From Effusibacillus dendaii (GTDB lineage Bacteria > Bacillota > Bacilli > Tumebacillales > Effusibacillaceae): a stretch of DNA of 64,000 bases. The first letter of the stretch is position 1, and each line of letters starts with the position of its first letter. The stretch is taken from positions 720,501 to 784,500 of the forward strand of contig NZ_AP023366.1 in NCBI RefSeq assembly GCF_015097055.1, given 5' to 3'. Shown here in pieces: positions 1-64,000 of this stretch. The position numbers and the translations under genes are program-made. Under the pieces are notes generated by a model. The model was not told where the DNA came from. It worked only from the letters and a program-made list of their open reading frames with translations, and searched no databases.

Positions 1-592
1 TCAGCATAACCTCTTTTACGCCCTGCTTTACCAACGACTCTGCTTCCGCTACAATCGATTCGATTGGTCGTGAACGGAATTTTCCGCGCATGGAAGGAAT
101 CGCACAAAACGTACAGGAGTGGTCGCATCCTTCCGCGATTTTCAAGTAGGCGGATGCCCCCCCGGTCACTAAACGGGGTGTCAGTTCATCATACAGGTAA
201 ACCGGATTCCCCACATACTGCGGAACCGAATCTGCCTGCTTCACCTCATCAATCAGTTCATTGATTCGATGATATTCACCCGTACCGACAAGGCCGTCAA
301 TCTCCGGAATTTCCGTAATCAGTTCATCCTGATAACGCTGCACCATACAACCGGAGACCAGCAAAGTCTTGCAGGACCCCTCTTCTTTATATTGCGCCAT
401 CGAAAGAATAGTTTCAACCGATTCTGCTTTTGCCGCATCAATAAATCCGCATGTATTGACAATGATGATATCCGCTTCTTCCGGATTTTGCACCACATCG
501 TATCCGTTTTTGGCTACGAGGCCCATCATCACTTCAGAGTCTACCAAGTTTTTTTCACAGCCTAATGTAACAACTGCTAGTTTCTGATTCAT
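1..592 (-). CDS. rimO: Ribosomal protein S12 methylthiotransferase RimO (3' end outside window)
   Basis: Radical-SAM enzyme that methylthiolates the conserved Asp of ribosomal protein S12. The visible N-terminal part starts MNQKLAVVTLGCEKNLVDSE, the typical opening of the MTTase N-terminal domain with its first cluster cysteine. Further in, the radical-SAM motif reads CDHSCTFCAIP (CxxxCxxC). The start ATG has a GGGGGA ribosome binding site 4 nt upstream. The C-terminal radical-SAM remainder and TRAM domain lie beyond base 1. RimO rather than MiaB is chosen from the VTLGCEKNLVDSE signature. It is the last gene seen of the ymfK-rodZ-yajQ-rimO series. Confidence 0.93.
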   Translation of the reverse strand, partial: MNQKLAVVTLGCEKNLVDSEVMMGLVAKNGYDVVQNPEEADIIIVNTCGFIDAAKAESVETILSMAQYKEEGSCKTLLVSGCMVQRYQDELITEIPEIDGLVGTGEYHRINELIDEVKQADSVPQYVGNPVYLYDELTPRLVTGGASAYLKIAEGCDHSCTFCAIPSMRGKFRSRPIESIVAEAESLVKQGVKEVML

Positions 593-722
593 AGTTTCCC
601 CCATCCTAAATATCAAAGGCCCGGTTGCATCCGCAATCCAGACCACCCTCTCGTTGCAATTGACACAGGTTTTGCATTATCCAAGTATAAATGAAAGGCA
701 TGGGGAAGTCAAAGACTTCGGA

Positions 723-746
723 AACGGGCAGGTGTTGCTGCCCGTT
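723..746 (-). terminator. Hairpin at the end of yajQ
   Basis: An 8-bp stem (AACGGGCA/TGCCCGTT) abuts the yajQ stop codon. The tail on the minus strand is only weakly T-rich, so it may be a weak terminator or a 3'-protecting hairpin. Confidence 0.45.
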
Positions 747-1240
747 TAGGATCGGTAATTTGTAAACTGCAAATCAATCGGCAAATCTTCTTTATTCAGG
801 AGTTGAATAACAAATTGCAAATCGTCACGGCTTTTGCCTGTCACCCGGATTTGATCGCCCTGGATGGCCGCCTGCACTTTGATTTTGGAATCCTTGATCA
901 ACTTGACAATTTTTTTGGCGTTTTCCTGATCGATTCCCTGCAATACTTTGACAACCTGACGCACGGTTCCGCCTGATGCCGGTTCCATTTTTCCGTAGGA
1001 AAACGATTTGGGAGAAATTTGCCGCTTGATCAGCTTGCTTTCCAGGATATCCTTTACCGCTCCCAATTTGTATTCATCATCACCGATCAAAATCAGGTCG
1101 TCCCCTTTTAGCTCAATGGAGCTTTTGCTGCCTTTAAAATCGAACCGGTTTTCCATCTCTTTCACAGCCTGTGTAACCGCGTTTTTGACCTCTTGCAGAT
1201 CGACCGTCGACACGATATCAAACGATGCGTCCTTTGCCAC
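746..1240 (-). CDS. yajQ: YajQ family nucleotide-binding protein
   Basis: A 164-residue protein of the YajQ/UPF0234 family, made of two tandem ferredoxin-like folds. Members bind tRNA or nucleotides, and some bind cyclic di-GMP. It begins [20 protein letters not shown] and has the family hallmarks [14 protein letters not shown] and [19 protein letters not shown]. The GTG at 1240 is chosen over upstream TTG codons because GGAGGTG sits 6 nt before it and family members begin at this residue. It follows rodZ on the same strand. Its cellular role here cannot be told from sequence. Confidence 0.9.
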
Positions 1241-1284
1241 TGCAGCCACCTCCAACAAAAGTATGAACTACGTAATGCAAGATT

Positions 1285-2160
1285 TTATTTCTTTTGAAAC
1301 AGCAGTCCATAAGGATCTTCCACCTGCTCCACTTCGACCGGTTGACCGTTCACTTTCACCTGCATGGCAGGAGGAAATCCGGCCTTAATGAATATTTCTT
1401 TTTTTCCGTCAAACGAAATAGAGGTACCGGGTACGACCGTGCGCGTCAATTTCGATTCCCCGTCGACCTGAATGTTCAACCAGCATGGATTGTTTACAAT
1501 TTGAATTTCCAGCTTGATACCATCTCCATCCACTTTATACACAGACCGGTTGTCATCTTTTGTTTCCGGCTTCAGTGGGCCGGTTGGCTGTGGTTTCACG
1601 GGCGGAACGGCTGGCTGTGGTGCAGGCGCAGGTGCAGGTGTCTGATTGGTTGGCTGCTCCATCGGTGCGGCTGGTGCGGGGGCGGCATCCTGGCGAGCCA
1701 TGTAGTTATTGAGAAGCCAATATCCGACACCGATCAGCGCAATCACCAAAAAGCCGATCAGAAACTGGGGACCCATCCGGTTCTCTTTTTGTACGGGCGG
1801 GGAAGCAACCGGTTTCGGATTTTTCGGACCGTCCGCCCTTCGTTCTGATCGGATAGGCGTCATTTCCTTGACTTCAGGTTGCTTCACCGTCTCTAGAGCG
1901 GGCGATTCCCGGCGCTCGCTGACGGCAGATTTGTCCGTTAATCCGTATTTGTCGAGCAGAGCGTCTCCATCCACGCCTACTTGCTCGGCGTAATTTTTGA
2001 TAAATCCCCGTGCATACACAAGACCTGGCAGTACGGACAGGTCTCCCGCTTCGATTGCCATTAAATAACGTTTGCTGATTTTGGTTCGATCTTGTATTTC
2101 ATCAAGCGTCAGGTTGCCATTTTCTCGTGCTGTCCGTAAAATTCGTCCGAGTTCTTCCAT
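1285..2160 (-). CDS. rodZ: RodZ-like cell-shape protein (HTH, TM, DUF4115)
   Basis: Membrane-anchored protein that links MreB to the elongation machinery. The N-terminal helix-turn-helix (residues ~1-70, EELGRILRTARENGNLTLDE) resembles a Cro/CI fold. A linker follows, then one transmembrane helix (FLIGFLVIALIGVGYWLLNN, ~residues 137-156), an Ala/Pro-rich stretch and a C-terminal DUF4115 beta domain. The ATG at 2160 has GGAGGAGG 8 nt upstream. The ymfK-rodZ order matches ymfK-ymfM in B. subtilis. The low-complexity AP-rich linker outside the membrane is usual for the family. Confidence 0.88.
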   Translation of the reverse strand: MEELGRILRTARENGNLTLDEIQDRTKISKRYLMAIEAGDLSVLPGLVYARGFIKNYAEQVGVDGDALLDKYGLTDKSAVSERRESPALETVKQPEVKEMTPIRSERRADGPKNPKPVASPPVQKENRMGPQFLIGFLVIALIGVGYWLLNNYMARQDAAPAPAAPMEQPTNQTPAPAPAPQPAVPPVKPQPTGPLKPETKDDNRSVYKVDGDGIKLEIQIVNNPCWLNIQVDGESKLTRTVVPGTSISFDGKKEIFIKAGFPPAMQVKVNGQPVEVEQVEDPYGLLFQKK

Positions 2161-2221
2161 GCACACAGCCTCCTCCGTTTGATCCACCCTCGAATATCGG
2201 AAACCTGATTCCTCTCCTTGA

Positions 2222-2992
2222 TTAACTTATATCGAAAGAAGAAAATCCGGTTTGAATCGTATCGTATGTAATTTCCTCATCATCGGAATTACGAAGTTCG
2301 ATAATACGGTCAAAAACGTCCCAGCCGTACTCCGACTCACGCACAAAAATATCGGGGTGTTCAATTACTTTTGGCGCATCCATGCTCATGATTTCCCGAA
2401 CGAACGAATGATGTTGTTCGTTTGAACGTAAAGTGGATACAATCCCATCCAGGATAAAAACCATATTTTCGGCAGACAGTTCATCTGGCGCCAGCGAATT
2501 TCGCACCGTTTGACGCATCAACGTCGATGAAACCACCGACCAGCGTTTGTTTGCATATACGGCGGCGGCCACGATCGATTCCGTTTTTCCCACACGAGGC
2601 ATGCCGCGTACCCCAATCACCTGATTTCCTTGGTGCTTTAGCAATTCTCCCAGAAAATCGACCAGAATGCCCAGATCGTCGCGGTTAAACTTGTATGTTT
2701 TATCATTTTCCGCTTCACGCCGAATAAAGCGGCCGTGTCGCAACGCCAGACGGTCGAGCAGGGTGGGCTGCCGCAAAGCGGTCACTTTAATATTGTCAAT
2801 CGAGCGCAACATGGAGCGCAGTATCGCAATTTTCTGCCGATCGTTTGTGCGAATCAAAAAACCCCGGTTTTGGTCTTCCACACCGTTAATGGTTACGATG
2901 TTGATGGACAGCATACCGAGCAGCGATGCAATATCCCCTAATAAGCCCGGCCGATTTTTTGATATATGATATTCCAAATACCATTCTTCCAT
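2222..2992 (-). CDS. ymfK: YmfK family protein (DUF3388, ACT-like plus P-loop)
   Basis: A 256-residue protein of the YmfK/DUF3388 family. The first ~75 residues look like an ACT domain (EYHISKNRPGLLGDIASLLG), which would suggest ligand sensing. A Walker-A-like motif GMPRVGKT lies at residues 130-137, followed by a putative Walker B (MVFILDG). Function is not established for the family. Synteny with rodZ is conserved in Bacillales. The ATG has GGGAGG 5 nt upstream. Confidence 0.8.
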   Translation of the reverse strand: MEEWYLEYHISKNRPGLLGDIASLLGMLSINIVTINGVEDQNRGFLIRTNDRQKIAILRSMLRSIDNIKVTALRQPTLLDRLALRHGRFIRREAENDKTYKFNRDDLGILVDFLGELLKHQGNQVIGVRGMPRVGKTESIVAAAVYANKRWSVVSSTLMRQTVRNSLAPDELSAENMVFILDGIVSTLRSNEQHHSFVREIMSMDAPKVIEHPDIFVRESEYGWDVFDRIIELRNSDDEEITYDTIQTGFSSFDIS

Positions 2993-3019
2993 AACGTCCT
3001 CCCTGCCGACCGAGCGGCG

Positions 3020-4153
3020 TCATTGAGTTGGATCCTGTTGCGAATTGCCGTTTGGCGTCTGCTGGGACTGCGCCTTACTGCTCCCATCCTGCGCCGATGT
3101 GCCACGAGGCGGATTGGCTGCTTCCGCAGATGGTGATGGTGAACGGTCCGGCAGTCGTTGCTGGCTGGCAGATTGCGACTGCGGAGGTTTTGTATAGGCT
3201 TGCGGTTGAACGCTGCCCGTTTGCACCCCTTCTTCGACCGCTTTTTCCAGTTCAACCGCTTTCGCAGAAAAAGAAGCAGGACGCAAAATGTTAAAAAATC
3301 CGGGACCGGCAACTGCGACCGTCTGTCCCCCCTGCCAAGAATTATTCAACAATGCCTGTACCTCTTCCTTCATACCTTCCGCAAAAAATGGTTTCGGGAC
3401 AGCGGCTACGCTCGGGTACATGTTTGGCAAATTGTGCATGGAAAGCATCCATTTCCCGCTGTCATGCAGCTTGGCCAATTGCTCTTGCGAAACCGGGTCC
3501 AATAAAACCAGAAAACGGGACGCAATCGATTTCAAACGGGGCAGACCGTCCGGCCGCATCACTTCTTCCAAGGTCATGACCACTGGTACCGCAGCACTCC
3601 CGCCGTAATGAAGCCCTTCCAGAATCCCTCTGATTTCGGGTGAATCAGGTGAGCGTCGGTCTGCCACCACGACTCCTACCGAATTCTTCTCGCCCGCATT
3701 CGCAAGCAGGACTCCCGCCGTAAACGATTGATATTCACGGTTCAGGCTGGCCAATCGAATCGCGGGCAGGTCTGGAGAGGATCCGATTCCAATCAGACTG
3801 AATTTGGTTTTCTCATGTTTTTTCGCCAATTCATGAACAAAGTTTCCGTATTGCGCCTCCGTAATGATCGAATCGATATTGGGATTATTCGCCAAGGAAG
3901 TTAACGCCGCTTTGGCTTGCTCCGCATTGTCCGAAGGACGTATGTCAAATACAACAAACGAGTCGTGCGTCGCTTGTTGAAAATAAGTCAGCGCATTGGG
4001 TGAGTTGGTTAATTCTTTTGCCGCCACAATGCCAACGGCCACTTTTGGATTACTTGGTTTTATCGTTGAAAGATCAGGCGAATGACATCCTGCCGAAAGA
4101 GCAGTGGCAACAACCAACAATGCAGCATTTACAAACAACGAAACAGATTTCAA
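3020..4153 (-). CDS. BMP-like substrate-binding lipoprotein
   Basis: A predicted surface lipoprotein of 377 residues. The signal peptide ends in lipobox LSAGC (Cys23). The body resembles the Bmp/PnrA (Med-like) periplasmic-binding fold, with segments such as VAVGIVAAKELTNSP and IDSIITEAQYGNFVHELAKKH. The last ~65 residues are a low-complexity Ser/Pro/Gln-rich tail. The start is TTG at 4153 with GGGAG about 9 nt upstream. No transporter genes are adjacent, so it may be a sensor or orphan binding protein. The ligand is unknown; nucleosides are the usual ligand in PnrA. Confidence 0.65.
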   Translation of the reverse strand: MKSVSLFVNAALLVVATALSAGCHSPDLSTIKPSNPKVAVGIVAAKELTNSPNALTYFQQATHDSFVVFDIRPSDNAEQAKAALTSLANNPNIDSIITEAQYGNFVHELAKKHEKTKFSLIGIGSSPDLPAIRLASLNREYQSFTAGVLLANAGEKNSVGVVVADRRSPDSPEIRGILEGLHYGGSAAVPVVMTLEEVMRPDGLPRLKSIASRFLVLLDPVSQEQLAKLHDSGKWMLSMHNLPNMYPSVAAVPKPFFAEGMKEEVQALLNNSWQGGQTVAVAGPGFFNILRPASFSAKAVELEKAVEEGVQTGSVQPQAYTKPPQSQSASQQRLPDRSPSPSAEAANPPRGTSAQDGSSKAQSQQTPNGNSQQDPTQ

Positions 4154-4292
4154 TCACGTACACTCCCGGCTTGCATGATTTTTATGCTTGTACAATTCTT
4201 CTATCATTATGCCATAATCGTCGAAAACAGCCAAATTTAAAAAGGTTTCTACCAAATTCGCTTCAGGAAAAAGCGGCATCTCTGAAAAGAAA

Positions 4293-4324
4293 CCGCCCGA
4301 CAGCTATCACTCCCTGTCGGGCGG
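4293..4324 (-). terminator. Intrinsic terminator overlapping the protease stop
   Basis: A perfect 11-bp GC-rich stem (CCGCCCGACAG/CTGTCGGGCGG) is followed on the minus strand by TTTCTTTTC. It contains the stop codon of the upstream serine protease gene. Confidence 0.8.
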
Positions 4325-5029
4325 CAGCCATTTTTGAAGCACTTTGCGTACCGAATCGGCTCCGATTGCGAAGCCAATTCCTTGTGAACTTTGTGAAACA
4401 GCCGTGTTGATGCCAATCACTTCTCCGTTTACATTTAACAGCGGTCCTCCACTGTTGCCGCGGTTGATGGCGGCATCCGTCTGAATCAACTTGTCATATT
4501 TCCGATCGCCGATCGTTAATGGGCGATTGATCGCCGATACCACGCCCACCGTCACAGAGTGTTCCAGGCCAAGCGGATTGCCAATCGCCATCACCCACTC
4601 GCCAAGCCGTACCTGATCGGGCCGAGCAAATCGAAGTACAGGCGTGTTAGCTGGCAAAGACGTTTTTAACAAGGCCAAATCCAACTCGGTGTCCGATTTC
4701 ACCACACGTGCGACAGTTGGCTTTTTCTGGCCGTAAAAACTGATCTGCACTTCAGGCGATCCCTGCACCACGTGTTGGTTGGTCAGAATGTACCCGCGTT
4801 TGTCACAAACAAACCCGGTTCCAACGTTGGTCACCTCATTGTTCGGTTCCGGAAAAATTTCAAACGGGCCAAAAAAAGGCATTCGCCGCTGCCGTGGCCG
4901 TCTCACCTCAATCAGCACAACGGCCCTTCTGCACCGTTCCGCAACGTCCGTAAAGAAATCAAATGACAAACGCTCTGTCACCAGTTTTTTTGCTGTCCGC
5001 TTCGACTCTGTCTGCTTCCGTTTTGCCAC
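4307..5029 (-). CDS. HtrA-type serine protease lacking TM anchor and PDZ
   Basis: A trypsin-like S1C protease of 240 residues. The catalytic triad is visible: His86 (TNQHVV), Asp117 (ELDLALL) and Ser193 (GNSGGPL). There is no signal peptide or transmembrane helix before the protease domain and no PDZ domain after it, so the protein ends at the end of the catalytic barrel. B. subtilis HtrA-type proteases are membrane anchored and about 400-450 residues long. A cytosolic location is inferred. The GTG start at 5029 follows a GGTGAGGGAG stretch. It diverges from the NicO transporter. Confidence 0.82.
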   Translation of the reverse strand: MAKRKQTESKRTAKKLVTERLSFDFFTDVAERCRRAVVLIEVRRPRQRRMPFFGPFEIFPEPNNEVTNVGTGFVCDKRGYILTNQHVVQGSPEVQISFYGQKKPTVARVVKSDTELDLALLKTSLPANTPVLRFARPDQVRLGEWVMAIGNPLGLEHSVTVGVVSAINRPLTIGDRKYDKLIQTDAAINRGNSGGPLLNVNGEVIGINTAVSQSSQGIGFAIGADSVRKVLQKWLPPDRE

Positions 5030-5091
5030 ACTCCCTCACCTCAGTCGTCTGGGATGTGTAGTATTTTATTCGGATGTTCGGGACGGGGTGA

Positions 5092-5121
5092 GCCTATTCA
5101 GTTAGATGGCCTATTCAGTTA
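5092..5121. repeat. Two direct copies of a 13-bp motif upstream of nicO
   Basis: GCCTATTCAGTTA occurs at 5092-5104 and again at 5109-5121, a 17-bp period, in the space between two divergent genes. It could be a tandem operator for the transporter. No known regulator motif is recognised. Confidence 0.6.
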
Positions 5122-5177
5122 TTTTTAGACCAAGTCATCGCATATGGTTTAAGAAAATGTATGGGGGAGGAACCTGC

Positions 5178-5900
5178 ATGGAGTGGTTCTATACAATCCC
5201 GGCCGCTGTTGGGTTGGGGGCATTGCATTCGCTGGAACCAGGTCACGGAAAAGGGGTATTAACTGCCTATCTGATTTCATCGCGCGCAAAAGTGAAGGAT
5301 GCAATTCTATTGGGATCCATTTCGGCAATCGCTCACACGTTGTCGATTCTGCTGCTTGCATTCGCGGCCTCTTCCACTGTGAAGATGTTCGTTCCAGAAC
5401 AACTTTCACATTGGATTGAACTGATCTCAGGCGTGTTGATCGTCACGTTGGGCAGCCGGATGCTCTATCAACAGATTCGCCCGCGAATCGTCGTCGTTGG
5501 AACGATCGGACACATTCACGATGAACAATGCGAACACCATCATCACCCTCACGGGATGAGCCGCCATCTGGACGATTCGGCCGTTGCGAACCCCAACCGG
5601 TTGTTTCTGGTCGGATTTCTTGGCGGATTGATTCCCTGTCCAAGCGCCATTGCGATTCTGCTTGCCGCCGTATCGGCGCATCAAATTCCGGCAGGAATGA
5701 TGCTGGTGATGGCTTTTTCGCTTGGCAGCGCACTGGCGATGAGTACTGTTGGCATGCTGGTCGTAACTGCAGGCCAAACCGTCAAATGGTTGGCGAATCG
5801 ACAAGCGGTTCGTTTGCTCAGTACGCTTTCCTCCTGCTTGGTTGTTTGTCTCGGTTTCTATGTAACGTTTCAATCGCTGCTTCATCTTTCGATCATCTGA
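5178..5900 (+). CDS. NicO/RcnA-type nickel/cobalt transporter
   Basis: A polytopic membrane protein of 240 residues. The first helix carries HSLEPGHGKG (residues 17-26), the histidine-containing signature of nickel/cobalt permeases and exporters. A His-rich cytoplasmic loop (CEHHHHPHG, near residue 118) lies mid-protein, followed by GFLGGLIPCPSAIAILLAA. GGGGGAGG stands 7 nt before the ATG at 5178, so that start is preferred over ATG 5106. The His-rich loop favours metal efflux or regulated transport, but direction cannot be read from sequence. Its 3' end overlaps the converging FAD gene by 19 bp. Confidence 0.8.
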   Translation: MEWFYTIPAAVGLGALHSLEPGHGKGVLTAYLISSRAKVKDAILLGSISAIAHTLSILLLAFAASSTVKMFVPEQLSHWIELISGVLIVTLGSRMLYQQIRPRIVVVGTIGHIHDEQCEHHHHPHGMSRHLDDSAVANPNRLFLVGFLGGLIPCPSAIAILLAAVSAHQIPAGMMLVMAFSLGSALAMSTVGMLVVTAGQTVKWLANRQAVRLLSTLSSCLVVCLGFYVTFQSLLHLSII

Positions 5901-7162
5901 AAAACCGATTTTGCGGCCTGAATGCCTGAACGTACCGCACCTTCTGTGCATCCGAGCTGCAAATAGTCGCCCGCTAATTGAATACGCGAACGGGAATCCT
6001 TTAGATGGCGGGAGAGGTGTTCCATTCGCTCCACATCACCAGGCGCAAAGCAGGGAATCGCGGTGGGCCAACGGTAAAGATCGATCAGCTGAAACCGTTT
6101 TTTCCGGTCAGGAAACAGGCGATCCATTTCGTTCCGGACCTGTTGGACCATTTGTTCATCGGTCATCTCTCGCATCTGCCGATACGCACGATCTGTCAGC
6201 ATAACGTTCCAAATCAGACGATGCTCGATTACACCGCCGCTCAGTATCGAATTATACTTGGGCGGAATGCTGAATCCAAAAACGGACGAATCCACTTCCC
6301 GGTCTGCATGCAGAGAGACAATCGCAGTTGATGAATACCGCACGGAACGAATCAACTGCATGATTTCGGAGGCAAACGGGTTACCCGCAAGCATCGACGG
6401 TACCTGAGGAGCCGGCACTGTCAATAAAACATACCGGGCACTCAACTGTTGAAATCCATGCCTGTTTTTTGCTTCTACAAGGACGGACGCGCCAAGCGAT
6501 TCAAGCCGCTTTACCTCTGTCTCCCGCCAGATGGAAAGTCCCTCCGCCAACGAGTCGATGAAACGGGTCATCCCTCCCTCCGGCCTATAGATACGCTGGC
6601 TGGCGGGAGATCCGAAATGGAGAAGAAAATGTCTGGAAGACTGGTGGGTGGGATCGCTAAAAAACATCGTCTGCCAAAAAGGGGCGATTACATACTCATA
6701 GACAGTTGGATCGAACCGGGCAGCAAATTGATGCAGAACCATATCCGAAACCGGTTTGTTGCCTGCGGGAAAACCACCGCCCCGGCTGGCGCTGCGTACC
6801 AGCTGGAACAACTGATGCCTCACCCGCCATGGGACACCCGGGATTTGAAAAAATACACTCCAGCGATCATAGCAGGCCTGCCGCCACTCTCCGGCAACTT
6901 GCATCTGCAAGCAAAACGGCAATCTCTTTACCGGAACGCGAAGTTGTTTGGCAAGCATGAAAACTGTGGAAAAGTGCCGGGAGAAAAACTGTGCCCCCTG
7001 TTCGTATGCCAGATTTGCGCGGTCCGGATACGTCCGAGTGCGCACACGTCCCCCCAATTCAGGCTCTTTTTCCAACACAAGCAAATCCGCCCCTTTTTGC
7101 TTCAGAAAATGAGCGGCCGACAACCCCGCCAACCCGGCGCCTATTACGATCACGTCATACAT
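5882..7162 (-). CDS. FAD-dependent amine oxidase / protoporphyrinogen-oxidase-like protein
   Basis: A flavoprotein of about 426 residues. The Rossmann FAD motif sits at the N-terminus (YDVIVIGAGLAGLSAAHFL), followed by an acidic ribose-binding segment (LLVLEKEPELGGRVRTR). Near the C-terminus LAGDYLQLGCTEGAVRSG is the typical second FAD contact of the NAD(P)-binding amine oxidase family. It could be a protoporphyrinogen oxidase homologue or another amine/carotenoid-type oxidase. No haem genes are adjacent, so the substrate is left open. The ATG at 7162 has GAGGTGG 5 nt upstream. Confidence 0.75.
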   Translation of the reverse strand: MYDVIVIGAGLAGLSAAHFLKQKGADLLVLEKEPELGGRVRTRTYPDRANLAYEQGAQFFSRHFSTVFMLAKQLRVPVKRLPFCLQMQVAGEWRQACYDRWSVFFQIPGVPWRVRHQLFQLVRSASRGGGFPAGNKPVSDMVLHQFAARFDPTVYEYVIAPFWQTMFFSDPTHQSSRHFLLHFGSPASQRIYRPEGGMTRFIDSLAEGLSIWRETEVKRLESLGASVLVEAKNRHGFQQLSARYVLLTVPAPQVPSMLAGNPFASEIMQLIRSVRYSSTAIVSLHADREVDSSVFGFSIPPKYNSILSGGVIEHRLIWNVMLTDRAYRQMREMTDEQMVQQVRNEMDRLFPDRKKRFQLIDLYRWPTAIPCFAPGDVERMEHLSRHLKDSRSRIQLAGDYLQLGCTEGAVRSGIQAAKSVFQMIER

Positions 7163-7290
7163 GACAGCCACCTCGCAAAAAGCTCCTATGGAACCACACT
7201 TTCTCCCGGGCAGACCGCACACCTTCTCTGGAAGCATTTTGTCCCATTCGAGAGGCTTTCTTGAGAGTTAAAAATATAAATTTGTGAAAA

Positions 7291-7312
7291 GAGACTACTT
7301 TCAAGCAGTCCC
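7291..7312 (-). terminator. Probable terminator after DUF1450 gene
   Basis: A 9-bp stem with two G-U pairs is followed by TCTTTTC on the minus strand, directly downstream of the DUF1450 gene. Confidence 0.5.
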
Positions 7313-7329
7313 GGTTTGTCGATATGTTG

Positions 7330-7593
7330 TTATTCCGCCTGTTTATTCAGGAATCCCATGCCCCGCTCCAACTTGTAGTAGAGGTCGCGCGCCGTACGTC
7401 CTCCCACCACCGCGTTATTCCGCAATACAAACGGGACATCCGAACAGGTGCTGCAAAATTGAGTTCCCACGCAGTCCACCACTTCGATTTTTTCATCGGG
7501 ATAACGTTCTTTTAACGCATCGTAGACAGATTGCGAATGAAGCTCCAAATTCTTTTTACAAAATTTCAGCGACAGAGAAGACAATTCCGACAT
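7330..7593 (-). CDS. DUF1450 (YuzB-like) small cysteine-rich protein
   Basis: An 87-residue protein with the DUF1450 pattern: LKFCKKNLELHSQSVYDAL near the start, then a cysteine cluster FCSTCSDVPFVL and a C-terminal segment AVVGGRTARDLYYKLE. The pattern suggests a thioredoxin-like or metal-binding fold, but function is not known. AAAGGAG lies directly against the ATG at 7593, which is too close. The TTG at 7584 has ideal spacing (9 nt) and may be the real start. A second, diverged DUF1450 protein lies at 9332. Confidence 0.75.
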   Translation of the reverse strand: MSELSSLSLKFCKKNLELHSQSVYDALKERYPDEKIEVVDCVGTQFCSTCSDVPFVLRNNAVVGGRTARDLYYKLERGMGFLNKQAE

Positions 7594-7621
7594 CTCCTTT
7601 TGTGCGAAAACACATTTTCTT

Positions 7622-7852
7622 CTATATTACATCATTTTGGATAAATGCATAAGATTCATTTCCGCACATTGGGCAAGACAGGAGATGCAGGCATTGGTCT
7701 GTCCCCTTTTCCATACGGGGAGACAGCTCATAAGGCGAATAAGGCCCCACAAAATCAGTCAGCGGTCCATTGTTTTCCAGATCCATTTGACATCGGGGGC
7801 ATTTCATTTGCAAAGGACGAATCCCGTTGCAAATCGGGCATACATAATGCAT
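7622..7852 (-). CDS. Small zinc-ribbon protein
   Basis: A 76-residue protein with three CxxC knuckles (CPIC at the N-terminus, CPRC about 14 residues later, CPMC near the C-terminus), consistent with zinc ribbons. AGGAGG stands 9 nt before the ATG at 7852. Upstream in-frame codons lack a ribosome binding site. The family is not recognised and a nucleic-acid or protein adaptor role is only a guess. Confidence 0.7.
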   Translation of the reverse strand: MHYVCPICNGIRPLQMKCPRCQMDLENNGPLTDFVGPYSPYELSPRMEKGTDQCLHLLSCPMCGNESYAFIQNDVI

Positions 7853-7865
7853 AGGAAAACGCCTC

Positions 7866-8030
7866 CTACACCTGATATTTAACGCCGTATTTGCCTCTTC
7901 TGGTTTTGAAAACATGAACAATCGGTTCGCGGGCACCCGACAAAAGCTGATCATCACGCACGCACATCGCTACATATTTTGCAACCGAACGGCTGTCGTA
8001 TAGTTTTGATTCATAGAGCCAGCATTCCAT
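7866..8030 (-). CDS. 54-residue protein, paralogue of the gene at 19911
   Basis: A short protein (MECWLYESKLYDS at the N-terminus, RRGKYGVKY near the C-terminus) with AGGAGG 6 nt upstream of the ATG. It aligns end to end with the 54-residue protein encoded at 19911-20075: KLYDS/KLFDS, VRDD/IRDD and KYGVKY/RYGVKY are shared. The family is not recognised. It sits just upstream of the zinc-ribbon gene, 13 nt from it, and is probably cotranscribed. Confidence 0.72.
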   Translation of the reverse strand: MECWLYESKLYDSRSVAKYVAMCVRDDQLLSGAREPIVHVFKTRRGKYGVKYQV

Positions 8031-8072
8031 ACAGATCCTCCTTTTTCCATTCTGCACTTTATGTAGTATAAA

Positions 8073-8100
8073 CAAAAAAATCCCTGGCCATGAGCCAAGG
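8073..8100 (-). terminator. Intrinsic terminator after cbiX
   Basis: A 7-bp stem (CCTTGGC/GCCAGGG, one G-U pair) is followed by ATTTTTTTG on the minus strand, 9 nt past the chelatase stop codon. Confidence 0.85.
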
Positions 8101-8108
8101 AAAATTCG

Positions 8109-8483
8109 TTATTCTGCCGCCAGCAGATCATCAATCCGGTCAGCTACAATATCCGCCAAAGCAGAATGATACCCTAACGGTGCAGCCACTTTAATCGGAA
8201 TGGCGGGGTATCTGTCCTGCGCTTCTGACGCAATGCGAGGGATATCTTCCTTCACATGGGAACCGGCAAGCAAGAAAAAAGGAACGATTACCAGCCGCTC
8301 TGCTCCACGTTCCGCACACCGGTCAATCGCAGTCGGAATATCCGGTTCCGCCAGTTCCAGATAGGCAGGCTGCACCATAAACGATGGATTTGCCTGAGCC
8401 AACCAGTCCGCGACTTGCTGAAGCTCCCGGTTGGCCGCTTCTTCCCGGCTGCCGTGCGCCACCAGTACAATACCTGTTTTCAT
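8109..8483 (-). CDS. cbiX: Sirohydrochlorin cobalto-/ferrochelatase, short CbiX type
   Basis: A 124-residue single-domain chelatase of the CbiX-short/SirB type, which inserts Co or Fe into sirohydrochlorin. Metal-binding His10 lies in LVAHGSREEA and the second His in LLAGSHVKEDIP (His76). The length matches the CbiX-S class, about half the two-domain SirB. No other sirohaem or cobalamin genes are nearby. A NicO-type Ni/Co transporter lies about 2 kb away, which may or may not be related. Confidence 0.88.
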   Translation of the reverse strand: MKTGIVLVAHGSREEAANRELQQVADWLAQANPSFMVQPAYLELAEPDIPTAIDRCAERGAERLVIVPFFLLAGSHVKEDIPRIASEAQDRYPAIPIKVAAPLGYHSALADIVADRIDDLLAAE

Positions 8484-8556
8484 ATACTCACCTGTTCCCT
8501 CATTTCTTTTCGATTTGGCTATGTTAAATCTCCATGTTGATTTTATGTCAGGGTAA

Positions 8557-9167
8557 CTAAGCCCCTTTAATCAACAAACGACACCCGAAAGACCAAGCCC
8601 ACTTTGCTTTTTGGATTGTTTCCTCCATACTTCCATATGTAGTAAGACCGTTTTCGTCGGTTGCCTGAAATCCAAAAACAATCGTACTGTTCGAATCTGC
8701 GACAGTTTTGGCCCCATTTAACTGTAACGTACTTTGCATGGTATAATTTTGCAATTTATCGAGCATCGTTTCACTTGAGGAATAACCGTTCTTATCGACA
8801 AATCCATAGGTAATTTGATATTTTCCGTTAGTGTCCTTTTCATTTTTTTCTTCCTTCACTGAGAAAATAAAGTCACCAGCATATTTCCCGGTATCAGTTC
8901 CCCGCTCCAGAATAGATTGACTTAACATCCCTGCTGTTTTTGTTTTCACTCCGTTTTCCCACACCTCCATTTCCGCTTGAATTTTACTTTTTTTACCCTG
9001 ATAACGTAAATGGACTCCTCCAGAATGTAATCCCATGAAAGGTTTGAATTTCACAGCTTCTCCTTCCAAAAGGTTCACGGGCTTCACTTCTATTTTTCCT
9101 TTATTTGCTGGAGGTGATTCTGCTGCGGGAATGGAAGTTTTGGAGCAGGACTTATACGCTGCTTCAT
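8557..9167 (-). pseudogene. Lipoprotein gene with deleted/frameshifted signal peptide
   Basis: The body (about 176 residues from an internal GTG) is an uncharacterised beta-rich domain, e.g. HSGGVHLRYQGKKSKIQAEM. Upstream the frame continues as YKSCSKTSIPAAESPPANKG, the look of a mature lipoprotein N-terminus after its Cys, but it has no start codon before a TAA. A good ribosome binding site and ATG (GGAGGG, ATG at 9167) exist in another frame, MKQRIS, the normal start of a lipoprotein signal. The hydrophobic core is missing and the frames no longer match. A cytosolic product from the internal GTG at 9087 is the alternative. Confidence 0.65.
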
Positions 9168-9331
9168 TTGTGATTTCCCTCCAATGTTACGCCCATCAAT
9201 GAGGATGGGGCCCCGTCGAAAGTACAAAATTTAAAATTCCTATCAGCCAAAAATGGTTTTCCAGATCGGTTCTTGCTAAACTATAGGGTACATGATCACT
9301 TGTCACCAATCTATCTGCAAGGAGACAAACG

Positions 9332-9574
9332 ATGGGCATTGTAATTCTTGAGGTTTGCGAGAGTAATCCGGCTGCTTCTCTCGATTTGGAAAAATGGGAG
9401 AGCGAGTACCCCGGAACATCCGTCATACGCAGTTCTTGCTTAAGCGAATGCGAATTTTGCGCCGCGCATGCATATGTGATGATTAACGGGGAGATTGTGT
9501 CAAGTCATGATCTCGACTCCCTGTCAGCCGCCATCCGAGAAAAAATTGAACAGGAATTGAATGCTTGGCAATAA
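9332..9574 (+). CDS. DUF1450 (YuzB-type) protein
   Basis: An 80-residue protein with the DUF1450 arrangement: an N-terminal Cys in LEVCESNPA, a central CLSECEFCAAHAYVMINGE cluster and a C-terminal SLSAAIREKIEQEL helix. AAGGAG stands 7 nt before the ATG. The stop codon lies 3 nt from that of the converging DUF2797 gene. The family is associated with thiol/metal motifs but has no assigned function. Confidence 0.78.
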   Translation: MGIVILEVCESNPAASLDLEKWESEYPGTSVIRSSCLSECEFCAAHAYVMINGEIVSSHDLDSLSAAIREKIEQELNAWQ

Positions 9575-9577
9575 GGT

Positions 9578-10375
9578 TTATTCCGGCAGAACGAGATTCA
9601 CTTTATAGCCGGCATGCTTTTTGACGTTTAAAACCCCATCTTCAAAAATCAAATATTGCCCTTTGATGCCGATCAACCGCCCGGCAACCGAATCCTGTTT
9701 GTCAAACGAAAACGATGTGATTTTGTCAAGCGTCTCAAGCATCGGATAGGCGAATTGATAAACCGCCTGTTCCTCTAACAGATAGGATTCGTACCCGGCT
9801 GGCAGACTGGCAAGCACCTGTCGGCGTATTTCCAGTAAATCGACCGCTTCAATTTGGCCTGACAGCATTTTGCGCCAGTTCGTTTTATCCGGAATCTGTT
9901 CAGAGATAAGCACTTCCAGTTCACCAGCCAATTTGCGCGTGGGGACTTCCGCAATCGGAATCGCTTCCACTGCCCCCTGGTCGATCCATCGTGCCTTGCC
10001 TCTGCTTTTGCGGGTAATTCCGACCTTGACGCCAGAGCTTAACGCCAGGTACACATAATGCGGGGTCATGCAATGTTCTTCTGCAAACTGATTGTCCCGG
10101 CAAGTGCCGAGATGATGGTGACATTGATGGGGTTTGACAATACATAAATCACATTCGGCCAACGTTGTGAAACAGGGATAGCAGTACCCGTTGTTGAACA
10201 GTTTATTCGCTTTTCGACCGCAAACACAGCAGGCTTTTTCACCCAAATAACGGATTTCAATCGACTGTCCGAGGAAACGGTTTAATGCAACCCGCTGTTC
10301 GCCAACCACCAGATAATATTCAACGGTTTCAGCCGCTTCATGCTCCAAATCGTTAAGAAAACCTGTAAAAGACAT
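9578..10375 (-). CDS. DUF2797 domain protein
   Basis: A 265-residue protein of the DUF2797 family. Zinc-finger-like cysteine/histidine pairs run from CCVCGRKANKLFNNGYCYPC through CDLC, QCHHH, GTCRDNQ and HCMTPHYVYLA, typical of this family. The second half (VKVGITRKSRGKARWIDQGA) resembles a GIY-YIG-like nuclease core, so a nucleic-acid role is possible but unproven. The ATG at 10375 is preferred because AGGAGAGG lies 7 nt upstream. Confidence 0.78.
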   Translation of the reverse strand: MSFTGFLNDLEHEAAETVEYYLVVGEQRVALNRFLGQSIEIRYLGEKACCVCGRKANKLFNNGYCYPCFTTLAECDLCIVKPHQCHHHLGTCRDNQFAEEHCMTPHYVYLALSSGVKVGITRKSRGKARWIDQGAVEAIPIAEVPTRKLAGELEVLISEQIPDKTNWRKMLSGQIEAVDLLEIRRQVLASLPAGYESYLLEEQAVYQFAYPMLETLDKITSFSFDKQDSVAGRLIGIKGQYLIFEDGVLNVKKHAGYKVNLVLPE

Positions 10376-10458
10376 AAGCAAACCTCTCCTGTCAGTTCAA
10401 ATACAGTTTCTATCATATCATATTCAATCTGCCAGGAGATTTGGAAAGGAGCCGATTT

Positions 10459-11421
10459 ATGCTGAAAATTACCGTACGCCCGCCCGCTCCATTTGACTTT
10501 CGGCATCTGTTTGACCGACTTGCGCAATCTTCAAACCGTGTCCTGTATCGGATTACAGACAATTCGGTCTTGCGCCTGTTTTTGATCGACGGCAGGCCGA
10601 TATTGGCCGAACTGCGCTCAACCGGAACCGTCGAGCAGCCGGAAATTACAATCACCGCTTGGAACACAGAAAATCAGGGGCAGGCGGAAAAAGTTTTTGC
10701 CCTTTGCACGCACATCTTTTCCCTTAACCGACCGCTCTGGAGCTTTTACAAAACTGCAGCCGAAAACGATCCGGTGCTTCACCGTTTAACTGAAAAACAC
10801 AGGGGAATCCACATGTTGCTGGAGCCGGGTATTGAAGAAGCGATGATATTGTCCATTATCGGCCAGCAAGTCAATTTGACATTTGCCGCGAATTTAAAAC
10901 ATGCGCTAGTGGAATTATGCAGCGAACCTTTTATTTGGAAAGGACAAACGTTTTATGCATTCCCTCAGCTCGAGCGGATTGCTTCTCTCTCCTACGAGGA
11001 CTTGCGCAAGCTGAAATACTCACAGCGAAAAGCGGAATATGTAATCGATTTTGCCAGACTGGTGGTATCTGGAACTTTTCGCAGCGATGTAATCGCGCGA
11101 TTGTCAAACGATGAAGCAATAGAGGAAATGGCCAAACTGCGGGGCATTGGACGTTGGACAGCAGAATGTGTGCTGTTGTTCGGAATTGGACGACCGGACG
11201 TTTTGCCTGCGCTGGACATTGGTCTGCGAAACGCGGTACAGCTGTTCTACCAACTCCCAAACCAGCCAACTGAAACAGACATTCGTAAAATGGCTTTGGC
11301 CTGGTCTGGATGGGAAAGCTACGCCACTTACTACCTTTGGGCAGCACTTGGCATGGCAAAGGCCGAGAAAAAGAGCAATCCCAAAGCGGACCGTTCGTCA
11401 GCGCATGTCGAACCCTTGTGA
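10459..11421 (+). CDS. alkA: DNA-3-methyladenine glycosylase II (AlkA-type)
   Basis: A base-excision glycosylase of the HhH-GPD superfamily that removes alkylated purines. The N-terminal ~110 residues form an AlkA N-like beta domain. EEAMILSIIGQQVNLTFA opens the catalytic domain, and the helix-hairpin-helix and catalytic region read LRGIGRWTAECVLLFGIGRP then ALDIG with the catalytic Asp. AAAGGAG lies 7 nt upstream of the ATG at 10459. Its 3' end overlaps the converging gene at 11398 by 24 bp. No Ada-type regulator is near. Confidence 0.87.
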   Translation: MLKITVRPPAPFDFRHLFDRLAQSSNRVLYRITDNSVLRLFLIDGRPILAELRSTGTVEQPEITITAWNTENQGQAEKVFALCTHIFSLNRPLWSFYKTAAENDPVLHRLTEKHRGIHMLLEPGIEEAMILSIIGQQVNLTFAANLKHALVELCSEPFIWKGQTFYAFPQLERIASLSYEDLRKLKYSQRKAEYVIDFARLVVSGTFRSDVIARLSNDEAIEEMAKLRGIGRWTAECVLLFGIGRPDVLPALDIGLRNAVQLFYQLPNQPTETDIRKMALAWSGWESYATYYLWAALGMAKAEKKSNPKADRSSAHVEPL

Positions 11422-11757
11422 ACCGAACGGTTTTGGCAGACTTTGCAGATTCTCAAACACAAACATCCACCCGTGATCTTCTCTGTACACCTGCATATCT
11501 ACCTGATCATTCAGCATGAGCAGAATAAACAGATTCATGTCTGTTTTAAAATAAGGACTCAGATGCTCGTCATGCAGGCGAAGATTAAGGACACGGTGTT
11601 TGTCCTGTTGGGCAACTTTGACACCGTCCCGAATGTTGTAGGGTTCAATGTGGAGTGGCGGCAAAAGATCATGTTTGTTGTTGTTTCGCAAATATTCGTA
11701 AACTTGCCGGGCAGATTTTGCTTTTCGGCTGTTTTCAAGAATCAAAGCATAATTCAT
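11398..11757 (-). CDS. Uncharacterised 119-residue protein
   Basis: Not recognised. A soluble, charged alpha/beta-looking protein beginning MNYALILENSRKAKSARQVY, with no signal peptide or membrane segment. AAGGAG lies 8 nt before the ATG. Its last 24 bp overlap the converging alkA end. Confidence 0.65.
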   Translation of the reverse strand: MNYALILENSRKAKSARQVYEYLRNNNKHDLLPPLHIEPYNIRDGVKVAQQDKHRVLNLRLHDEHLSPYFKTDMNLFILLMLNDQVDMQVYREDHGWMFVFENLQSLPKPFGSQGFDMR

Positions 11758-11825
11758 TGTCGGGGCTCCTTGTGCCTTATTTCAATACCACATTATCACA
11801 GTTGCAGTTGGAATGGAATCGCAAA

Positions 11826-11867
11826 ATGAAAAGGCCCCCTTTGGTAAACCAACCAGATTAGGGGGCC
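11826..11867 (-). terminator. Terminator after DUF92 gene
   Basis: A 7-bp all-GC stem (GGCCCCC/GGGGGCC) with a 21-nt loop is followed on the minus strand by TTTTCATTTT. About 80 bp of featureless sequence lies between it and the DUF92 stop codon. Confidence 0.7.
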
Positions 11868-11948
11868 ATAGGGTCCCATGACAAATCAAATTATAACCGA
11901 AGTTCACTATAAAGCCATTAGGGAATATATGGAGGTGTTGGCACATCC

Positions 11949-12797
11949 TTACAAACCATTTAAAACATACCCTGCATAGAAAATCAAACCGATTCCCCCA
12001 CCTGCCCAAGAACTGATCAGGTTCACACTGTCATTTGTCATCCAATGGTATCCCTGAATCGGTTGTGCAGGGGAATCGCAGTGAAACTTCCGTTCCACAT
12101 CCATCCCACATACAGAACATCGATACATCGACTGCCAACGGGCACCTATCAGGGAATCTGTAAGAGAACCTGTCAGTCCCGCAGCAATTCCCAACATGGT
12201 CAGAAACATAACACGGAGTGCTGGGTCTGTGGGGAGAACGTACGCTTGCGGTTCTGGCAGAAATTCATTCAATAAACCCGCAATGCCCCCAATGAACAAC
12301 CCTCCTGCAGCAGAGGCTATAACTCCCAAACCGCTCACCGCACCGGATGTTCCAGCTTCTACTCTACGCCCAGTCAAAATCGAACGGGGCGGTTTTGGAC
12401 TGAGTCCACCGATTTCAGTCGCCCATGTATCCGCGTTTACGGCCGCCATAACGCCCACAAACACGATCCACCACAACGGAGTTGGCCAAAACGCATTTGC
12501 CAGCGCCAAAAATACGGCTGTTCCGCCATTGGCCCATACCTGTCCAGCATCTCGTCTGCCTGTCTTTTCATACTTCTGTTCCGCCTGTCGTTTCACATTC
12601 TGTTTATATTTGGACAACAAGGAGGAGGAGACAAAGAAAGCGATCAACGTCCCAAACCAAGCGACGCTGCCCACCCCGTAAAGAATCGTTCCTACAAAAA
12701 CGGCTGCAATCGCCCCCGAAAACGACAATGAACGTTTCCCATAAGCAATGCCGGAAATGGCAATACTACCGATACATCCAATAACAAAATCAATCAT
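11949..12797 (-). CDS. DUF92 (TMEM19/VTE6-like) membrane protein
   Basis: A polytopic integral membrane protein of 282 residues with about 6-7 hydrophobic helices. The DUF92 signature is clear: AAVNADTWATEIGGLSPKPP, then GRRVEAGTSGAVSGLG and GLTGSLTDSLIGARWQ. A CSVCGMDVERKFHC motif precedes the last loop. The plant relative VTE6 is a phytyl-phosphate kinase, so a polyprenyl or alcohol phosphate kinase role is possible. The bacterial function is unproven. The start ATG has only a weak GAGGGA about 14 nt upstream. Confidence 0.8.
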   Translation of the reverse strand: MIDFVIGCIGSIAISGIAYGKRSLSFSGAIAAVFVGTILYGVGSVAWFGTLIAFFVSSSLLSKYKQNVKRQAEQKYEKTGRRDAGQVWANGGTAVFLALANAFWPTPLWWIVFVGVMAAVNADTWATEIGGLSPKPPRSILTGRRVEAGTSGAVSGLGVIASAAGGLFIGGIAGLLNEFLPEPQAYVLPTDPALRVMFLTMLGIAAGLTGSLTDSLIGARWQSMYRCSVCGMDVERKFHCDSPAQPIQGYHWMTNDSVNLISSWAGGGIGLIFYAGYVLNGL

Positions 12798-12906
12798 TTT
12801 ATGAAAAGTCCCTCGATTCGTTGACCGAAATGTAATATTTTATTGCATTGTATGGAAAAATAATGATAGTATGTAGTATAGAAATGTATGTAGGAGAGTG
12901 ATCGGG

Positions 12907-13071
12907 TTGTTTCGATACTATCTTGGAATTGCAATCATGTGTTTGGCATTCGCCCTCTTTGCCATGTTCCTTTCCGCTAACCCGGCGGCTGTTGCCAGCA
13001 TTTATGTAGGAATTGCCGGCGCATTCCTAGCCATTGCATTTATTACTTCCGGCCCGGAATCACGTTGGTAA
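12907..13071 (+). CDS. 54-residue membrane protein with two TM helices
   Basis: A short gene between oppositely oriented neighbours. It begins FRYYLGIAIMCLAFALF after a TTG start, with TAGGAG 10 nt upstream, and ends in SGPESRW. Two hydrophobic helices (about residues 5-22 and 27-47) flank SANPAA. An upstream in-frame GTG is too near the ribosome binding site. It is followed by a strong forward terminator, supporting a real transcription unit. Family not recognised. Confidence 0.65.
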   Translation: MFRYYLGIAIMCLAFALFAMFLSANPAAVASIYVGIAGAFLAIAFITSGPESRW

Positions 13072-13096
13072 AGCCTCCATATCTGTTTTTTACATA

Positions 13097-13129
13097 AACC
13101 TTTGAACCCGCTCGGTTCAAAGGTTTTTT
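13097..13129 (+). terminator. Intrinsic terminator for the small membrane protein gene
   Basis: A 12-bp stem (AACCTTTGAACC/GGTTCAAAGGTT) with a 5-nt loop is followed by TTTTTTC. It ends at the stop codon of the converging sirtuin gene. Confidence 0.88.
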
Positions 13130-13800
13130 CATTCCTTCATAATTTGCGGCAAAATCAATTCCGCCTGACGATTGAGCCGAATTAATGGAACTTGATTTCG
13201 AACCGCTATCTGAGGCAATTCCTTACAGGGAGCCATCTCCAATTTTGTCCCCACAATCAGCAATACATCGGCTTTTCCCACCCAATCGACCGCCGTCCCA
13301 TAATGATATACCTGTTCCCCGACAAGTACAATATTCGGTTTTAAAATCTCCTGACAGGATGGGCAGCGCGGAATTTCATCGCGATATCCGTAATCAGCCG
13401 GAAACAGCGTTTGGCAACCGATACATTTTAACTCAAACAAATTCCCATGCAATTCCAAAACATGTGAACTGCCCGCTTTTTGATGCAGTCCGTCAATATT
13501 TTGCGTAATAATTGGCACTTGTTGACGGGCCAAGGCAAGATGCGCCTGATTCGGTTTTGCGTCTCGCCAATCCTGATAAATATGGCGATAAAATTGATAA
13601 AATTGCCTTGTTTTACGAGAGAACATGTCCCATGTAAAAAAATCTTTTAACTTGGTCCCCTTCCACGTTTCCCTGACTGTCGGCAAACCGCTGGCCACCG
13701 AAATACCTGCACCTGTGATTGCGACTGGATGACTCGCGTTTTGCATCAAATTTCTCCATTCTTGAATCGGAAACGCATCTTGTGCAAGCTGGCTCTGCAT
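13129..13800 (-). CDS. SIR2-family NAD-dependent protein deacylase
   Basis: A sirtuin of 223 residues. The NAD-binding GAGISVASGLPT (from residue 30), TQNIDGLHQKAG, catalytic His in LELHGN, and the zinc site (CIGC ... CPSC) are all present. NIVLVGEQV and VGTKLEMAPCKELP complete the fold. The first motif departs from the usual GIPxFR (here GLPTVR), so the acyl preference is uncertain. The ATG at 13800 has GAGGTG 6 nt upstream and is preferred over GTG 13809. Confidence 0.88.
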   Translation of the reverse strand: MQSQLAQDAFPIQEWRNLMQNASHPVAITGAGISVASGLPTVRETWKGTKLKDFFTWDMFSRKTRQFYQFYRHIYQDWRDAKPNQAHLALARQQVPIITQNIDGLHQKAGSSHVLELHGNLFELKCIGCQTLFPADYGYRDEIPRCPSCQEILKPNIVLVGEQVYHYGTAVDWVGKADVLLIVGTKLEMAPCKELPQIAVRNQVPLIRLNRQAELILPQIMKE

Positions 13801-13873
13801 CCCGTTCACCTCTAGCTGTTATTGTGTGCGGGATGACACGAGGCATACGTGAATTTGACAGTGATAACGGAAA

Positions 13874-13901
13874 CGCCGCAACGGTAAAAACCGTTACGGC
13901 G
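13874..13901 (-). terminator. Terminator of the cstA-ybdD operon
   Basis: A 12-bp GC-rich stem (CGCCGTAACGGT/ACCGTTGCGGCG) is followed by TTTCCG on the minus strand, 17 nt downstream of the ybdD stop codon. Confidence 0.75.
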
Positions 13902-13917
13902 CATATATATTTCCCTC

Positions 13918-14112
13918 TTAGCAACAACGATTGACCGTTCCGCTGTCATAGCGGTTCTTGAGAGCATAAAGATAATACTCTTTTTCAGACATGGGAGGCG
14001 TATCTGGATGTATGGACATATGCCGCTCCAAATACTTCTCATAATCGGGCATCCCGAAAATGGTTTTGATATTGGAACGAGCCTGACTGATCCATCCCAT
14101 TACCTGTTTCAC
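13918..14112 (-). CDS. YbdD/YjiX family protein (DUF466)
   Basis: A 64-residue protein with the YbdD/YjiX signature: IFGMPDYEKYLERHMSIHPD near the middle and the terminal cysteine pair RCC. Members are encoded beside CstA-type transporters, as here. The GTG start at 14112 uses a GGAGG that overlaps the end of cstA, implying translational coupling. The biochemical role is unknown. Confidence 0.88.
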   Translation of the reverse strand: MKQVMGWISQARSNIKTIFGMPDYEKYLERHMSIHPDTPPMSEKEYYLYALKNRYDSGTVNRCC

Positions 14113-14118
14113 GGCCGA

Positions 14119-16173
14119 TCAACCTCCAATATGGGTACCCGGTAACTTCGATTGAACAAATGGGGTTTCTTGCAGCTCCAGTTTTTCTTTCCGGACCAGG
14201 AATCGGTACCAGGTCCAGAACGCATTCAGAATTAACAGCACTACAACCACAATGAAGATGATTGTAACGAACGCGTCCAGTTTATCGTTGAATACGATAG
14301 CCCCGATCTTATCCGCAGGAGCTTTTAAAGTTCCGTTTGCCACTGCGTTCGCATGCGCATAAAATCCAATGGCCGGTCTCGTGTCAACCAGTTTTTGAAC
14401 CGCAGCTCCAAGCGTAGTTACGCACAACCAGATAAACGGTACAATGGTAACGAAAGAGTATTTTGCCTTACCCATCTTAATGATAATGGTGGTGGACACC
14501 GCCAATGCAATCGCCGCCAGCATCTGGTTCGAGATACCAAACAGCGCCCACAAGGAATTGATTCCGCCAAACGGATCAACCGCGCCTTGATAGAGGAAGT
14601 ATGCCCATGCGAGCGTAATCAGAGCGGATGCGATTACGTTATAGGAAAATACATCTGTACGAGCGAACGGTTTGTAAACGTTACCGATCAAATCCTGCAG
14701 CATGAAACGGCCAATCCGGGTTCCCGCATCAATCGTCGTCAGGATGAAGAGAGCTTCAAACAGAATCGCGAAATGGTACCAGAACGCTTTGGCGCCTGCC
14801 AGGAATGAGTTGAAAATTTCCGCCATGCCGATAGCCAGCGACGGTGCGCCGCCTGTTCTGGACATGATTGTTTTTTCACCCACTTCTTTCGCTGCGGCAG
14901 TGATCTGATCCGCGCTGACCTGGAAGCCCCAGGACGAAATTTTTGCAGCTGCTGTCGCAGCATCTGTTCCAATTACTGTGGGTGCCGAGTTAATGGCAAA
15001 GTATACGCCTGGCTCTAACATACATGCGGCTACCAACGCCATGATGGCAACGCCGGACTCCATCAACATACCGCCATATCCAATCGCACGGGCATGTGAT
15101 TCTTTTGTCAACATTTTCGGTGTGGTTCCGGAAGAAACCAGAGAGTGGAAGCCAGAGATGGAACCACAGGCAATCGTAATGAACAGGAACGGGAACAAGT
15201 TCCCTGCAAATACAGGACCTGTACCATCAATAAATCGGCTGATCGCCGGCATTTTCAAATCGGGCATGATTACGATAATCCCGATTGCCAACAGGATGAT
15301 CGTTCCGATTTTCATAAAGGAACTGAGGTAGTCACGCGGTGCCAACAGCAACCATACCGGCAGGATGGATGCGATGAACCCGTAAATCGCCATCATGACG
15401 GATAGCTGCGCAGCCGTAAATGTAAACATTTTTGCCAACGTCGGGTCTGCTGCCACATAACGACCGCCCCAAAGGGACAGCAGTAAAAGTACGATACCGA
15501 TAAGGGAAGCTTCTAAAACTCGACCGGGCCGTAAGTAGCGCATATAAACACCCATAAAGATTGCAATCGGGATCGTCATTGCAATCGTAAATACTCCCCA
15601 AGGCGAATCTGCAAGCGCCTTCACAACCACTAATCCTAAAACGGCAATCAGAATAATCATAATCGCAAGGATACCGACAGATGCAATCAGACCCCCGAAC
15701 GGGCCGACCTCATCCTTCGCCATCTGACCGAGCGTTTTACCGTTTCGACGCATAGAACCGAGCAGCACAACAAAGTCCTGCACCGCCCCTGCCAGTACCA
15801 CACCGATGATAATCCAGAGAGCACTCGGCAGATACCCCATCTGTGCAGCCAATGTAGGCCCTACCAACGGGCCTGCTCCTGAAATCGCCGCAAAATGGTG
15901 TCCGAACAACACCCATTTTTGGGTCGGGACATAGTCTTTGCCGTCATTGTTAATTTCAGCCGGGGTAGCACGATTGTCATTTACTTCAAAGATTTTGTTA
16001 GCGATGAACTTACTATAAAAACGGTATGCCACTGCATACGAACAGACAGCAGCAATCACCAGCCAAGCGGCAGAAATCGTTTCGCCTCTGGAAAGGGCCA
16101 GAGTAGCGAAAGCGACAGCACCCAGCACGGAAATAGCTGTCCAGATCAAGATTGAGACAAACCCTCTCTTCAC
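14119..16173 (-). CDS. cstA: CstA/BtsT-family carbon starvation transporter
   Basis: A large polytopic membrane protein (684 residues, around 16-18 hydrophobic segments) of the CstA family, whose members import pyruvate or peptides under carbon limitation. Diagnostic segments include GHHFAAISGAGPLVGPTLAAQ near residue 91, SGFHSLVSSGTTPKML mid-protein and LFILTTIDAGTRIGRFMLQD. The GTG start at 16173 has AGGGGG 6 nt upstream. It forms an operon with ybdD. Peptide or pyruvate specificity cannot be decided here. Confidence 0.9.
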   Translation of the reverse strand: MKRGFVSILIWTAISVLGAVAFATLALSRGETISAAWLVIAAVCSYAVAYRFYSKFIANKIFEVNDNRATPAEINNDGKDYVPTQKWVLFGHHFAAISGAGPLVGPTLAAQMGYLPSALWIIIGVVLAGAVQDFVVLLGSMRRNGKTLGQMAKDEVGPFGGLIASVGILAIMIILIAVLGLVVVKALADSPWGVFTIAMTIPIAIFMGVYMRYLRPGRVLEASLIGIVLLLLSLWGGRYVAADPTLAKMFTFTAAQLSVMMAIYGFIASILPVWLLLAPRDYLSSFMKIGTIILLAIGIIVIMPDLKMPAISRFIDGTGPVFAGNLFPFLFITIACGSISGFHSLVSSGTTPKMLTKESHARAIGYGGMLMESGVAIMALVAACMLEPGVYFAINSAPTVIGTDAATAAAKISSWGFQVSADQITAAAKEVGEKTIMSRTGGAPSLAIGMAEIFNSFLAGAKAFWYHFAILFEALFILTTIDAGTRIGRFMLQDLIGNVYKPFARTDVFSYNVIASALITLAWAYFLYQGAVDPFGGINSLWALFGISNQMLAAIALAVSTTIIIKMGKAKYSFVTIVPFIWLCVTTLGAAVQKLVDTRPAIGFYAHANAVANGTLKAPADKIGAIVFNDKLDAFVTIIFIVVVVLLILNAFWTWYRFLVRKEKLELQETPFVQSKLPGTHIGG

Positions 16174-16233
16174 AAATATCCCCCTTTTTTTAGAAATTTT
16201 TTGTCAAATTAGATAATTGCCCGGCTTAGACTT

Positions 16234-16261
16234 ATTATATTCACAATGCTTAAAAAATCAA
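16234..16261 (-). promoter_or_regulatory. Probable sigma-A promoter of cstA
   Basis: On the minus strand a TTGATT -35 and TATAAT -10 are separated by 16 bp, about 60 bp upstream of the cstA start. No clear catabolite (cre) site was found. Confidence 0.5.
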
Positions 16262-16285
16262 ACTGAGAAATCATTAAAAGGATTT

Positions 16286-16321
16286 AAAAAAGAGTGAAAG
16301 GATGTCTCCTTCACTCTTTTT
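16286..16321 (-). terminator. Terminator after the MBL hydrolase gene
   Basis: A long stem (AAAAAGAGTGAAGGA with one bulged base on the partner side) is followed by a T tract on the minus strand, 10 nt past the hydrolase stop codon. Confidence 0.85.
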
Positions 16322-16330
16322 CGACCTCAT

Positions 16331-16963
16331 TCACATGTTGTCCCGGACAAACGGATTCGATTGCCGTTCTCGCTCGATCGTCGTCTCCGGCCCATGTCCC
16401 GGATAGACGATTGTTTGATTGGGAAGCACGTATAACTTCCGACGTATGCTATCGATTAATGTGTCATGATCCCCGCCAGGCAGGTCTGTTCGACCGATGC
16501 TGCCGAAGAAAAGGGTATCCCCCGCAAATACCTGATCCCCTGCTACATACGCAACAGATCCAGGAGAATGACCCGGAACAAATAAAACGGAAATTTCCGT
16601 GTCAGCGAACTGGATTTTGTCTCCTTCCGCCACAAACCGATCTGCTGCAGGTCCAGTAATCGGGCCTGAAATCTGTGGCCAACGGCCGGATCCGTTCAGC
16701 ATCGGATCGGTTAGCCAGTCTTTTTCATTAATATGAATCGAAATGGGAGCTCCCGTTGCCTGCTTTAGCTGCTGCAAGCCCCCAATATGGTCCAAATGGG
16801 CATGCGTTAGCAAAATATGCTCCACTTTGTAACCATCCACCGCATCCAAAACAATGTCAGGCCCATAACCTGGATCAATAATGATCGCTGTCTTATGATC
16901 TTCGTCTGTCAGGACATAGCAGTTCGTCTGAAACGCTCCCAATGCAAATCCTTGAATATGCAT
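16331..16963 (-). CDS. MBL-fold metallo-hydrolase (glyoxalase II-like)
   Basis: A 210-residue metallo-beta-lactamase-fold hydrolase. The metal motif THAHLDH (His54, His56, Asp58, His59), the second His in PGHSPGSV, the bridging Asp in VFAGDTLF and a C-terminal PGHGPET are present. This matches the YqgX/glyoxalase II-like group that hydrolyses thioesters. The ATG has GTAGGGGG 9 nt upstream. It lies 13 bp after thiG on the same strand and probably shares its transcript, although no thiamine role is known for it. Confidence 0.85.
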   Translation of the reverse strand: MHIQGFALGAFQTNCYVLTDEDHKTAIIIDPGYGPDIVLDAVDGYKVEHILLTHAHLDHIGGLQQLKQATGAPISIHINEKDWLTDPMLNGSGRWPQISGPITGPAADRFVAEGDKIQFADTEISVLFVPGHSPGSVAYVAGDQVFAGDTLFFGSIGRTDLPGGDHDTLIDSIRRKLYVLPNQTIVYPGHGPETTIERERQSNPFVRDNM

Positions 16964-16976
16964 GAATGGATGCCCC

Positions 16977-17768
16977 CTACTCGATCATTCCTTCAACAGG
17001 AGAAGAGGCGCTGGCATACCGCTTTTTGGAAATTCTTCCAGCCAAATATCCTTTTCTTCCCGCTTCGACTGCCAATTTCATCGCTTCCGCCATCAATACC
17101 GGATCTTTGGCTCCCGCTACCGCCGTATTGAGCAAAACTCCATCAGCGCCCAGTTCCATAGCCAGCGACACATCGGATGGCGAACCTACCCCAGCGTCAA
17201 CGATAACCGGAACTTGCGCTTCTTCAATAATAAATTTCAGGTAGTGAGGATTCAGAATCCCCAATCCGGAACCAATCGGGGAAGCACCCGGCATCACGGC
17301 GTGCGCACCCGCTTTCTGCAAATGTTGAGCCAAAATTGGGTCGTCTGATGTGTAAGTCAATACGGTAAATCCTTCATTCACCAAAATCTCTGTAGCTTTT
17401 AACGTTTCGATTGGGTCGGGCAGCAACGTTTTCGGATTGCCGATCACTTCCACTTTAATCATATCGCACAAACCGCTAGCTTTCGCAAGTCTGGCGATTC
17501 GCACCGCCTCTTCGGCCGTAGTCGCACCCGCTGTATTCGGCAGTAATGTATATTTTTTCAGATCGAGCCGTTCCAAGAAATTCGGCGCATCCGGATTATC
17601 CAAATTGAGCCTTCTGACAGCGAAAGTCAAAACCTCTGTACCGGAAAAGTCAACCGCTCTTTGCTGTACGTCCAGATCCGAAAATTTGCCGGTTCCAAGA
17701 AACAGCCGCGATGAAAACACGTGGTTCCCAATTCGTAATGCGTCTGTTTGATTTGCCACTCCATTCAT
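16977..17768 (-). CDS. thiG: Thiazole synthase ThiG
   Basis: Makes the thiazole phosphate moiety of thiamine from deoxyxylulose 5-phosphate, dehydroglycine and ThiS thiocarboxylate. It is a TIM barrel of 263 residues with [12 protein letters not shown] at the start, the Schiff-base Lys105 in MIKVEVIGN, and [13 protein letters not shown] plus [19 protein letters not shown] further on. GGAGG lies 8 nt before the ATG at 17768, which is preferred over ATGs upstream. It is third in a thiE-thiS-thiG operon under a TPP riboswitch. thiO/thiH and thiF are not in the window. Confidence 0.95.
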
Positions 17769-17782
17769 TTGTCCTACCTCCA

Positions 17783-17983
17783 TCAACCGCCACCAACAAA
17801 ATGGACGATTTCTATTTTATCCCCTGCAGCCACTGTTACGTTTCGATATTGGTCTCGCGACACGATGTTACCATTGTGTTCCACCACAACCATTTTTTCG
17901 ATCAAACCAAAATGATGGATTACATCTGCCAGCGTTTGGGGTTCAGGTACCTGTCTGGTTTGTCCGTTTATGATCAGTTCCAA
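17783..17983 (-). CDS. thiS: Sulfur carrier protein ThiS
   Basis: A 66-residue ubiquitin-like carrier that delivers sulfur as a C-terminal thiocarboxylate to ThiG. It ends HFVGGG, retaining the required terminal Gly-Gly. [16 protein letters not shown] is the family's central strand-loop. The TTG start at 17983 has GGAGG upstream and lies inside the end of thiE (11-bp overlap), indicating coupled translation. Confidence 0.92.
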
Positions 17984-18615
17984 GCTGCTCCTCCTCTCAC
18001 GCGATCTACCGCCGCCCGAATGCCGGATGCCGCCGCCAAAACATCATCGGCCGCCATGATGGCACTTATGACCGCCACCCCATTCGCACCCGACTGAATG
18101 ATGTCCGATACATCAGGTTGTTGTATGCCCCCAATCGCCACAATCGGCAATGAGACTGCCTGGCGAATTTGGCGTATGCCAGCAAGTCCTACCACCGGCT
18201 GGGTGTCCGTTTTGGTACTGGTCGGTTTAAACGGCCCTACTCCAATGTAGGAGGCTCCCGCCCGTTCGGCCTCTATCGCTTCTTCCACATTGTGTGTGGA
18301 AATCCCGATGATTTTATTTGGCCCCAGCATCTTTCTGGCTATATCAATCGGCAGATCGTCTTGCCCCAGGTGGACGCCGTCTGCATCTGCCGCCAAGGCG
18401 ATATCAACCCGGTCGTTCACAATCAGAGGAACGTTATACTTCGCCGTCAGCTTCCGCAAATCGATTGCCATCTGCAGAAGCTGCCGGGATGAGGCGTTTT
18501 TTTCCCGCAGTTGGACACAGTCGGCACCACCCTCAATTGCCGCCGCCACCGTGTCGAGCAAAGATCTGTTTTTTAGAAAATCGGTTCCCGTAATCAGATA
18601 CAATCGGCTGTCCAT
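17974..18615 (-). CDS. thiE: Thiamine-phosphate synthase ThiE
   Basis: Joins HMP pyrophosphate and thiazole phosphate to thiamine phosphate. It is a TIM barrel of 213 residues: ADCVQLREKNASSRQLL, PLIVNDRVDIALAADADGVH with LGQDDLP, and ASYIGVGPFKPTSTKTD are the pyrophosphate and substrate motifs. The ribosome binding site is modest. First gene of the riboswitch-controlled operon. Confidence 0.95.
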   Translation of the reverse strand: MDSRLYLITGTDFLKNRSLLDTVAAAIEGGADCVQLREKNASSRQLLQMAIDLRKLTAKYNVPLIVNDRVDIALAADADGVHLGQDDLPIDIARKMLGPNKIIGISTHNVEEAIEAERAGASYIGVGPFKPTSTKTDTQPVVGLAGIRQIRQAVSLPIVAIGGIQQPDVSDIIQSGANGVAVISAIMAADDVLAAASGIRAAVDRVRGGAAWN

Positions 18616-18637
18616 GAGACGTCACACTTTCCTTCCA

Positions 18638-18669
18638 AATAAAAGAAACCGACCTCCCTTGGAAGTCGG
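18638..18669 (-). terminator. Riboswitch expression-platform terminator
   Basis: A 9-bp stem (CCGACTTCC/GGAGGTCGG with one G-U pair) plus TTTCTTTTATTT on the minus strand lies between the TPP aptamer and thiE. It is presumably formed when TPP is bound. Confidence 0.82.
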
Positions 18670-18693
18670 CATTGTAAACACCTGATTGAGTCG

Positions 18694-18800
18694 CCACTTC
18701 CCTACGCTGGAATTACCCAGACCGCATGCATCGCATGCTCGACAGGTTCCAAGGGTTGAGGAAGTTCCTCTCTCAGCCGCGCAGGCACCCCCAGTGGAAT
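18694..18800 (-). promoter_or_regulatory. TPP riboswitch (THI box)
   Basis: On the minus strand the conserved elements follow in order: GGGGGTGCC, GGCTGAGAGAGG, ACCCTTGGAACCTG, then CCAGCGTAGGGAAGTGG. These are the TPP-binding helices of the class. The variable P3 arm is extended by a GCATGCGATGCATGC hairpin. It controls thiE-thiS-thiG by transcription termination. Confidence 0.95.
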
Positions 18801-18846
18801 CGTATTTTCAGTTTACCAAATAAAGACGGTATATGACAACCGCCTT

Positions 18847-19308
18847 TTAATGAACTTGTTGCGGTTCGACAGCAAATCCGACAACCTGGTCGGCAAACAA
18901 TGTGACCTCCGGCAGGTGGACGGCACGATCCGGCAAATGGATCGTTGCGTTTCTTAATCCAATCAGCGGAGCGGAGTCTGTCAAGCGGAGTTCTTTCTCA
19001 TCCTTTTCTACCACCCGCAAAAGTTCCACCCTGACGTTCGCCACCATAGAGGTGACTTGTGGAACCGACTGACGTGTGTCCGTTTCTTCATCAAAAGATT
19101 CGGCAAAGGAGGCTGCGATGTCCACCAATTCTCCTTCGATCAATCCGATGGAGGTTAAAAATACGGCCTTTTGTTCCGTATGGGCATTCAGGCGTTCGAG
19201 GACAACCCTCAATGATTCAATCGTTATCCATTTCATGGAAGCTCGATGATCATAACTTTTCGGCAACGGCGTTAAGGAAAAAGCAGGTGAATGATGTTTG
19301 TCAGTCAT
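18847..19308 (-). CDS. Uncharacterised 153-residue protein
   Basis: Not recognised. GGAGG stands 5 nt before the ATG at 19308. The central part (KAVFLTSIGLIEGELVDI) and the C-terminal LIGLRNATIHLP...LPEVTLFADQVVGFAV look like short beta strands of an Sm-like barrel, but this is only a visual impression. No signal peptide or membrane helix. It follows a CoA-binding protein gene on the same strand, 25 bp away. Confidence 0.7.
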   Translation of the reverse strand: MTDKHHSPAFSLTPLPKSYDHRASMKWITIESLRVVLERLNAHTEQKAVFLTSIGLIEGELVDIAASFAESFDEETDTRQSVPQVTSMVANVRVELLRVVEKDEKELRLTDSAPLIGLRNATIHLPDRAVHLPEVTLFADQVVGFAVEPQQVH

Positions 19309-19333
19309 AAACGCCTCCGCTTTCCGATCCCGT

Positions 19334-19765
19334 TTAGGCTTCCTTTTGGCCTAACAGACGGAAATGTTCCACTTTCAGGCAGGCATCCTGAATCGCAGTT
19401 ATACCTGCTTGTTGAAGACGTTCACATTGTTCGTCATTAACAATTCCCAACTGAATCCATACCGCTTTTGGCTTTTGTTTCATTTGAAGCACTTGGTCGA
19501 CCACTTGGGGAATCTCCTCGCTGCGTCTAAACACATCGACAATATCCACAGGACCTTCCAGCTCCAATAAATTGGGATACGCTTTTCGGCCCAATACAGA
19601 GTCAAGCCGGGGGTTGATCGGAACCACTTCGTACCCCTGTGATTGTATGTATTCTGCTACTTCATAACTTGGCCGCGACGGATTGTCAGAAATTCCAAAC
19701 ACAGCAATTGTTTTCGCTTCCCGTAAAAGGTCACGCATTACCCGGTCGTCTGGGTTTTGATACAT
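19334..19765 (-). CDS. CoA-binding protein (CoA_binding_2, YccU-like)
   Basis: A 143-residue Rossmann-fold CoA-binding domain alone. Signature segments are IAVFGISDNPSRPSYEVAEYI, YEVVPINPRLDSVLGRKAYPNL, VDIVDVFRRSEEIPQVVDQ and KAVWIQLGIVNDE. The ATG has GGGGAGGG about 8 nt upstream. Members bind CoA or acyl-CoA, but the physiological role is not defined. Confidence 0.87.
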   Translation of the reverse strand: MYQNPDDRVMRDLLREAKTIAVFGISDNPSRPSYEVAEYIQSQGYEVVPINPRLDSVLGRKAYPNLLELEGPVDIVDVFRRSEEIPQVVDQVLQMKQKPKAVWIQLGIVNDEQCERLQQAGITAIQDACLKVEHFRLLGQKEA

Positions 19766-19910
19766 GTGAAGCCCTCCCCTGACAGAATATATTTAGTATA
19801 CCGTTTTTCAACGGGCCTATCCGCAGCTCATATTCACGATACATCATTCCATTTGGGGAAACTACACCATTCGACCATTTCCAGAAATGTTTCACGCGGA
19901 AAAATCCCCG

Positions 19911-20075
19911 CTACCATAGGTATTTCACACCGTACCGTCCCGATTTTGTCTGGTAAATACCGACAAAACGGGGGGATCGATATTGATTCAACCACCAATC
20001 ATCACGTATTCGGGCAGCCAAACAACCCGCTTGAAATTTGCTGTCGAATAATTTACCGTAATACACCCAGGGCAT
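19911..20075 (-). CDS. 54-residue protein, paralogue of the gene at 7866
   Basis: A short gene starting MPWVYYGKLFDS with GAGGTG 9 nt before the ATG and ending GRYGVKYLW. It has the same length as the protein at 7866-8030 and aligns along its whole length (one gap), sharing KL[YF]DS, [VI]RDD and [KR]YGVKY. Conservation between two copies supports both as real coding genes. It sits alone in an otherwise empty 420-bp gap. Function unknown. Confidence 0.7.
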   Translation of the reverse strand: MPWVYYGKLFDSKFQAGCLAARIRDDWWLNQYRSPRFVGIYQTKSGRYGVKYLW

Positions 20076-20187
20076 GTTTCCTGTCACCTCTCAGTCTATA
20101 CTACCCTATAATTGCACAAAATTGCCGTAATTTGAATCACGAATAATTTATTCTACTTGGAAATACTACGAAAAGAGGTGATCGGAC

Positions 20188-20775
20188 ATGCATCCTAACA
20201 ATAAAATTTGGCTCTTTCTGGTTTGGCCCATTCTGACGCTTTGTATCTTCCTCACGGTGACTGGTTGCCGCCAGGCTGCCCAACACCCTCAAACGGGTCC
20301 CACAACTGAGGGAGTCAACAAACCTTGGCAGATCAAATCGACACCAGCCGAGAATCATCCGTCCCCCAAAGATGCAGGCCAAATTCCAAACAGTCAGGAC
20401 CCAACTTTAAGAGCTCCAGAGCAGGCAGAAAGACATCCGAATCCAAATCCGAAAGCGGAAGCGGATCATATGGCACAAGTATTAACCGGCATCCCTGGTG
20501 TTCAACACGCATATGTGCTTTTAACGGGACGTGTTGCTTTAGTCGGGGTAGATCTGAAGTCAAATATTAGCGGTTCAAAGATTGATACGGTTAAATATTC
20601 GGTCAAAGAGGCGGCCGAAAGGACAGGTCCGGGTTATCGAGCCATTGTGTCAGCCGATGTGGACACAGTTGCCCGTATTCGCCAAATGACTGCCGGTATC
20701 CGTCACGGACGCCCGATCTCTTCTTTTACAGATGAAATTGCCGACATTTTAAGCCGATTGATTCCGGAGACATAA
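20188..20775 (+). CDS. YhcN/YlaJ-family sporulation lipoprotein
   Basis: A 195-residue lipoprotein. The signal peptide ends TVTGC (Cys27). A Pro/Gln/Asn-rich linker follows, then a C-terminal YhcN/YlaJ domain (MAQVLTGIPGVQHAYVLLTGRVALVGVDL, about residues 95-195). Members are spore inner-membrane or cortex-associated lipoproteins made in the forespore. GAGGTG stands 7 nt before the ATG. A GAATA...AATACTA pair just upstream resembles a sigma-G promoter but would leave almost no leader, so it is not called. Confidence 0.82.
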   Translation: MHPNNKIWLFLVWPILTLCIFLTVTGCRQAAQHPQTGPTTEGVNKPWQIKSTPAENHPSPKDAGQIPNSQDPTLRAPEQAERHPNPNPKAEADHMAQVLTGIPGVQHAYVLLTGRVALVGVDLKSNISGSKIDTVKYSVKEAAERTGPGYRAIVSADVDTVARIRQMTAGIRHGRPISSFTDEIADILSRLIPET

Positions 20776-20793
20776 AGATCGTGTAAACAAGAA

Positions 20794-20824
20794 GAACCCC
20801 GTGTGAGTCGAATTCACGGGGTTC
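20794..20824. terminator. Bidirectional terminator between yhcN-like gene and resE
   Basis: A 10-bp stem (GAACCCCGTG/CACGGGGTTC) lies between converging genes. The minus side continues TTCTTGTTT and the plus side CGCTTATT, so it best serves the res operon. Confidence 0.75.
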
Positions 20825-20830
20825 CGCTTA

Positions 20831-22603
20831 TTAAAAGGAGTTTTCTTCATTCACCCGCATTGGAAGCATAACGGTGAATGTTGTTCCTTTGCCAACAGTG
20901 CTTGTTACCTTGATGTTTCCATGATGTTTTAAAACGATATTACGTGCGATCGAAAGGCCCAGTCCGGTGCCGCCTTTTGAACGGGTGCGGGCTTTATCAA
21001 CTTTATAGAAACGTTCAAAAATAAAAGGCAAATCTTCCTCTGGAATCCCTTCACCCGTATCGGAAACCTCTACATACACAAAATTTCCGTTGGTAAAGAG
21101 CCGCAGCGAAACCGATCCATTGGCAGGGGTATGACGCATTGCATTATCCACAAGATTGGTGAATACTTGCTCCAATCGGTCTGAATCCCCTTCAACCTGA
21201 TAGTTTGCGTTTTCATCATAATCCACGGAAAACCCGATTCCCTGATCATGTGCCAACGTATGGAACTTGCGTCCCACCCAATTTATGAGATTTGAAAGAT
21301 TCAATTCTGTGGTATGCAATTCAAATTGGCCGGCTTCCAGTTGAGCAAGATCAAGCAAATCGTTCACTAACCGTTTCATGCGGTTTGCTTCATCAAGAAT
21401 AATCTGCGTCAGTTCCATGCGTTGCTCTGGATCCTCGCCAAATTCATCGAGCAGCGCCTCTCCGTACCCCTGAATCATAGCCAGTGGTGTCCGCAATTCG
21501 TGTGAAACACTCGCCACAAAATCTTTTCGAATACGGTCCAATCTGCGCTCTTCCGTCATGTCGCGCAATACAGCCACAACGCCCCGGACCACACCGTTTC
21601 CAGGTTCATGCAGCGGTGTCATGGTAACTGCAATTGTGCGTCCTTGCCAAATAAACTCGGCTGTTTTGGTTTTTGGATCTTCGAGTACCCAATTTTTCAA
21701 GTCGTTTAATTCGCTTGGCAAAAGATCATGATCAGGAACATCCGTTTCTTCCAATCGGACGGCACTCATCCAGTTTTTGGCAGGTCCATTGGCCAATGTG
21801 ATTTTTCCTTGCCGATCGGCCGCAACCACCCCGTCGTGCATCGATAACAGAATGCCTGACATCTGTTCTTTTTCTTTGGAAAGATTATGAATGGTCTGTT
21901 GCAGACTGTCAGCCAAGAAGTTAATCGTATGGCCCAATCGGCCAACCTCATCGCCTGTCACCACATTCACTTTTCCTTCAAAATTGCCTAACGCCATCTG
22001 CTCCGCCACTTGCGTCATCTGAATGACCGGCCGTGACAGGTTTTTAGAAACGACGAAAGACAGCCCGGTAGCCAGTACCACTCCAATACCGGCTGCAAAC
22101 AGGATCAGATTCCGAATTCGATTGATCGCATGTTCGATTTCGGTAACGGGCTGGTAAATCAACAATAATGCATGCAGTTTGCCGTTTTCGGAAATGGGAT
22201 GAATCACCCAAGCGCTGGTGCTATCCGCCCTAAAATTGCCAAAGCCGGGTGACAATCCCCTACGGATAATTTGCTTGCCGCTGGACAGTTCGGGACGCAT
22301 GTCGGCTGGCACGGTATCCAGCACATGATCGTCGCCTCCTTTCGCCAATGACCCCACAACAAACATATGGCTGTTGGATACTTTTGTCACTTCCTCAGCA
22401 ATGGTCAAGGCAAGTTCCTTATCAGTCTGCGTAACCAAGATATTGCTGATATAGGCCGCACGATCACGCAGCGCCTGTTCCTGCGAAGAGTAGAAGTACG
22501 TATCAAACACCTGTTCCAGAAAAACGGTCAGCAAACTCAGAACAACAGCCACCATAACAATAATCGTCAACCATAATTTGACGACAAGACTGTTTCGAAT
22601 CAC
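20831..22603 (-). CDS. resE: Sensor histidine kinase ResE
   Basis: Membrane kinase of the ResDE system that controls aerobic/anaerobic respiration genes. Two TM helices flank an extracellular sensor. A HAMP segment (SRPVIQMTQVAEQMALGNFE), a PAS-like region, the phosphoacceptor His368 in SVSHELRTPL, and the N, G1, F and G2 boxes (DNAMRHT, DTGEGIPEED, GGTGLGLSI) follow. The GTG at 22603 overlaps the resD stop by 4 bp and has GAGGTG upstream. It closes the resABCDE operon. Confidence 0.92.
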   Translation of the reverse strand: MIRNSLVVKLWLTIIVMVAVVLSLLTVFLEQVFDTYFYSSQEQALRDRAAYISNILVTQTDKELALTIAEEVTKVSNSHMFVVGSLAKGGDDHVLDTVPADMRPELSSGKQIIRRGLSPGFGNFRADSTSAWVIHPISENGKLHALLLIYQPVTEIEHAINRIRNLILFAAGIGVVLATGLSFVVSKNLSRPVIQMTQVAEQMALGNFEGKVNVVTGDEVGRLGHTINFLADSLQQTIHNLSKEKEQMSGILLSMHDGVVAADRQGKITLANGPAKNWMSAVRLEETDVPDHDLLPSELNDLKNWVLEDPKTKTAEFIWQGRTIAVTMTPLHEPGNGVVRGVVAVLRDMTEERRLDRIRKDFVASVSHELRTPLAMIQGYGEALLDEFGEDPEQRMELTQIILDEANRMKRLVNDLLDLAQLEAGQFELHTTELNLSNLINWVGRKFHTLAHDQGIGFSVDYDENANYQVEGDSDRLEQVFTNLVDNAMRHTPANGSVSLRLFTNGNFVYVEVSDTGEGIPEEDLPFIFERFYKVDKARTRSKGGTGLGLSIARNIVLKHHGNIKVTSTVGKGTTFTVMLPMRVNEENSF

Positions 22604-23313
22604 TCGCGCACCTCGAATTTGTAACCAACGCCCCATACAGTGACAATCATATTGGCCACCTTTTCCGAATAGTGCCCAAGTTTTTCACGCAATCTCTTAA
22701 CATGCGTATCCACCGTCCGCTGGTCACCGAAAAACTGGTAATTCCAGACATCCCGCAGAAGTTCTTCGCGCGAGAATACCTTATCAGGACGCTGTACCAG
22801 ATAACAAAGCAATTCATATTCTTTCGGAGTCAGGGCGACTTCGACGTCCCCCACCAACACTTTATGCGAATCAAGGTTGATGCTCAGCCCTTCTATCGAC
22901 AGGACTTGTCCCAATTCATTTGTCATCACATCGTTCCTGTTTGTCTGCGCTCTTTTCAAAAGCGCCTTGACGCGCATCACCAATTCACGCGGGGAAAACG
23001 GTTTGACCACGTAATCGTCCGCCCCCAGTTCAAACCCGTGAATGCGGCTCGACTCATCGCCTGAAGCGGTTAACATGATGATTGGCACTTCGCTCGTTTT
23101 GCGGATTTCCTCACAAACCTTGCGGCCATCCATTCCCGGCAGCATCAGGTCCAGTACAATCAGATCATACGGATCGGCCAGCGCTTTCTCCAAAGCCTCT
23201 TTGCCATCTTCTGCTTCTTCAACCTCAAACGCGTTCCGTTCCATGTACATGCGAACCAGTTTGCGGATTCTTTCCTCATCATCAACCACCAGAATACGAA
23301 CCGATTTCTCCAT
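22600..23313 (-). CDS. resD: Response regulator ResD
   Basis: An OmpR-family DNA-binding regulator of 237 residues. Receiver domain with acidic pair Asp11/Asp12, phosphoacceptor Asp55 (LIVLDLMLPG) and Lys in VVKPFSP. The C-terminal winged helix contains LTPKEYELLCYLVQRP and RTVDTHVKRLREKLG. The ATG at 23313 has GGAGG 7 nt upstream. Partner of ResE, with overlapping reading frames. Confidence 0.93.
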   Translation of the reverse strand: MEKSVRILVVDDEERIRKLVRMYMERNAFEVEEAEDGKEALEKALADPYDLIVLDLMLPGMDGRKVCEEIRKTSEVPIIMLTASGDESSRIHGFELGADDYVVKPFSPRELVMRVKALLKRAQTNRNDVMTNELGQVLSIEGLSINLDSHKVLVGDVEVALTPKEYELLCYLVQRPDKVFSREELLRDVWNYQFFGDQRTVDTHVKRLREKLGHYSEKVANMIVTVWGVGYKFEVRE

Positions 23314-23338
23314 TCCAATCCCTCCTCGGTGAAAGGCC

Positions 23339-24523
23339 TCATGCGTATGAGTGCAAACCAACAATCAAGAAATTGACTCCCACTAGCACAAACATGATGA
23401 CAATAAAGCCCCAGACCGCCATCCAGGAAGCGCGTTCCCCTTCCCAGCCCCTATTTAGCCGTAAATGAAGGTAGGTGGTGTAGTATAACCACGCAATCAG
23501 AGCCCACGTTTCTTTTGGATCCCATTGCCAATAAGATCCCCACGCTTCCTGCGCCCAGATCATCGCAAATACCAGCGCACCTAATGTATATACGGGGTAG
23601 CCAATGGCTACGGCACGGTAAGAAAGTTCGTCGAGCGAGTCGGGATTCAATCCGCCAACCCATTTGGCGGTTGTAAATACTAACGGTTTTCGGTTGAGCA
23701 GACGCAAAATCAGGTACAGCACAACGCCCGCTATCAACGTCCAGAAAAACGTATTGACTTTTACAGAGGAAATCGCCCCTGAGAGCCAGCTCGGAACATT
23801 TAAAATCGGCAGCGGCAGACCGCCGAGACTGCCGAGTGAACCAACAGCAATTCCAGTCGGCCCGACTAATGGGGGCAGTTTGTACGTATAGCCATTAATC
23901 GGTTCAACAATTTGATAGTTTTTAAAGATAAACGAAACGGCAACAAAACCGACCAAAGAGACAATCAAAAACAGAAAAAATTCAAGCGAGGACACCTTGC
24001 GGCTCTTTGTGGACAAGTCTGTTATGACAAGCAGATGCATAAGCGCCGCTGCAAAGGCAATCGTTAAGATTCCTTCGCCCAGAGCGGCTGTCGTAACGTG
24101 TATATACAACCAGTAACTTTTTAAGGCAGGAATCAACGCTTGCGTTGTGTCAGGGAAAACGTTTGCGTATGCCAGCACAATCAGAGCAGTAGGCGCTGCA
24201 AACGCTCCCAGGATGGGGAATTTGTAAAAGGCGCTGATCACCACAAATGCCAGCATGATGCACCAAGCCCAGAAACTCATATATTCGTACATGTTGGACG
24301 TCGGGGAATGGCCGCTGCCAATCCAACGTGTAATGAACCCGCCAAACTGAACCAACACAGACAAAATGGCCGCGATATATCCCCACCGCGTCCAAAAGTT
24401 GGCAATCGCTTCCCCGTTTTTAATTTTAATTTTCTTTCCTGTCACACCAATAATATACAAAATGGAGGCCAGCAGGTAACCGAAAAATGCGATCCAATAT
24501 AACCAGGCTGACAATGTAAGCAT
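23339..24523 (-). CDS. resC: Cytochrome c biogenesis protein ResC (CcsA/CcsB type)
   Basis: A polytopic protein of 394 residues that delivers and holds haem for cytochrome c ligation. The tryptophan-rich WWD-like motif WGSYWQWDPKETWALIAWL lies near residue 315, with conserved histidines in flanking loops. The ATG overlaps the resB stop by 1 bp. It forms the system II haem lyase with ResB. Confidence 0.93.
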   Translation of the reverse strand: MLTLSAWLYWIAFFGYLLASILYIIGVTGKKIKIKNGEAIANFWTRWGYIAAILSVLVQFGGFITRWIGSGHSPTSNMYEYMSFWAWCIMLAFVVISAFYKFPILGAFAAPTALIVLAYANVFPDTTQALIPALKSYWLYIHVTTAALGEGILTIAFAAALMHLLVITDLSTKSRKVSSLEFFLFLIVSLVGFVAVSFIFKNYQIVEPINGYTYKLPPLVGPTGIAVGSLGSLGGLPLPILNVPSWLSGAISSVKVNTFFWTLIAGVVLYLILRLLNRKPLVFTTAKWVGGLNPDSLDELSYRAVAIGYPVYTLGALVFAMIWAQEAWGSYWQWDPKETWALIAWLYYTTYLHLRLNRGWEGERASWMAVWGFIVIMFVLVGVNFLIVGLHSYA

Positions 24524-25923
24524 TACTCTTTCCCCCCCTGCCGAAGTTCGACCGATTCGGTTCGGCCCATAGCCTTCAGGACGCGTTCCATCTCTTTTCT
24601 CATCGCGTACCAGTTTTTGTTCGTCTGCGCCCCGACATGCAGCACGCCGTCATGGATTTGCCCCCACACCCGACGGTGCTGAAAATAGAATACCAATACG
24701 AGTCCCAACAACACAATAGCAGAACCGCCATAGACAATCGGAATACCATTGTCCTTTTGCACGCGCAAGCCGGTTGTTTGAACCATTTTGCCACCGGAAG
24801 GAGTCAGATCGAATTTTGAACCCTGCTGCATATTAAACTGTTGGAACACAAACAGAAACTGCTGAACCGGTTGGGTGACACCGGGCCCTTCCACCTGCAT
24901 CAAAAATACCGGATTGTTGGGGTCGGTCGACTTGGTCACCGGCTGATCGTTCTGGATATCAAAATCCGGAAAATAATTGATCATTTTGACCGTATAGTCG
25001 CCCACTTTGTATTCGGTTTGAAGTTTCGACAAGTCGACCGTAAACGTCCCAAGTTTGCTGCCTGTCTGCTTGTCCTTCAAATCAAGGTTCAACAAACGAA
25101 GCGTCGGCGGCAGGAAGTTTGCCTGAAACAGCATGATGCCTTTATACTTCAACGGTTCGTTAACAATGATGCTTTGTTTTAATACTTCCTTGCCGTTTTC
25201 AATGATTGTCGCTTTTGTTTCATAATGTTTCGGACGTTGGTCAGGATAAAACTCAACGGTGAACTGGTCGTTTCGAACATAAAAATCGGAACCCGGAACT
25301 TTCACCGTTTGGCCTTCTTCGACCCAGATGTTTTGCGACACGTACCATCCCGGAATCAAACGGGACAGCGCTCCGAGAATAATGATGATCAATCCGATGT
25401 GAATAACGTAAGCCCCGAACCGGGAAATACGCATTTTTTCAGCTAAAAAAGCGGAACCCTCTCGGCGAATCTTATATCTTCTTTTGCGCAGTTCGGCTGC
25501 CATGCGGTCGGCCAACGCATCATCCGCTTTTTCAAAAGATGTGTAGACGCGTTTTCGTTGAACCACAGACAAGGCCGGTTTAATTTCCTGGCGATGCAAT
25601 GATTTATAAAGAGGGATTACACGTTCCAGCGAACAGATAACGAGCGAAACGCCGAGCAGCAGCAAAAGAGCGACAAACCACCAAGAGGTGTACATATGAG
25701 AAAAACCCAACTGATAGTAAATCTTGCCGAGCGTACCGTAGGTTGCCGGATAATACGTTTCGGGGCTCGAAGACGGAATAAAGTTTTCCTGCGGAAAAAT
25801 CGTACCGATCATGGCCGAAATGGCAATCAGCACAATGATGACGATCGCCACCTTGACAGAGGCAAAAAAATCCCAGATTAACTCAAATACGGAGCGGCGC
25901 TTGTTGGCAGCCAATGAATTCAT
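24523..25923 (-). CDS. resB: Cytochrome c biogenesis protein ResB
   Basis: A 466-residue membrane partner of ResC in system II cytochrome c maturation. Three N-terminal TM helices (FFASVKVAIVIIVLIAISAM first), a large extracytoplasmic domain (FTVEFYPDQRPKHYETKATI) and a last TM helix (VYGGSAIVLLGLVLVFYF). Somewhat shorter than the B. subtilis protein. AAGGGATG precedes the ATG. Confidence 0.92.
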   Translation of the reverse strand: MNSLAANKRRSVFELIWDFFASVKVAIVIIVLIAISAMIGTIFPQENFIPSSSPETYYPATYGTLGKIYYQLGFSHMYTSWWFVALLLLLGVSLVICSLERVIPLYKSLHRQEIKPALSVVQRKRVYTSFEKADDALADRMAAELRKRRYKIRREGSAFLAEKMRISRFGAYVIHIGLIIIILGALSRLIPGWYVSQNIWVEEGQTVKVPGSDFYVRNDQFTVEFYPDQRPKHYETKATIIENGKEVLKQSIIVNEPLKYKGIMLFQANFLPPTLRLLNLDLKDKQTGSKLGTFTVDLSKLQTEYKVGDYTVKMINYFPDFDIQNDQPVTKSTDPNNPVFLMQVEGPGVTQPVQQFLFVFQQFNMQQGSKFDLTPSGGKMVQTTGLRVQKDNGIPIVYGGSAIVLLGLVLVFYFQHRRVWGQIHDGVLHVGAQTNKNWYAMRKEMERVLKAMGRTESVELRQGGKE

Positions 25924-25936
25924 TTTGTATCATCCC

Positions 25937-26476
25937 TTATGGTTTTGCGAGCAAAGTCTCAATCTGTTGAGTCATAAACTGTTCGGTCATCGGCCCTTCG
26001 AACTTGTCCTGAACGATTCCCTTTTTGTCAATAAAATAAGTGGTTGGAATCGGCCCGACATGATACTGATCCAACGTAACGGAACGATCCTGGTCTAATA
26101 TAATGGGGAACGTGACACCTAACCGGTCCGTGAAGCCTTTTGCCGTCACTTTGTTTTCGCCAATATTGACGCCGACCACGACAACTCCTTTATCTTTATA
26201 CCGCTCATAAATCGACTGTATGGACGGCATTTCGACCCGACACGGTTCGCACCAGGATCCCCAAAAGTTAAGCAGCACCACTTTTCCCTTTAAATCCTGA
26301 AGCGCCAGCGGTTTGTCATTTAAGTCGGCAAGTGTAAAATTGGGCGCAGCCTGACCGACGGATACGGTCTTTTTGTCTGAGTTTGTAAAGTTAATCAGAG
26401 CCACAAGAATTGCTACACAGGCCAGCAGAAGAATTACAACCGTGATGACCCTGCCCGTTCTGCGCTGAACTGCCAC
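25937..26476 (-). CDS. resA: Thiol-disulfide oxidoreductase ResA
   Basis: A membrane-tethered thioredoxin-fold protein (179 residues) that reduces apocytochrome c cysteines for haem attachment. One N-terminal TM anchor (VITVVILLLACVAILVALI), then active site WCEPC (Cys76, Cys79), the exact ResA CEPC motif, and cis-Pro region GPIPTTYFID. The GTG start at 26476 has GAGGTGG upstream. First gene of resABCDE. A TATAAT-like -10 is visible about 55 bp upstream without a convincing -35. Confidence 0.93.
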   Translation of the reverse strand: MAVQRRTGRVITVVILLLACVAILVALINFTNSDKKTVSVGQAAPNFTLADLNDKPLALQDLKGKVVLLNFWGSWCEPCRVEMPSIQSIYERYKDKGVVVVGVNIGENKVTAKGFTDRLGVTFPIILDQDRSVTLDQYHVGPIPTTYFIDKKGIVQDKFEGPMTEQFMTQQIETLLAKP

Positions 26477-26584
26477 CGGTATTCCACCTCAAATTCGTTT
26501 ATTGCTATAGCCACACATATAACAATTATAACGTATCGACAAGACAGCGTTATGAGAAACTGTTGAACATTTTGTGAAAAAGAA

Positions 26585-26606
26585 GAAGACGGACAATGCC
26601 GTCTTC
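26585..26606 (-). terminator. Terminator after rluB
   Basis: An 8-bp stem (GAAGACGG/CCGTCTTC) is followed on the minus strand by TTCTTTTTC, about 40 bp beyond the rluB stop codon and before the res promoter region. Confidence 0.75.
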
Positions 26607-26647
26607 CCGTTATTATTTCCAGTTTGTTCCCAAATTACAAACGAATG

Positions 26648-27364
26648 TTATTTTGTGCCGGCAATCCGGTAGAGCCGATCCACTTCCTCTGCTGTCAGCC
26701 GCCGCCATTCACCCGTTTTTACCTTTCCGATTGTCAGGAAAGCAAATTTGACGCGTTTCAATTTCAATACCGGATGACCGACCGCTTCGCACATGCGGCG
26801 GACCTGCCGATTGCGTCCTTCATGAATTGTGATTTCAAACGCAGACTGTTTGGAAGAACGGGCAAGCAGTTTGACTTTCGCAGGAGCTGTCATACCGTCT
26901 TCCAACAAGACTCCGTTTTCCAGCCGTTTCAATGAGTCATCTGTTATACTGCCGTGAACGACCACACGGTATGTTTTATCCACTTCATGGCACGGATGGA
27001 TCAATCCGTTGGCCAATTGTCCATCATTTGTCAAAAGCAGCAGGCCGCTTGTGTTCATATCCAGACGACCAACCGGAAATATCCGCTCTTTTACCTGCAC
27101 CAGATCGATCACCGTTTTTCTTCCTTCCGGGTCGGACACGGTTGTTACAACTCCAGTCGGCTTGTTGAACAGGATATATACGCTCTGCTGTTTGCCAATC
27201 GGCTTTCCTTCAACAGCAATTGTGTCTCGTGTCGAATCCACTTTCGTTCCCAGTTCGGTCACCACTTGACCATTCACGGTCACTTTGCCGGCCACGATCA
27301 GTTCTTCACATTTTCGTCTGGACGCAACTCCTGATTGCGCCAGTACCTTTTGCAGACGTTCCAC
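26648..27364 (-). CDS. rluB: 23S rRNA pseudouridine synthase RluB
   Basis: A 238-residue RsuA/RluB-type synthase. An S4 RNA-binding domain (ERLQKVLAQSGVASRRKCEELI) opens the protein; the catalytic Asp lies in VGRLDMNTSGLLLLTNDG, and EGRNRQVRRMCEAVGHPV closes the active site. The GTG at 27364 gives the usual family N-terminus; a GTG 9 nt upstream (27373) is possible. It lies between spmB and the res operon as in B. subtilis (ypuL). Confidence 0.92.
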   Translation of the reverse strand: MERLQKVLAQSGVASRRKCEELIVAGKVTVNGQVVTELGTKVDSTRDTIAVEGKPIGKQQSVYILFNKPTGVVTTVSDPEGRKTVIDLVQVKERIFPVGRLDMNTSGLLLLTNDGQLANGLIHPCHEVDKTYRVVVHGSITDDSLKRLENGVLLEDGMTAPAKVKLLARSSKQSAFEITIHEGRNRQVRRMCEAVGHPVLKLKRVKFAFLTIGKVKTGEWRRLTAEEVDRLYRIAGTK

Positions 27365-27400
27365 GCTTTTCACCCGTCTTTTTCCAATTCTTATTGTTCA

Positions 27401-27937
27401 TTATACGCCAAACATCCAATAGACAACCAGAACGGAGAAAGCAGCTGCCGCCAAATCAGACAACAGCCCCACTTTAACAGCGTAGCGGGAGTTTCGAATG
27501 CCAACCGATCCAAAGTATACGGTCAGCACATACAAAGTCGTATCACTTGACCCCTGCATGACAGAGGCGATTTTTCCCAACACGGAATCGGGTCCATAGG
27601 TTTGGAATATATCAGTCATGATGGACAGCGATCCCGTTCCCGAAATCGGCCGCAGCAGCGCCATCGGTACAATCTCGGACGGAATATGCAACGTATCAAA
27701 TACCGGCCGCAACCCTTTTAACAATAAATCCAGCGCCCCTGACTCGCGAAAAACGGAAACGGCCACCATCATGGCCACCAGATGGGGGATAATTCTTACA
27801 GTTGTCGGAAATCCTTCTTTCGCTCCCAGAATAAAAGTTTCATAGACCGGCACTTTGCGAAAATGGCCGATTACCAGAATGGAAGAAATGACAACGGGCA
27901 GCGCCCATTCGGAAAGGAGATTGGTCCATTCCATCAT
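27401..27937 (-). CDS. spmB: Spore maturation protein SpmB
   Basis: A 178-residue nucleoside-recognition (Gate) domain membrane protein needed with SpmA for spore core dehydration. ALLRPISGTGSLSIMTDIF and SSDTTLYVLTVYFGSVGI are the typical segments. The ATG overlaps the spmA stop (ATGA). Expected to be mother-cell (sigma-E) expressed with dacB. Confidence 0.94.
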   Translation of the reverse strand: MMEWTNLLSEWALPVVISSILVIGHFRKVPVYETFILGAKEGFPTTVRIIPHLVAMMVAVSVFRESGALDLLLKGLRPVFDTLHIPSEIVPMALLRPISGTGSLSIMTDIFQTYGPDSVLGKIASVMQGSSDTTLYVLTVYFGSVGIRNSRYAVKVGLLSDLAAAAFSVLVVYWMFGV

Positions 27938-28530
27938 GGAATCCCCCTTTTTCTCCGTTCACGTGCGCGAAAAAAGCGATCCAGTACGATAGCCGTCAAC
28001 GTACCGAGGAAAGTAGCCACTATTGTAGCACCTACAATATCGGTCGGACTCTTCGCATCATACTGCATCCGAATGGCGATCACTGTTGCCGGTATGATGG
28101 TAAGGCTCGCCGTATTGATCGCCAGTAACGTACACATCGCGTCGCTGGCTCGGTGCGGTTCGGGATTCAGTTCCTGCAACTGCTGCATCGCCTTTAATCC
28201 TAATGGCGTAGCCGCATTGCCGAGACCCAGTATATTTGCGCTCATGTTCGCCAGTATGGATCCCATTGCCGGATGATCGGGCGGCACGGAAGGGTACAAA
28301 AAACGCGCTAACGGACGCAACAATTTTGACAGCATTTGAACCAGTCCCGCATCTTCGGCGATTTTCATAATACCTAACCAGAACACCAGGATGCTGATTA
28401 AGCCAAGACTGACAGACACGCCGTTTTCCGCACCCCGCAGGATTCCGCGCGTAATTCCTTCCATGTTGCCGGTCGCCGCTCCCACTGCAATTCCGATAAG
28501 GAGAAGGCTGATCCATATCACATTAATCAT
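27934..28530 (-). CDS. spmA: Spore maturation protein SpmA
   Basis: A 198-residue Gate-domain membrane protein, partner of SpmB. GLISILVFWLGIMKIAEDAG and ANILGLGNAATPLGLKAM are diagnostic. The ATG at 28530 has AGAGGTG 6 nt upstream and is preferred over the GTG 9 nt before it. Middle gene of dacB-spmA-spmB. Confidence 0.94.
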   Translation of the reverse strand: MINVIWISLLLIGIAVGAATGNMEGITRGILRGAENGVSVSLGLISILVFWLGIMKIAEDAGLVQMLSKLLRPLARFLYPSVPPDHPAMGSILANMSANILGLGNAATPLGLKAMQQLQELNPEPHRASDAMCTLLAINTASLTIIPATVIAIRMQYDAKSPTDIVGATIVATFLGTLTAIVLDRFFRARERRKRGIP

Positions 28531-28542
28531 TTCCGTCACCTC

Positions 28543-29700
28543 TCATGACGTGAAAAGTCCAGCAAACAACAGTTTGATTTTCTCCATAAAACTGATTTCA
28601 TCGACCGATAGATTCGCGACGAGAGCGACCGATCCGATTTTTTGCCCGTTCAGATAAAAATTGATAGTTCCCACTTTCTGGCCTTTTTGGATGGGCGCTT
28701 TCAACTGTTTTGGCAAATCGATTTCCTGTTTGACTGCCTGCCGTTCCTCCGGACGCAAGGGATAACGAAAATCGGCCTGTGTGACAACCTCCGCTTGTGC
28801 TAATTTTCCATACTTGACAGGCAGCGTACTGATCGTTTGATTCGCTTTCAGGGATTTAAAATCGTAGGTAGAAAATCCGTAATCAAGCAGTTTGGCAGAA
28901 TCATCCCAATCGTTTCCGTCATTTAGTACGATCACAGCCAGTTGCCGACCATCTCTGCTGGCGCTGGTTGCCAAGCAGCGCCCCGCTTTTTTGGTGTAAC
29001 CGGTTTTTACCCCGTCAGCTCCCTGATAGCGGAACAGCATTTTGTTTTTGTTTCGCATGACCCGATCCCATTCTTTGCCTTCCCAAGGAATCCGTTTTAC
29101 TTTCGTCTTGACAATTTCAGCAAACACCGGGTTGCGCAATGCATAAGCGGTCAATACGGCCATATCGTGTGCCGTTGAATAATGGGCATCATCATCCAGC
29201 CCGTGCGGATTGGCAAAATGCGTTCCCGTTAATCCCAGCTCCTTTACCTTTCGGTTCATCATATCGGTAAACTTTTTGACCGACCCGCCGCCCACATACT
29301 CGGCTACGGCAGTCGCTGCGTCATTGCCGGAACGAAGCATGATGGCATACACCAAATCTTTCAGTTTCTGTTTTTCACCAAGCGCCAAATAAATGGATGA
29401 ACCTTCTACACCGTACGCATTCGGGGAAACGGTGACGGTGTCCTCCAGCTTGCCGGATTCGATGGCGACGATGGCTGTGATGATTTTGGTGAGGCTTGCA
29501 ATCCGCATTTTTTTGTTCATGTCTTTGCCGTATAATATGCGGCCTGTCTGCACATCAATCACGGCAGCAGTTTCGGCTGAAACGGGCACTTCATTGACAA
29601 ATTTATTCGGATCCCATTCGGGAGCCGCAAATGAATTTGCCGGAACCGACAGAACCAACATCAGTACGACCGAAATAATGGTAAACAGACGCGATTTCAT
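28543..29700 (-). CDS. dacB: D-alanyl-D-alanine carboxypeptidase DacB (spore cortex)
   Basis: A penicillin-binding protein (PBP5*) that trims stem peptides in spore cortex. Signal peptide (FTIISVVLMLVLSVPANSFA), SxxK Ser69-Lys72 (SLTK), SxN Ser124-Asn126 (SGN) and KTG at 232-234. A C-terminal beta domain and amphipathic tail follow. The ATG at 29700 has AGGAGGG 5 nt upstream. It heads dacB-spmA-spmB, the conserved sporulation operon, which distinguishes it from the two other carboxypeptidases in the window. Confidence 0.92.
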   Translation of the reverse strand: MKSRLFTIISVVLMLVLSVPANSFAAPEWDPNKFVNEVPVSAETAAVIDVQTGRILYGKDMNKKMRIASLTKIITAIVAIESGKLEDTVTVSPNAYGVEGSSIYLALGEKQKLKDLVYAIMLRSGNDAATAVAEYVGGGSVKKFTDMMNRKVKELGLTGTHFANPHGLDDDAHYSTAHDMAVLTAYALRNPVFAEIVKTKVKRIPWEGKEWDRVMRNKNKMLFRYQGADGVKTGYTKKAGRCLATSASRDGRQLAVIVLNDGNDWDDSAKLLDYGFSTYDFKSLKANQTISTLPVKYGKLAQAEVVTQADFRYPLRPEERQAVKQEIDLPKQLKAPIQKGQKVGTINFYLNGQKIGSVALVANLSVDEISFMEKIKLLFAGLFTS

Positions 29701-29803
29701 GACAACCCTCCTGCTGTCCTCATTCATCTAAGGTATATGCAGGCCCGTCTTTCTCTAGGACAAACAATAAAGAAAACTTGGCTTTCGCCAAATCAAAGCA
29801 AAA

Positions 29804-29837
29804 AAGGTTTAGCACAGTGAAGAAGACTGTCTAAACC
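29804..29837 (-). terminator. Terminator of the amidase operon
   Basis: A stem of GGTTTAG/CTAAACC extended by an inner CAGT/ACTG is followed on the minus strand by TTTTTTGC. The rest of the 185-bp gap to dacB shows only a small TTGGC/GCCAA hairpin. Confidence 0.8.
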
Positions 29838-29884
29838 GGTTATTAATCAACTGACGTTCCGATTTCATTTTATGAAGTTGGGGG

Positions 29885-31264
29885 TCATCCATCTTTTATT
29901 TGCGGACGCATCTGGTGCCAATTGGTCACAGTTTGATAGGCGTCCCCCAATGTAATCAATAGTTCTTCCGACAACGGACGAGAAACGAGTTGTAAACCAA
30001 GCGGAAGCCCCAAATCGTAAGTGAACCCTATCGGAATGCTTAACGTTGGGACTCCGGCGCATGTAAATGGAACATTAAAAACGGGTGTGCCGGTAGCCGC
30101 AATTCCCTCGGGAGCAGGGCCCGGGGCAGTCGGTGTGATCAAAGCGTCCACCTGCTGGAGTAAATCAAGCAACTCCTCCCGATAGATATTACGGATTCGT
30201 TGGGCGCGAAGATAATCGACAGCAGGCGTTAATTGCCCCAATTCAAGAGCTTCACGGATACTTGGGCCATACCTGTCCGCGTATTTTTTGTAGAAATCCT
30301 GATGATAAGCGGCTGCCTCCGTTCGCATGACAATCCAGTGTGCCACATTCGCATCCTCAAAAGAGAAAGGCAATTTAACGGGGATGATGCAAGCGCCAAG
30401 ATCCTGAAAGACTTGCAAAGCGGCTCTCATTGCTTTCATAAGTTCAGGGTCTATGCCGTCAAAGAAAAAGGTCTCTGGCACCCCCAATACCATACCCTTG
30501 ATGTCCTGACCCAGCGCGAGGGTATAATCTGGTACAGGTGCGGATAGGGTGGTTGGATCAGCCGGGTCCTTGCCTGCCATTGTGCTTAGAACAATCGCGG
30601 TATCCTTAACAGTCCTTGTAATCGCGCCTGCATGATCAAGGCTCCAACTGAGAGCCATAATGCCCACACGGCTAATTCGCCCATAAGTAGGCTTAAGTGT
30701 TGTGAGCCCGTTATAAGCAGCGGGACGAGAGAGGGAACCCGCTGTCTGCGTGCCAAGCGTGAACAGAGCCATAGATGCAGCCACAGCAGCCGCAGAGCCG
30801 GCACTTGATCCACCAGGAGTATGGTTGAGATTCCATGGATTTCGGGTATGAGGCGCTCCTCCGAGAAAGGCATATTCAGTTGTAGTGGTCTTACCGAGAA
30901 GAACCGCTCCTGCTGTATGGAGTTTCGTGATCACCGTTGCATCTGAGGATGGAATAAAATCAGGCTCTACTTTTGATCCCCCGGTGGTGCGAATTCCAGC
31001 CGTATAATAAATATCCTTGGCACCGTAAGGAATTCCATGAAGGGGTCCCCTAACCATACCGCGCGAGATGTCTTCTTCAGCTGCTTGAGCGGAACGCAGA
31101 GCTTCTTCATACATCACAGTTACCCAGGCGTGAACCTGATCCTCCACTTCATCTATGCGTTTCAGTAATGATTTCGTCAGTTCGATCGGAGAAATTTGTC
31201 TGTCTCTGATAAGTTGGGATGCTTCAAATATGGAAAGATCATGCAACGGTTGTCCGCTAATCAC
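29885..31264 (-). CDS. Amidase signature family hydrolase (GatA-like)
   Basis: A 459-residue amidase. The Ser-cisSer-Lys triad is visible: Lys83 (GAKDIYY), Ser153/154 in TPGGSSAGSAAA, and nucleophile Ser177 in TQTAGSLSRPAAYNG. It is not the tRNA amidotransferase subunit (no gatB/gatC beside it). GTG start at 31264 with GAGGTG 7 nt upstream, overlapping the nitrilase stop by 1 bp, so the two enzymes are translationally coupled. The acyl amide substrate is unknown. Confidence 0.87.
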   Translation of the reverse strand: MISGQPLHDLSIFEASQLIRDRQISPIELTKSLLKRIDEVEDQVHAWVTVMYEEALRSAQAAEEDISRGMVRGPLHGIPYGAKDIYYTAGIRTTGGSKVEPDFIPSSDATVITKLHTAGAVLLGKTTTTEYAFLGGAPHTRNPWNLNHTPGGSSAGSAAAVAASMALFTLGTQTAGSLSRPAAYNGLTTLKPTYGRISRVGIMALSWSLDHAGAITRTVKDTAIVLSTMAGKDPADPTTLSAPVPDYTLALGQDIKGMVLGVPETFFFDGIDPELMKAMRAALQVFQDLGACIIPVKLPFSFEDANVAHWIVMRTEAAAYHQDFYKKYADRYGPSIREALELGQLTPAVDYLRAQRIRNIYREELLDLLQQVDALITPTAPGPAPEGIAATGTPVFNVPFTCAGVPTLSIPIGFTYDLGLPLGLQLVSRPLSEELLITLGDAYQTVTNWHQMRPQIKDG

Positions 31265-32307
31265 TATTGTTCACCTCTTGGTGTAAAGAGTGGTTCCGTT
31301 TCCCTATGCAGGGAAAAATTGCGAAGTGTATTCAATTGCTTGCGAAGATCATAAACCGGCAAACCGTTAATCCGATCCTTTGGAATATCGGCCGGAAACG
31401 TATCCGAAAAGGCATTCGTGTTGCAATTTGCATCGTAACGCCGATAAAGTTCCGGACGATAGTCTCGCAGAAAATTTAAACCTGATCGATTCGTTTCAAT
31501 TTGACTGAAGTCCAAATCGACACGTAACGATGTCCAGGAACGATTGTCAAGAGCGGGACCGAGCGCTTCTCCTCGCGGATCAAAGGCAGCGGTCATTCCA
31601 AAGTAGTGAGTGATTTTCTCTGTACTATCATTGGCAATATAACGTTCGTCTCCTCCCCGGTTTACCCCCATAACGAAAACACCATTTTCTCTGGCACGGG
31701 CGGCACATTCGGCAATCCACATACCCGCGCGGTCTATCCCGCCGGCTGCCGTCGGGATCACAATTAACTCGGCTCCTTGAACTGCAAGTGTACGGGCAGC
31801 TTCCGGAAAAGACCGATCATAGCAAATGAGGATTCCAATTTTCCTTTCCTGAACCACGAAAACGGGAAGTTCTTCTCCAGCCGAAAAGTAATAGGTTTCA
31901 TCTACATGAAGTGTCGGAAGGCAAACCTTTGGAATATGCGTCTTTCTATACTTTCCGACCAAATCTCCCTCCGGAGAGACAATCACTGCCGTGTTAAAAT
32001 AACGATTCTCCGACCCGATCGTTTCGCGTTCAAAGAGAGTCCCGACAATTGCAGTCTGATAATTTCTTGCTTTCTTTGAGAGCCATTCCAATGTCGGTCC
32101 ATCCAGGGGCTCCGCCATGTCAAAAAACGAATCATCATACGTTCCGCATTTATAGGGGACCGTCATCAGTTCGGGAAATACCACGAGATCAGCTGATCCA
32201 TTTTGGAGTTCACGATCAAGATGACGACCGAGTGCTTCCATTCTATACACATAAGAACCTAACATTTCATAAGGGCCGCATTGCAAACCTAACACTGTAA
32301 AGCCCAT
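31264..32307 (-). CDS. Nitrilase-superfamily carbon-nitrogen hydrolase
   Basis: A 347-residue C-N hydrolase. The catalytic Glu46 (VVFPELMT), Lys122 (KYRKTHIP) and Cys162 (ILICYDRSFPEA) are present. THIPK and the C-terminal extension resemble the beta-ureidopropionase/aliphatic amidase branches rather than a true nitrilase. The ATG at 32307 has GGGAGGG upstream. It lies between an ABC substrate-binding lipoprotein and an amidase, suggesting sequential hydrolysis of an imported amide or N-carbamoyl compound; this is inference. Confidence 0.86.
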   Translation of the reverse strand: MGFTVLGLQCGPYEMLGSYVYRMEALGRHLDRELQNGSADLVVFPELMTVPYKCGTYDDSFFDMAEPLDGPTLEWLSKKARNYQTAIVGTLFERETIGSENRYFNTAVIVSPEGDLVGKYRKTHIPKVCLPTLHVDETYYFSAGEELPVFVVQERKIGILICYDRSFPEAARTLAVQGAELIVIPTAAGGIDRAGMWIAECAARARENGVFVMGVNRGGDERYIANDSTEKITHYFGMTAAFDPRGEALGPALDNRSWTSLRVDLDFSQIETNRSGLNFLRDYRPELYRRYDANCNTNAFSDTFPADIPKDRINGLPVYDLRKQLNTLRNFSLHRETEPLFTPRGEQ

Positions 32308-32351
32308 CGCACTCCCTCCCGAACACAATTTTGAGATTGCATCATCATATG

Positions 32352-33359
32352 TCACTTTGCAAAACTTGGGTTTACGATATCTGTATAGGAAACATCCTTC
32401 TTGAGGTTTCCTACAAACGTTTGCACATCCATGGCATTCTTAAACGCCGCCTCATTTACGAGTGAGGTCTTGGGATATACATTGCTGTCAATCATTCGTT
32501 GTACGGCCTGATTGACTACATCAGGGCTCAGGTCAGGGAACTCCTTGCGCGCAATTTCCTTTGCCTTGTCGGGATCCTTATGCATATAGTCAAGTGACTC
32601 TTGCACCGAGAGAACAAATTTTTTCACAAGGTCAGGATCTTTTTCTATCAAAGCTTGCGATGTGTTTACCGTTGAGAATGCATAATCAGGGTAATCATTT
32701 GTAAACTGATACACAATCTTTAATCCCTGGGCGACCCCTTGATCCACTTGCGGTTCATAGGCGACCGCAATATCGGCTTGTCCGGCGAGGACAGGTCCGA
32801 GTTCTGATCCGTTCTGAACTTCTGTAATAGTTACGTCTTTCAAATCAATATTATTCTTTGACAAAAGAAGTTTAAGAAGGGTATTCGACGTCCCGGGAGC
32901 GAGACCGACCACTATTTTTTTCCCCCGAAAATCTCTGGCAGAATCGATTTTTACACCCTCTTTTGCAAGGATCCAAACCGGTGCACTGTTTGCAACCGCG
33001 CTCACGGCCCGTGCATCACCGCCTTTGTCACGTGCGAACGCGACATGTTCAGGACCGTGTACAGAGAATTGCGCCTCTCCGGATAATACGGAAGCCAGTG
33101 CGGTAGGACCGCTGCCTGCCGCTCGGATGGATGTAATATGAATGCCGTTCTGATCAAAGAAACCTTGCTTGTTGCCTACATATAACGGGAGATATAGCAG
33201 GGAGTGGAAAGCTTCGGTCACCATTACGTTCTTCGTTTTGCTGACCGACTCCGGTTTCGCCGTGTTTGACGATGTACCTCCGCATGCCGTAAGCAAAAAT
33301 GGGATGCTCAAAAGGACACTGAACAAAATTCCGCGTTTTCGATTCGTAATGTTAGACAT
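32352..33359 (-). CDS. ABC transporter substrate-binding lipoprotein (SsuA/NMT1-like)
   Basis: A 335-residue lipoprotein with lipobox LLTAC (Cys26) and the NMT1/THI5/SsuA-like fold: YLPLYVGNKQGFFDQNGIHI, ALASVLSGEAQFSVHGPEH, and VVGLAPGTSNTLLKLLLSK. Family ligands include sulfonates, nitrate, taurine and thiamine-pyrimidine precursors; the pocket cannot be typed here. GAGGGAG lies 7 nt before the ATG. Intact, although the permease and ATPase of the same operon are broken. Confidence 0.88.
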   Translation of the reverse strand: MSNITNRKRGILFSVLLSIPFLLTACGGTSSNTAKPESVSKTKNVMVTEAFHSLLYLPLYVGNKQGFFDQNGIHITSIRAAGSGPTALASVLSGEAQFSVHGPEHVAFARDKGGDARAVSAVANSAPVWILAKEGVKIDSARDFRGKKIVVGLAPGTSNTLLKLLLSKNNIDLKDVTITEVQNGSELGPVLAGQADIAVAYEPQVDQGVAQGLKIVYQFTNDYPDYAFSTVNTSQALIEKDPDLVKKFVLSVQESLDYMHKDPDKAKEIARKEFPDLSPDVVNQAVQRMIDSNVYPKTSLVNEAAFKNAMDVQTFVGNLKKDVSYTDIVNPSFAK

Positions 33360-33426
33360 GATCTGGCTCCCTCGATTCTTTTTAGTAGTGTAGTAATATT
33401 TTTGGAGATGGTTTAACGGTAGTCTG

Positions 33427-34079
33427 CTAGGCTCCGATTTTTGTCTTAGCCAGTTCGTTCTTTGAATTCCACGGTAATAAGCGTGATTCAAGCCAACCGA
33501 CAATCGCATATAAGCAAAGGGCTACTGCCATAAGTGTCAGAACCCCAACCCAAACAGAGTTCAAGTTAAACAGATTTCCGGCTACGAATACCATGTGTCC
33601 AAGTCCGTGGCCAGAACGATTTTGGAGTAGATACCCGATCCGAACCAGATAATGATCATCGGGGCCAGTGCGATTTTGGGAACACCATTGAGCGCGACCA
33701 CGAACGGATCCAGAATGCGTGCCACAAGACCTGAATACCACAGTAACAGCCCTACCAACGATCCGAGTAAACTTCCTAAGACAAATCCGATTAAAGTAGC
33801 AAATACGGTCGCTTGGGTGTCAGTGAATAATTGACCGCTTTGCAGCATTCGAACGGTGGAGTCCCAAATTCCGGATGGTGAACCCATGAGAAACGAGTTG
33901 ATCAGTTTAAACCGGGCGCTCATTTCCCAGGTCCCCATAAGTCCAACAACCACCAAGATTCTCCAAAAATAGGTTTGGATATGATCAAGTGATTTTGTGT
34001 TTCTAAAAAAGAGGAAACCGTTTTTGGCCTTCCCCTTCTGGGCGTTAAAGTCCAGTAGCTTTTCTTGTGCTTTTCCCAT
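33427..34079 (-). pseudogene. ABC transporter permease, internal deletion plus frameshift
   Basis: Starts normally (ATG at 34079 coupled to the ATPase stop) with TM segments and SGIWDSTVRMLQSGQLFTDT through NGVPKIALAPMIIIWFGSG, then runs into a stop at 33582 after SKIVLATDLDTWYS. The C-terminus continues in another frame as GLGHMVFVAGNLFNLNSVWV to KTKIGA. The region between, including the EAA loop that contacts the ATPase, is missing (about 80-90 codons by comparison with SsuC-type permeases). The joint TCTGGCCACGG reads sensibly in both frames. Confidence 0.85.
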
Positions 34080-34369
34080 CAGGCACCCCTCCCGATTTGA
34101 ATGTCAAGGTCCGTCCAAATGCTGTCAAAAAATTCATTGTAGCGGATGTCTGAACGGGCTTTCAGACCCGACCCGTGTTGAGAGGCCAGACCCACTTCAT
34201 AGATTCTTTTTACTGTAGCAGGCCGTTTGCTCATAACGACGACCCGATCCGACATTGCAATTGCTTCTCCAATATCATGCGTAACTAATACGACCGTTTT
34301 ACTCTGTTCTTTTAAAATAGCCAAAATCTCTTCCTCCAGCACGAGACGTGTCTGATAATCTAACGACGT
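34079..34369 (-). pseudogene. ABC transporter ATPase, C-terminal fragment only
   Basis: Only the end of an SsuB/TauB-type ATPase remains: the D-loop TSLDYQTRLVLEEEI, the H-loop LVTHDIGEAIAMSDRVVVM, and the C-terminus. Walker A, the signature motif and Walker B are absent. Upstream the homology stops at about 34369 and merges into AT-rich inverted repeats. No nucleotide binding is possible, so the transporter is non-functional unless served by a remote ATPase. Confidence 0.88.
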
Positions 34370-34375
34370 GACAAT

Positions 34376-34438
34376 AAAAAAGGCTTCTACCGAAGCATAT
34401 TCAAGAAAAAAGTGGCGTTTAATAGAGGAAGCCTTTTT
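34376..34438. repeat. Inverted repeat pair next to the ATPase breakpoint
   Basis: AAAAAAGGCTTC (34376-34387) and GAAGCCTTTTT (34428-34438) form an 11-bp inverted repeat with a ~40-nt spacer. T runs on both sides would allow terminator activity. It lies immediately outside the recognisable ATPase fragment. Confidence 0.6.
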
Positions 34439-34439
34439 C

Positions 34440-34499
34440 GACAGCCGAAAGTATAAAAATGGTGATGGAATATCACATTTTTATACTTTCTAAGCTGTT
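34440..34499. repeat. Long AT-rich palindrome
   Basis: Two arms, each about 27 nt (ACAGC, then GAAAGTATAAAAATG, then TGAT), face each other across a 5-7-nt centre with two small bulges. Too AT-rich for a classical terminator. It may be a remnant of a mobile element's ends. Confidence 0.65.
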
Positions 34500-34545
34500 A
34501 AAAAAAGACGTGCACGGAACCCCTGCCGGGGAGATCCTGCACGTC
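34498..34545 (-). terminator. Intrinsic terminator after gerW
   Basis: An 8-bp stem (GACGTGCA/TGCACGTC) with an inner CCCC/GGGG pair is followed on the minus strand by seven or more T residues, about 75 bp beyond the gerW stop codon. Confidence 0.85.
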
Positions 34546-34619
34546 ACACAAATACCGCTATATTCCGAAGAAGCGCTGCAGTTCACCCGGAGTATGTCGT
34601 ACAGCGGCGATTACAAGGC

Positions 34620-35066
34620 TTACTGCATATTGGGCATCGGCTGCTGTGTATGCATCGGCATCTGATTCATGTTTTGCTGCTGCTGCATTTGATTCGGTTT
34701 ATTCCCGATCATCGATTGGATTCTATCAAACACTTGCGGCGCCATATCAATGATCCGTTCATACAATTGGTTGGGAGCTTCGGAAGAAAGCAATTTGACC
34801 TGACCTTGTGCGACTACCAAAAACCCGACCGGCGTAATCGAAACGCCGCCGCCTGCTCCACCCCCGAAGGGGAGTCCGCTGTCCTGGCTGTCCATTTCGA
34901 ATTCGCTGCCGCCTGCTGCAAAACCGAATCCCACTTTTGAAATGGGCAATATCACGCTGCCGTCCGGTGTTTCCACAGCGTCGCCAATAATGGTATTGAC
35001 ATCTATCATTTGTTTGATGTTTTCCATTGCTGTTTGCATCAAACCTTGGATCGGATGATCCGCCAT
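34620..35066 (-). CDS. gerW: Spore protein GerW/YtfJ family
   Basis: A 148-residue GerW-family protein. Begins ADHPIQGLMQTAMENIKQMID, contains GSVILPISKVGFGFAAGGSE and a Gly-rich GLPFGGGAGGGVSITPVGF, and ends in a Gln/Met-rich tail. In B. subtilis YtfJ is forespore-expressed and required for the L-alanine germination response. GGAGGG precedes the ATG at 35066. Its first 28 bp overlap the end of the DUF2953 gene, the conserved ytfI-ytfJ pair. Confidence 0.92.
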   Translation of the reverse strand: MADHPIQGLMQTAMENIKQMIDVNTIIGDAVETPDGSVILPISKVGFGFAAGGSEFEMDSQDSGLPFGGGAGGGVSITPVGFLVVAQGQVKLLSSEAPNQLYERIIDMAPQVFDRIQSMIGNKPNQMQQQQNMNQMPMHTQQPMPNMQ

Positions 35067-35803
35067 GATTTTTTTCCCTCCCTCAGCATATAAATCCCCA
35101 TTTGGATGCCTGCGACAATAGCCTGCCCGAGCCAAAAGCGGATTATGCAATCCACCTCTGTGCGCAGCAATTCTTTGTTAAAATGGGGATACACCGACAA
35201 ATGAGGTTGTGAACGAAACGAAAAGAGGCCGGAGATAATGCCGAGCAAAGTCCCTTTCAGTCCCCAGACAACCCCGGTGGCCATACCTGTCAGAGCAGCG
35301 TCTCCCGTTCCCAAATCAGTTTTCCAATTCATCTCGACGACCCGAAACACTTTCGTAAGTTGCCGAAGCTTTTGGTGAAACGTGTGTAGATGTTCAGTCA
35401 GTTCTCGATAGATTTGAAAGGACTTTTGCAATCTTTCAAACGGCAGATCGACTGCGTGTTTGCCGTCTTGCGAAACCGTTTCCGCTAATCGGGTCGGTTG
35501 TGACGATTCGATTGCTTCGGCAGATTCAGCGGTTTCGGTTGATTGGCCTGCTACCCGTGCGTCGGTATTCCCGTTTGCCTTTATTTTTGATTTTTCTTTT
35601 AACGATACGATTAAATCAACCGCAGAGGACTCTATCTTGTATGTAAACAACCCAAACAGCGCCTGAAATTGAACGGTCAATTGATCATCCCGCCCGTTTC
35701 TCGAATACTGAATATGAACTTGCAGAGGAATCAGCAAAAGCAACAAAAAAAGCAGCAATAGAGCAGCTGCCAATCCGATCAAAACTGTCCACAGCCAGTT
35801 CAT
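35039..35803 (-). CDS. ytfI: DUF2953 protein (YtfI-like)
   Basis: A 254-residue protein with one strong N-terminal TM helix (LWTVLIGLAAALLLLFLLLLL) and a DUF2953 domain (VHIQYSRNGRDDQLTVQFQALFGLFTYKIE ... TGDAALTGMATGVVWGLKGTL). A charged, Ser/Glu/Ala-rich linker lies between. The ATG at 35803 has AGGTGAGG just upstream; in-frame codons further upstream belong to the group II intron remnant. Partner of gerW; function unknown. Confidence 0.85.
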   Translation of the reverse strand: MNWLWTVLIGLAAALLLLFLLLLLIPLQVHIQYSRNGRDDQLTVQFQALFGLFTYKIESSAVDLIVSLKEKSKIKANGNTDARVAGQSTETAESAEAIESSQPTRLAETVSQDGKHAVDLPFERLQKSFQIYRELTEHLHTFHQKLRQLTKVFRVVEMNWKTDLGTGDAALTGMATGVVWGLKGTLLGIISGLFSFRSQPHLSVYPHFNKELLRTEVDCIIRFWLGQAIVAGIQMGIYMLREGKKSWRIIRSKV

Positions 35804-35882
35804 ACCCCTCACCTCACGCACCCAATAATTCCCTGTTACTTTACCCCGTGAACCGCCTGTACATACGTACGAAAACAAAAAT

Positions 35883-36010
35883 GCTAGAGTAAAGGGCTGG
35901 GTATCCAGCCCCTCCTCATCAAACCGTACGTGAGGTTTTCCCTCATACGGCTTTCCGATGTTCGTCATTCATGTGCGTTCAGCCTACAAGTGTATGTAGT
36001 CCACTTGGAG
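35883..36010 (-). mobile_element. Group II intron 3' fragment (domains V and VI)
   Basis: On the minus strand a 34-nt domain V lies at 35954-35921: GCCGTATGAGG, an AAAA-containing tip, then CCTCACGTACGG. Domain VI follows as GGGCTGG, a short loop and CCAGCCC, and the likely 3' splice end is near 35883 (CTTTACTCTA). Upstream sequence up to about 36010 resembles the linker after a reverse-transcriptase ORF, but no RT ORF is present. A 5'-truncated, immobile remnant. Confidence 0.75.
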
Positions 36011-36113
36011 AAAGCCAGGGGTTACTTCAACACTTTACCCAGGGCCGGTTACTGCATCGCCTGTGGATTAACAGTAGCGCTCGCAGTTTGAGCAGAACCT
36101 GTCGTGTCGGTTG

Positions 36114-36683
36114 TTACATTTGTTGCCACTGAATCTCCGGCGTTTTAGAAGTATTTGTCCCTGTAGACGTTAAATTTTTGATATAGAGCTGATAGTCATC
36201 TATTAAGTTTAAATATTCACCAGTAAGTTTCTTGTAAGTATCGACAACCCAATTGTAGCTATTTACTTGATGTTGTTCCTTTTTAAGTTGATGTTTAGTT
36301 TCCTCTTCGGTGTCAGAAAAATTGTTTTTGGTCCCTGCAGTTGCGGAAGAATCTTTAGTCACAGATGGATCCGTAGATTGTTCATTTGCGGGTTGTTGGC
36401 TGCCGGACGGTTGAGTAGTTACCGCCGCTGGAGCTCCGTTCCCATCATTGGCGAGAATGGTAACTGGTCCATTGGCCGCCGGTTGATCCTCTTTCGCAGC
36501 GTCGCTTTGTACAGAAGTTGCAGCGGCACTTTGTTGGTTGCTAGGTTAAACAACGGCAGTGGAATCCGTATTTTCAGCAGCAAAGGCCGATGCTGCTGCA
36601 CCTAAAGAAGTCGAGGTGATCAACGTGCCTTACATTACAACTGGAATCCACATCCCCATCCTGAGATTCTTGCTTTGTTTCAT
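36114..36683 (-). pseudogene. Secreted protein gene interrupted by two in-frame TAA codons
   Basis: From the ATG at 36683 (GAGGAG 9 nt upstream) one continuous frame of 190 codons runs to 36114, broken only by two TAA codons. Codon 18 interrupts the signal peptide (MKQSKNLRMGMWIPVVM, TAA, GTLITSTSLGAAASAFA). Codon 45 follows AENTDSTAVV. After it the frame continues as a Gln/Ser/Pro/Ala-rich stretch, then a helical EEETKHQLKKEQHQVNSYNW segment. The AxA cleavage site is intact. Nonsense decay is likeliest. Initiation at the GTG 36362 would give an 82-residue cytosolic piece. Confidence 0.7.
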
Positions 36684-36838
36684 ACCTTTCATCTCCTCAC
36701 TCCGTTTTTACGGCTTACCCGGCCGCATGGCTTTATAATAGAGGAGAAATATAAACATTCTATGACCGCGCTGGAAAAAATTCTTAGAAAACTGTTAACT
36801 AATTATGAAAAGGTGTTATACGGTCACAAAAAATAAAA

Positions 36839-36873
36839 GAAGTAAAGTCTCCTCACATGGATGTCTTTACTTC
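36839..36873 (-). terminator. Terminator after scpB
   Basis: A 9-bp stem (GAAGTAAAG/CTTTACTTC) is followed on the minus strand by TTTTATTTTTTG, 25 bp past the scpB stop codon. Confidence 0.85.
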
Positions 36874-36897
36874 ATTGCCTAACATATCACACGCCTC

Positions 36898-37512
36898 TTA
36901 TTCTTCCGGTTCATGGGAGGACGATTCTCCCGCTGTGTCCGTAAAAATTGACCGTTGGTCGAATAACAGCCGCTCTTCTTCCAAAACGTCCTGCGGCAGA
37001 AAGGAAGGAGGCGGCGGCAGTTCTTTCAAAGAGCCAAGTCCAAAATAATCGAGAAATTCTTTTGTGGTGCCATACAGAATCGGCCTTCCCGGCCCTTCTG
37101 TACGCCCGACCTCCTGAATCAGCTTCTTGGCCATCAGATTGTTGATGCCCCGTTCGCTTTTGACGCCGCGAATCTCTTCAATTTCAGAACGGGTAATCGG
37201 TTGTTTATAGGCGATAATTGCAAGTGTTTCAAGTGCCGCTTGCGAAAGGGAAGCCTGTTGGGGCTGATAAGCCAATTTTTCAAAATAGGGGGCATGTTCC
37301 GGCAAGGTGGTCATCTGAAATGTGCCCGCCACTTCGACAATTTGCAGCCCTCTTCCCTCTCGCCGAAAATCGGCCGCCAGGTCGTGACAGATGTCAACCG
37401 CTTCCTCCACATCAATTTCGATGATCTCTGCGATCTGTTTCGCTTCCATTCCCTCGCTGCCCGAAACGAACAGCAGTCCTTCAATAATCGATTTTACCTC
37501 TTTGTAATCCAT
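36898..37512 (-). CDS. scpB: Segregation and condensation protein ScpB
   Basis: A 204-residue winged-helix (kite) subunit of the Smc-ScpAB condensin. IIEGLLFVSGSEGMEAKQIAEI opens the first winged helix and LETLAIIAYKQPITRSEIEEIRGV the second; GRPILYGTTKEFLDYFGL is the family C-terminal motif. The ATG at 37512 is chosen from the family N-terminus. Pairs with scpA upstream. Confidence 0.94.
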   Translation of the reverse strand: MDYKEVKSIIEGLLFVSGSEGMEAKQIAEIIEIDVEEAVDICHDLAADFRREGRGLQIVEVAGTFQMTTLPEHAPYFEKLAYQPQQASLSQAALETLAIIAYKQPITRSEIEEIRGVKSERGINNLMAKKLIQEVGRTEGPGRPILYGTTKEFLDYFGLGSLKELPPPPSFLPQDVLEEERLLFDQRSIFTDTAGESSSHEPEE

Positions 37513-37547
37513 AAACAGGTTCACCACTCCACGTCACCATCCGCTCA

Positions 37548-38294
37548 TCATACAAGTTGGATGACAATTTCCGCAAACAACCCATCCTGCATACAACGAA
37601 CTTGTCTGGTTTTCATCAATTCCAACACGGCCATGAACGTAACCACAATCTCGGAACGCCGCCCGTATTGGGACAGAAGCGTGGAAAAAGAAGTTTGGCC
37701 TTGATTGAAACGGAGCAGGGTCAAAATTTCCTCAATCCGATCTTTAACGGAAATTTCGTCACGCCGGATATGAGCGACCGGATCTTCTGCAACAGCGTTT
37801 GTCAGAGCCATCCGAAAAGCGTCAAGCAGGTCATACAAGGAAACGCCCTGCAGGGGATTTGGTTCTTCGTGCGGGATATACCCGGACAGATCAACCGGAC
37901 TCCTTGTGAACACGCTGCTACGGTGAGTCGCCATGGTTTGCAGTTCGGCAGCCAAATGTTTGAACCGCTTGTACTCAATCAGCCGTTCCATCAGCAGTTG
38001 GCGTGGATCTGCTGTTTCTTCCAGCAGGTCGTATACATCGTCCAATTCCAACGGCTCCGGTTTTGGCAGCAGCATGGAACTTTTGATTGCCAAAAGGGTC
38101 GCCGCCATTACCAGAAATTCAGACGCGAAGTCCAGCCGCAGTTCCTGCATCGCATGAATATATTGCATATACTGGTCGGTAATTTCGGCAATCGGGATAT
38201 TGTAGATATCCATTTCATTTTTTTCCACCAAATGCAAAAGCAAATCCAGCGGCCCTTCAAACGATTCCAAACGGACAAGATATTCTGCGTTCAT
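37548..38294 (-). CDS. scpA: Segregation and condensation protein ScpA
   Basis: The kleisin subunit of condensin, 248 residues. Begins YLVRLESFEGPLDLLLHLVEKNEMD, the Smc-neck binding segment, and ends in a winged helix (TFMAVLELMKTRQVRCMQD). The ATG overlaps the stop of the preceding site-2-protease gene by 4 bp (ATGA). Confidence 0.94.
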   Translation of the reverse strand: MNAEYLVRLESFEGPLDLLLHLVEKNEMDIYNIPIAEITDQYMQYIHAMQELRLDFASEFLVMAATLLAIKSSMLLPKPEPLELDDVYDLLEETADPRQLLMERLIEYKRFKHLAAELQTMATHRSSVFTRSPVDLSGYIPHEEPNPLQGVSLYDLLDAFRMALTNAVAEDPVAHIRRDEISVKDRIEEILTLLRFNQGQTSFSTLLSQYGRRSEIVVTFMAVLELMKTRQVRCMQDGLFAEIVIQLV

Positions 38295-38896
38295 ACGATC
38301 GGAACTCCCAGTACTCTCATTACGCCGTAAATCAGAGGATAAATGAAACGAATCAGGCCGGTAAACGCAAGCAACAAAATGATGTACGGGCCGTATGTTT
38401 CCATTTTGTAAAAAAAGCCCAACTGCCGAATCGGCACAATCGACCGCAACACTTTCTCCCCGTCAAGCGGATACAAGGGAATCAGGTTAAATACAAACAA
38501 CAGCACATTGATATAGACTACATAAAATACAATGGGCGATTCAAAATTAAAATAAGGGATCCCTGCCTGCGCAATCAAAGCGAACAGCGCCGCCAAAAGC
38601 AAATTGGCAATCGGACCCGCAATTGCGACCTGCAGCATTCCGAAACGGCGGTTGCCGCGAAACATGGAAGGATTGGTGATTACCGGTTTTGCCCAACCAA
38701 ATCCGGTTAAAATCAATATAAGAAAACCGAACGCATCAATATGGACAAACGGATTCAACGTTAAACGGCCGTCTTTGGCTGGAGTTGGATCCCCCAAACG
38801 ATACGCGCTCCAGGCGTGGGCTGCTTCATGAACCGCTGCTCCTATCAAAAACGCAATGCTCATGAACAGAATCCGCTGCCAATCAAAATTGAACAA
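38291..38896 (-). CDS. M50-family site-2 protease homologue
   Basis: A membrane zinc metalloprotease of 201 residues. The HExxH is HEAAH (His23, Glu24, His27) in the first TM core, and NLIPLYPLDGEKVL is the NPxDG-type second metal/substrate motif. No PDZ domain. The TTG start at 38896 has AAAGGAG 8 nt upstream. Close homologues precede scpA in many Bacillales; the substrate is unknown. Confidence 0.85.
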   Translation of the reverse strand: MFNFDWQRILFMSIAFLIGAAVHEAAHAWSAYRLGDPTPAKDGRLTLNPFVHIDAFGFLILILTGFGWAKPVITNPSMFRGNRRFGMLQVAIAGPIANLLLAALFALIAQAGIPYFNFESPIVFYVVYINVLLFVFNLIPLYPLDGEKVLRSIVPIRQLGFFYKMETYGPYIILLLAFTGLIRFIYPLIYGVMRVLGVPIV

Positions 38897-38974
38897 ACGA
38901 ACAGCTCCTTTCCAACCACACAAAGATCGTCACCATTATAACACAGGCGTTAAAACGCCAACAGATAACGGCTG

Positions 38975-39790
38975 CTAATCGTACTCCGCTTGTATATCCT
39001 CTGTCGGGATTGACTCCGAATAAATTTGGTGAACCAGTTTTGCCACCTCGGGAGACAGAGAATCCTCATGGACCGGAACATCGGACAGAAAATCGCCCGG
39101 TTTTCGCTTGCGTGCGATCAGCAGAATGTTCTGTTCGAATCGCGACCATCGGGAAACAGGCAACACCCATACGTCAGGAAACACTTCCTGGACGGTTTTT
39201 AAAGTTGTTTTAAACGGACTGTCCATCGGTCCCTTTAATGTACCTATTACATTCACAACCAACAGCCCATTTTCCTGTAACACCTGATAAATCGACTGAA
39301 AAGATTGGACAGTCCGCATCGATTTGGGAATCGAGAAAGAGTCGTATGTATCCAGAAAAACAAGATCAAACCGCTCTGCCGTCGATTCCAAAAATGCCCG
39401 TCCATGCATCGCGTGCAGTTCGGTTTGCTGATCGCACGGACATTCAAAATATTTGACGGCCGCCTCCAATACGGCTTCATCCAAATCGACACCGACAATT
39501 CGGGCATCCGGATGGAGTCGCCGGATGGACCGAATCGCCGTTCCCGTACCCACACCTAACGACAAAAAGGAACGGACGTTGGGCATCCAGGCCCGATAGG
39601 CAAGAAAAAAGCGCTGGTATGGGAACAATAGTTTTTCTTTGTTCTTCATGTCCAGCGCCCCTTGCCAACTTTCACTGGCAAATCGCATATAGCGGACCGA
39701 TCCTTTTTGGTAGACATACACGGTTTGAATCGGAGATCTTTTTTTCCAAATCAGTCTCGTTTTTCGGAACAAGGAGAAGTCAACATTCAT
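38975..39790 (-). CDS. Spermidine-synthase-like methyltransferase-fold protein
   Basis: A 271-residue Rossmann protein related to SpeE. The nucleotide-binding motif GVGTGTAIRSIRRLHPDARI, acidic residue in VGVDLDEAVLEAAVKYF, and LVFLDTYDSF are visible. Lacks obvious membrane segments. GGAGGGGG stands before the ATG at 39790. Polyamine synthase activity is not certain; many such stand-alone homologues are unassigned. Confidence 0.75.
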   Translation of the reverse strand: MNVDFSLFRKTRLIWKKRSPIQTVYVYQKGSVRYMRFASESWQGALDMKNKEKLLFPYQRFFLAYRAWMPNVRSFLSLGVGTGTAIRSIRRLHPDARIVGVDLDEAVLEAAVKYFECPCDQQTELHAMHGRAFLESTAERFDLVFLDTYDSFSIPKSMRTVQSFQSIYQVLQENGLLVVNVIGTLKGPMDSPFKTTLKTVQEVFPDVWVLPVSRWSRFEQNILLIARKRKPGDFLSDVPVHEDSLSPEVAKLVHQIYSESIPTEDIQAEYD

Positions 39791-39825
39791 AACAGGCCCC
39801 CTCCATCCAAACACTCATCTGTCGT

Positions 39826-40293
39826 TCAGCCGATTCTCTTGGTCAGGTTAGCCATTTCAATCGCGGTAGCAGCTGCTTCCCAGCCTTTGTTGCCCGCTTT
39901 TGTTCCCGCCCGTTCGATTGCCTGTTCAATCGTATCGGTCGTTAAAACGCCAAAAATGGTCGGAACTCCTGTTTTCAAAGAAACAGACGCCACGCCTTTG
40001 GAGACTTCCGCGCAAACATAATCAAAATGAGGGGTGGATCCGCGAATCACGGCCCCCAATGTAATTACCGCGTCGTATTTGTTGCTTGCGGCCATTTTTT
40101 GCGCAATCAGCGGAATCTCAAATGCGCCGGGAACCCAGGCGACAGACACAGCGTCTTCATCCACCCCGTGCCGTTTTAACGCATCGAGCGCGCCGGACAG
40201 CAATTTCGACGAGATAAATTCGTTGAAACGCCCCACCACAATTCCGATCTTAAGTCCTGTGCCAATCAAATTTCCTTCGAACACTTGTGCCAT
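39826..40293 (-). CDS. ribH: 6,7-dimethyl-8-ribityllumazine synthase RibH
   Basis: Condenses the ribityl-pyrimidine with dihydroxybutanone phosphate in riboflavin synthesis. The 155-residue lumazine synthase contains [51 protein letters not shown] and catalytic-region [23 protein letters not shown] lies 10 nt before the ATG. Last gene of ribD-ribE-ribBA-ribH. Confidence 0.96.
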
Positions 40294-40329
40294 TGTATTC
40301 CTGCCTCCTGTTTTACAACTCCCTTGCAA

Positions 40330-41523
40330 TCAAAGGTTCAGCATGTGACCCAGTTTGCTTTTCTTGGAATTGAGATATTTGATGTTGTACGGATTCGATT
40401 CCATTTGAAGCGGAATCCGTTCGGCGATTTTCAATCCGTGTCCTTCCAGACCGCGAATTTTGCGTGGGTTGTTAGTCAACAAACGGAGTTCGCGAACCCC
40501 CAAATCACGCAGGATTTGCGCGCCGATGCCGTAATCTCGCAAATCGGCTGCAAAACCTAATTTTTCATTCGCTTCTACCGTATCGTATCCCTTCTCCTGC
40601 AGCTCATATGCGCGGATTTTGTTGATAAGTCCGATGCCGCGACCCTCCTGCCGCATATACAGCAAAACTCCGGACCCGTTTTCCTCAATCTGGCGCAGCG
40701 CCGCATGCAGTTGTGGACCGCAATCGCAACGGTGGGAACCGAATACATCGCCTGTCATGCATTCGGAATGAACGCGAACCATGACCGGTTGAGAGGGATC
40801 TATCTCGCCTTTTATCAACGCTACATGTTCCTTGTCATCCACCGAATTCGTATAAACGACTGCTTGGAAATCGCCAAAATCGGTCGGAAGTTTGGCGCTC
40901 GCCGCTCTCGCGACCAGCACTTCGCGCGATTTTCGATAGCGGATCAATTCTTCGATCGTGATCATTTTCAACTGATGCTGCCGGGCAATTTCCAGCAAAT
41001 CGGGCACCCGGGCCATCGTGCCGTCCTGTTTCAACACTTCACAGATGACGCCTGCCGGGTAGGAACCGCATAATTTCGCCAAATCGATTGCCGCCTCCGT
41101 ATGCCCGGCGCGCCGCAATACGCCACCTTCCCTTGCGATTAAAGGAAAAATATGACCCGGACGTTTAAAATCATCCGCTCCGCTGTTCGAGTCTATCAAA
41201 GCGGCTACTGTTACCGCCCGCTCGAAGGCGGAAATTCCTGTCGTCGTTTCCTTTCCGTCCACTGAAACGGTAAAGGCGGTCCCGTGCTGGTCCGTGTTGC
41301 GGTTGACCATCGGTTGCAAATCCAATTTTTGGGCTCGTTCCTCTGTGATAGGAACGCAGACCAGACCACGTCCGTATGTGATCATAAAATTAATCACGTC
41401 TGGTGTCGCTTTTTCGGCCAATGCGACAAAATCCCCTTCATTCTCACGGTCCTCATCATCCACAACAATAATCACTTTCCCCTGTTTCAAATCCTCTAAC
41501 GCTTCTTCGATTGTATGAAACAT
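40330..41523 (-). CDS. ribBA: Bifunctional DHBP synthase / GTP cyclohydrolase II RibBA
   Basis: A 397-residue fusion making both riboflavin precursors. The N-terminal DHBP synthase domain has [17 protein letters not shown] and [14 protein letters not shown]. The C-terminal GTP cyclohydrolase II domain has the zinc ligands in [18 protein letters not shown] and [14 protein letters not shown]. The ATG is preceded by GGGGGG. Confidence 0.96.
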
Positions 41524-41534
41524 GGAACCCCCCC

Positions 41535-42194
41535 CTAGTCGGTAAAACCGTTTTCCCTTAAAAAATCGACTGTTATCGTTGGGCCTGATTTGGCTGCCGG
41601 AGCGAACCGCGCTTCCAGAAACCGTTCCACATATTTGCCAATGATGTCACATTCCAGGTTGACCGGATCGCCAATTTTTTTGGCAGACAAATTGGTCATT
41701 TCACCCGTATGCGGAATGATCGATACACGAAAACAATCCGGCTGGCGATCCATTACGGTCAAGGAGATTCCGTCAATCGTAATCGATCCTTTTGGCACGA
41801 TATATTTTATGATTTCCGGCGGCGCTTCAATCTGAAGCAGACGCGCATTGTCTTCCCGGCCAATCGATACGATCGTCCCCACCCCGTCAATGTGGCCAGA
41901 CACGATATGTCCCCCGAAGCGACCTCCCATTTGCATCGCCCGTTCCAAATTTACCGGGCTGCCCACTTGGAGGGTTCTTAAAGACGTACGGCGCATCGTT
42001 TCGGGAACTACATCCGCTTCAAAACCGTCAGCGGTGAACTTTGTAACTGTCAAACAGACACCGTTGACCGATATCGAGTCGCCTAACTGAACGTCTTCCA
42101 CCACTTTCGCGGCTTGAATGGCTAACTGTATGGCGTGACCGGATGAACGGATTCGAGCCACTCGCCCCACTTCTTCAATAATCCCGGTGAACAA
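41535..42194 (-). CDS. ribE: Riboflavin synthase alpha chain RibE
   Basis: Dismutates two lumazines to riboflavin. 219 residues with two internally similar beta barrels: [14 protein letters not shown] with NGVCLTV, and the second half with [12 protein letters not shown] and DGISLTVMD. The TTG start at 42194 has AAGGGGTG 8 nt upstream. Second gene of the rib operon. Confidence 0.95.
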
Positions 42195-42201
42195 CTTGTT
42201 T

Positions 42202-43293
42202 TCACCCCTTCCAAACAGGATATCCTGTTATCGCCAAATCACTTCCAAACATTTGAATGTCAATCCGATTGAGTTCGACCGCTTCTGCCATTTTGCTGAA
42301 TCCGGTTCCGGCAACCGGCGAAGGTCCGCTCCCTCCTATCAGTTTAGGAGCGATAAACATCGTCATTTTGTCAAACAGCCGACTCTCTAAAAATGACCCG
42401 TGCACCTGGCTGCCGCCCTCCACCAAAAGCAGCGAGATCTGACGTTTATGCAGGGCGTCAAGCGTCTGCATAAGATCAAGTTGACCGTTTTGTACATCAA
42501 CCTGCACAATATCAATCTGTTTACTATGCAGTCTTTCCTTTTTTGCCGGATCGGCTTCCGGACCGCAGACCACAATCGTTGGCGCTTCGCCGTTGAACAC
42601 GTTTGCGTTTTCCCGGATCTGCAAACGGCGGTCCAACACAACACGAATCGGATTGCGGCCGCCTTCCGGCAGTCGGGTCGTGAGCTGGGGATCATCGGCA
42701 CACACCGTGTTTCTCCCCACCAGTATCGCGTCTGCCTGGTTTCGCATGCGATGGACAAATAGACGGGATTCCTCGTTTGTTATCCATCTGCTATCCCCGC
42801 TATGGGAGGCGATCTTGCCATCCAAAGTCATGGCCGCTTTCAGCCAGACGAACGGCCGCCTCCGGGTAATCGAACAGAGCCATACTTCGTTGAGCATACG
42901 CGATTCCGCTTCCAATATGCCAATTTCCACCTGGATGCCCGCCTGCCGAATCCGCTCGACTCCCCTTCCCGCCACAAGTGGGTTGGGGTCGAGCATCGCA
43001 ACGACTGCCCGGCTGACGCCCGATTCAATGACCAGATCGGCACAGGGCGGCGTTTTCCCATGATGGCTGCATGGTTCAAGCGTGACGTAAATTGTGCTTC
43101 CTTTTGCCAGTTCGCCCGCCATCCGCAGCGCATGCACTTCCGCATGCGGCTCGCCCGCTTTTAGATGAGCGCCCATTCCAACAATCCGATTCTGGTTCAC
43201 CACCACAGCCCCCACCATCGGATTCGGCCATGTCCGCCCACCTGTTGCAGACGCCAGTTGAATGGCAAGCTGCATATACTCACGATCGGTCAA
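42202..43293 (-). CDS. ribD: Riboflavin deaminase/reductase RibD
   Basis: A bifunctional enzyme of 363 residues. The N-terminal deaminase domain carries the zinc site HAEVHAL and EPCSHHGKTPPC. The C-terminal reductase domain has LKAAMTLDGKIASHSGDSRW and LLVEGGSQVHGSFL. The TTG start at 43293 has GGAGGTG 5 nt upstream. First gene after the FMN riboswitch. Confidence 0.95.
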   Translation of the reverse strand: MTDREYMQLAIQLASATGGRTWPNPMVGAVVVNQNRIVGMGAHLKAGEPHAEVHALRMAGELAKGSTIYVTLEPCSHHGKTPPCADLVIESGVSRAVVAMLDPNPLVAGRGVERIRQAGIQVEIGILEAESRMLNEVWLCSITRRRPFVWLKAAMTLDGKIASHSGDSRWITNEESRLFVHRMRNQADAILVGRNTVCADDPQLTTRLPEGGRNPIRVVLDRRLQIRENANVFNGEAPTIVVCGPEADPAKKERLHSKQIDIVQVDVQNGQLDLMQTLDALHKRQISLLLVEGGSQVHGSFLESRLFDKMTMFIAPKLIGGSGPSPVAGTGFSKMAEAVELNRIDIQMFGSDLAITGYPVWKG

Positions 43294-43330
43294 GCGCTCA
43301 CCTCCCGCAGAACAAATCTCAGCCTGATTC

Positions 43331-43364
43331 AAAAAATAAAGCCCTGAAGACAGCACTTCAGGGC
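43331..43364 (-). terminator. FMN riboswitch expression-platform terminator
   Basis: A 10-bp stem (GCCCTGAAG/CTTCAGGGC) followed on the minus strand by TTTATTTTTTG lies between the aptamer and ribD. Confidence 0.88.
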
Positions 43365-43428
43365 ACTTTGTTGCAAATCGGGTCGTCCATTCGGACATAA
43401 ACCGAGTAGAGGCGTGAATGGATTCATG

Positions 43429-43608
43429 CCTCTCCGTCTCCTTCTTTCATCCGGACTGTACCGTCGGTGTTGGAATCTCACCAAACTCCTGCCTTCCCGC
43501 TTAGCGTGAACGGCTCGTGGACTGACGCACCTATCGATCAATAAAGACTGCGCGCATTACCACCGGTCGGGAATTGACATGCGTCTCACCCTGCCCCGAA
43601 GGAATATA
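43429..43608 (-). promoter_or_regulatory. FMN riboswitch (RFN element)
   Basis: On the minus strand the RFN landmarks appear in order: CTTCGGGGCAGGGTG, AATTCCCGACCGG, a variable arm, GTGAGATTCCAACACCGAC, then AGTCCGGATGAAAGAAGGAG. Controls ribD-ribE-ribBA-ribH. The space on its upstream side to the diverging carboxypeptidase holds promoter sequence only. Confidence 0.95.
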
Positions 43609-43751
43609 TGAAGTTGTACTACAGTATACCGATAGAGACAGGTTCTGTAAAGTTTCATTGCAAATTCCAATAAACCATAATAAAATAAGCATGTCCCAAA
43701 ATATGTACGGCAAATGTTGTTTAATAATTAAATCTTGGAGTGTTTTTAACA

Positions 43752-45005
43752 ATGATGCGTAAACTGATTATCTGGGTGCTTGCTCTGTTGCTGATTGTTA
43801 CCATGCTGCCGCTGTTTGCTTTTGCCGCTGAACCGGCACCTTCGATTCAATCAGAAAGCGGTTTTCTGATCGACCTCAAATCGGGTCAAGTCCTCTATTC
43901 CAAAAATGAAAACGAGAGGCTGTATCCGGCATCTATAACAAAGATTATGACAGCCATTCTCGCTCTCGAAAATTCGAAACTCGATGAGCAAGTGGTAACA
44001 TCAAAACGGGCCACCGAACAGGAAGGAAACCGAATTTATTTAGTGGAAGGCGAAACGCAATCGATGGAAAATATGCTGTACGGCTTGCTGCTCAATTCAG
44101 GCAACGACGCAGCCATTGCGATCGCTGAACATGTAGCCGGATCGGTGGAAAAGTTTGCCGATATGATGAATCAAAAAGCGAAAGAACTCGGTGCTACCAA
44201 CACCCATTTCGTCACTCCGAACGGTTTGCATGATCCGCAGCATTATACCACCGCACATGATATGACGCTGATCGCCCGCTATGCGATGCAAAACCCGAAA
44301 TTCCGCGAAATAGTCGCTACGGAAACGCGCCCGTGGCACGGAAAAGAATGGGAATCGGTACTCAACAACATTAACCCCATGCTATATAACTATGAGGGTG
44401 CTACCGGGGTCAAAACCGGATTTACCGATCAGGCGATGCAAACCATGGTATTTTCTGCTAAACGGGGAGACCGGGAACTTATTGGCACACTAATGTTTGC
44501 CCAGACGAAGCAAGCGATTCGCCTTGATGCAACGGCTTTGCTTGATTATGGATTCGCCAATTTTAATACCAGGCAGATAGCTGCCAAAGACAAAATTGTC
44601 AGTACCAATGCTATCCATTATACGGATGATTTAAAGACAAGTGTGAAAACGGGCGCCGATCTCTATTACACATACCCGGCCGGTTCCAATCCCAACATAC
44701 AGTCGCAAATCAAGTTGAATCCTCCAGCCAAACCGCCGCTGCAGGCAGGCAGCGTAGTGGGCAGCATGGAATTTACGGCAGACGGAAAACCGATTGGATC
44801 TGTTCCGCTCCTCGCGGATCAATCCATCCCTTCACCAACCTTTACGCAGCGAATCGCCATGTTACATGTCAGTCGCTGGTGGTACGCTCTGCTGCCAGCA
44901 CCGTTCTTGTTTATCGGCTTTATCTACAGACGGACTCGTTTCCGTTCCACAAGAGAACTGAATCTCAACCAGTTGCAAGACTATCGTAACCAAAACTATT
45001 TTTGA
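43752..45005 (+). CDS. D-alanyl-D-alanine carboxypeptidase (PBP5 family)
   Basis: A low-molecular-mass PBP of 417 residues. Signal peptide LIIWVLALLLIVTMLPLFAFA, SxxK Ser61-Lys64 (SITK), SGN in LLLNSGNDAAIA and KTG in GVKTGFT. Unlike most PBP5 proteins it ends in a true TM helix (WWYALLPAPFLFIGFIY) and a short Arg/Asn-rich tail. Divergent from the rib operon, ahead of lysA. Two ATGs (43752, 43755) are possible. Confidence 0.88.
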   Translation: MMRKLIIWVLALLLIVTMLPLFAFAAEPAPSIQSESGFLIDLKSGQVLYSKNENERLYPASITKIMTAILALENSKLDEQVVTSKRATEQEGNRIYLVEGETQSMENMLYGLLLNSGNDAAIAIAEHVAGSVEKFADMMNQKAKELGATNTHFVTPNGLHDPQHYTTAHDMTLIARYAMQNPKFREIVATETRPWHGKEWESVLNNINPMLYNYEGATGVKTGFTDQAMQTMVFSAKRGDRELIGTLMFAQTKQAIRLDATALLDYGFANFNTRQIAAKDKIVSTNAIHYTDDLKTSVKTGADLYYTYPAGSNPNIQSQIKLNPPAKPPLQAGSVVGSMEFTADGKPIGSVPLLADQSIPSPTFTQRIAMLHVSRWWYALLPAPFLFIGFIYRRTRFRSTRELNLNQLQDYRNQNYF

Positions 45006-45011
45006 TCATGT

Positions 45012-45040
45012 AAAAGTCCCTGCGATCAGGGACTTTTTTT
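45012..45040 (+). terminator. Terminator of the carboxypeptidase gene
   Basis: An 11-bp stem (AAAAGTCCCTG/CAGGGACTTTT) with a 4-nt loop is followed by a run of T, 7 nt past the stop codon. Confidence 0.92.
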
Positions 45041-45091
45041 GTTACCAATTTTTAGTGCGTTACGGGTCACCGTATTTTGTTGGGATGGTTC

Positions 45092-45229
45092 TTATCGGGC
45101 CGGAATCGCAGCCCCGCTTCCAAATCTCCCTCTAAAGAACCCCCACAACGGGACAATGAATCCCCAAAATCCGCGAATCATGCCACCCCAACGAAACAAC
45201 GAGGACATAACCGAAAACAATACGCCCAT
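45092..45229 (-). CDS. Possible 45-residue hydrophobic protein
   Basis: A short frame beginning MGVLFSVMSSLFRWGG with GGGGGG 5 nt before the ATG, rich in Phe, Trp and Gly (GFWGFIVPLWGFFRGRFG) and ending IPAR. One amphipathic or membrane-inserting helix is likely. It lies just after the lysA terminator and before the converging carboxypeptidase terminator. Supported only by its ribosome binding site and composition. Confidence 0.4.
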   Translation of the reverse strand: MGVLFSVMSSLFRWGGMIRGFWGFIVPLWGFFRGRFGSGAAIPAR

Positions 45230-45280
45230 CTAATCCCCCCGCTTTCTTTTTTGACAACTACTTTCAGTCTACGCACGCCA

Positions 45281-45313
45281 TAAAAAAATGACAGGGGAAT
45301 TGCCTATCCCCTG
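45281..45313 (-). terminator. Terminator after lysA
   Basis: A 7-bp stem (CAGGGGA/TCCCCTG) is followed on the minus strand by TCATTTTTTT, 10 nt past the lysA stop codon. Confidence 0.88.
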
Positions 45314-45322
45314 CCAAAATCG

Positions 45323-46660
45323 TCAAAATCGGGCGTCTGTCTTGACCGCATGCATTCGCTCCGGCAGTAAATCGTTTCGCAGCAAATCATCGAGCGTTTC
45401 CCGTTGTACCACCAGATCCGCCCTGCCATCTTTGACAAACACAACGGCAGGCCTCGTGAGTCGGTTGTAATTGCTGGCCATCGAATAATTGTACGCGCCT
45501 GTGCAGAATACGGCGAGAACATCGTTTGGTTTCGCCTCCGGCAGTTCGATGTCCCAAATCAGCATATCGCCGCTTTCACAACATTTTCCTGCAATCGAGA
45601 CTTTCTCCGTCGGCTTTTCGTTTGCCCGGTTTGCCAAAATCGCCTCATATTCGGATTGGTAAAGAGCGGGACGCGGGTTGTCAGTCATACCGCCGTTCAC
45701 CGCCACATACTTGCGGATTCCCGGAATTGTCTTGCTGGAACCGATCGTATACAATGTGGTCCCGGACGGCCCCACGATGGAACGTCCCGGCTCGATCATG
45801 ACTTCCGGAAAGTCGAGTCCGCGCAGCGCAAATTCCGCTTTAATCGCTTCTGTGATGGCCTGTACATATTCAAATGGAGCGAGCGGTTCGTCACCTTCCT
45901 TATAACGAATGCCAAATCCGCCGCCTACATTTAATTTTGTAAAGCGAGCGCCTGCTTCCTGTTGTGCCCATTCATACAAATCGGCCAAACGGGCAATCGC
46001 CGTTGCAAACCCTTCCGTTTCAAAAATCTGTGAGCCGATGTGGGAATGCAAACCGACCAGACGGACCCCTTTTGTGTTGACCGCCGTTTGAATCGCCTGT
46101 TTCGCCTGCCCGTTCGCAATATCAAAACCGAACTTCGAATCCTGTTGCCCAGTTGAAATGTACTCATGCGTATGAACTTCAACACCCGGTGCCACCCGCA
46201 GCAATATGACGGCTGTTTTTCCGGCTTCCACGGCCATGGCGCCTAACAATTCCAATTCATAAAAATTGTCGACAACAAATTCTCCAATTCCTGCCTGCAA
46301 CGCATATTCGATCTCATCCGGTGTTTTGTTGTTCCCGTGAAAATGAATGCGCTCCGCCGGAAAACCAGATTTCAGCGCGGTGTGCAATTCGCCTGCCGAT
46401 ACAACGTCAAGCGACAGTCCTTCTTCTGCCACCAGTTTGCACATCGCCATCGTACAGAACGCTTTCGATGCGTAGCTGATTTGATAACGCAAGCTGCTTT
46501 TCTCAAAAGCATCCTTATATGCACGGCACGTTTCGCGAATCAATTGTTCATCATATACATACAACGGTGTCCCGTATTTTTCGGCCAATTCGGTCGTGTC
46601 ACAGCCGCCAATTTCAAGATGTCCTTTTTCATTGATGCGGCTTGTTCCATGCAGATACAT
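45323..46660 (-). CDS. lysA: Diaminopimelate decarboxylase LysA
   Basis: PLP enzyme forming lysine from meso-diaminopimelate, 445 residues. PLP-lysine Lys66 in ISYASKAF, HGNNKTPDEIEYAL, GLHSHIGSQIF, EPGRSIVGPSGTTLYTIG and the interface motif CCESGDMLIW are present. The ATG has GAGGAG 8 nt upstream. It follows the spoVA operon, as in B. subtilis. Confidence 0.95.
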   Translation of the reverse strand: MYLHGTSRINEKGHLEIGGCDTTELAEKYGTPLYVYDEQLIRETCRAYKDAFEKSSLRYQISYASKAFCTMAMCKLVAEEGLSLDVVSAGELHTALKSGFPAERIHFHGNNKTPDEIEYALQAGIGEFVVDNFYELELLGAMAVEAGKTAVILLRVAPGVEVHTHEYISTGQQDSKFGFDIANGQAKQAIQTAVNTKGVRLVGLHSHIGSQIFETEGFATAIARLADLYEWAQQEAGARFTKLNVGGGFGIRYKEGDEPLAPFEYVQAITEAIKAEFALRGLDFPEVMIEPGRSIVGPSGTTLYTIGSSKTIPGIRKYVAVNGGMTDNPRPALYQSEYEAILANRANEKPTEKVSIAGKCCESGDMLIWDIELPEAKPNDVLAVFCTGAYNYSMASNYNRLTRPAVVFVKDGRADLVVQRETLDDLLRNDLLPERMHAVKTDARF

Positions 46661-46742
46661 GTGGCAAGCTCCTCTCCCGACTAGAAAAAATCAGTCAACA
46701 GTATGACTGACATTATAGCATGCTTTTTGAAAATCATAAAGA

Positions 46743-46788
46743 CAACTAGGCTTACGCCATGCCCTTCGGCGCGGCGTAAGCCTAGTTG
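46743..46788 (-). terminator. 16-bp perfect stem after the spoVA operon
   Basis: CAACTAGGCTTACGCC and its exact complement flank a 14-nt loop, followed on the minus strand by TCTTTAT. Placed 20 bp after the spoVAF stop codon and ahead of lysA. The T tract is short for so long a stem. Confidence 0.7.
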
Positions 46789-46808
46789 CGGGAACCCCCA
46801 TTCACCAT

Positions 46809-48311
46809 TTAATTCGGCTGCCGATCAGGGTCCTGCGGGCGAACGATAGCGGGACGTTTGTTGATCCGCTGGATCGGCGAGCGAATGAACAGATCCAGAA
46901 AGGCGCCAATTTCTAAAGGAAACAATGGCCACATATAGGGACGTCCGACCGATTGGGTAGTAAACAGAAGCAGCATCCACAACCCCACGCCGATGATCAA
47001 TCCAGGCAGTTTGAATGCCCAAACGGCAACAATCAGACCTAACCGAATCAGTCGGTTCGCCATCCCGACTTCGTAACTGGGGGTGGCATACATACCCAGC
47101 ACGGCAATCGCCAGGTATAGAATCGTTTCATTATTAAAGAGCCCCACCCCGACCGCAATTTGTCCGATCAGAACGGCCGCAATCAAGCCCATTGCGGTAG
47201 CCAGCGGTGTGGGAGTATGAATGGCTGCCATCCGCATCATGTCTAACCCAAGATCGGCAAGAATAAACTGCAGTGCAATCGGGACTTTAGCCGATTTTTC
47301 CGGACCAATAAACGTCAATCCATGCGGCAGCCAATCGCGGTGAAAGACAGCAAACAAAAGCCAGAGAGGAACTAAAAAGACAGAAGCCAAAACGGCAAAC
47401 AGGCGCACCATTCGAATGTAGCCACCCACCGCCGGATTGTTCCTGTATTCCTCCGCATGCTGCAGATGGTGGAAAAACGTGGCGGGTGTTATCATTACAG
47501 ACGGAGACGTGTCCACGTAAATCAAAACGTGCCCCTCCAATAAATGGATCGCTGCTACGTCTGGCCGTTCCGTATAACGGACAACCGGATACGGATTCCA
47601 ACCTTTTTGCACGAGGAATTCTTCCACCGATTTTTCCGCCATCGGGATTCCATCCACTTCAATTTTTTCAAGCCGCTGCTTGATCTCTTTCACCAAATTG
47701 GGATCAGCGACATCCTGTATGTAGGCGACCGCAATATCCGTTTTGGAGCGGACACCAATTTTCATATTTTCAAAAATCAGCCGCGGATCGCGAATCCTTC
47801 TTCTTGTCATGACCGTATTTATCACCAGAGTTTCGACAAAACCGTCACGGGCGCCACGTACCACCTTTTCCAAATCCGGTTCTTCCGGTGTACGATTAGG
47901 GTATTGCCTGGCATCCACGATCAGTGCCTGGTCAATTGTATCGATCAAAAAAGCGGTTTGACCTGTAAGAACGGCCGAAACCACTTCCGCTGTCGTTTTC
48001 ACTGCGCTCACTTGAATATGCGCCATGTAAGTCGATAGTAGGTTTTGCAGGACATCGGACACCAACTGCTCCCGTTCAAGCGTTGACAGGTACCGAAGGA
48101 TATCGGACAAAATGTGGTCTTTTACAAAACCGTTAATATACAGAATACCGAAATCTTTGCCGGCAAACTCCATTTTACGGAGAACCACATCGTAACTTTT
48201 GCCAATGCTCAACGCTTTACTAAAAAATTGAAGGTTCTCCTCTAACTTTTTCTCCAAAGCGAGCTTCTGATCACTCGGCGGGATGTCCGTATTCGTTTGA
48301 ATATGAGGCAT
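46809..48311 (-). CDS. spoVAF: Spore germination-related protein SpoVAF (GerA family)
   Basis: A 500-residue GerA-family membrane protein: soluble N-terminal half (YINGFVKDHILSDILRYLS, VETLVINTVMTRRRIRDPRL) and a C-terminal half with several TM helices (LFAVLASVFLVPLWLLFAVF; LGMYATPSYEVGMANRLIRL). SpoVAF works with FigP/SpoVA to amplify germinant-triggered ion release in B. subtilis. The ATG at 48311 has GGAGTG 6 nt upstream and overlaps spoVAEA by 41 bp. Confidence 0.93.
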   Translation of the reverse strand: MPHIQTNTDIPPSDQKLALEKKLEENLQFFSKALSIGKSYDVVLRKMEFAGKDFGILYINGFVKDHILSDILRYLSTLEREQLVSDVLQNLLSTYMAHIQVSAVKTTAEVVSAVLTGQTAFLIDTIDQALIVDARQYPNRTPEEPDLEKVVRGARDGFVETLVINTVMTRRRIRDPRLIFENMKIGVRSKTDIAVAYIQDVADPNLVKEIKQRLEKIEVDGIPMAEKSVEEFLVQKGWNPYPVVRYTERPDVAAIHLLEGHVLIYVDTSPSVMITPATFFHHLQHAEEYRNNPAVGGYIRMVRLFAVLASVFLVPLWLLFAVFHRDWLPHGLTFIGPEKSAKVPIALQFILADLGLDMMRMAAIHTPTPLATAMGLIAAVLIGQIAVGVGLFNNETILYLAIAVLGMYATPSYEVGMANRLIRLGLIVAVWAFKLPGLIIGVGLWMLLLFTTQSVGRPYMWPLFPLEIGAFLDLFIRSPIQRINKRPAIVRPQDPDRQPN

Positions 48312-48909
48312 CGAAACCACTCCGTTTCAATATTTCCATGATGGCAGCAGTTGTAATGGGCGCTCCTTTATAATAGGCGTCATTTCCCTGCATCTTTCCG
48401 ATATCGCCCATTCCTACCACAATCGGCACATTCAGTTTCCTCAGCACGTCGACCGTATCGCCCACGATGACAGGGCGCTTCAGCCCTAACGGGTAGCCGT
48501 CTTTATTCACACCGTCATAGACCATATTGCCATCACGGTCGAGTGAAAAATCCACTTTTGTTCCCAATCCGATAGTGGTGTTGGCTGCAACCGCAATCGC
48601 GCCAATCACTTCAATAGCGGGATGGCGAATAAAATCGAGCAGCGTTTTCTCGCCGACTCCTTCCCACTCATCCCCATTATCGTCAAACATTACAATCACC
48701 GGGTCATGCTTCGCCTTCAGCACCAGTTTTACCAGCTGCTTGGCATAGAGAGGGGAAGGATTTCCCGCCGAACGGGAAATCACACGGGCTCCTACTTGTC
48801 GAGCTGCGGTCTCGACCGATTTGCGAGCAATTTGGTCGCCATCCGTAATCACGATCACCTTGCGTTTGGCGGCCGGTTTATTGGAATGGGATTCCGGTTC
48901 CGAATCCAT
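48271..48909 (-). CDS. spoVAEA: Stage V sporulation protein AEA
   Basis: A 212-residue soluble protein: KRKVIVITDGDQIARKSVETA at the N-terminus, PVIVMFDDNGDEWEGVGEKTLLDF in the middle and VVGMGDIGKMQGNDAYYKGAPI near the C-terminus match SpoVAEA. It associates with the SpoVA DPA channel. GGGGGG stands 6 nt before the ATG at 48909. Confidence 0.93.
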   Translation of the reverse strand: MDSEPESHSNKPAAKRKVIVITDGDQIARKSVETAARQVGARVISRSAGNPSPLYAKQLVKLVLKAKHDPVIVMFDDNGDEWEGVGEKTLLDFIRHPAIEVIGAIAVAANTTIGLGTKVDFSLDRDGNMVYDGVNKDGYPLGLKRPVIVGDTVDVLRKLNVPIVVGMGDIGKMQGNDAYYKGAPITTAAIMEILKRSGFDASYSNEYGHPAE

Positions 48910-48925
48910 CACAATCCCCCCGCTC

Positions 48926-49276
48926 CTATCCTCTCGCACGAAAGACCAGCGCCGCCAAAAAACTGAAAATGATGGCTGCCGAAATACCTGCGCTGGTCAC
49001 TTCAAAAATTCCGGTAATGATGCCGACCAATCCTTCTTTTTGCGCTTCCGCCATCGCACCGTGCACCAACGAGTTGCCAAAACTGGTGATGGGAACCGAT
49101 GCACCCGCTCCGGCAAATTTGATAAGCGGTTCATATAAGCCGAATCCGTCCAGTATCGCACCTGCTACAACCAGAATCACCATCACGTGGGCAGGCGTCA
49201 AAGTGGTCAAATCCATCAACAATTGTCCCACCACACAGATCAAGCCGCCAATTACAAACGCCCAAAAAAAGGTCAT
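48926..49276 (-). CDS. spoVAEB: Stage V sporulation protein AEB
   Basis: A 116-residue membrane protein of the SpoVAC/AEB group, part of the DPA channel: [40 protein letters not shown] and [29 protein letters not shown] 10 nt before the ATG lies inside the remains of the spoVAD 3' end. Confidence 0.93.
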
Positions 49277-49280
49277 GGTT

Positions 49281-50085
49281 TTATGCACCTCCTGCTTCAA
49301 TTGCGACCGCATGGGCAATACATGGAATACTTTCCCCCTTAGGTAACCGTTGCACAACAGGCGCAGCCGCTTCCGCCAGAAAATACTTCCGGTTGATCCG
49401 GATGGTAGATCAAAACTCCGCAATCCTCATATCTGTCTTCGATTGAATATCCGTTGTTTTCCAGCATTTCGCGCGCGATTGGCGCACCGATTCGCGCCAA
49501 ATCGCCCGTAACAATCAGATCATAATCGGCTGGCGTACGGCCTGTATCCTGAAAATGGGCCGTGATCGTATCGACCGCTGCTGGCGCCATCGCAGCCCCC
49601 ATCTCCCAAGGGCTTTTGATTCCCCAATCGATCACTTTGCCGATTGTCGCGTGTGTGATCAGATGCCCTTTCTCGCTTTTCCCGACCAGCGCCGCGCCCG
49701 CTCCGGTTACTGTGCAGTGGGCGGTCGGCGGCTTTTGTCCGCCATATTCGGTCGGATAGCGAAATTGCCGCTCCGCTGTTGAATTATGGCTCGATGTAGC
49801 AGCAATCGCATAGTTTGCATAACCGCTGTCAACAAGCTGCGCCGCCAAAGCGAGTCCTTCCATGGAAGTCGAGCAAGCCCCCAATATGCCCAAATAGGGA
49901 CGAGCGGCGGTTCTCGCAGAAAAACTGGAAGTTGTAATCTGATTGACAAGGTCCCCGCTCAAAATCAAATCCACCTGGTCGGATGTAGGCCCCGCTTTTT
50001 CAATCGCCAGTTGGATAGATTGTTCCAACAGCTTTTCTTCCGCCTTCGCCCAACTGTTTTGTCCTTGTTTACCTACTTTGCCCAT
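49281..50085 (-). pseudogene. spoVAD: spoVAD with two internal deletions, 3' frameshift
   Basis: SpoVAD is the thiolase-like DPA-binding spore protein, about 338 residues in B. subtilis. Here the reading frame gives only 248 residues (50085-49339). The start MGKVGKQ is normal but jumps directly to QNSWAKAEEKLLEQ, lacking about 40 N-terminal residues. After [13 protein letters not shown] a TAA occurs; the expected C-terminus [17 protein letters not shown] continues in another frame and stops at 49281, about 33 codons having been lost. The core (ACSTSMEGLALAAQLVDSGY, AATSSHNSTAERQFRYPTEY) is intact. A shortened but translated protein is possible. Confidence 0.82.
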
Positions 50086-50096
50086 ACGCCACCTCC

Positions 50097-50555
50097 TTAG
50101 ATCTTGTTAACGAAATAACGGATCAAAGCGATAAAAAAAGCTGCTACCGTTCCGTATACGATGACCGGTCCCGCCAGTTTGAACATATTTCCGGACACCC
50201 CGAGGACAAGTCCTTCGCTCTTGCTCTCAAGAGCACAAGATGCCATTGAATTGGCAAAACCGGTGACAGGCACAGCCGAGCCGGCTCCTGCCCACTGACC
50301 GATTCGGTCATAGACGCCAAACCCTGTTAACAGCACAGATATAAAAATGAGAGTGGCAACCGTCGGATTGCTGGCGGATCGCTCCGGGAAATCGAACACC
50401 TTCATGTAAAACATCTGTATAAATTGACCGATCAGACAGATCAGTCCGCCGACCAAAAAAGCCCGTATCGTATTTCGCAGAACGGGCTTCTGCGGCGTTC
50501 TTGCTCTGGCAAAATCTTTATACGTCTGTTTGCTTTGCGACCCGCTTGTAATCAT
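50097..50555 (-). CDS. spoVAC: Stage V sporulation protein AC
   Basis: A 152-residue membrane protein with several TM helices, the mechanosensitive subunit of the DPA channel. TIRAFLVGGLICLIGQFIQMF, GFGVYDRIGQWAGAGSAVPV and TGFANSMASCALESKSEGLV are highly characteristic. GGGGGTG lies 8 nt before the ATG at 50555. First gene of a spoVAC-AD-AEB-AEA-AF operon directly after sigF. Confidence 0.94.
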   Translation of the reverse strand: MITSGSQSKQTYKDFARARTPQKPVLRNTIRAFLVGGLICLIGQFIQMFYMKVFDFPERSASNPTVATLIFISVLLTGFGVYDRIGQWAGAGSAVPVTGFANSMASCALESKSEGLVLGVSGNMFKLAGPVIVYGTVAAFFIALIRYFVNKI

Positions 50556-50595
50556 GAGAACTACACCCCCTTGCCTGGAATTTCTTTCGATTCTA

Positions 50596-50626
50596 TAGAA
50601 TCCCACGGATTGCTGACTGCTATCCA
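50596..50626 (-). promoter_or_regulatory. Possible sigma-G promoter of the spoVA operon
   Basis: On the minus strand TGGATA (-35) and GATTCTA (-10, consensus CATTCTA) are 18 bp apart, 40 bp upstream of spoVAC and beyond the sigF terminator. Forespore expression of spoVA is known in B. subtilis. Confidence 0.45.
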
Positions 50627-50630
50627 TGAA

Positions 50631-50674
50631 AACAAAAAACATCCCGCCTCACTGTAAAAGTGAAACGAGATGTT
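50631..50674 (-). terminator. Terminator between sigF and spoVAC
   Basis: A 9-bp outer stem (AACATCTCG/CGGGATGTT) with an inner CACT/AGTG helix is followed on the minus strand by TTTTTTGTTTT. It separates the spoIIA operon from spoVA. Confidence 0.85.
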
Positions 50675-50691
50675 CTAAGCACGTTCGGACC

Positions 50692-51441
50692 TTACCCCAG
50701 CTGATCCTTAATCGTTTGCAAAATCCGTTTTTCCAGCCGGGATACCTGCACTTGCGAGATGCCTAATACCTCGGCTACTTCCGCCTGTGTTTTGTCGCGG
50801 AAAAACCGCAAAAAAACGATCAATCGTTCACGCTCCGGCAGCTTGGTGAGCGCATCGTGCAGCGACAGTCTGTCAAACCAGCGTTCCTGCGTATCGTCAG
50901 CAATTTGATCTGCCAAATAAATCGGATCTCCGTCATTTTCATAGACCGTTTCATGAATGGAAGCCGGCTGCCGCAGCGCCTCTTGTGCGAAAACGATTTC
51001 CGCCGGTTCCATTCCCATGATTTCCGCCACTTCGTTTACATGCGGCTGACGGCCTGTTTTTTTGGAAAATTCGTCCCTCACCCGGCGGATTTGTCTGGCT
51101 GTCTCCTTGAGGGAACGGGAGATTTTAATTGTTGAATCATCGCGCAAAAAACGCTGGATTTCGCCGATAATCATAGGCACCGCATAGGTGGAGAAACGGA
51201 CGTCATAATTCAAATCAAATTTATCAATCGCTTTCATCAGCCCGATACAGCCGATCTGAAACAGATCGTCCGGTTCGTATCCCCTGTTCAGGAAGCGTTG
51301 CACCACCGACCAGACCAAACGTTGGTTGGCAACGACCAATTGTTCACGGGCTGACTGTTCGCCCGATTGACTCCTGGCAATTAAATCCTTGACTTGTTCA
51401 TCAGCCAGTTTGCCTGTTGAAGGACTTCGATATTGTTCCAT
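50692..51441 (-). CDS. sigF: RNA polymerase sigma-F factor
   Basis: The first forespore-specific sigma factor, 249 residues. Region 2 (DLFQIGCIGLMKAIDKFDLNYDVRFSTYAVPMIIGEI), region 3 and region 4 with the helix-turn-helix (LPERERLIVFLRFFRDKTQAEVAEVLGISQVQVSRLE) are complete. The ATG at 51441 has GGGG 7 nt upstream. Third gene of spoIIAA-spoIIAB-sigF. Confidence 0.96.
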   Translation of the reverse strand: MEQYRSPSTGKLADEQVKDLIARSQSGEQSAREQLVVANQRLVWSVVQRFLNRGYEPDDLFQIGCIGLMKAIDKFDLNYDVRFSTYAVPMIIGEIQRFLRDDSTIKISRSLKETARQIRRVRDEFSKKTGRQPHVNEVAEIMGMEPAEIVFAQEALRQPASIHETVYENDGDPIYLADQIADDTQERWFDRLSLHDALTKLPERERLIVFLRFFRDKTQAEVAEVLGISQVQVSRLEKRILQTIKDQLG

Positions 51442-51452
51442 AGGCAAACCCC

Positions 51453-51893
51453 TTAATGTTCGAGTACTTGCGCACTCTTGATAGTTTTAACCAGACGGAC
51501 GCGGGTGCCTTTGCCGGGAGCCGATGTGACTTCCATTTCATCCATGAAATTTTCCATGATGGTAAACCCCATACCGGAGCGCTCCAATTCCGGTTTGGAC
51601 GTGTAAAGCGGCTGACGAGCCTCTTCCACATCCTCAATTCCCCGTCCGTGGTCCTCAATGATCAATTCGACTCTTTGACCCTCCAAATAACATGTCACGG
51701 TGACAATCCCCTCTTGACCCTCGTACCCATGAATAATCGAATTTGTTACCGCTTCCGAGACAACCGTTTTGATCTCGGTAAGTTCTTCCATATCCGGATT
51801 TAACTGCGATATGAAAGCAGCCACTGCCACCCGGGCAAACGACTCATTGACGGAAAGGCTTGCAAATTCAATCTTGATGTGATTTCGTGCCAT
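51453..51893 (-). CDS. spoIIAB: Anti-sigma-F factor / kinase SpoIIAB
   Basis: A GHKL-fold serine kinase (146 residues) that binds SigF and phosphorylates Spo[19 protein letters not shown] (N box), [20 protein letters not shown] (G1) and [17 protein letters not shown] (G2) are present. The ATG follows the spoIIAA stop directly. Confidence 0.96.
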
Positions 51894-52244
51894 TTATGCT
51901 TCCCCCATTTCCGATAATGCGCCGCTCTCAGTCTCGTAAAGGGGCAATATCTTGTGGATTCCGGACAGTTCGAACAGCTTGCGAATGGAACCTTGAACCG
52001 AACAGATGGCCATCTTGCCTCCCAGTTGGGACACCTGCTTGTATCGGCCCAAAATCACCCCTAACCCGGAACTGTCCATAAAATCCAAACGCTCTAGCGA
52101 CAGAATCAGATTTTTGCTGGTTCCGTGCTCAAATTCCGAATCTACCCGGGTTCTCACCATTTCCGCCGTATGATGATCCAACTCGCCTGCCAAACGGACT
52201 GCCAGGGTAGTGCCCATTTTTTCTATCTCGATATGTAAGCTCAT
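51894..52244 (-). CDS. spoIIAA: Anti-sigma-F factor antagonist SpoIIAA
   Basis: A 116-residue STAS-domain protein. The phosphorylated Ser58 lies in LDFMDSSGLGVILGRYKQV. When dephosphorylated by SpoIIE it displaces SigF from SpoIIAB. AGGGGG stands 8 nt before the ATG. Confidence 0.96.
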   Translation of the reverse strand: MSLHIEIEKMGTTLAVRLAGELDHHTAEMVRTRVDSEFEHGTSKNLILSLERLDFMDSSGLGVILGRYKQVSQLGGKMAICSVQGSIRKLFELSGIHKILPLYETESGALSEMGEA

Positions 52245-52280
52245 GTTCTTTTCCCCCTGAGGTGTTGGTCTACAGAGGGT

Positions 52281-52308
52281 ATTCGAGTCACGGCAAATTT
52301 TTTCCTGC
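52281..52308 (-). promoter_or_regulatory. Probable sigma-H promoter of the spoIIA operon
   Basis: On the minus strand CAGGAAAAA and GACTCGAAT have the spacing of a sigma-H promoter (AGGA-type -35, GAAT -10), about 35 bp upstream of spoIIAA. The spoIIA operon is sigma-H and Spo0A dependent in B. subtilis. No clear Spo0A box was identified. Confidence 0.7.
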
Positions 52309-52357
52309 CCCTCGACAAAACTAGATGTTATTCGATCGATTGCGTCAAAGGACAGCG

Positions 52358-53701
52358 TCAAAAACGGCGGGCTGCCTGCTGCACCGGATCCCATACAGAG
52401 TTAAAAGGGGGGGCATAGGACAAATCCAATTCGAGCAGTTGATCGATTGTCATATCGTGGTACAAAGCAACAGCCAACAGATCGATTCGCTTGTCCGCAC
52501 CCGCTTTCCCAATTGCCTGTCCACCCAACAGTTTTCCGCTGGATTTTTCCGCCAAAAGCTTGATCGTAAGCGGTTCGGCGTTCGGATAATATCCTGCATG
52601 ATCTTTTGTCTCGATCTGCACCGATTCAAATTCAACTCCCAAATCGCTCGCTTCTTTTTCGTTTAAACCGGTTCGAGCCATGGCCAAATCAAATATTTTA
52701 ACAACAGCTGAACCGACTATCCCCGCGAAAGAGGCCGTTTGCCCCGCCATATTTTTGCCGGCAATCCGCCCCTGCTTGTTTGCGGTAGTACCGAGCGGGA
52801 TATAATCGTCTTTTTGTTTTACACGATGATAATGGACCGCTGCATCCCCGGCCGCATATATATTTGGAAAATTGGTCTCCATCTGCCGGTTGACCTGAAT
52901 CGCGTCGCGAAATCCCAGCCCAATGCCCGCCTCTTTCGCCAGTTCACTGTTTGGCACAACGCCGATGGCAATCAAAACCAGATCGGCCGGTAACGATTCG
53001 GTTTCTGTCTCTACCGACTGGACTACCCCTTGCTTTCCTGCAATCCCCTTTACGGTTTGCCCGAGCTTTACCCGAACACCTTTTTGTTCCATATGAAGAC
53101 AGGCCTGTTCGGAAATCTCCCGATCCCAAGCGGTGGCAATCTGATCGTTCCGATCCAGCACGATAACCTGTTTTCCAAGATTTGTAACCGCTTCCGCCAT
53201 TTCCAAACCGATATATCCGCCGCCAATAATCACACACCTTTGCACATGGGCCTGTTCCGTCAAATAACGGCGAATCCGTTCGGCATCAGGGATCGTTTTC
53301 AGCAGAAAGACCCCCTGCAGGCTGGTTCCCTCCCAGTTTGGAACGATCGGTCTGGCGCCGGTGGCAATCAGCAGTTTGTCATATGAAATCTGTCTTGTCT
53401 CTCCCGAACGCAAATTTGTATACTCGACTGACCGATTGTGTGGGTGAACACGCGTGGCTTGACATTCCATTCGCACATCGATGCCATATTTGTTCTGAAA
53501 CGTTTCCCTCGTTCGGGCAATCAATTTGTGCGAATCGGCGACATCGCCGCCAATGTAATAGGGAAGTCCGCACTGGGCATAGGAAAGCGTCTCCCCCATC
53601 TCCAGCACAATCGTTTGACACGTTTCTGACATATGTCTGACAATCTGCATCGCAGCGCTCATCCCTGCTGCATCGCCTCCCACCACAACAAATGATTTCA
53701 T
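52358..53701 (-). CDS. cdr: CoA-disulfide reductase
   Basis: A 447-residue FAD/NAD(P)H disulfide reductase of the single-cysteine type. FAD motif VVVGGDAAGMSAAMQI, redox Cys44 in SYAQCGLPYY, NAD(P)H motif CVIIGGGYIGLEMAEAV, and the second FAD motif IYAAGDAAVHYH are present. The single Cys44 rather than CxxxxC points to CoA-disulfide (or NADH oxidase-like) activity. GGGGGAGA precedes the ATG. Diverges from an HTH/TPR regulator. Confidence 0.87.
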   Translation of the reverse strand: MKSFVVVGGDAAGMSAAMQIVRHMSETCQTIVLEMGETLSYAQCGLPYYIGGDVADSHKLIARTRETFQNKYGIDVRMECQATRVHPHNRSVEYTNLRSGETRQISYDKLLIATGARPIVPNWEGTSLQGVFLLKTIPDAERIRRYLTEQAHVQRCVIIGGGYIGLEMAEAVTNLGKQVIVLDRNDQIATAWDREISEQACLHMEQKGVRVKLGQTVKGIAGKQGVVQSVETETESLPADLVLIAIGVVPNSELAKEAGIGLGFRDAIQVNRQMETNFPNIYAAGDAAVHYHRVKQKDDYIPLGTTANKQGRIAGKNMAGQTASFAGIVGSAVVKIFDLAMARTGLNEKEASDLGVEFESVQIETKDHAGYYPNAEPLTIKLLAEKSSGKLLGGQAIGKAGADKRIDLLAVALYHDMTIDQLLELDLSYAPPFNSVWDPVQQAARRF

Positions 53702-53822
53702 AAGTCATATCTCCCCCTTCTGTTTCTATCATTGCCACAAAGATTAAAAAACTAACTATTTCCCTGCATCACCAAAAATAGTAAAATTATGAATGGGGTT
53801 TGGGAAACAGGGGGAAATTTGC

Positions 53823-55112
53823 ATGAATCAAACATTAGGAGGAAAAATCAGAGAGTTGCGGCTCGCTCGCAACATGACACAAAGCGAACTTGGTCGAAAT
53901 CTAGTGACGGCCAGTATGATCAGCCAAATTGAAGCGGATAAGGCGAATCCTTCCAACAAGTTATTAGCCAGATTAGCTGAACGGTTAGGTGTCCCGCTGC
54001 ATTTTTTCCGAGAGGACATCCAAACGAAGGAAGAAAAAAGCAACCGTTTGAAGTATGCCCGAATTTTGATGGAGGCCAAAAACTATCAGGCGGCTGCTGA
54101 ATTGTTGCAGGAACTTGTGCAAACTACACCGTCCGGGCCGCCATTGTTTGCCGTTCAATCGGATTTGGCCACCTGTCTTGTCAAGATTGGAAGCATTGAT
54201 GAGGCAATCAAGCTTAACGAAAAGCTGATCCACGATGCATGTGGACAGAATGATTTTGTGTCTGCCGTAAAATTGTATTGCTCTCTGGGATTGATCGAAT
54301 TTGAAAGAAATAACTGGATGTTGGCCGATTTTTATTGGTCTAAGGCAGTAACCCTTTGCACCAAACACATTCCGAGAGAAACAGCTCTCCTATTAGAAGC
54401 TTTGCTTTTACACGGTAAGGTGCAAAATCAGTTGTATAATTTTGCGGATGCATACAACACCTTGCTGAAAGCGGAAAAGCTTTTGCAGGGAACAAACCAC
54501 GTTCAGAAGCGGGCTGATTTTTACGCATTGATGTGCCAAACGCAAAGAGGATTGCATAATTACCCAAAAGCGGTCGAATTTGCCCAGAAAGCGATTACCG
54601 CTTACGATGCGCTGGGCTTGTCTGACAGAACAGCCGAAATGAAAATTCAATTAACCGAAATACTGGATGAAAACGGAAACCCGGCAGAAGCGCTGCACAT
54701 GCTGCAAGCCTGTTTGGAAGAAGGGGATGAGGCGTGGTTGGAACGAATCTCATCCATCCATACCCTAACTGCCAAAATCCTGTTCCGTTTGGGTCGTTTC
54801 GATGAATCCAAAACTCACTGCCTGAAAGCGATTGCACTAGCCGATCCTGATGAACTCACTGTTATCGAAGCACAATCGACATTGACGAAAATTGCTCTGG
54901 AAAACGGCCATTATTCAGAAGCTATCACCTGCTGTGAAGAATTGATTTCGTTGTGCGAACAGCGAAACGAACTGACCGAATTGGCAGAGGCATTCTCTCT
55001 CCTGTCTGACATTTACAAAAAACAGGGTAATCTGATATCTGCTGCAGAAACATTTTTACGCATGCAAAAGACGGTGGAATACAATTTGCGTGAGAAAGTG
55101 TTGGTGCCGTGA
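53823..55112 (+). CDS. HTH-TPR transcriptional regulator
   Basis: A 429-residue protein. The N-terminal XRE-type HTH (residues ~8-62: IRELRLARNMTQSELGRNLV) is followed by about nine TPR-like helical repeats covering the remainder, e.g. NYQAAAELLQELVQTTP and YPKAVEFAQKAITAYDALG. The layout resembles the RRNPP/tetratricopeptide regulators, which bind peptides, but no small secreted peptide gene was found nearby. GGGGGA lies 7 nt before the ATG. Divergent from CoA-disulfide reductase. Confidence 0.85.
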   Translation: MNQTLGGKIRELRLARNMTQSELGRNLVTASMISQIEADKANPSNKLLARLAERLGVPLHFFREDIQTKEEKSNRLKYARILMEAKNYQAAAELLQELVQTTPSGPPLFAVQSDLATCLVKIGSIDEAIKLNEKLIHDACGQNDFVSAVKLYCSLGLIEFERNNWMLADFYWSKAVTLCTKHIPRETALLLEALLLHGKVQNQLYNFADAYNTLLKAEKLLQGTNHVQKRADFYALMCQTQRGLHNYPKAVEFAQKAITAYDALGLSDRTAEMKIQLTEILDENGNPAEALHMLQACLEEGDEAWLERISSIHTLTAKILFRLGRFDESKTHCLKAIALADPDELTVIEAQSTLTKIALENGHYSEAITCCEELISLCEQRNELTELAEAFSLLSDIYKKQGNLISAAETFLRMQKTVEYNLREKVLVP

Positions 55113-55132
55113 GAAACAGCTATCCTTGCCAG

Positions 55133-55169
55133 GCGGCCTTGGTTCGGTTTTCTGCCGGACAGAGGCCGC
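55133..55169 (+). terminator. Terminator after the HTH-TPR gene
   Basis: A 7-bp GC-rich stem (GCGGCCT/AGGCCGC) with a large loop is followed by TTCGTTTC, 20 bp past the stop codon. Confidence 0.55.
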
Positions 55170-55190
55170 TTCGTTTCATGCAAATCAAAT

Positions 55191-55220
55191 AAAAACCATC
55201 GGACAGCGGTTCCGATGGTT
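55191..55220 (-). terminator. Terminator after dacF
   Basis: A 10-bp stem (AACCATCGGA/TCCGATGGTT) is followed on the minus strand by TTTTTATTTG. Confidence 0.85.
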
Positions 55221-55244
55221 TCGTGCATTTCGTTCTTCTGCGGT

Positions 55245-55294
55245 TTCAAGCTTTTAGGGTTCGTTCTAGCTTCTAGGGTTTCAAGCTACTACGG
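55245..55294. repeat. Three imperfect ~17-bp repeats over the dacF stop
   Basis: TTCAAGCTTTTAGGG, TTCTAGCTTCTAGGG and TTCAAGCTACTACGG begin at 55245, 55264 and 55280. The third contains the dacF stop codon, so the array looks like duplication of the gene's 3' end. Confidence 0.65.
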
Positions 55295-56485
55295 CTTCAG
55301 CCAATGCCGGATGGTGCGGTTGAACATTTCGCCAAGACTGGCTTTCTCCACCTTTTCCCCTGCAAGGATGTTGGTGCGTCCCACTTCCTGGCCGTTTTTA
55401 TAGACGACAATATGTCCCACGACCACCCCTTTTTCGAGCGGCGCTTTGACGGACAGCAGTTCGACCGTTTGGGTGAACGCGTCTTTCTTTTCCCCCTTCT
55501 TCATCAGAATGCCGACGGTATCCGCTGCAACCAGCGGAATTTCTTCCGGTGTTCCTTTTTCAATAGCGCCTTTCTGCACAACCTGGCCTCGTTTATAAAG
55601 CGTTTCGCTGTAATAGTTGGCAAATGCCCAGTCGAGCATTCCCGATACTTCCGCGTTGCGGGTGGGTGAAGTCGGTTCCCCCATTACCACCGCGATCACA
55701 CGAAATCCGTTCCGTTTGGCAGTTGCGCTTAAACAATATCTGGATTCGGATGTGAAGCCCGTTTTTAAACCGTCCACCCCATCATAAAAGCGCACCAGTT
55801 TATTGGTGTTAACGAGCCAGAACGGTTTTTCCGAATCCTGCCGGAGGTAATCCTGAAACAGGGAGGTCCATTTCAGAACCGTCTCATGCTTGACCAGTTC
55901 CCTTGACATGATGGCAATATCGTATGCAGACGTATAATGGTTTTGGACCGGCAGGCCGTTACAGTTGGAAAAATGCGTATTCTTCATCCCCAACTCCTGT
56001 GCCCGCTCGTTCATCAAGCGCACAAACTCCTCTTCCGAGCCTGCCAAATGTTCAGCAACCGCCACCGATGCGTCGTTGGCCGAACCGAGCGCAATACCTT
56101 TCATCATCTGTTCCAGCGTCATTTCTTCGCCCGGTTCCAGATAAATCTGCGATCCCCCCATGGATGCCGCATATTCGCTGGTTCGGATTTTATCGGTCAA
56201 TTTCACCTTTCCCGATTCCACCGCTTCCATCACAAGCAGCATGGTCATGATTTTCGTAACGCTGGCTGGCGGAAGTTTCTCATGTCCGTTTTTCTCAAAC
56301 AGCAGTTGGCCGGTTGCCGCATCCATGACAACTGCCGAGACCGCCTGCTTGGCAATCTGCACCTGTTTGTTGTCCGATTTTACTTCCGCAGCGTATGCAA
56401 AATGGGATGGAAGCAGACAGCTGCCTGTAAAAATCCCGACAGACAGGACTGTCAGGATCAACTTTTTGGAAACGTTACGCCACAT
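55289..56485 (-). CDS. dacF: D-alanyl-D-alanine carboxypeptidase DacF
   Basis: A PBP5-type enzyme of 398 residues. Signal peptide ends in FAYA, SxxK Ser75-Lys78 (SVTK), SxN as SAN in ALGSANDAS and KTG in GLKTGFT. The amphipathic C-terminal anchor (MFNRTIRHWLKP) is present. The genomic place between the nucleoside-salvage genes and spoIIA matches dacF, whose product trims spore peptidoglycan. GGAGGG 8 nt before the ATG. Confidence 0.88.
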   Translation of the reverse strand: MWRNVSKKLILTVLSVGIFTGSCLLPSHFAYAAEVKSDNKQVQIAKQAVSAVVMDAATGQLLFEKNGHEKLPPASVTKIMTMLLVMEAVESGKVKLTDKIRTSEYAASMGGSQIYLEPGEEMTLEQMMKGIALGSANDASVAVAEHLAGSEEEFVRLMNERAQELGMKNTHFSNCNGLPVQNHYTSAYDIAIMSRELVKHETVLKWTSLFQDYLRQDSEKPFWLVNTNKLVRFYDGVDGLKTGFTSESRYCLSATAKRNGFRVIAVVMGEPTSPTRNAEVSGMLDWAFANYYSETLYKRGQVVQKGAIEKGTPEEIPLVAADTVGILMKKGEKKDAFTQTVELLSVKAPLEKGVVVGHIVVYKNGQEVGRTNILAGEKVEKASLGEMFNRTIRHWLKP

Positions 56486-56513
56486 GACTGTGTCCCTCCT
56501 TCAATGATACGGG

Positions 56514-56544
56514 TAGTGTACCACCAGGGGAAGGTTTTCATTAC
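56514..56544 (-). promoter_or_regulatory. Possible sigma-F/G promoter of dacF
   Basis: On the minus strand GTAAT and TGGTACACTA are 16 bp apart, about 30 bp upstream of dacF, loosely matching forespore promoter consensus. Confidence 0.3.
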
Positions 56545-56558
56545 AATATCTGGCGTTT

Positions 56559-57173
56559 TTATTCGGGTGTGTATTTTGGCCGTTCCATCGCAAAAACTGA
56601 CCCCAGTTTGCTATAGTTGGAGCCTGCCAATCGGGCGACAGGCGCTAATTTTTCAACATCCACCCGCCCGTTGTTGACAACTTCGTCATCGACTGCAAAA
56701 TGTACGACCTCGCCTATAATCAAGTCGCTGTCCGGTCCATTCCCAAGTTCGACAATCTGTACCAGTTTGCACTCCATCGCGACGCGGCACTCTGCCACAC
56801 GGGGAACTTTTACAAGCTTTCCGGGAACCGTCGTCAATCCGGCCCGCTCCACTTCCGAAATAGAAGAGGGGTACGGACAGGACGTATGGTTGATTTTTTC
56901 AATGAGTGATTCTTCTGCCGTATGAACGACAAATTCACCTGTCCGCCGGATATTGCGAGACGTGTCCTTGCTGCTTCCGTCATCTTTGCGGGCCACCGAG
57001 ACCGCGAGCATCGGCGGATCACTGCAAACCACATTATAAAAACTGAAAGGCGCCGCATTTACAATTCCGTTTTCCGACAATGTGGTGACAAACGCAATCG
57101 GGCGAGGCGTTACCAGACCGATCAACAGTTTATAGATTTCAATCGCCGACAAATCCTTTGCATCCTTTTGCAT
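56559..57173 (-). CDS. Flavin reductase-like (DIM6/NTAB) flavoprotein
   Basis: A 204-residue FMN-binding split-barrel protein. LIGLVTPRPIAFVTTLSENG with APFSFYNVVCSDPPMLAVSV is the FMN-binding signature, and NIRRTGEFVVHTAEESLIEK follows. Substrate unknown; may be a flavin reductase or hydroxylase component. The ATG at 57173 has GGGGGAG 5 nt upstream. Placed between dacF and pdp, an insertion relative to B. subtilis. Confidence 0.82.
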   Translation of the reverse strand: MQKDAKDLSAIEIYKLLIGLVTPRPIAFVTTLSENGIVNAAPFSFYNVVCSDPPMLAVSVARKDDGSSKDTSRNIRRTGEFVVHTAEESLIEKINHTSCPYPSSISEVERAGLTTVPGKLVKVPRVAECRVAMECKLVQIVELGNGPDSDLIIGEVVHFAVDDEVVNNGRVDVEKLAPVARLAGSNYSKLGSVFAMERPKYTPE

Positions 57174-57187
57174 CTTCTCTCCCCCAA

Positions 57188-58516
57188 TCAATAGAATCTT
57201 TCGATACCCTCGCGTGTGACAACCCCGTATATAAGCGGCGGCTTTGGCACGGGTACCGGGCTGATTTCAAATGACTCCCTGAGCAGGGAGATTACTCCTG
57301 GCAAACGGGCGTCGTCATTCAAATGCAAAACGGCTAACGGGTCTCCTGTTGCCACCTGATCGCCTATTTTTTTCTGAAGCACGATGCCTACCGCCAGATC
57401 GATCGCCGAATCTTTCTGTTCTCGTCCGGCACCTAGCAGCATCGCGCAGGTGCCGATCGTTTCGGCATTGATATAGGAGATAAAGCCGTCTGTTTCTGAT
57501 TTGAAGACGACCGTTTTGGCCGCCTGTGGAAGCATCTCTGGCCGATCGACCACAGATGCGTCTCCCCCCTGCGCCGCAATAAACTGTTTCAGCTTGGCAA
57601 CAGCCGCCCCCGAACAAATCTGATCGCGCAGCCGTTGTTTAGCTGTTTCCGGATCTGACGCTTTCCTTGCCAGCACCGTCATATGAGCTCCCAGTTCAAG
57701 ACATAATTCGGTTAAATCGGCAGGACCGTGCCCCTGCAGCGTATCGATTGCCTCTTTCACTTCCAGGGCGTTGCCAACCGCCAATCCAAGCGGTTGATTC
57801 ATGTCTGAAACAACCGCGATTGTTTGGCGGCCCAGTTCCGTGCCAATCTCAACCATCGCTTTCGCCAGAACAAACGACTCGTCGAGCGTCTTCATAAAAG
57901 CTCCCTCGCCCGTTTTCACATCCAACACGATCGCGTCCGCTCCGGCCGCCAGCTTTTTGCTCATTACGGAACTGGCAATCAGGGGAATCGAGTCGACAGT
58001 CGCCGTCACATCTCGCAGCGCATACAGCTTTTTGTCGGCAGGCGCCACATCCCCCGTCTGTCCGGTCAGAGCAAGACCAATCTGGTTGACGTTTTGCACA
58101 AACTGCCGTTCACTTAATTCGACAGAAAAACCGGGAATCGATTGCAATTTGTCAATTGTGCCGCCTGTGTGACCCAATCCGTGCCCTGACATTTTGGCAA
58201 CCGGCACACCGATCGACGCCACCAGCGGAGCCAGCACCAACGTAGTAGTGTCACCGACGCCGCCCGTGGAATGTTTATCTACTTTGATCCCTTTGATCGC
58301 AGATAAGTCGACTGTATCGCCCGAATTGGCCATCGCCCGCGTCAAATCGGCTGTTTCCCTTGCGGTCATACCCCGAAAAAAGACCGCCATCGTAAAAGCG
58401 GACATCTGATAATCGGGCAGGGAACCGTTCGTATAACCGTTTACGATAAATTCGATTTCTGGTTTCGATAATTCCCCGCCATCCCGTTTTTTCCGGATCA
58501 AATCATACATTCTCAT
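57188..58516 (-). CDS. pdp: Pyrimidine-nucleoside phosphorylase
   Basis: Phosphorolysis of uridine, deoxyuridine and thymidine. The 442-residue protein shows GIKVDKHSTGGVGDTTTLVL, AKMSGHGLGHTGGTIDKLQS, and LDVKTGEGAFMKTLDES, the phosphate and nucleoside sites. It ends with a lipoyl-like domain. Start ATG at 58516 follows GGTGGG. Third gene of deoB-punA-pdp. Confidence 0.95.
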   Translation of the reverse strand: MRMYDLIRKKRDGGELSKPEIEFIVNGYTNGSLPDYQMSAFTMAVFFRGMTARETADLTRAMANSGDTVDLSAIKGIKVDKHSTGGVGDTTTLVLAPLVASIGVPVAKMSGHGLGHTGGTIDKLQSIPGFSVELSERQFVQNVNQIGLALTGQTGDVAPADKKLYALRDVTATVDSIPLIASSVMSKKLAAGADAIVLDVKTGEGAFMKTLDESFVLAKAMVEIGTELGRQTIAVVSDMNQPLGLAVGNALEVKEAIDTLQGHGPADLTELCLELGAHMTVLARKASDPETAKQRLRDQICSGAAVAKLKQFIAAQGGDASVVDRPEMLPQAAKTVVFKSETDGFISYINAETIGTCAMLLGAGREQKDSAIDLAVGIVLQKKIGDQVATGDPLAVLHLNDDARLPGVISLLRESFEISPVPVPKPPLIYGVVTREGIERFY

Positions 58517-58536
58517 GATGGGCCCACCTCAAAATC

Positions 58537-59355
58537 CTACAGTTCCCTGACAATTTCCCGAACCAAACGGCTGAACGATTCTTTGACCCGCTCCGCCGTT
58601 TCCATCACTTCCTGATGGCTTAACGGCTGATCCAGGATTCCAGCCGCCAAGTTGGAAATACAGGAAATGCCCAATACGCGCATTCCCATATGCTTGGCGA
58701 CAATCACTTCCGGCACGGTCGACATGCCAACCGCATCGGCTCCCAACTGCCGCAGCATACGAATTTCGGCCGGTGTTTCATAACTGGGACCGGTCAGCCC
58801 CGCGTAAACGCCTTCCTGGAGCGGAATCGACAGTTGATTGGCGAGACGGTGGGCGAGCTCCCGCAGGTCCCGGTCGTACGCGTTCGACATATCGGGAAAA
58901 CGGACTCCCAGTTCCGGATGGTTTGGCCCGATCAGCGGGTTTTGTCCGGTTAAATTAATATGGTCGCGGATCAGCATCAAATCACCGGCTGCAAAGTCCT
59001 TATTAATGCCGCCTGACGCATTGGTAATCACCGCCGTGTCGATGCCTAAACGTTTCATGACACGGATGGGAAACGTCACCTGTCCGACTGAATACCCTTC
59101 GTAAAAGTGAAAGCGGCCCTGCATCATCGCCACCATTTGTCCGGCAAAACGGCCGAATACAAACTGGCCGGCATGCCCTTCCACCGTGGAAACGGGAAAA
59201 TGGGGGATTGTATCATACGGAATTGTAACCGCGTTCTCTACTTCTTCCGCTAATATGCCAAGGCCGGACCCTAGCACCAGGCCAATTTTTGGCGTTCCTG
59301 AAATTTGTTTTCGGATAACAGAGGCCGATTCATCGATCTGATTCAGTAAGTTCAT
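58537..59355 (-). CDS. punA: Purine-nucleoside phosphorylase PunA
   Basis: Trimeric PNP of 272 residues. [55 protein letters not shown] and [20 protein letters not shown] are typical phosphate and base contacts. AAGGAG lies 8 nt before the ATG at 59355. The first 26 bp overlap the end of deoB. Confidence 0.95.
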
Positions 59356-60511
59356 ATAAAAAACTCCTTCCCATTCCCGGATTTGGCACTCCAAAATTGT
59401 CCGCAATCGTAGCGCCCAAGTCGGCAAATGTTTCACGGACACCGAGACTCACCGTCGTTTTCATTCCGGTTGCAAAAGCCAGCAGCGGCACGAATTCGCG
59501 TGTATGGTCAGTCCCGGCTGTCGTCGGGTCACACCCGTGGTCGGCGGTGATGATCAACAAATCGTTCGCCCGCAAGGAACCGATCAGTTCCGGCATTCGG
59601 GCATCAAACTGCTCAATCGCTTTGGCAAATCCATACGGGTCGTTGCGGTGGCCATATTTTGCATCAAAATCGACCAGGTTGGTAAAGATCAGACCTTTCT
59701 CCACGTCCCTCATCGCAGTCAGCGTCTGATCGACCCCATCCATATTGTCATTCGTATGTATCCCCCGCGTAATGCCAGATCCTCCATAGATGTCTTCGAT
59801 TTTGCCAATGCCGACAACGTCAAGCCCCGCCTCCTGCAGTTCGTTTAGCACCGTTCGGCCAAACAAAAGAGAGTAGTCGCGGCGATTTGCCGTTCGCACA
59901 AACTGTCCGTTTTCACCGACAAACGGCCTGGCGATCACGCGGCCGACACCATGCGGGCCCACAAGCATGGCGCGGGCGATTTCGCACCAGCAGTACAGTT
60001 CTTCAAGCGGCACAATTTCTTCGTGCGCCGCAATCTGAAACACACTGTCAGCCGATGTATAGACGATCGGATAGCCGGTCTGCATATGCCGATCGCCTAA
60101 CTCCTTTAGGATTTCGGTTCCGGATGCCGGTTTGTTACCCAATGTCTGACGTCCGATCCGTTGTTCAAACTCATCCATGATTTCTTTTGGAAATCCTTCC
60201 GGATATGTCGGGAGCGGCTGTTCCAGCTTGACCCCCATCATCTCCCAATGTCCGTTTGTGGTGTCTTTGCCCGCTGACTGCTCGGCCATCTTTCCGTATG
60301 CCCCAGACTTTGCGTCGGTTGTTACACCCGCAATCGGGTGGATTCGGCCAAGCCCCAACCTGGCCAGATTCGGAACATGCAGGCCGCCCACCGCTCTTGC
60401 AATGTTGGCTATCGTATTGGTGCCAACATCCCCGTATTCCGCCGCATCGTTCGCTTCCCCGATACCGCAGCTGTCCAGCACGAGCAATATGACACGCCCG
60501 TATCTATTCAT
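59330..60511 (-). CDS. deoB: Phosphopentomutase DeoB
   Basis: Interconverts ribose/deoxyribose 1- and 5-phosphates. 393 residues of the alkaline-phosphatase fold: [34 protein letters not shown], and the metal ligands in [27 protein letters not shown] precedes the ATG at 60511. First gene of the nucleoside-salvage operon. Confidence 0.96.
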
Positions 60512-60564
60512 CGAAGAAACCTCCCCATCCAACATTCTCACGAATTTACGATACCATTCTTTCC

Positions 60565-60602
60565 AAAAAAAAACATCTCCGCAGCATACACCGAAGAGAT
60601 GA
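60565..60602 (-). terminator. Terminator upstream of deoB
   Basis: A 6-bp stem (CATCTC/GAGATG) extended by partial pairing is followed on the minus strand by nine T residues. Confidence 0.75.
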
Positions 60603-60617
60603 GAAAAAGCGAATCAT

Positions 60618-60767
60618 TCATAACAGGGGGCCAGAGTAGTTTTCGTTTCGGGCATCTTCTTGCGCTTTCGAAATGCTCTGGTCGTTCCCGATGTATTTTA
60701 TCGTGGTAATCAGCAGCAAAAGCGTGACCACAAATACCAATCCGGCCAGTAAAGCCAGTACAGACAT
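60618..60767 (-). CDS. 49-residue single-TM protein
   Basis: Short gene starting SVLALLAGLVFVVTLLLLIT after its ATG (GGGGGGG 5 nt upstream), with one TM helix and a charged tail (SISKAQEDARNENYSG). A terminator follows it. Lies between xerD and deoB. Family not recognised. Confidence 0.65.
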   Translation of the reverse strand: MSVLALLAGLVFVVTLLLLITTIKYIGNDQSISKAQEDARNENYSGPLL

Positions 60768-60845
60768 GATTTCCCCCCCAGTCTCCTTACCCGTACTTCA
60801 ATATACGAGCGGACAACCGGAAACATGAAAGATGGAAGAAAAAAA

Positions 60846-61733
60846 TTAGGCCCTGGGATGCGTTTTCGCGTATACTTCCTTTAAGCGAGACTTGGTAATA
60901 TGCGTATAAATTTGCGTAGTGGAAATGTCTGCATGGCCGAGCATTTCTTGAACGGAACGCAAATCAGCCCCATTTTCCAACAGATGCGTCGCAAACGAAT
61001 GACGAAATGTGTGCGGTGTAATCTCTTTTTTGATATTGGCCGCTTTCGCGTATTTCTTGATAATTTTCCAGAACCCTTGCCGCGTCAATCGTTGTCCGTG
61101 GTGGTTCAAAAACAGGGAACGTTCCGATGCATCCCGCACTAAACTTTGCCGGGAACGGTTCATATATTGGTCGAGAATCTTTAAAGCGACAGCCCCTAAC
61201 GGGATAATTCGTTCCTTCGACCCTTTCCCGAAACATTTCAGAAATCCCATGTTGATATTTACATCTTCGATATTGAGCGAGACCAATTCTGACACTCGAA
61301 TTCCGGATGCGTAAAGCAGTTCCAACATCGCTTTGTCACGTATGCCTGCATGTGTTCGCAGATCAGGCGATTCGAGCAGCCGTTCGACATCCTGTACAGA
61401 CAGGACTTGCGGCAGCTTCTTCTCAACCTTAGGTGATTCGAGATTTGCCGTTGGATCGCCTTCAATCAGTCCGTCACGCAGCAAAAATCCGTAAAACGAA
61501 CGGATGCTTGCCAGGTTGCGGGAAATCGTGGTGGTCGCGCGGCCCATTTTTTGCAGTCCCGCCAGATACCCAATAATACTCGCCCGCCGCGTTTGATCGA
61601 TATCCTCGATTCCATTTTGTCGTAAAAATTCCGTGTATCCGATCAAATCTCTTTGATAGGATTCCAGTGTATTTTGTGAGAGGCCCCGTTCGACCGCAAG
61701 GTAATGAATGAATCGTTCGATCAGCTTGTCCAT
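60846..61733 (-). CDS. xerD: Site-specific tyrosine recombinase XerD
   Basis: Resolves chromosome dimers at dif. 295 residues with core-binding N-terminal domain and catalytic domain. Catalytic residues: Arg146 (SGIRVSEL), His241 and Arg244 (HTFRHSF), His267 (LGHADI) and nucleophile Tyr276 (TTQIYTH). GGGGAG lies 8 nt before the ATG. The yqzK-xerD-deoB order is conserved in Bacillales. Confidence 0.95.
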   Translation of the reverse strand: MDKLIERFIHYLAVERGLSQNTLESYQRDLIGYTEFLRQNGIEDIDQTRRASIIGYLAGLQKMGRATTTISRNLASIRSFYGFLLRDGLIEGDPTANLESPKVEKKLPQVLSVQDVERLLESPDLRTHAGIRDKAMLELLYASGIRVSELVSLNIEDVNINMGFLKCFGKGSKERIIPLGAVALKILDQYMNRSRQSLVRDASERSLFLNHHGQRLTRQGFWKIIKKYAKAANIKKEITPHTFRHSFATHLLENGADLRSVQEMLGHADISTTQIYTHITKSRLKEVYAKTHPRA

Positions 61734-61809
61734 CGGTTAAACTCCCCTTTTTCTTCAGCAATACATATTTCTACGAAAAGGGGCTATTTCCTGCTTGTCG
61801 TTCCTGCCA

Positions 61810-62061
61810 TTATTCTCCCGTAAAGTAGAACATCTTCATTCTGGACAAAATGTAATTGGCCCAATCCCAATCCGAATCCGATTCTGAGGAAATCGGTACA
61901 GAATTGACTTTCAAAGAATTTCCGCGCGGTTCCCGGTATTTGTCTACCGGTTGAATCCATGCGTGAAACAATGCCATCGCTTTAAACAATACGAATGAGA
62001 AAAGGCAAACGAGAACTGCCATTTGAACCCATCTGGCAATCTGTCGAAGTGAGACAATCAT
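61810..62061 (-). CDS. yqzK: DUF4227 protein YqzK
   Basis: A small membrane protein of 83 residues with one TM helix (VQMAVLVCLFSFVLFKAMAL) and a basic/charged tail. The family and place between fur and xerD match YqzK. AGGAGGTG is 4-5 nt before the ATG at 62061. Function unknown. Confidence 0.85.
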   Translation of the reverse strand: MIVSLRQIARWVQMAVLVCLFSFVLFKAMALFHAWIQPVDKYREPRGNSLKVNSVPISSESDSDWDWANYILSRMKMFYFTGE

Positions 62062-62130
62062 AAGGCACCTCCTGTCAGATGCATATGTTCGCACTCTCCG
62101 AAAAATGATAGACAGAAGGGGGTGTGACAA

Positions 62131-62277
62131 ATGGCTGATGTAAACACATACTTGGATAAATATCCTCCGGCCAAACTGACGGAAGAAGAAGTTAAGGAAT
62201 TGCAAAATCTGGAGCGGGAATTGACCCAGAAAGCCGGCAGTTCAATCCTTGTCATGGCCTTTCAGGCGGAAAAGTAA
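62131..62277 (+). CDS. 48-residue protein, possibly readthrough-linked to the next ORF
   Basis: Begins MADVNTYLDKYPPAKLTEEE, with AAGGGGGTG 6 nt before the ATG, and ends MAFQAEK-TAA. Mostly helical and charged. The TAA is followed in the same frame by 96 further codons to 62565, so this could be the N-terminal part of a nonsense-interrupted gene. Confidence 0.65.
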   Translation: MADVNTYLDKYPPAKLTEEEVKELQNLERELTQKAGSSILVMAFQAEK

Positions 62278-62319
62278 ACGGAAAAGCAGTGGAAACAGGG
62301 TTACCGTCAGTACGACAAC

Positions 62320-62565
62320 ATGCATAAACGGCTCCCTTTCCGTGTAACCGAAATCGGGCCCGGAACGGTGTATCACATACGCAGTGAACCATTTGTTCCG
62401 AAACGGCCCGCTATCAATCTACACGGTAAGAGAGCCATGCATGTGAGTCCTTTAACGGCAACCCTGGCTTCTTCGCTGCTAGCTTTTGCGGGATGCAGCA
62501 CCTTACATGCGATCAATGCGAACACGGAACGGTTTGCCCGGCCCTGTCGCAAAGTAGACGTGTAG
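62320..62565 (+). CDS. Uncertain ORF downstream of the 48-residue gene
   Basis: An 81-codon frame from ATG 62320 to TAG 62565, in the same frame as the preceding gene and separated only by its TAA and 14 codons. It has no good ribosome binding site. The sequence (HKRLPFRVTEIGPGTVYHIR) is plausible protein but unrecognised, and its end lies inside a tandem duplication. Treat as a possible C-terminal remnant. Confidence 0.3.
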   Translation: MHKRLPFRVTEIGPGTVYHIRSEPFVPKRPAINLHGKRAMHVSPLTATLASSLLAFAGCSTLHAINANTERFARPCRKVDV

Positions 62566-62642
62566 GTACCGCATGCCCGGATTCAGATGTGTTTGCCATC
62601 CCTGCCTAAGCAAACGTGCAGGTACCGCCATCATCCGAATCG
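62532..62642. repeat. Degenerate tandem duplication of ~57 bp
   Basis: Two units beginning GTTTGCC (62532 and 62591) share an 18/21 match over ACGTG-AGGTACCGC (62552-62572 and 62608-62628), with small indels. Placed between the ends of converging genes. Confidence 0.65.
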
Positions 62643-62647
62643 CATAA

Positions 62648-63766
62648 TTACGCCATTGCCTGCTGCAAAGGAACATACGGATGCCCCAATGCGTCGGCGA
62701 CCGCCTGATACGTCACTTTCCCGTTGATCACATTGACTCCCAGCGCAAGCGCCTGATTTTCGGAAATGGCGGTTTTGTGCCCTTTATTTGCGATCTGCAG
62801 CACGTATGGCAGTGTTGCATTCGTTAGAGCCAGGGTCGAGGTACGCGGTACCGCTCCCGGCATGTTGGCCACCGCGTAATGCACCACGCCGAATTTTTCA
62901 TAGGTGGGGTTCGAATGAGTGGTGACTCTGTCAATTGTTTCAATGGAACCGCCTTGGTCAATCGCTACATCGACGATCACTGATCCCTTCGACATGGCCT
63001 TGACCATATATTCCTTGACCAGTTTGGGAGCTTTCGCACCGGGAATCAACACCGCCCCGATCAGCAGATCCGCTTTCCGCACCGCTTCCTCGATGTTGTG
63101 CGAATTCGACATGACAGTCGTTACACGCCCGCCAAATATGTCATCCAAATATCTCATTCGATCCGGGTTGACATCCAGAATGGTAACCCGTGCGCCCGTT
63201 CCCAATGCCATTTTCGCCGCCTGCGTGCCGACCATTCCACCGCCGATGATGACAACCTCTGCTGGCGCTACACCCGGTACGCCTCCCAGCAAAATCCCTT
63301 TGCCGCCGTTTTGGCTTTCCAGAAACTGCGCCCCAATCTGCACCGACATTCGCCCCGCCACTTCACTCATCGGCATCAGGAGCGGCAAGGAACGGTCCGG
63401 CAGTTGGATCGTTTCATAGGCGATGGCCACAACTTCTTTTTCCATCAACGCTTTTGTCAGTTCCGGTTCCGGCGCCAGGTGCAGATAGGCAAACAAAATG
63501 AGTCCCTTACGAAAATAACCGTATTCAGAGGCAATCGGCTCTTTCACTTTCAGGATCATGTCCGCCTGACCCCAAACTTCATCCGCCGTCTGCAAAATCC
63601 GGGCTCCTTTTTGTTGATATTCCTCATCTGTAAAACCGCTTCCGAGTCCGGCTGAGCTTTCCACCAAAACCTGATGACCGGCGTTTTGCAACGTTTCTAC
63701 TCCGCCCGGCGTAAGCGCCACCCGATTTTCATTGTTTTTAATCTCTTTCGGGACACCGATGATCAA
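62648..63766 (-). CDS. ald: Alanine dehydrogenase
   Basis: NAD-dependent L-alanine dehydrogenase of 372 residues. [19 protein letters not shown] at the N-terminus, catalytic-region [20 protein letters not shown], and the NAD motif [22 protein letters not shown] are present. TTG start at 63766 with AAAGGAG 8 nt upstream. Provides pyruvate from alanine and is often linked to sporulation. Confidence 0.95.
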
Positions 63767-63819
63767 AACGAACCGCTCCTTTCCATGGTGCTATCCGTTA
63801 TTTTGACCCAATTATAGCG

Positions 63820-63850
63820 AAAAAAGTCCCTATTCGGATGAACGGGACTT
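63820..63850 (-). terminator. Terminator after fur
   Basis: A 7-bp stem (AAGTCCC/GGGACTT) with an inner TTC/GAA pair is followed on the minus strand by a T run. Confidence 0.85.
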
Positions 63851-63854
63851 CGTA

Positions 63855-64000
63855 TTACAGATCCTCGCGGCAGTTTTCGCAATATCCGAGAAAACTGACA
63901 CGATGGTCGACGATCTTAAATTTATGTTCGCGCTCGACCTTTTCTTCCAACGTGTCAAGCAGATCCTCGATTTCAAACAACCGATTGCATTTCAGGCAGA
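63855..64000 (-). CDS. fur: Fur-family regulator, C-terminal part (5' end outside window)
   Basis: Only the last 48 codons are present: CLKCNRLFEIEDLLDTLEEK, then KFKIVDHRVSFLGYCENCRED. The two CxxC pairs form the structural zinc site of Fur/PerR proteins. The neighbours yqzK and xerD point to Fur. The N-terminal DNA-binding domain lies beyond base 64000. Confidence 0.88.
   Translation of the reverse strand, partial: CLKCNRLFEIEDLLDTLEEKVEREHKFKIVDHRVSFLGYCENCREDL

Follow-up and report, generated by a model that had tools for sequence, protein, structure and literature searches.

The sigF-linked copy of spoVAD in Effusibacillus dendaii, hereafter spoVAD1, has probably lost its function recently through two real deletions, tolerated because an intact spoVA2-type operon in the same genome would import dipicolinic acid (DPA). 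The gene lies in a window of 64,000 nucleotides (the whole stretch of DNA that was analysed), taken from a genome that is a single contig of 3,454,394 bp (G000). Genomes compared with it included three congeners (G001, G002 and G003) and two outgroups (G006 and G007).

Lesions were read from an alignment with the sigF-linked spoVAD genes of two genomes of the same genus and one of the same order (Table 1). The reading frame has retained its start codon, and its translation starts with MGKVGKQ, then passes directly to GQNSWAKAEEKLL...CCATVT*, the final TAA (49341-49339) being a product of deletion 2. The C-terminal remnant sits just upstream of spoVAEb (ATG at 49276-49274). A sequence-only reading of the window had proposed two internal deletions of about 120 and 100 bp, and a C-terminal end resuming out of frame near spoVAEb. 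Both sizes and their coordinates were correct (117 and 92 bp in the alignment with the three relatives), and the end is indeed found in another frame, at 49334-49281. Against the SpoVAD family model PF07451 (329 positions), the window copy matches from position 43 to about 283-285 only, and so falls short of full length. Compared with its relatives, spoVAD1 is therefore a damaged ORF, as in pseudogenes, with two deletions and a premature TAA.

Table 1. Positions of spoVAD1, its lesions and its neighbours in the window.
Feature	Position	Strand	Basis
spoVAF (GerA family), intact	46809..48320	minus	Pfam match
spoVAEa (SpoVAE family), intact	48271..48912	minus	Pfam match
spoVAEb, intact	48926..49276	minus	Pfam match
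spoVAD1 C-terminal remnant, 17 codons and own stop, other frame	49281..49334	minus	alignment; weak match to 299-336 of the G001 protein
Deletion 2 junction, about 92 bp towards the 3' end	49339..49340	minus	alignment, 3 relatives
spoVAD1 reading frame, internally deleted	49339..50085	minus	248 aa, alignment and Pfam match
Deletion 1 junction, 117 bp (39 codons), in frame, past codon 7	50064..50065	minus	alignment, 3 relatives
spoVAC, intact	50097..50555	minus	Pfam match
sigF, marker of the usual (spoVA1-type) locus	50692..51447	minus	sequence resemblance

The surrounding operon is preserved. Its spoVAC, spoVAEb, spoVAEa and spoVAF genes match their Pfam families over nearly the full length, which bears out the earlier statement that the partners spoVAC and spoVAEb are intact. 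A GGAGGT motif (49292-49287) is kept ahead of the spoVAEb ATG, the gap between the spoVAD1 stop and the spoVAEb start being now of 62 bases. Genes 87-88% identical to sigF occupy the corresponding position in G001 and G002. Two of these names are our assumptions: spoVAF is presumed from the position of the gene, and sigF from sequence resemblance. The interval between sigF and spoVAC (50556-50691) is too small for spoVAA and spoVAB.

Relocation of the missing pieces within the genome was ruled out, as a search with a full-length G001 protein gave no match beyond both copies of spoVAD and the remnant. When the two pieces were searched as G001 DNA, matches to the E. dendaii genome were at chance level (E 0.35 or more); such DNA is a weak probe, the proteins being about 75-80% identical, and more weight is due to the search with the protein. 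Upon comparison with the relatives by eye, no bases common to both sides were found at the junctions. This is a weak argument against slippage between direct repeats, of which a deletion takes away one copy, given that these are the relatives' bases and not the ancestor's.

The internally deleted form is not the usual form of spoVAD. Among 20 SpoVAD places collected from 14 genomes of the same order, 17 extend over all of the Pfam model (1-329), two, from the fragmented drafts G003 and G005, are located where contigs end, and the only internally short one is that of E. dendaii. An ORF longer than 300 aa was present in 80/80 loci in a scan of named species genomes, these being the best 80 of at least 581, i.e. 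a non-random sample that includes some genomes counted elsewhere in the comparison. A class-wide search gave a SpoVAD match in 195 of 249 genomes (183 over the cut-off); the places it lists are the best-scoring ones, from which the frequency of short copies is not inferable, and it was not used for that purpose. Neither deletion occurs in any relative compared. In the literature sought on SpoVAD and pseudogenes, we found no description of a broken spoVAD in the accessible parts of the texts, and make no claim of its absence from print.

A second, full-length spoVAD is present at 2.12 Mb (G000:C1:2123517-2124503). Its product is 59% identical to the short protein over their common part, matches PF07451 from 1 to 329 (520.9 bits), i.e. 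over the whole model, and keeps 46/46 invariant and 44/47 near-invariant positions. The gene belongs to an operon coding for DUF1657, DUF421-DUF1657, SpoVAC, SpoVAD and SpoVAEb proteins, all over the Pfam cut-offs, which is the gene set of the spoVA2 type. A second spoVAD elsewhere in the genome was one of three options raised from the sequence alone, and the genome-wide search suggested there found it, full length and in a complete operon. Beside this operon no YhcN/YlaJ (NJ2) gene was found; the genome has five PF09580 matches, all away from 2.12 Mb. One of them lies in the window (20395-20760, E 4.2e-22). To judge from the B. anthracis system, one of the five proteins might act as the cap does there.

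The second SpoVAD is also encoded in G001 and G002, and the third congener, G003, a fragmented draft, gave a single partial SpoVAD match. In the tree, the three second copies group together (100/100), apart from the sigF-linked copies, and the short copy clusters with the sigF-linked copies of its congeners (99/89). The second SpoVAD of G001 (L033 6696-7748) has about 17 extra residues near ...QERDDEPAGKGDDREDRL..., which its G000 and G002 counterparts lack.

Both DPA synthase genes, dpaA and dpaB, were found over the cut-offs in the E. dendaii genome, as was a transporter gene of the ylbJ family, which we take to be equivalent to SpoVV. The species is reported to form spores, which were stained after 30 min at 80 °C, in the available part of its description (PMC8502169). 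Together with the SpoVAC, SpoVAD and SpoVAEb genes at 2.12 Mb, which code for the minimal channel according to the accessible text of a review (PMC11841064), these findings suggest that spoVA2 carries DPA import in E. dendaii. The sequence-only reading had pointed to the essential role of SpoVAD in B. subtilis; this does not transfer to a genome in which spoVA2 is present as well.

We next consider whether the 248-aa protein could still be functional, as a smaller SpoVAD, with both complexes active. Its start codon is kept, deletion 1 is in frame and the retained part is conserved. Moreover, its residues 8-248 align with residues 47-286 of the B. subtilis SpoVAD chain (PDB 3lm6), and its predicted core resembles that structure (TM-score 0.81 when normalised to the length of the query and 0.62 to that of the target). 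Unlike B. subtilis SpoVAD, however, it is devoid of the part before residue 47, except for seven residues, and of the part after 286. In a model of the intact homologue from Tumebacillus, the lost parts correspond to strands 8-10, 16-24, 302-310 and 325-333 and to the second half of helix 280-296, so that the fold has lost strands from both its N-terminal and its C-terminal part. Model confidence is also below that of this homologue from another species (pLDDT 79.4 versus 89.9, pTM 0.78 versus 0.91), and is weakest at both ends (the last block is at 53) and at residues 107-116, a loop that is uncertain in the intact model as well. Finally, 9/46 invariant and 15/47 near-invariant positions are missing or changed. 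We therefore judge the short protein to be probably inactive, and a working short SpoVAD, a very improbable proposal, is the least likely of the readings.

Within the retained part, relaxed constraint was not detected by conserved positions, dN or branch length, all of which resembled those of the intact sisters. Compared with 110 distinct homologues, 37/38 invariant and 29/29 near-invariant positions are kept; at the sole changed invariant site, residue 13, which is six codons past junction 1, E is replaced by A. With G007 as outgroup, dN is 0.226 for the short copy, the intact sisters having 0.232 and 0.229; with G006, the short copy is slightly in excess (0.232 versus 0.225 and 0.213). The end branch of the tree is 0.21 for the short copy and for both sisters. 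Between G000 and G001, dN/dS is 0.071, a coarse value only, dS being near or beyond saturation between species. The absence of clearly relaxed constraint implies either that the loss is young or that it is an artefact; a young loss would give the same picture as an intact gene.

An artefact would mean that the chromosome carries a whole spoVAD1, of which the PacBio/FALCON consensus lost two stretches about 0.7 kb apart. The assembly of strain skT53 (AP023366), published as Effusibacillus sp. and named E. dendaii in PMC8502169, was built from PacBio RS II data only with FALCON 2.14, with no polishing described (PMC8297450). This history, the seemingly full constraint on the retained part (dN to G007 and end branches as in the sisters) and the occurrence of the deletions in no relative all speak for such an error. 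On the other hand, the raw yield was about 394-fold (our arithmetic from figures in PMC8297450), the affected gene is one with a complete backup elsewhere on the chromosome, and a chance error would not favour such a gene, and a collapse of repeats is not expected between two spoVAD copies whose proteins are only 59% identical.

We thus looked for other dropouts by comparing ORFs of 100 aa or more, 77 and 254 taken respectively from stretches of G001 and G002, with 304 kb of G000. Retaining best hits of at least 55% identity left 42 and 120 comparisons, i.e. 162, after 35 and 134 ORFs had been dropped before the count; the two sets overlap in the G000 genes hit. Flags were raised in 21/162 comparisons. 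Two of these are spoVAD, the sole internal loss in G000. Among the others, four are due to runs of N in G002, four to C-terminal divergence, one to an internal loss in G002 and not in G000, one to an incorrect frame read ahead of the true start, and one to a T run of G000 in which a single nucleotide shifts the frame; eight were dismissed by eye (seven over-long start choices and one transposase-like paralogue). Widespread dropouts are thus ruled out for the 304 kb compared.

The T-run case (L047 about 1160-1420, G000:C1 about 661,660-661,920) consists of an extra T compared with G002; the frame is thereby shifted close to the N-terminus of a gene presumably related to SagB-type dehydrogenases. 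Either the frameshift is real or it is a sequencing error left in the consensus, and as such it gives a hint of residual errors in the assembly. Two features of G002 were also recorded. One of its ORFs (L058 6444-7013, L042 5505-6536), which we take to be a luciferase-like monooxygenase, matches G000 as two pieces whose spacing there is larger by about 456 bp, and seems to be an internally shortened copy. In the G002:C108 draft (L054-L063, L038-L041), 12 runs of N, mostly of 66-91 bases, are found in 264 kb, and mimic deletions of 24-26 aa.

With no similar loss elsewhere in the 304 kb compared, assembly error, another option of the sequence-only reading, is disfavoured: it is the second likeliest reading, after recent natural loss, and we hold it possible but doubtful. 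We infer that the deletions are real. Several points nevertheless count against a recent natural loss. Apart from the deletions, spoVAD1 bears no mark of decay other than the one invariant-site change, and two separate deletions without other damage are a little unusual. The PacBio-only assembly without described polishing (PMC8297450), with a single-base frameshift elsewhere, counts against it too, as does the lack of a YhcN/YlaJ gene in the spoVA2 operon, unlike in B. anthracis.

Under recent natural loss, the two deletions would have knocked out spoVAD1 in the sigF-linked spoVA1 operon, and the operon at 2.12 Mb would supply the SpoVAC/SpoVAD/SpoVAEb complex that imports DPA into the forespore. 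The rest of spoVA1 may persist both because the loss is young and because spoVAF is still useful in germination. A mixed DPA channel, made of the intact SpoVAC1 and SpoVAEb1, still produced from the spoVA1 operon, with SpoVAD2 as plug, the D subunits being common to both complexes, seems to us rather improbable. All in all, the case looks like the decay of a duplicated gene, and not like a new system.

If the deletions are real, recent loss of spoVAD1 would be a natural spoVA1 loss of a subunit essential in B. subtilis, in a genome with spoVA2, and would parallel in a distant lineage a result obtained in the laboratory with B. anthracis. It would also open to experiment the question of a C1/Eb1 channel deprived of its D plug, which may be harmless or may borrow D2. 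Should the pieces in fact be present, the case would be a warning on PacBio-only assemblies.

Among known systems, the second operon resembles the spoVA2mob operon of Tn1546 in Bacillus, as far as the available part of its report goes (PMC5133452), in having DUF1657, spoVAC, spoVAD, spoVAEb and DUF421-DUF1657 genes. It differs from it by gene order, DUF1657 and DUF421-DUF1657 being ahead of spoVAC in E. dendaii, by the lack of a YhcN/YlaJ gene, and by its surroundings, where no transposon genes were recognised by eye over 16 kb.

The closest parallel is with the spoVA1 and spoVA2 loci of B. anthracis, taken here from the accessible part of the published study (PMC13059800). Both species have two loci, each with the core genes C, D and Eb. 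The B. anthracis spoVA2 contains a YhcN/YlaJ (NJ2) gene, whereas the E. dendaii operon is without one; in B. anthracis, a spoVA core without the YhcN/YlaJ cap is reported to move DPA, with reduced efficiency. The spoVA2 locus is described there as necessary and sufficient for wild-type DPA, germination of D1::Tn as wild type, and spoVAF as the top spoVA1 gene for germination. The loss of spoVA1 was made in the laboratory in B. anthracis, whereas the E. dendaii gene is broken in the genome sequence. As published, this loss is tolerated for sporulation, a spoVA1 deletion sporulating like the wild type, and since it is tolerated in the presence of spoVA2, losing spoVAD1 should likewise be tolerated where D2 is intact.
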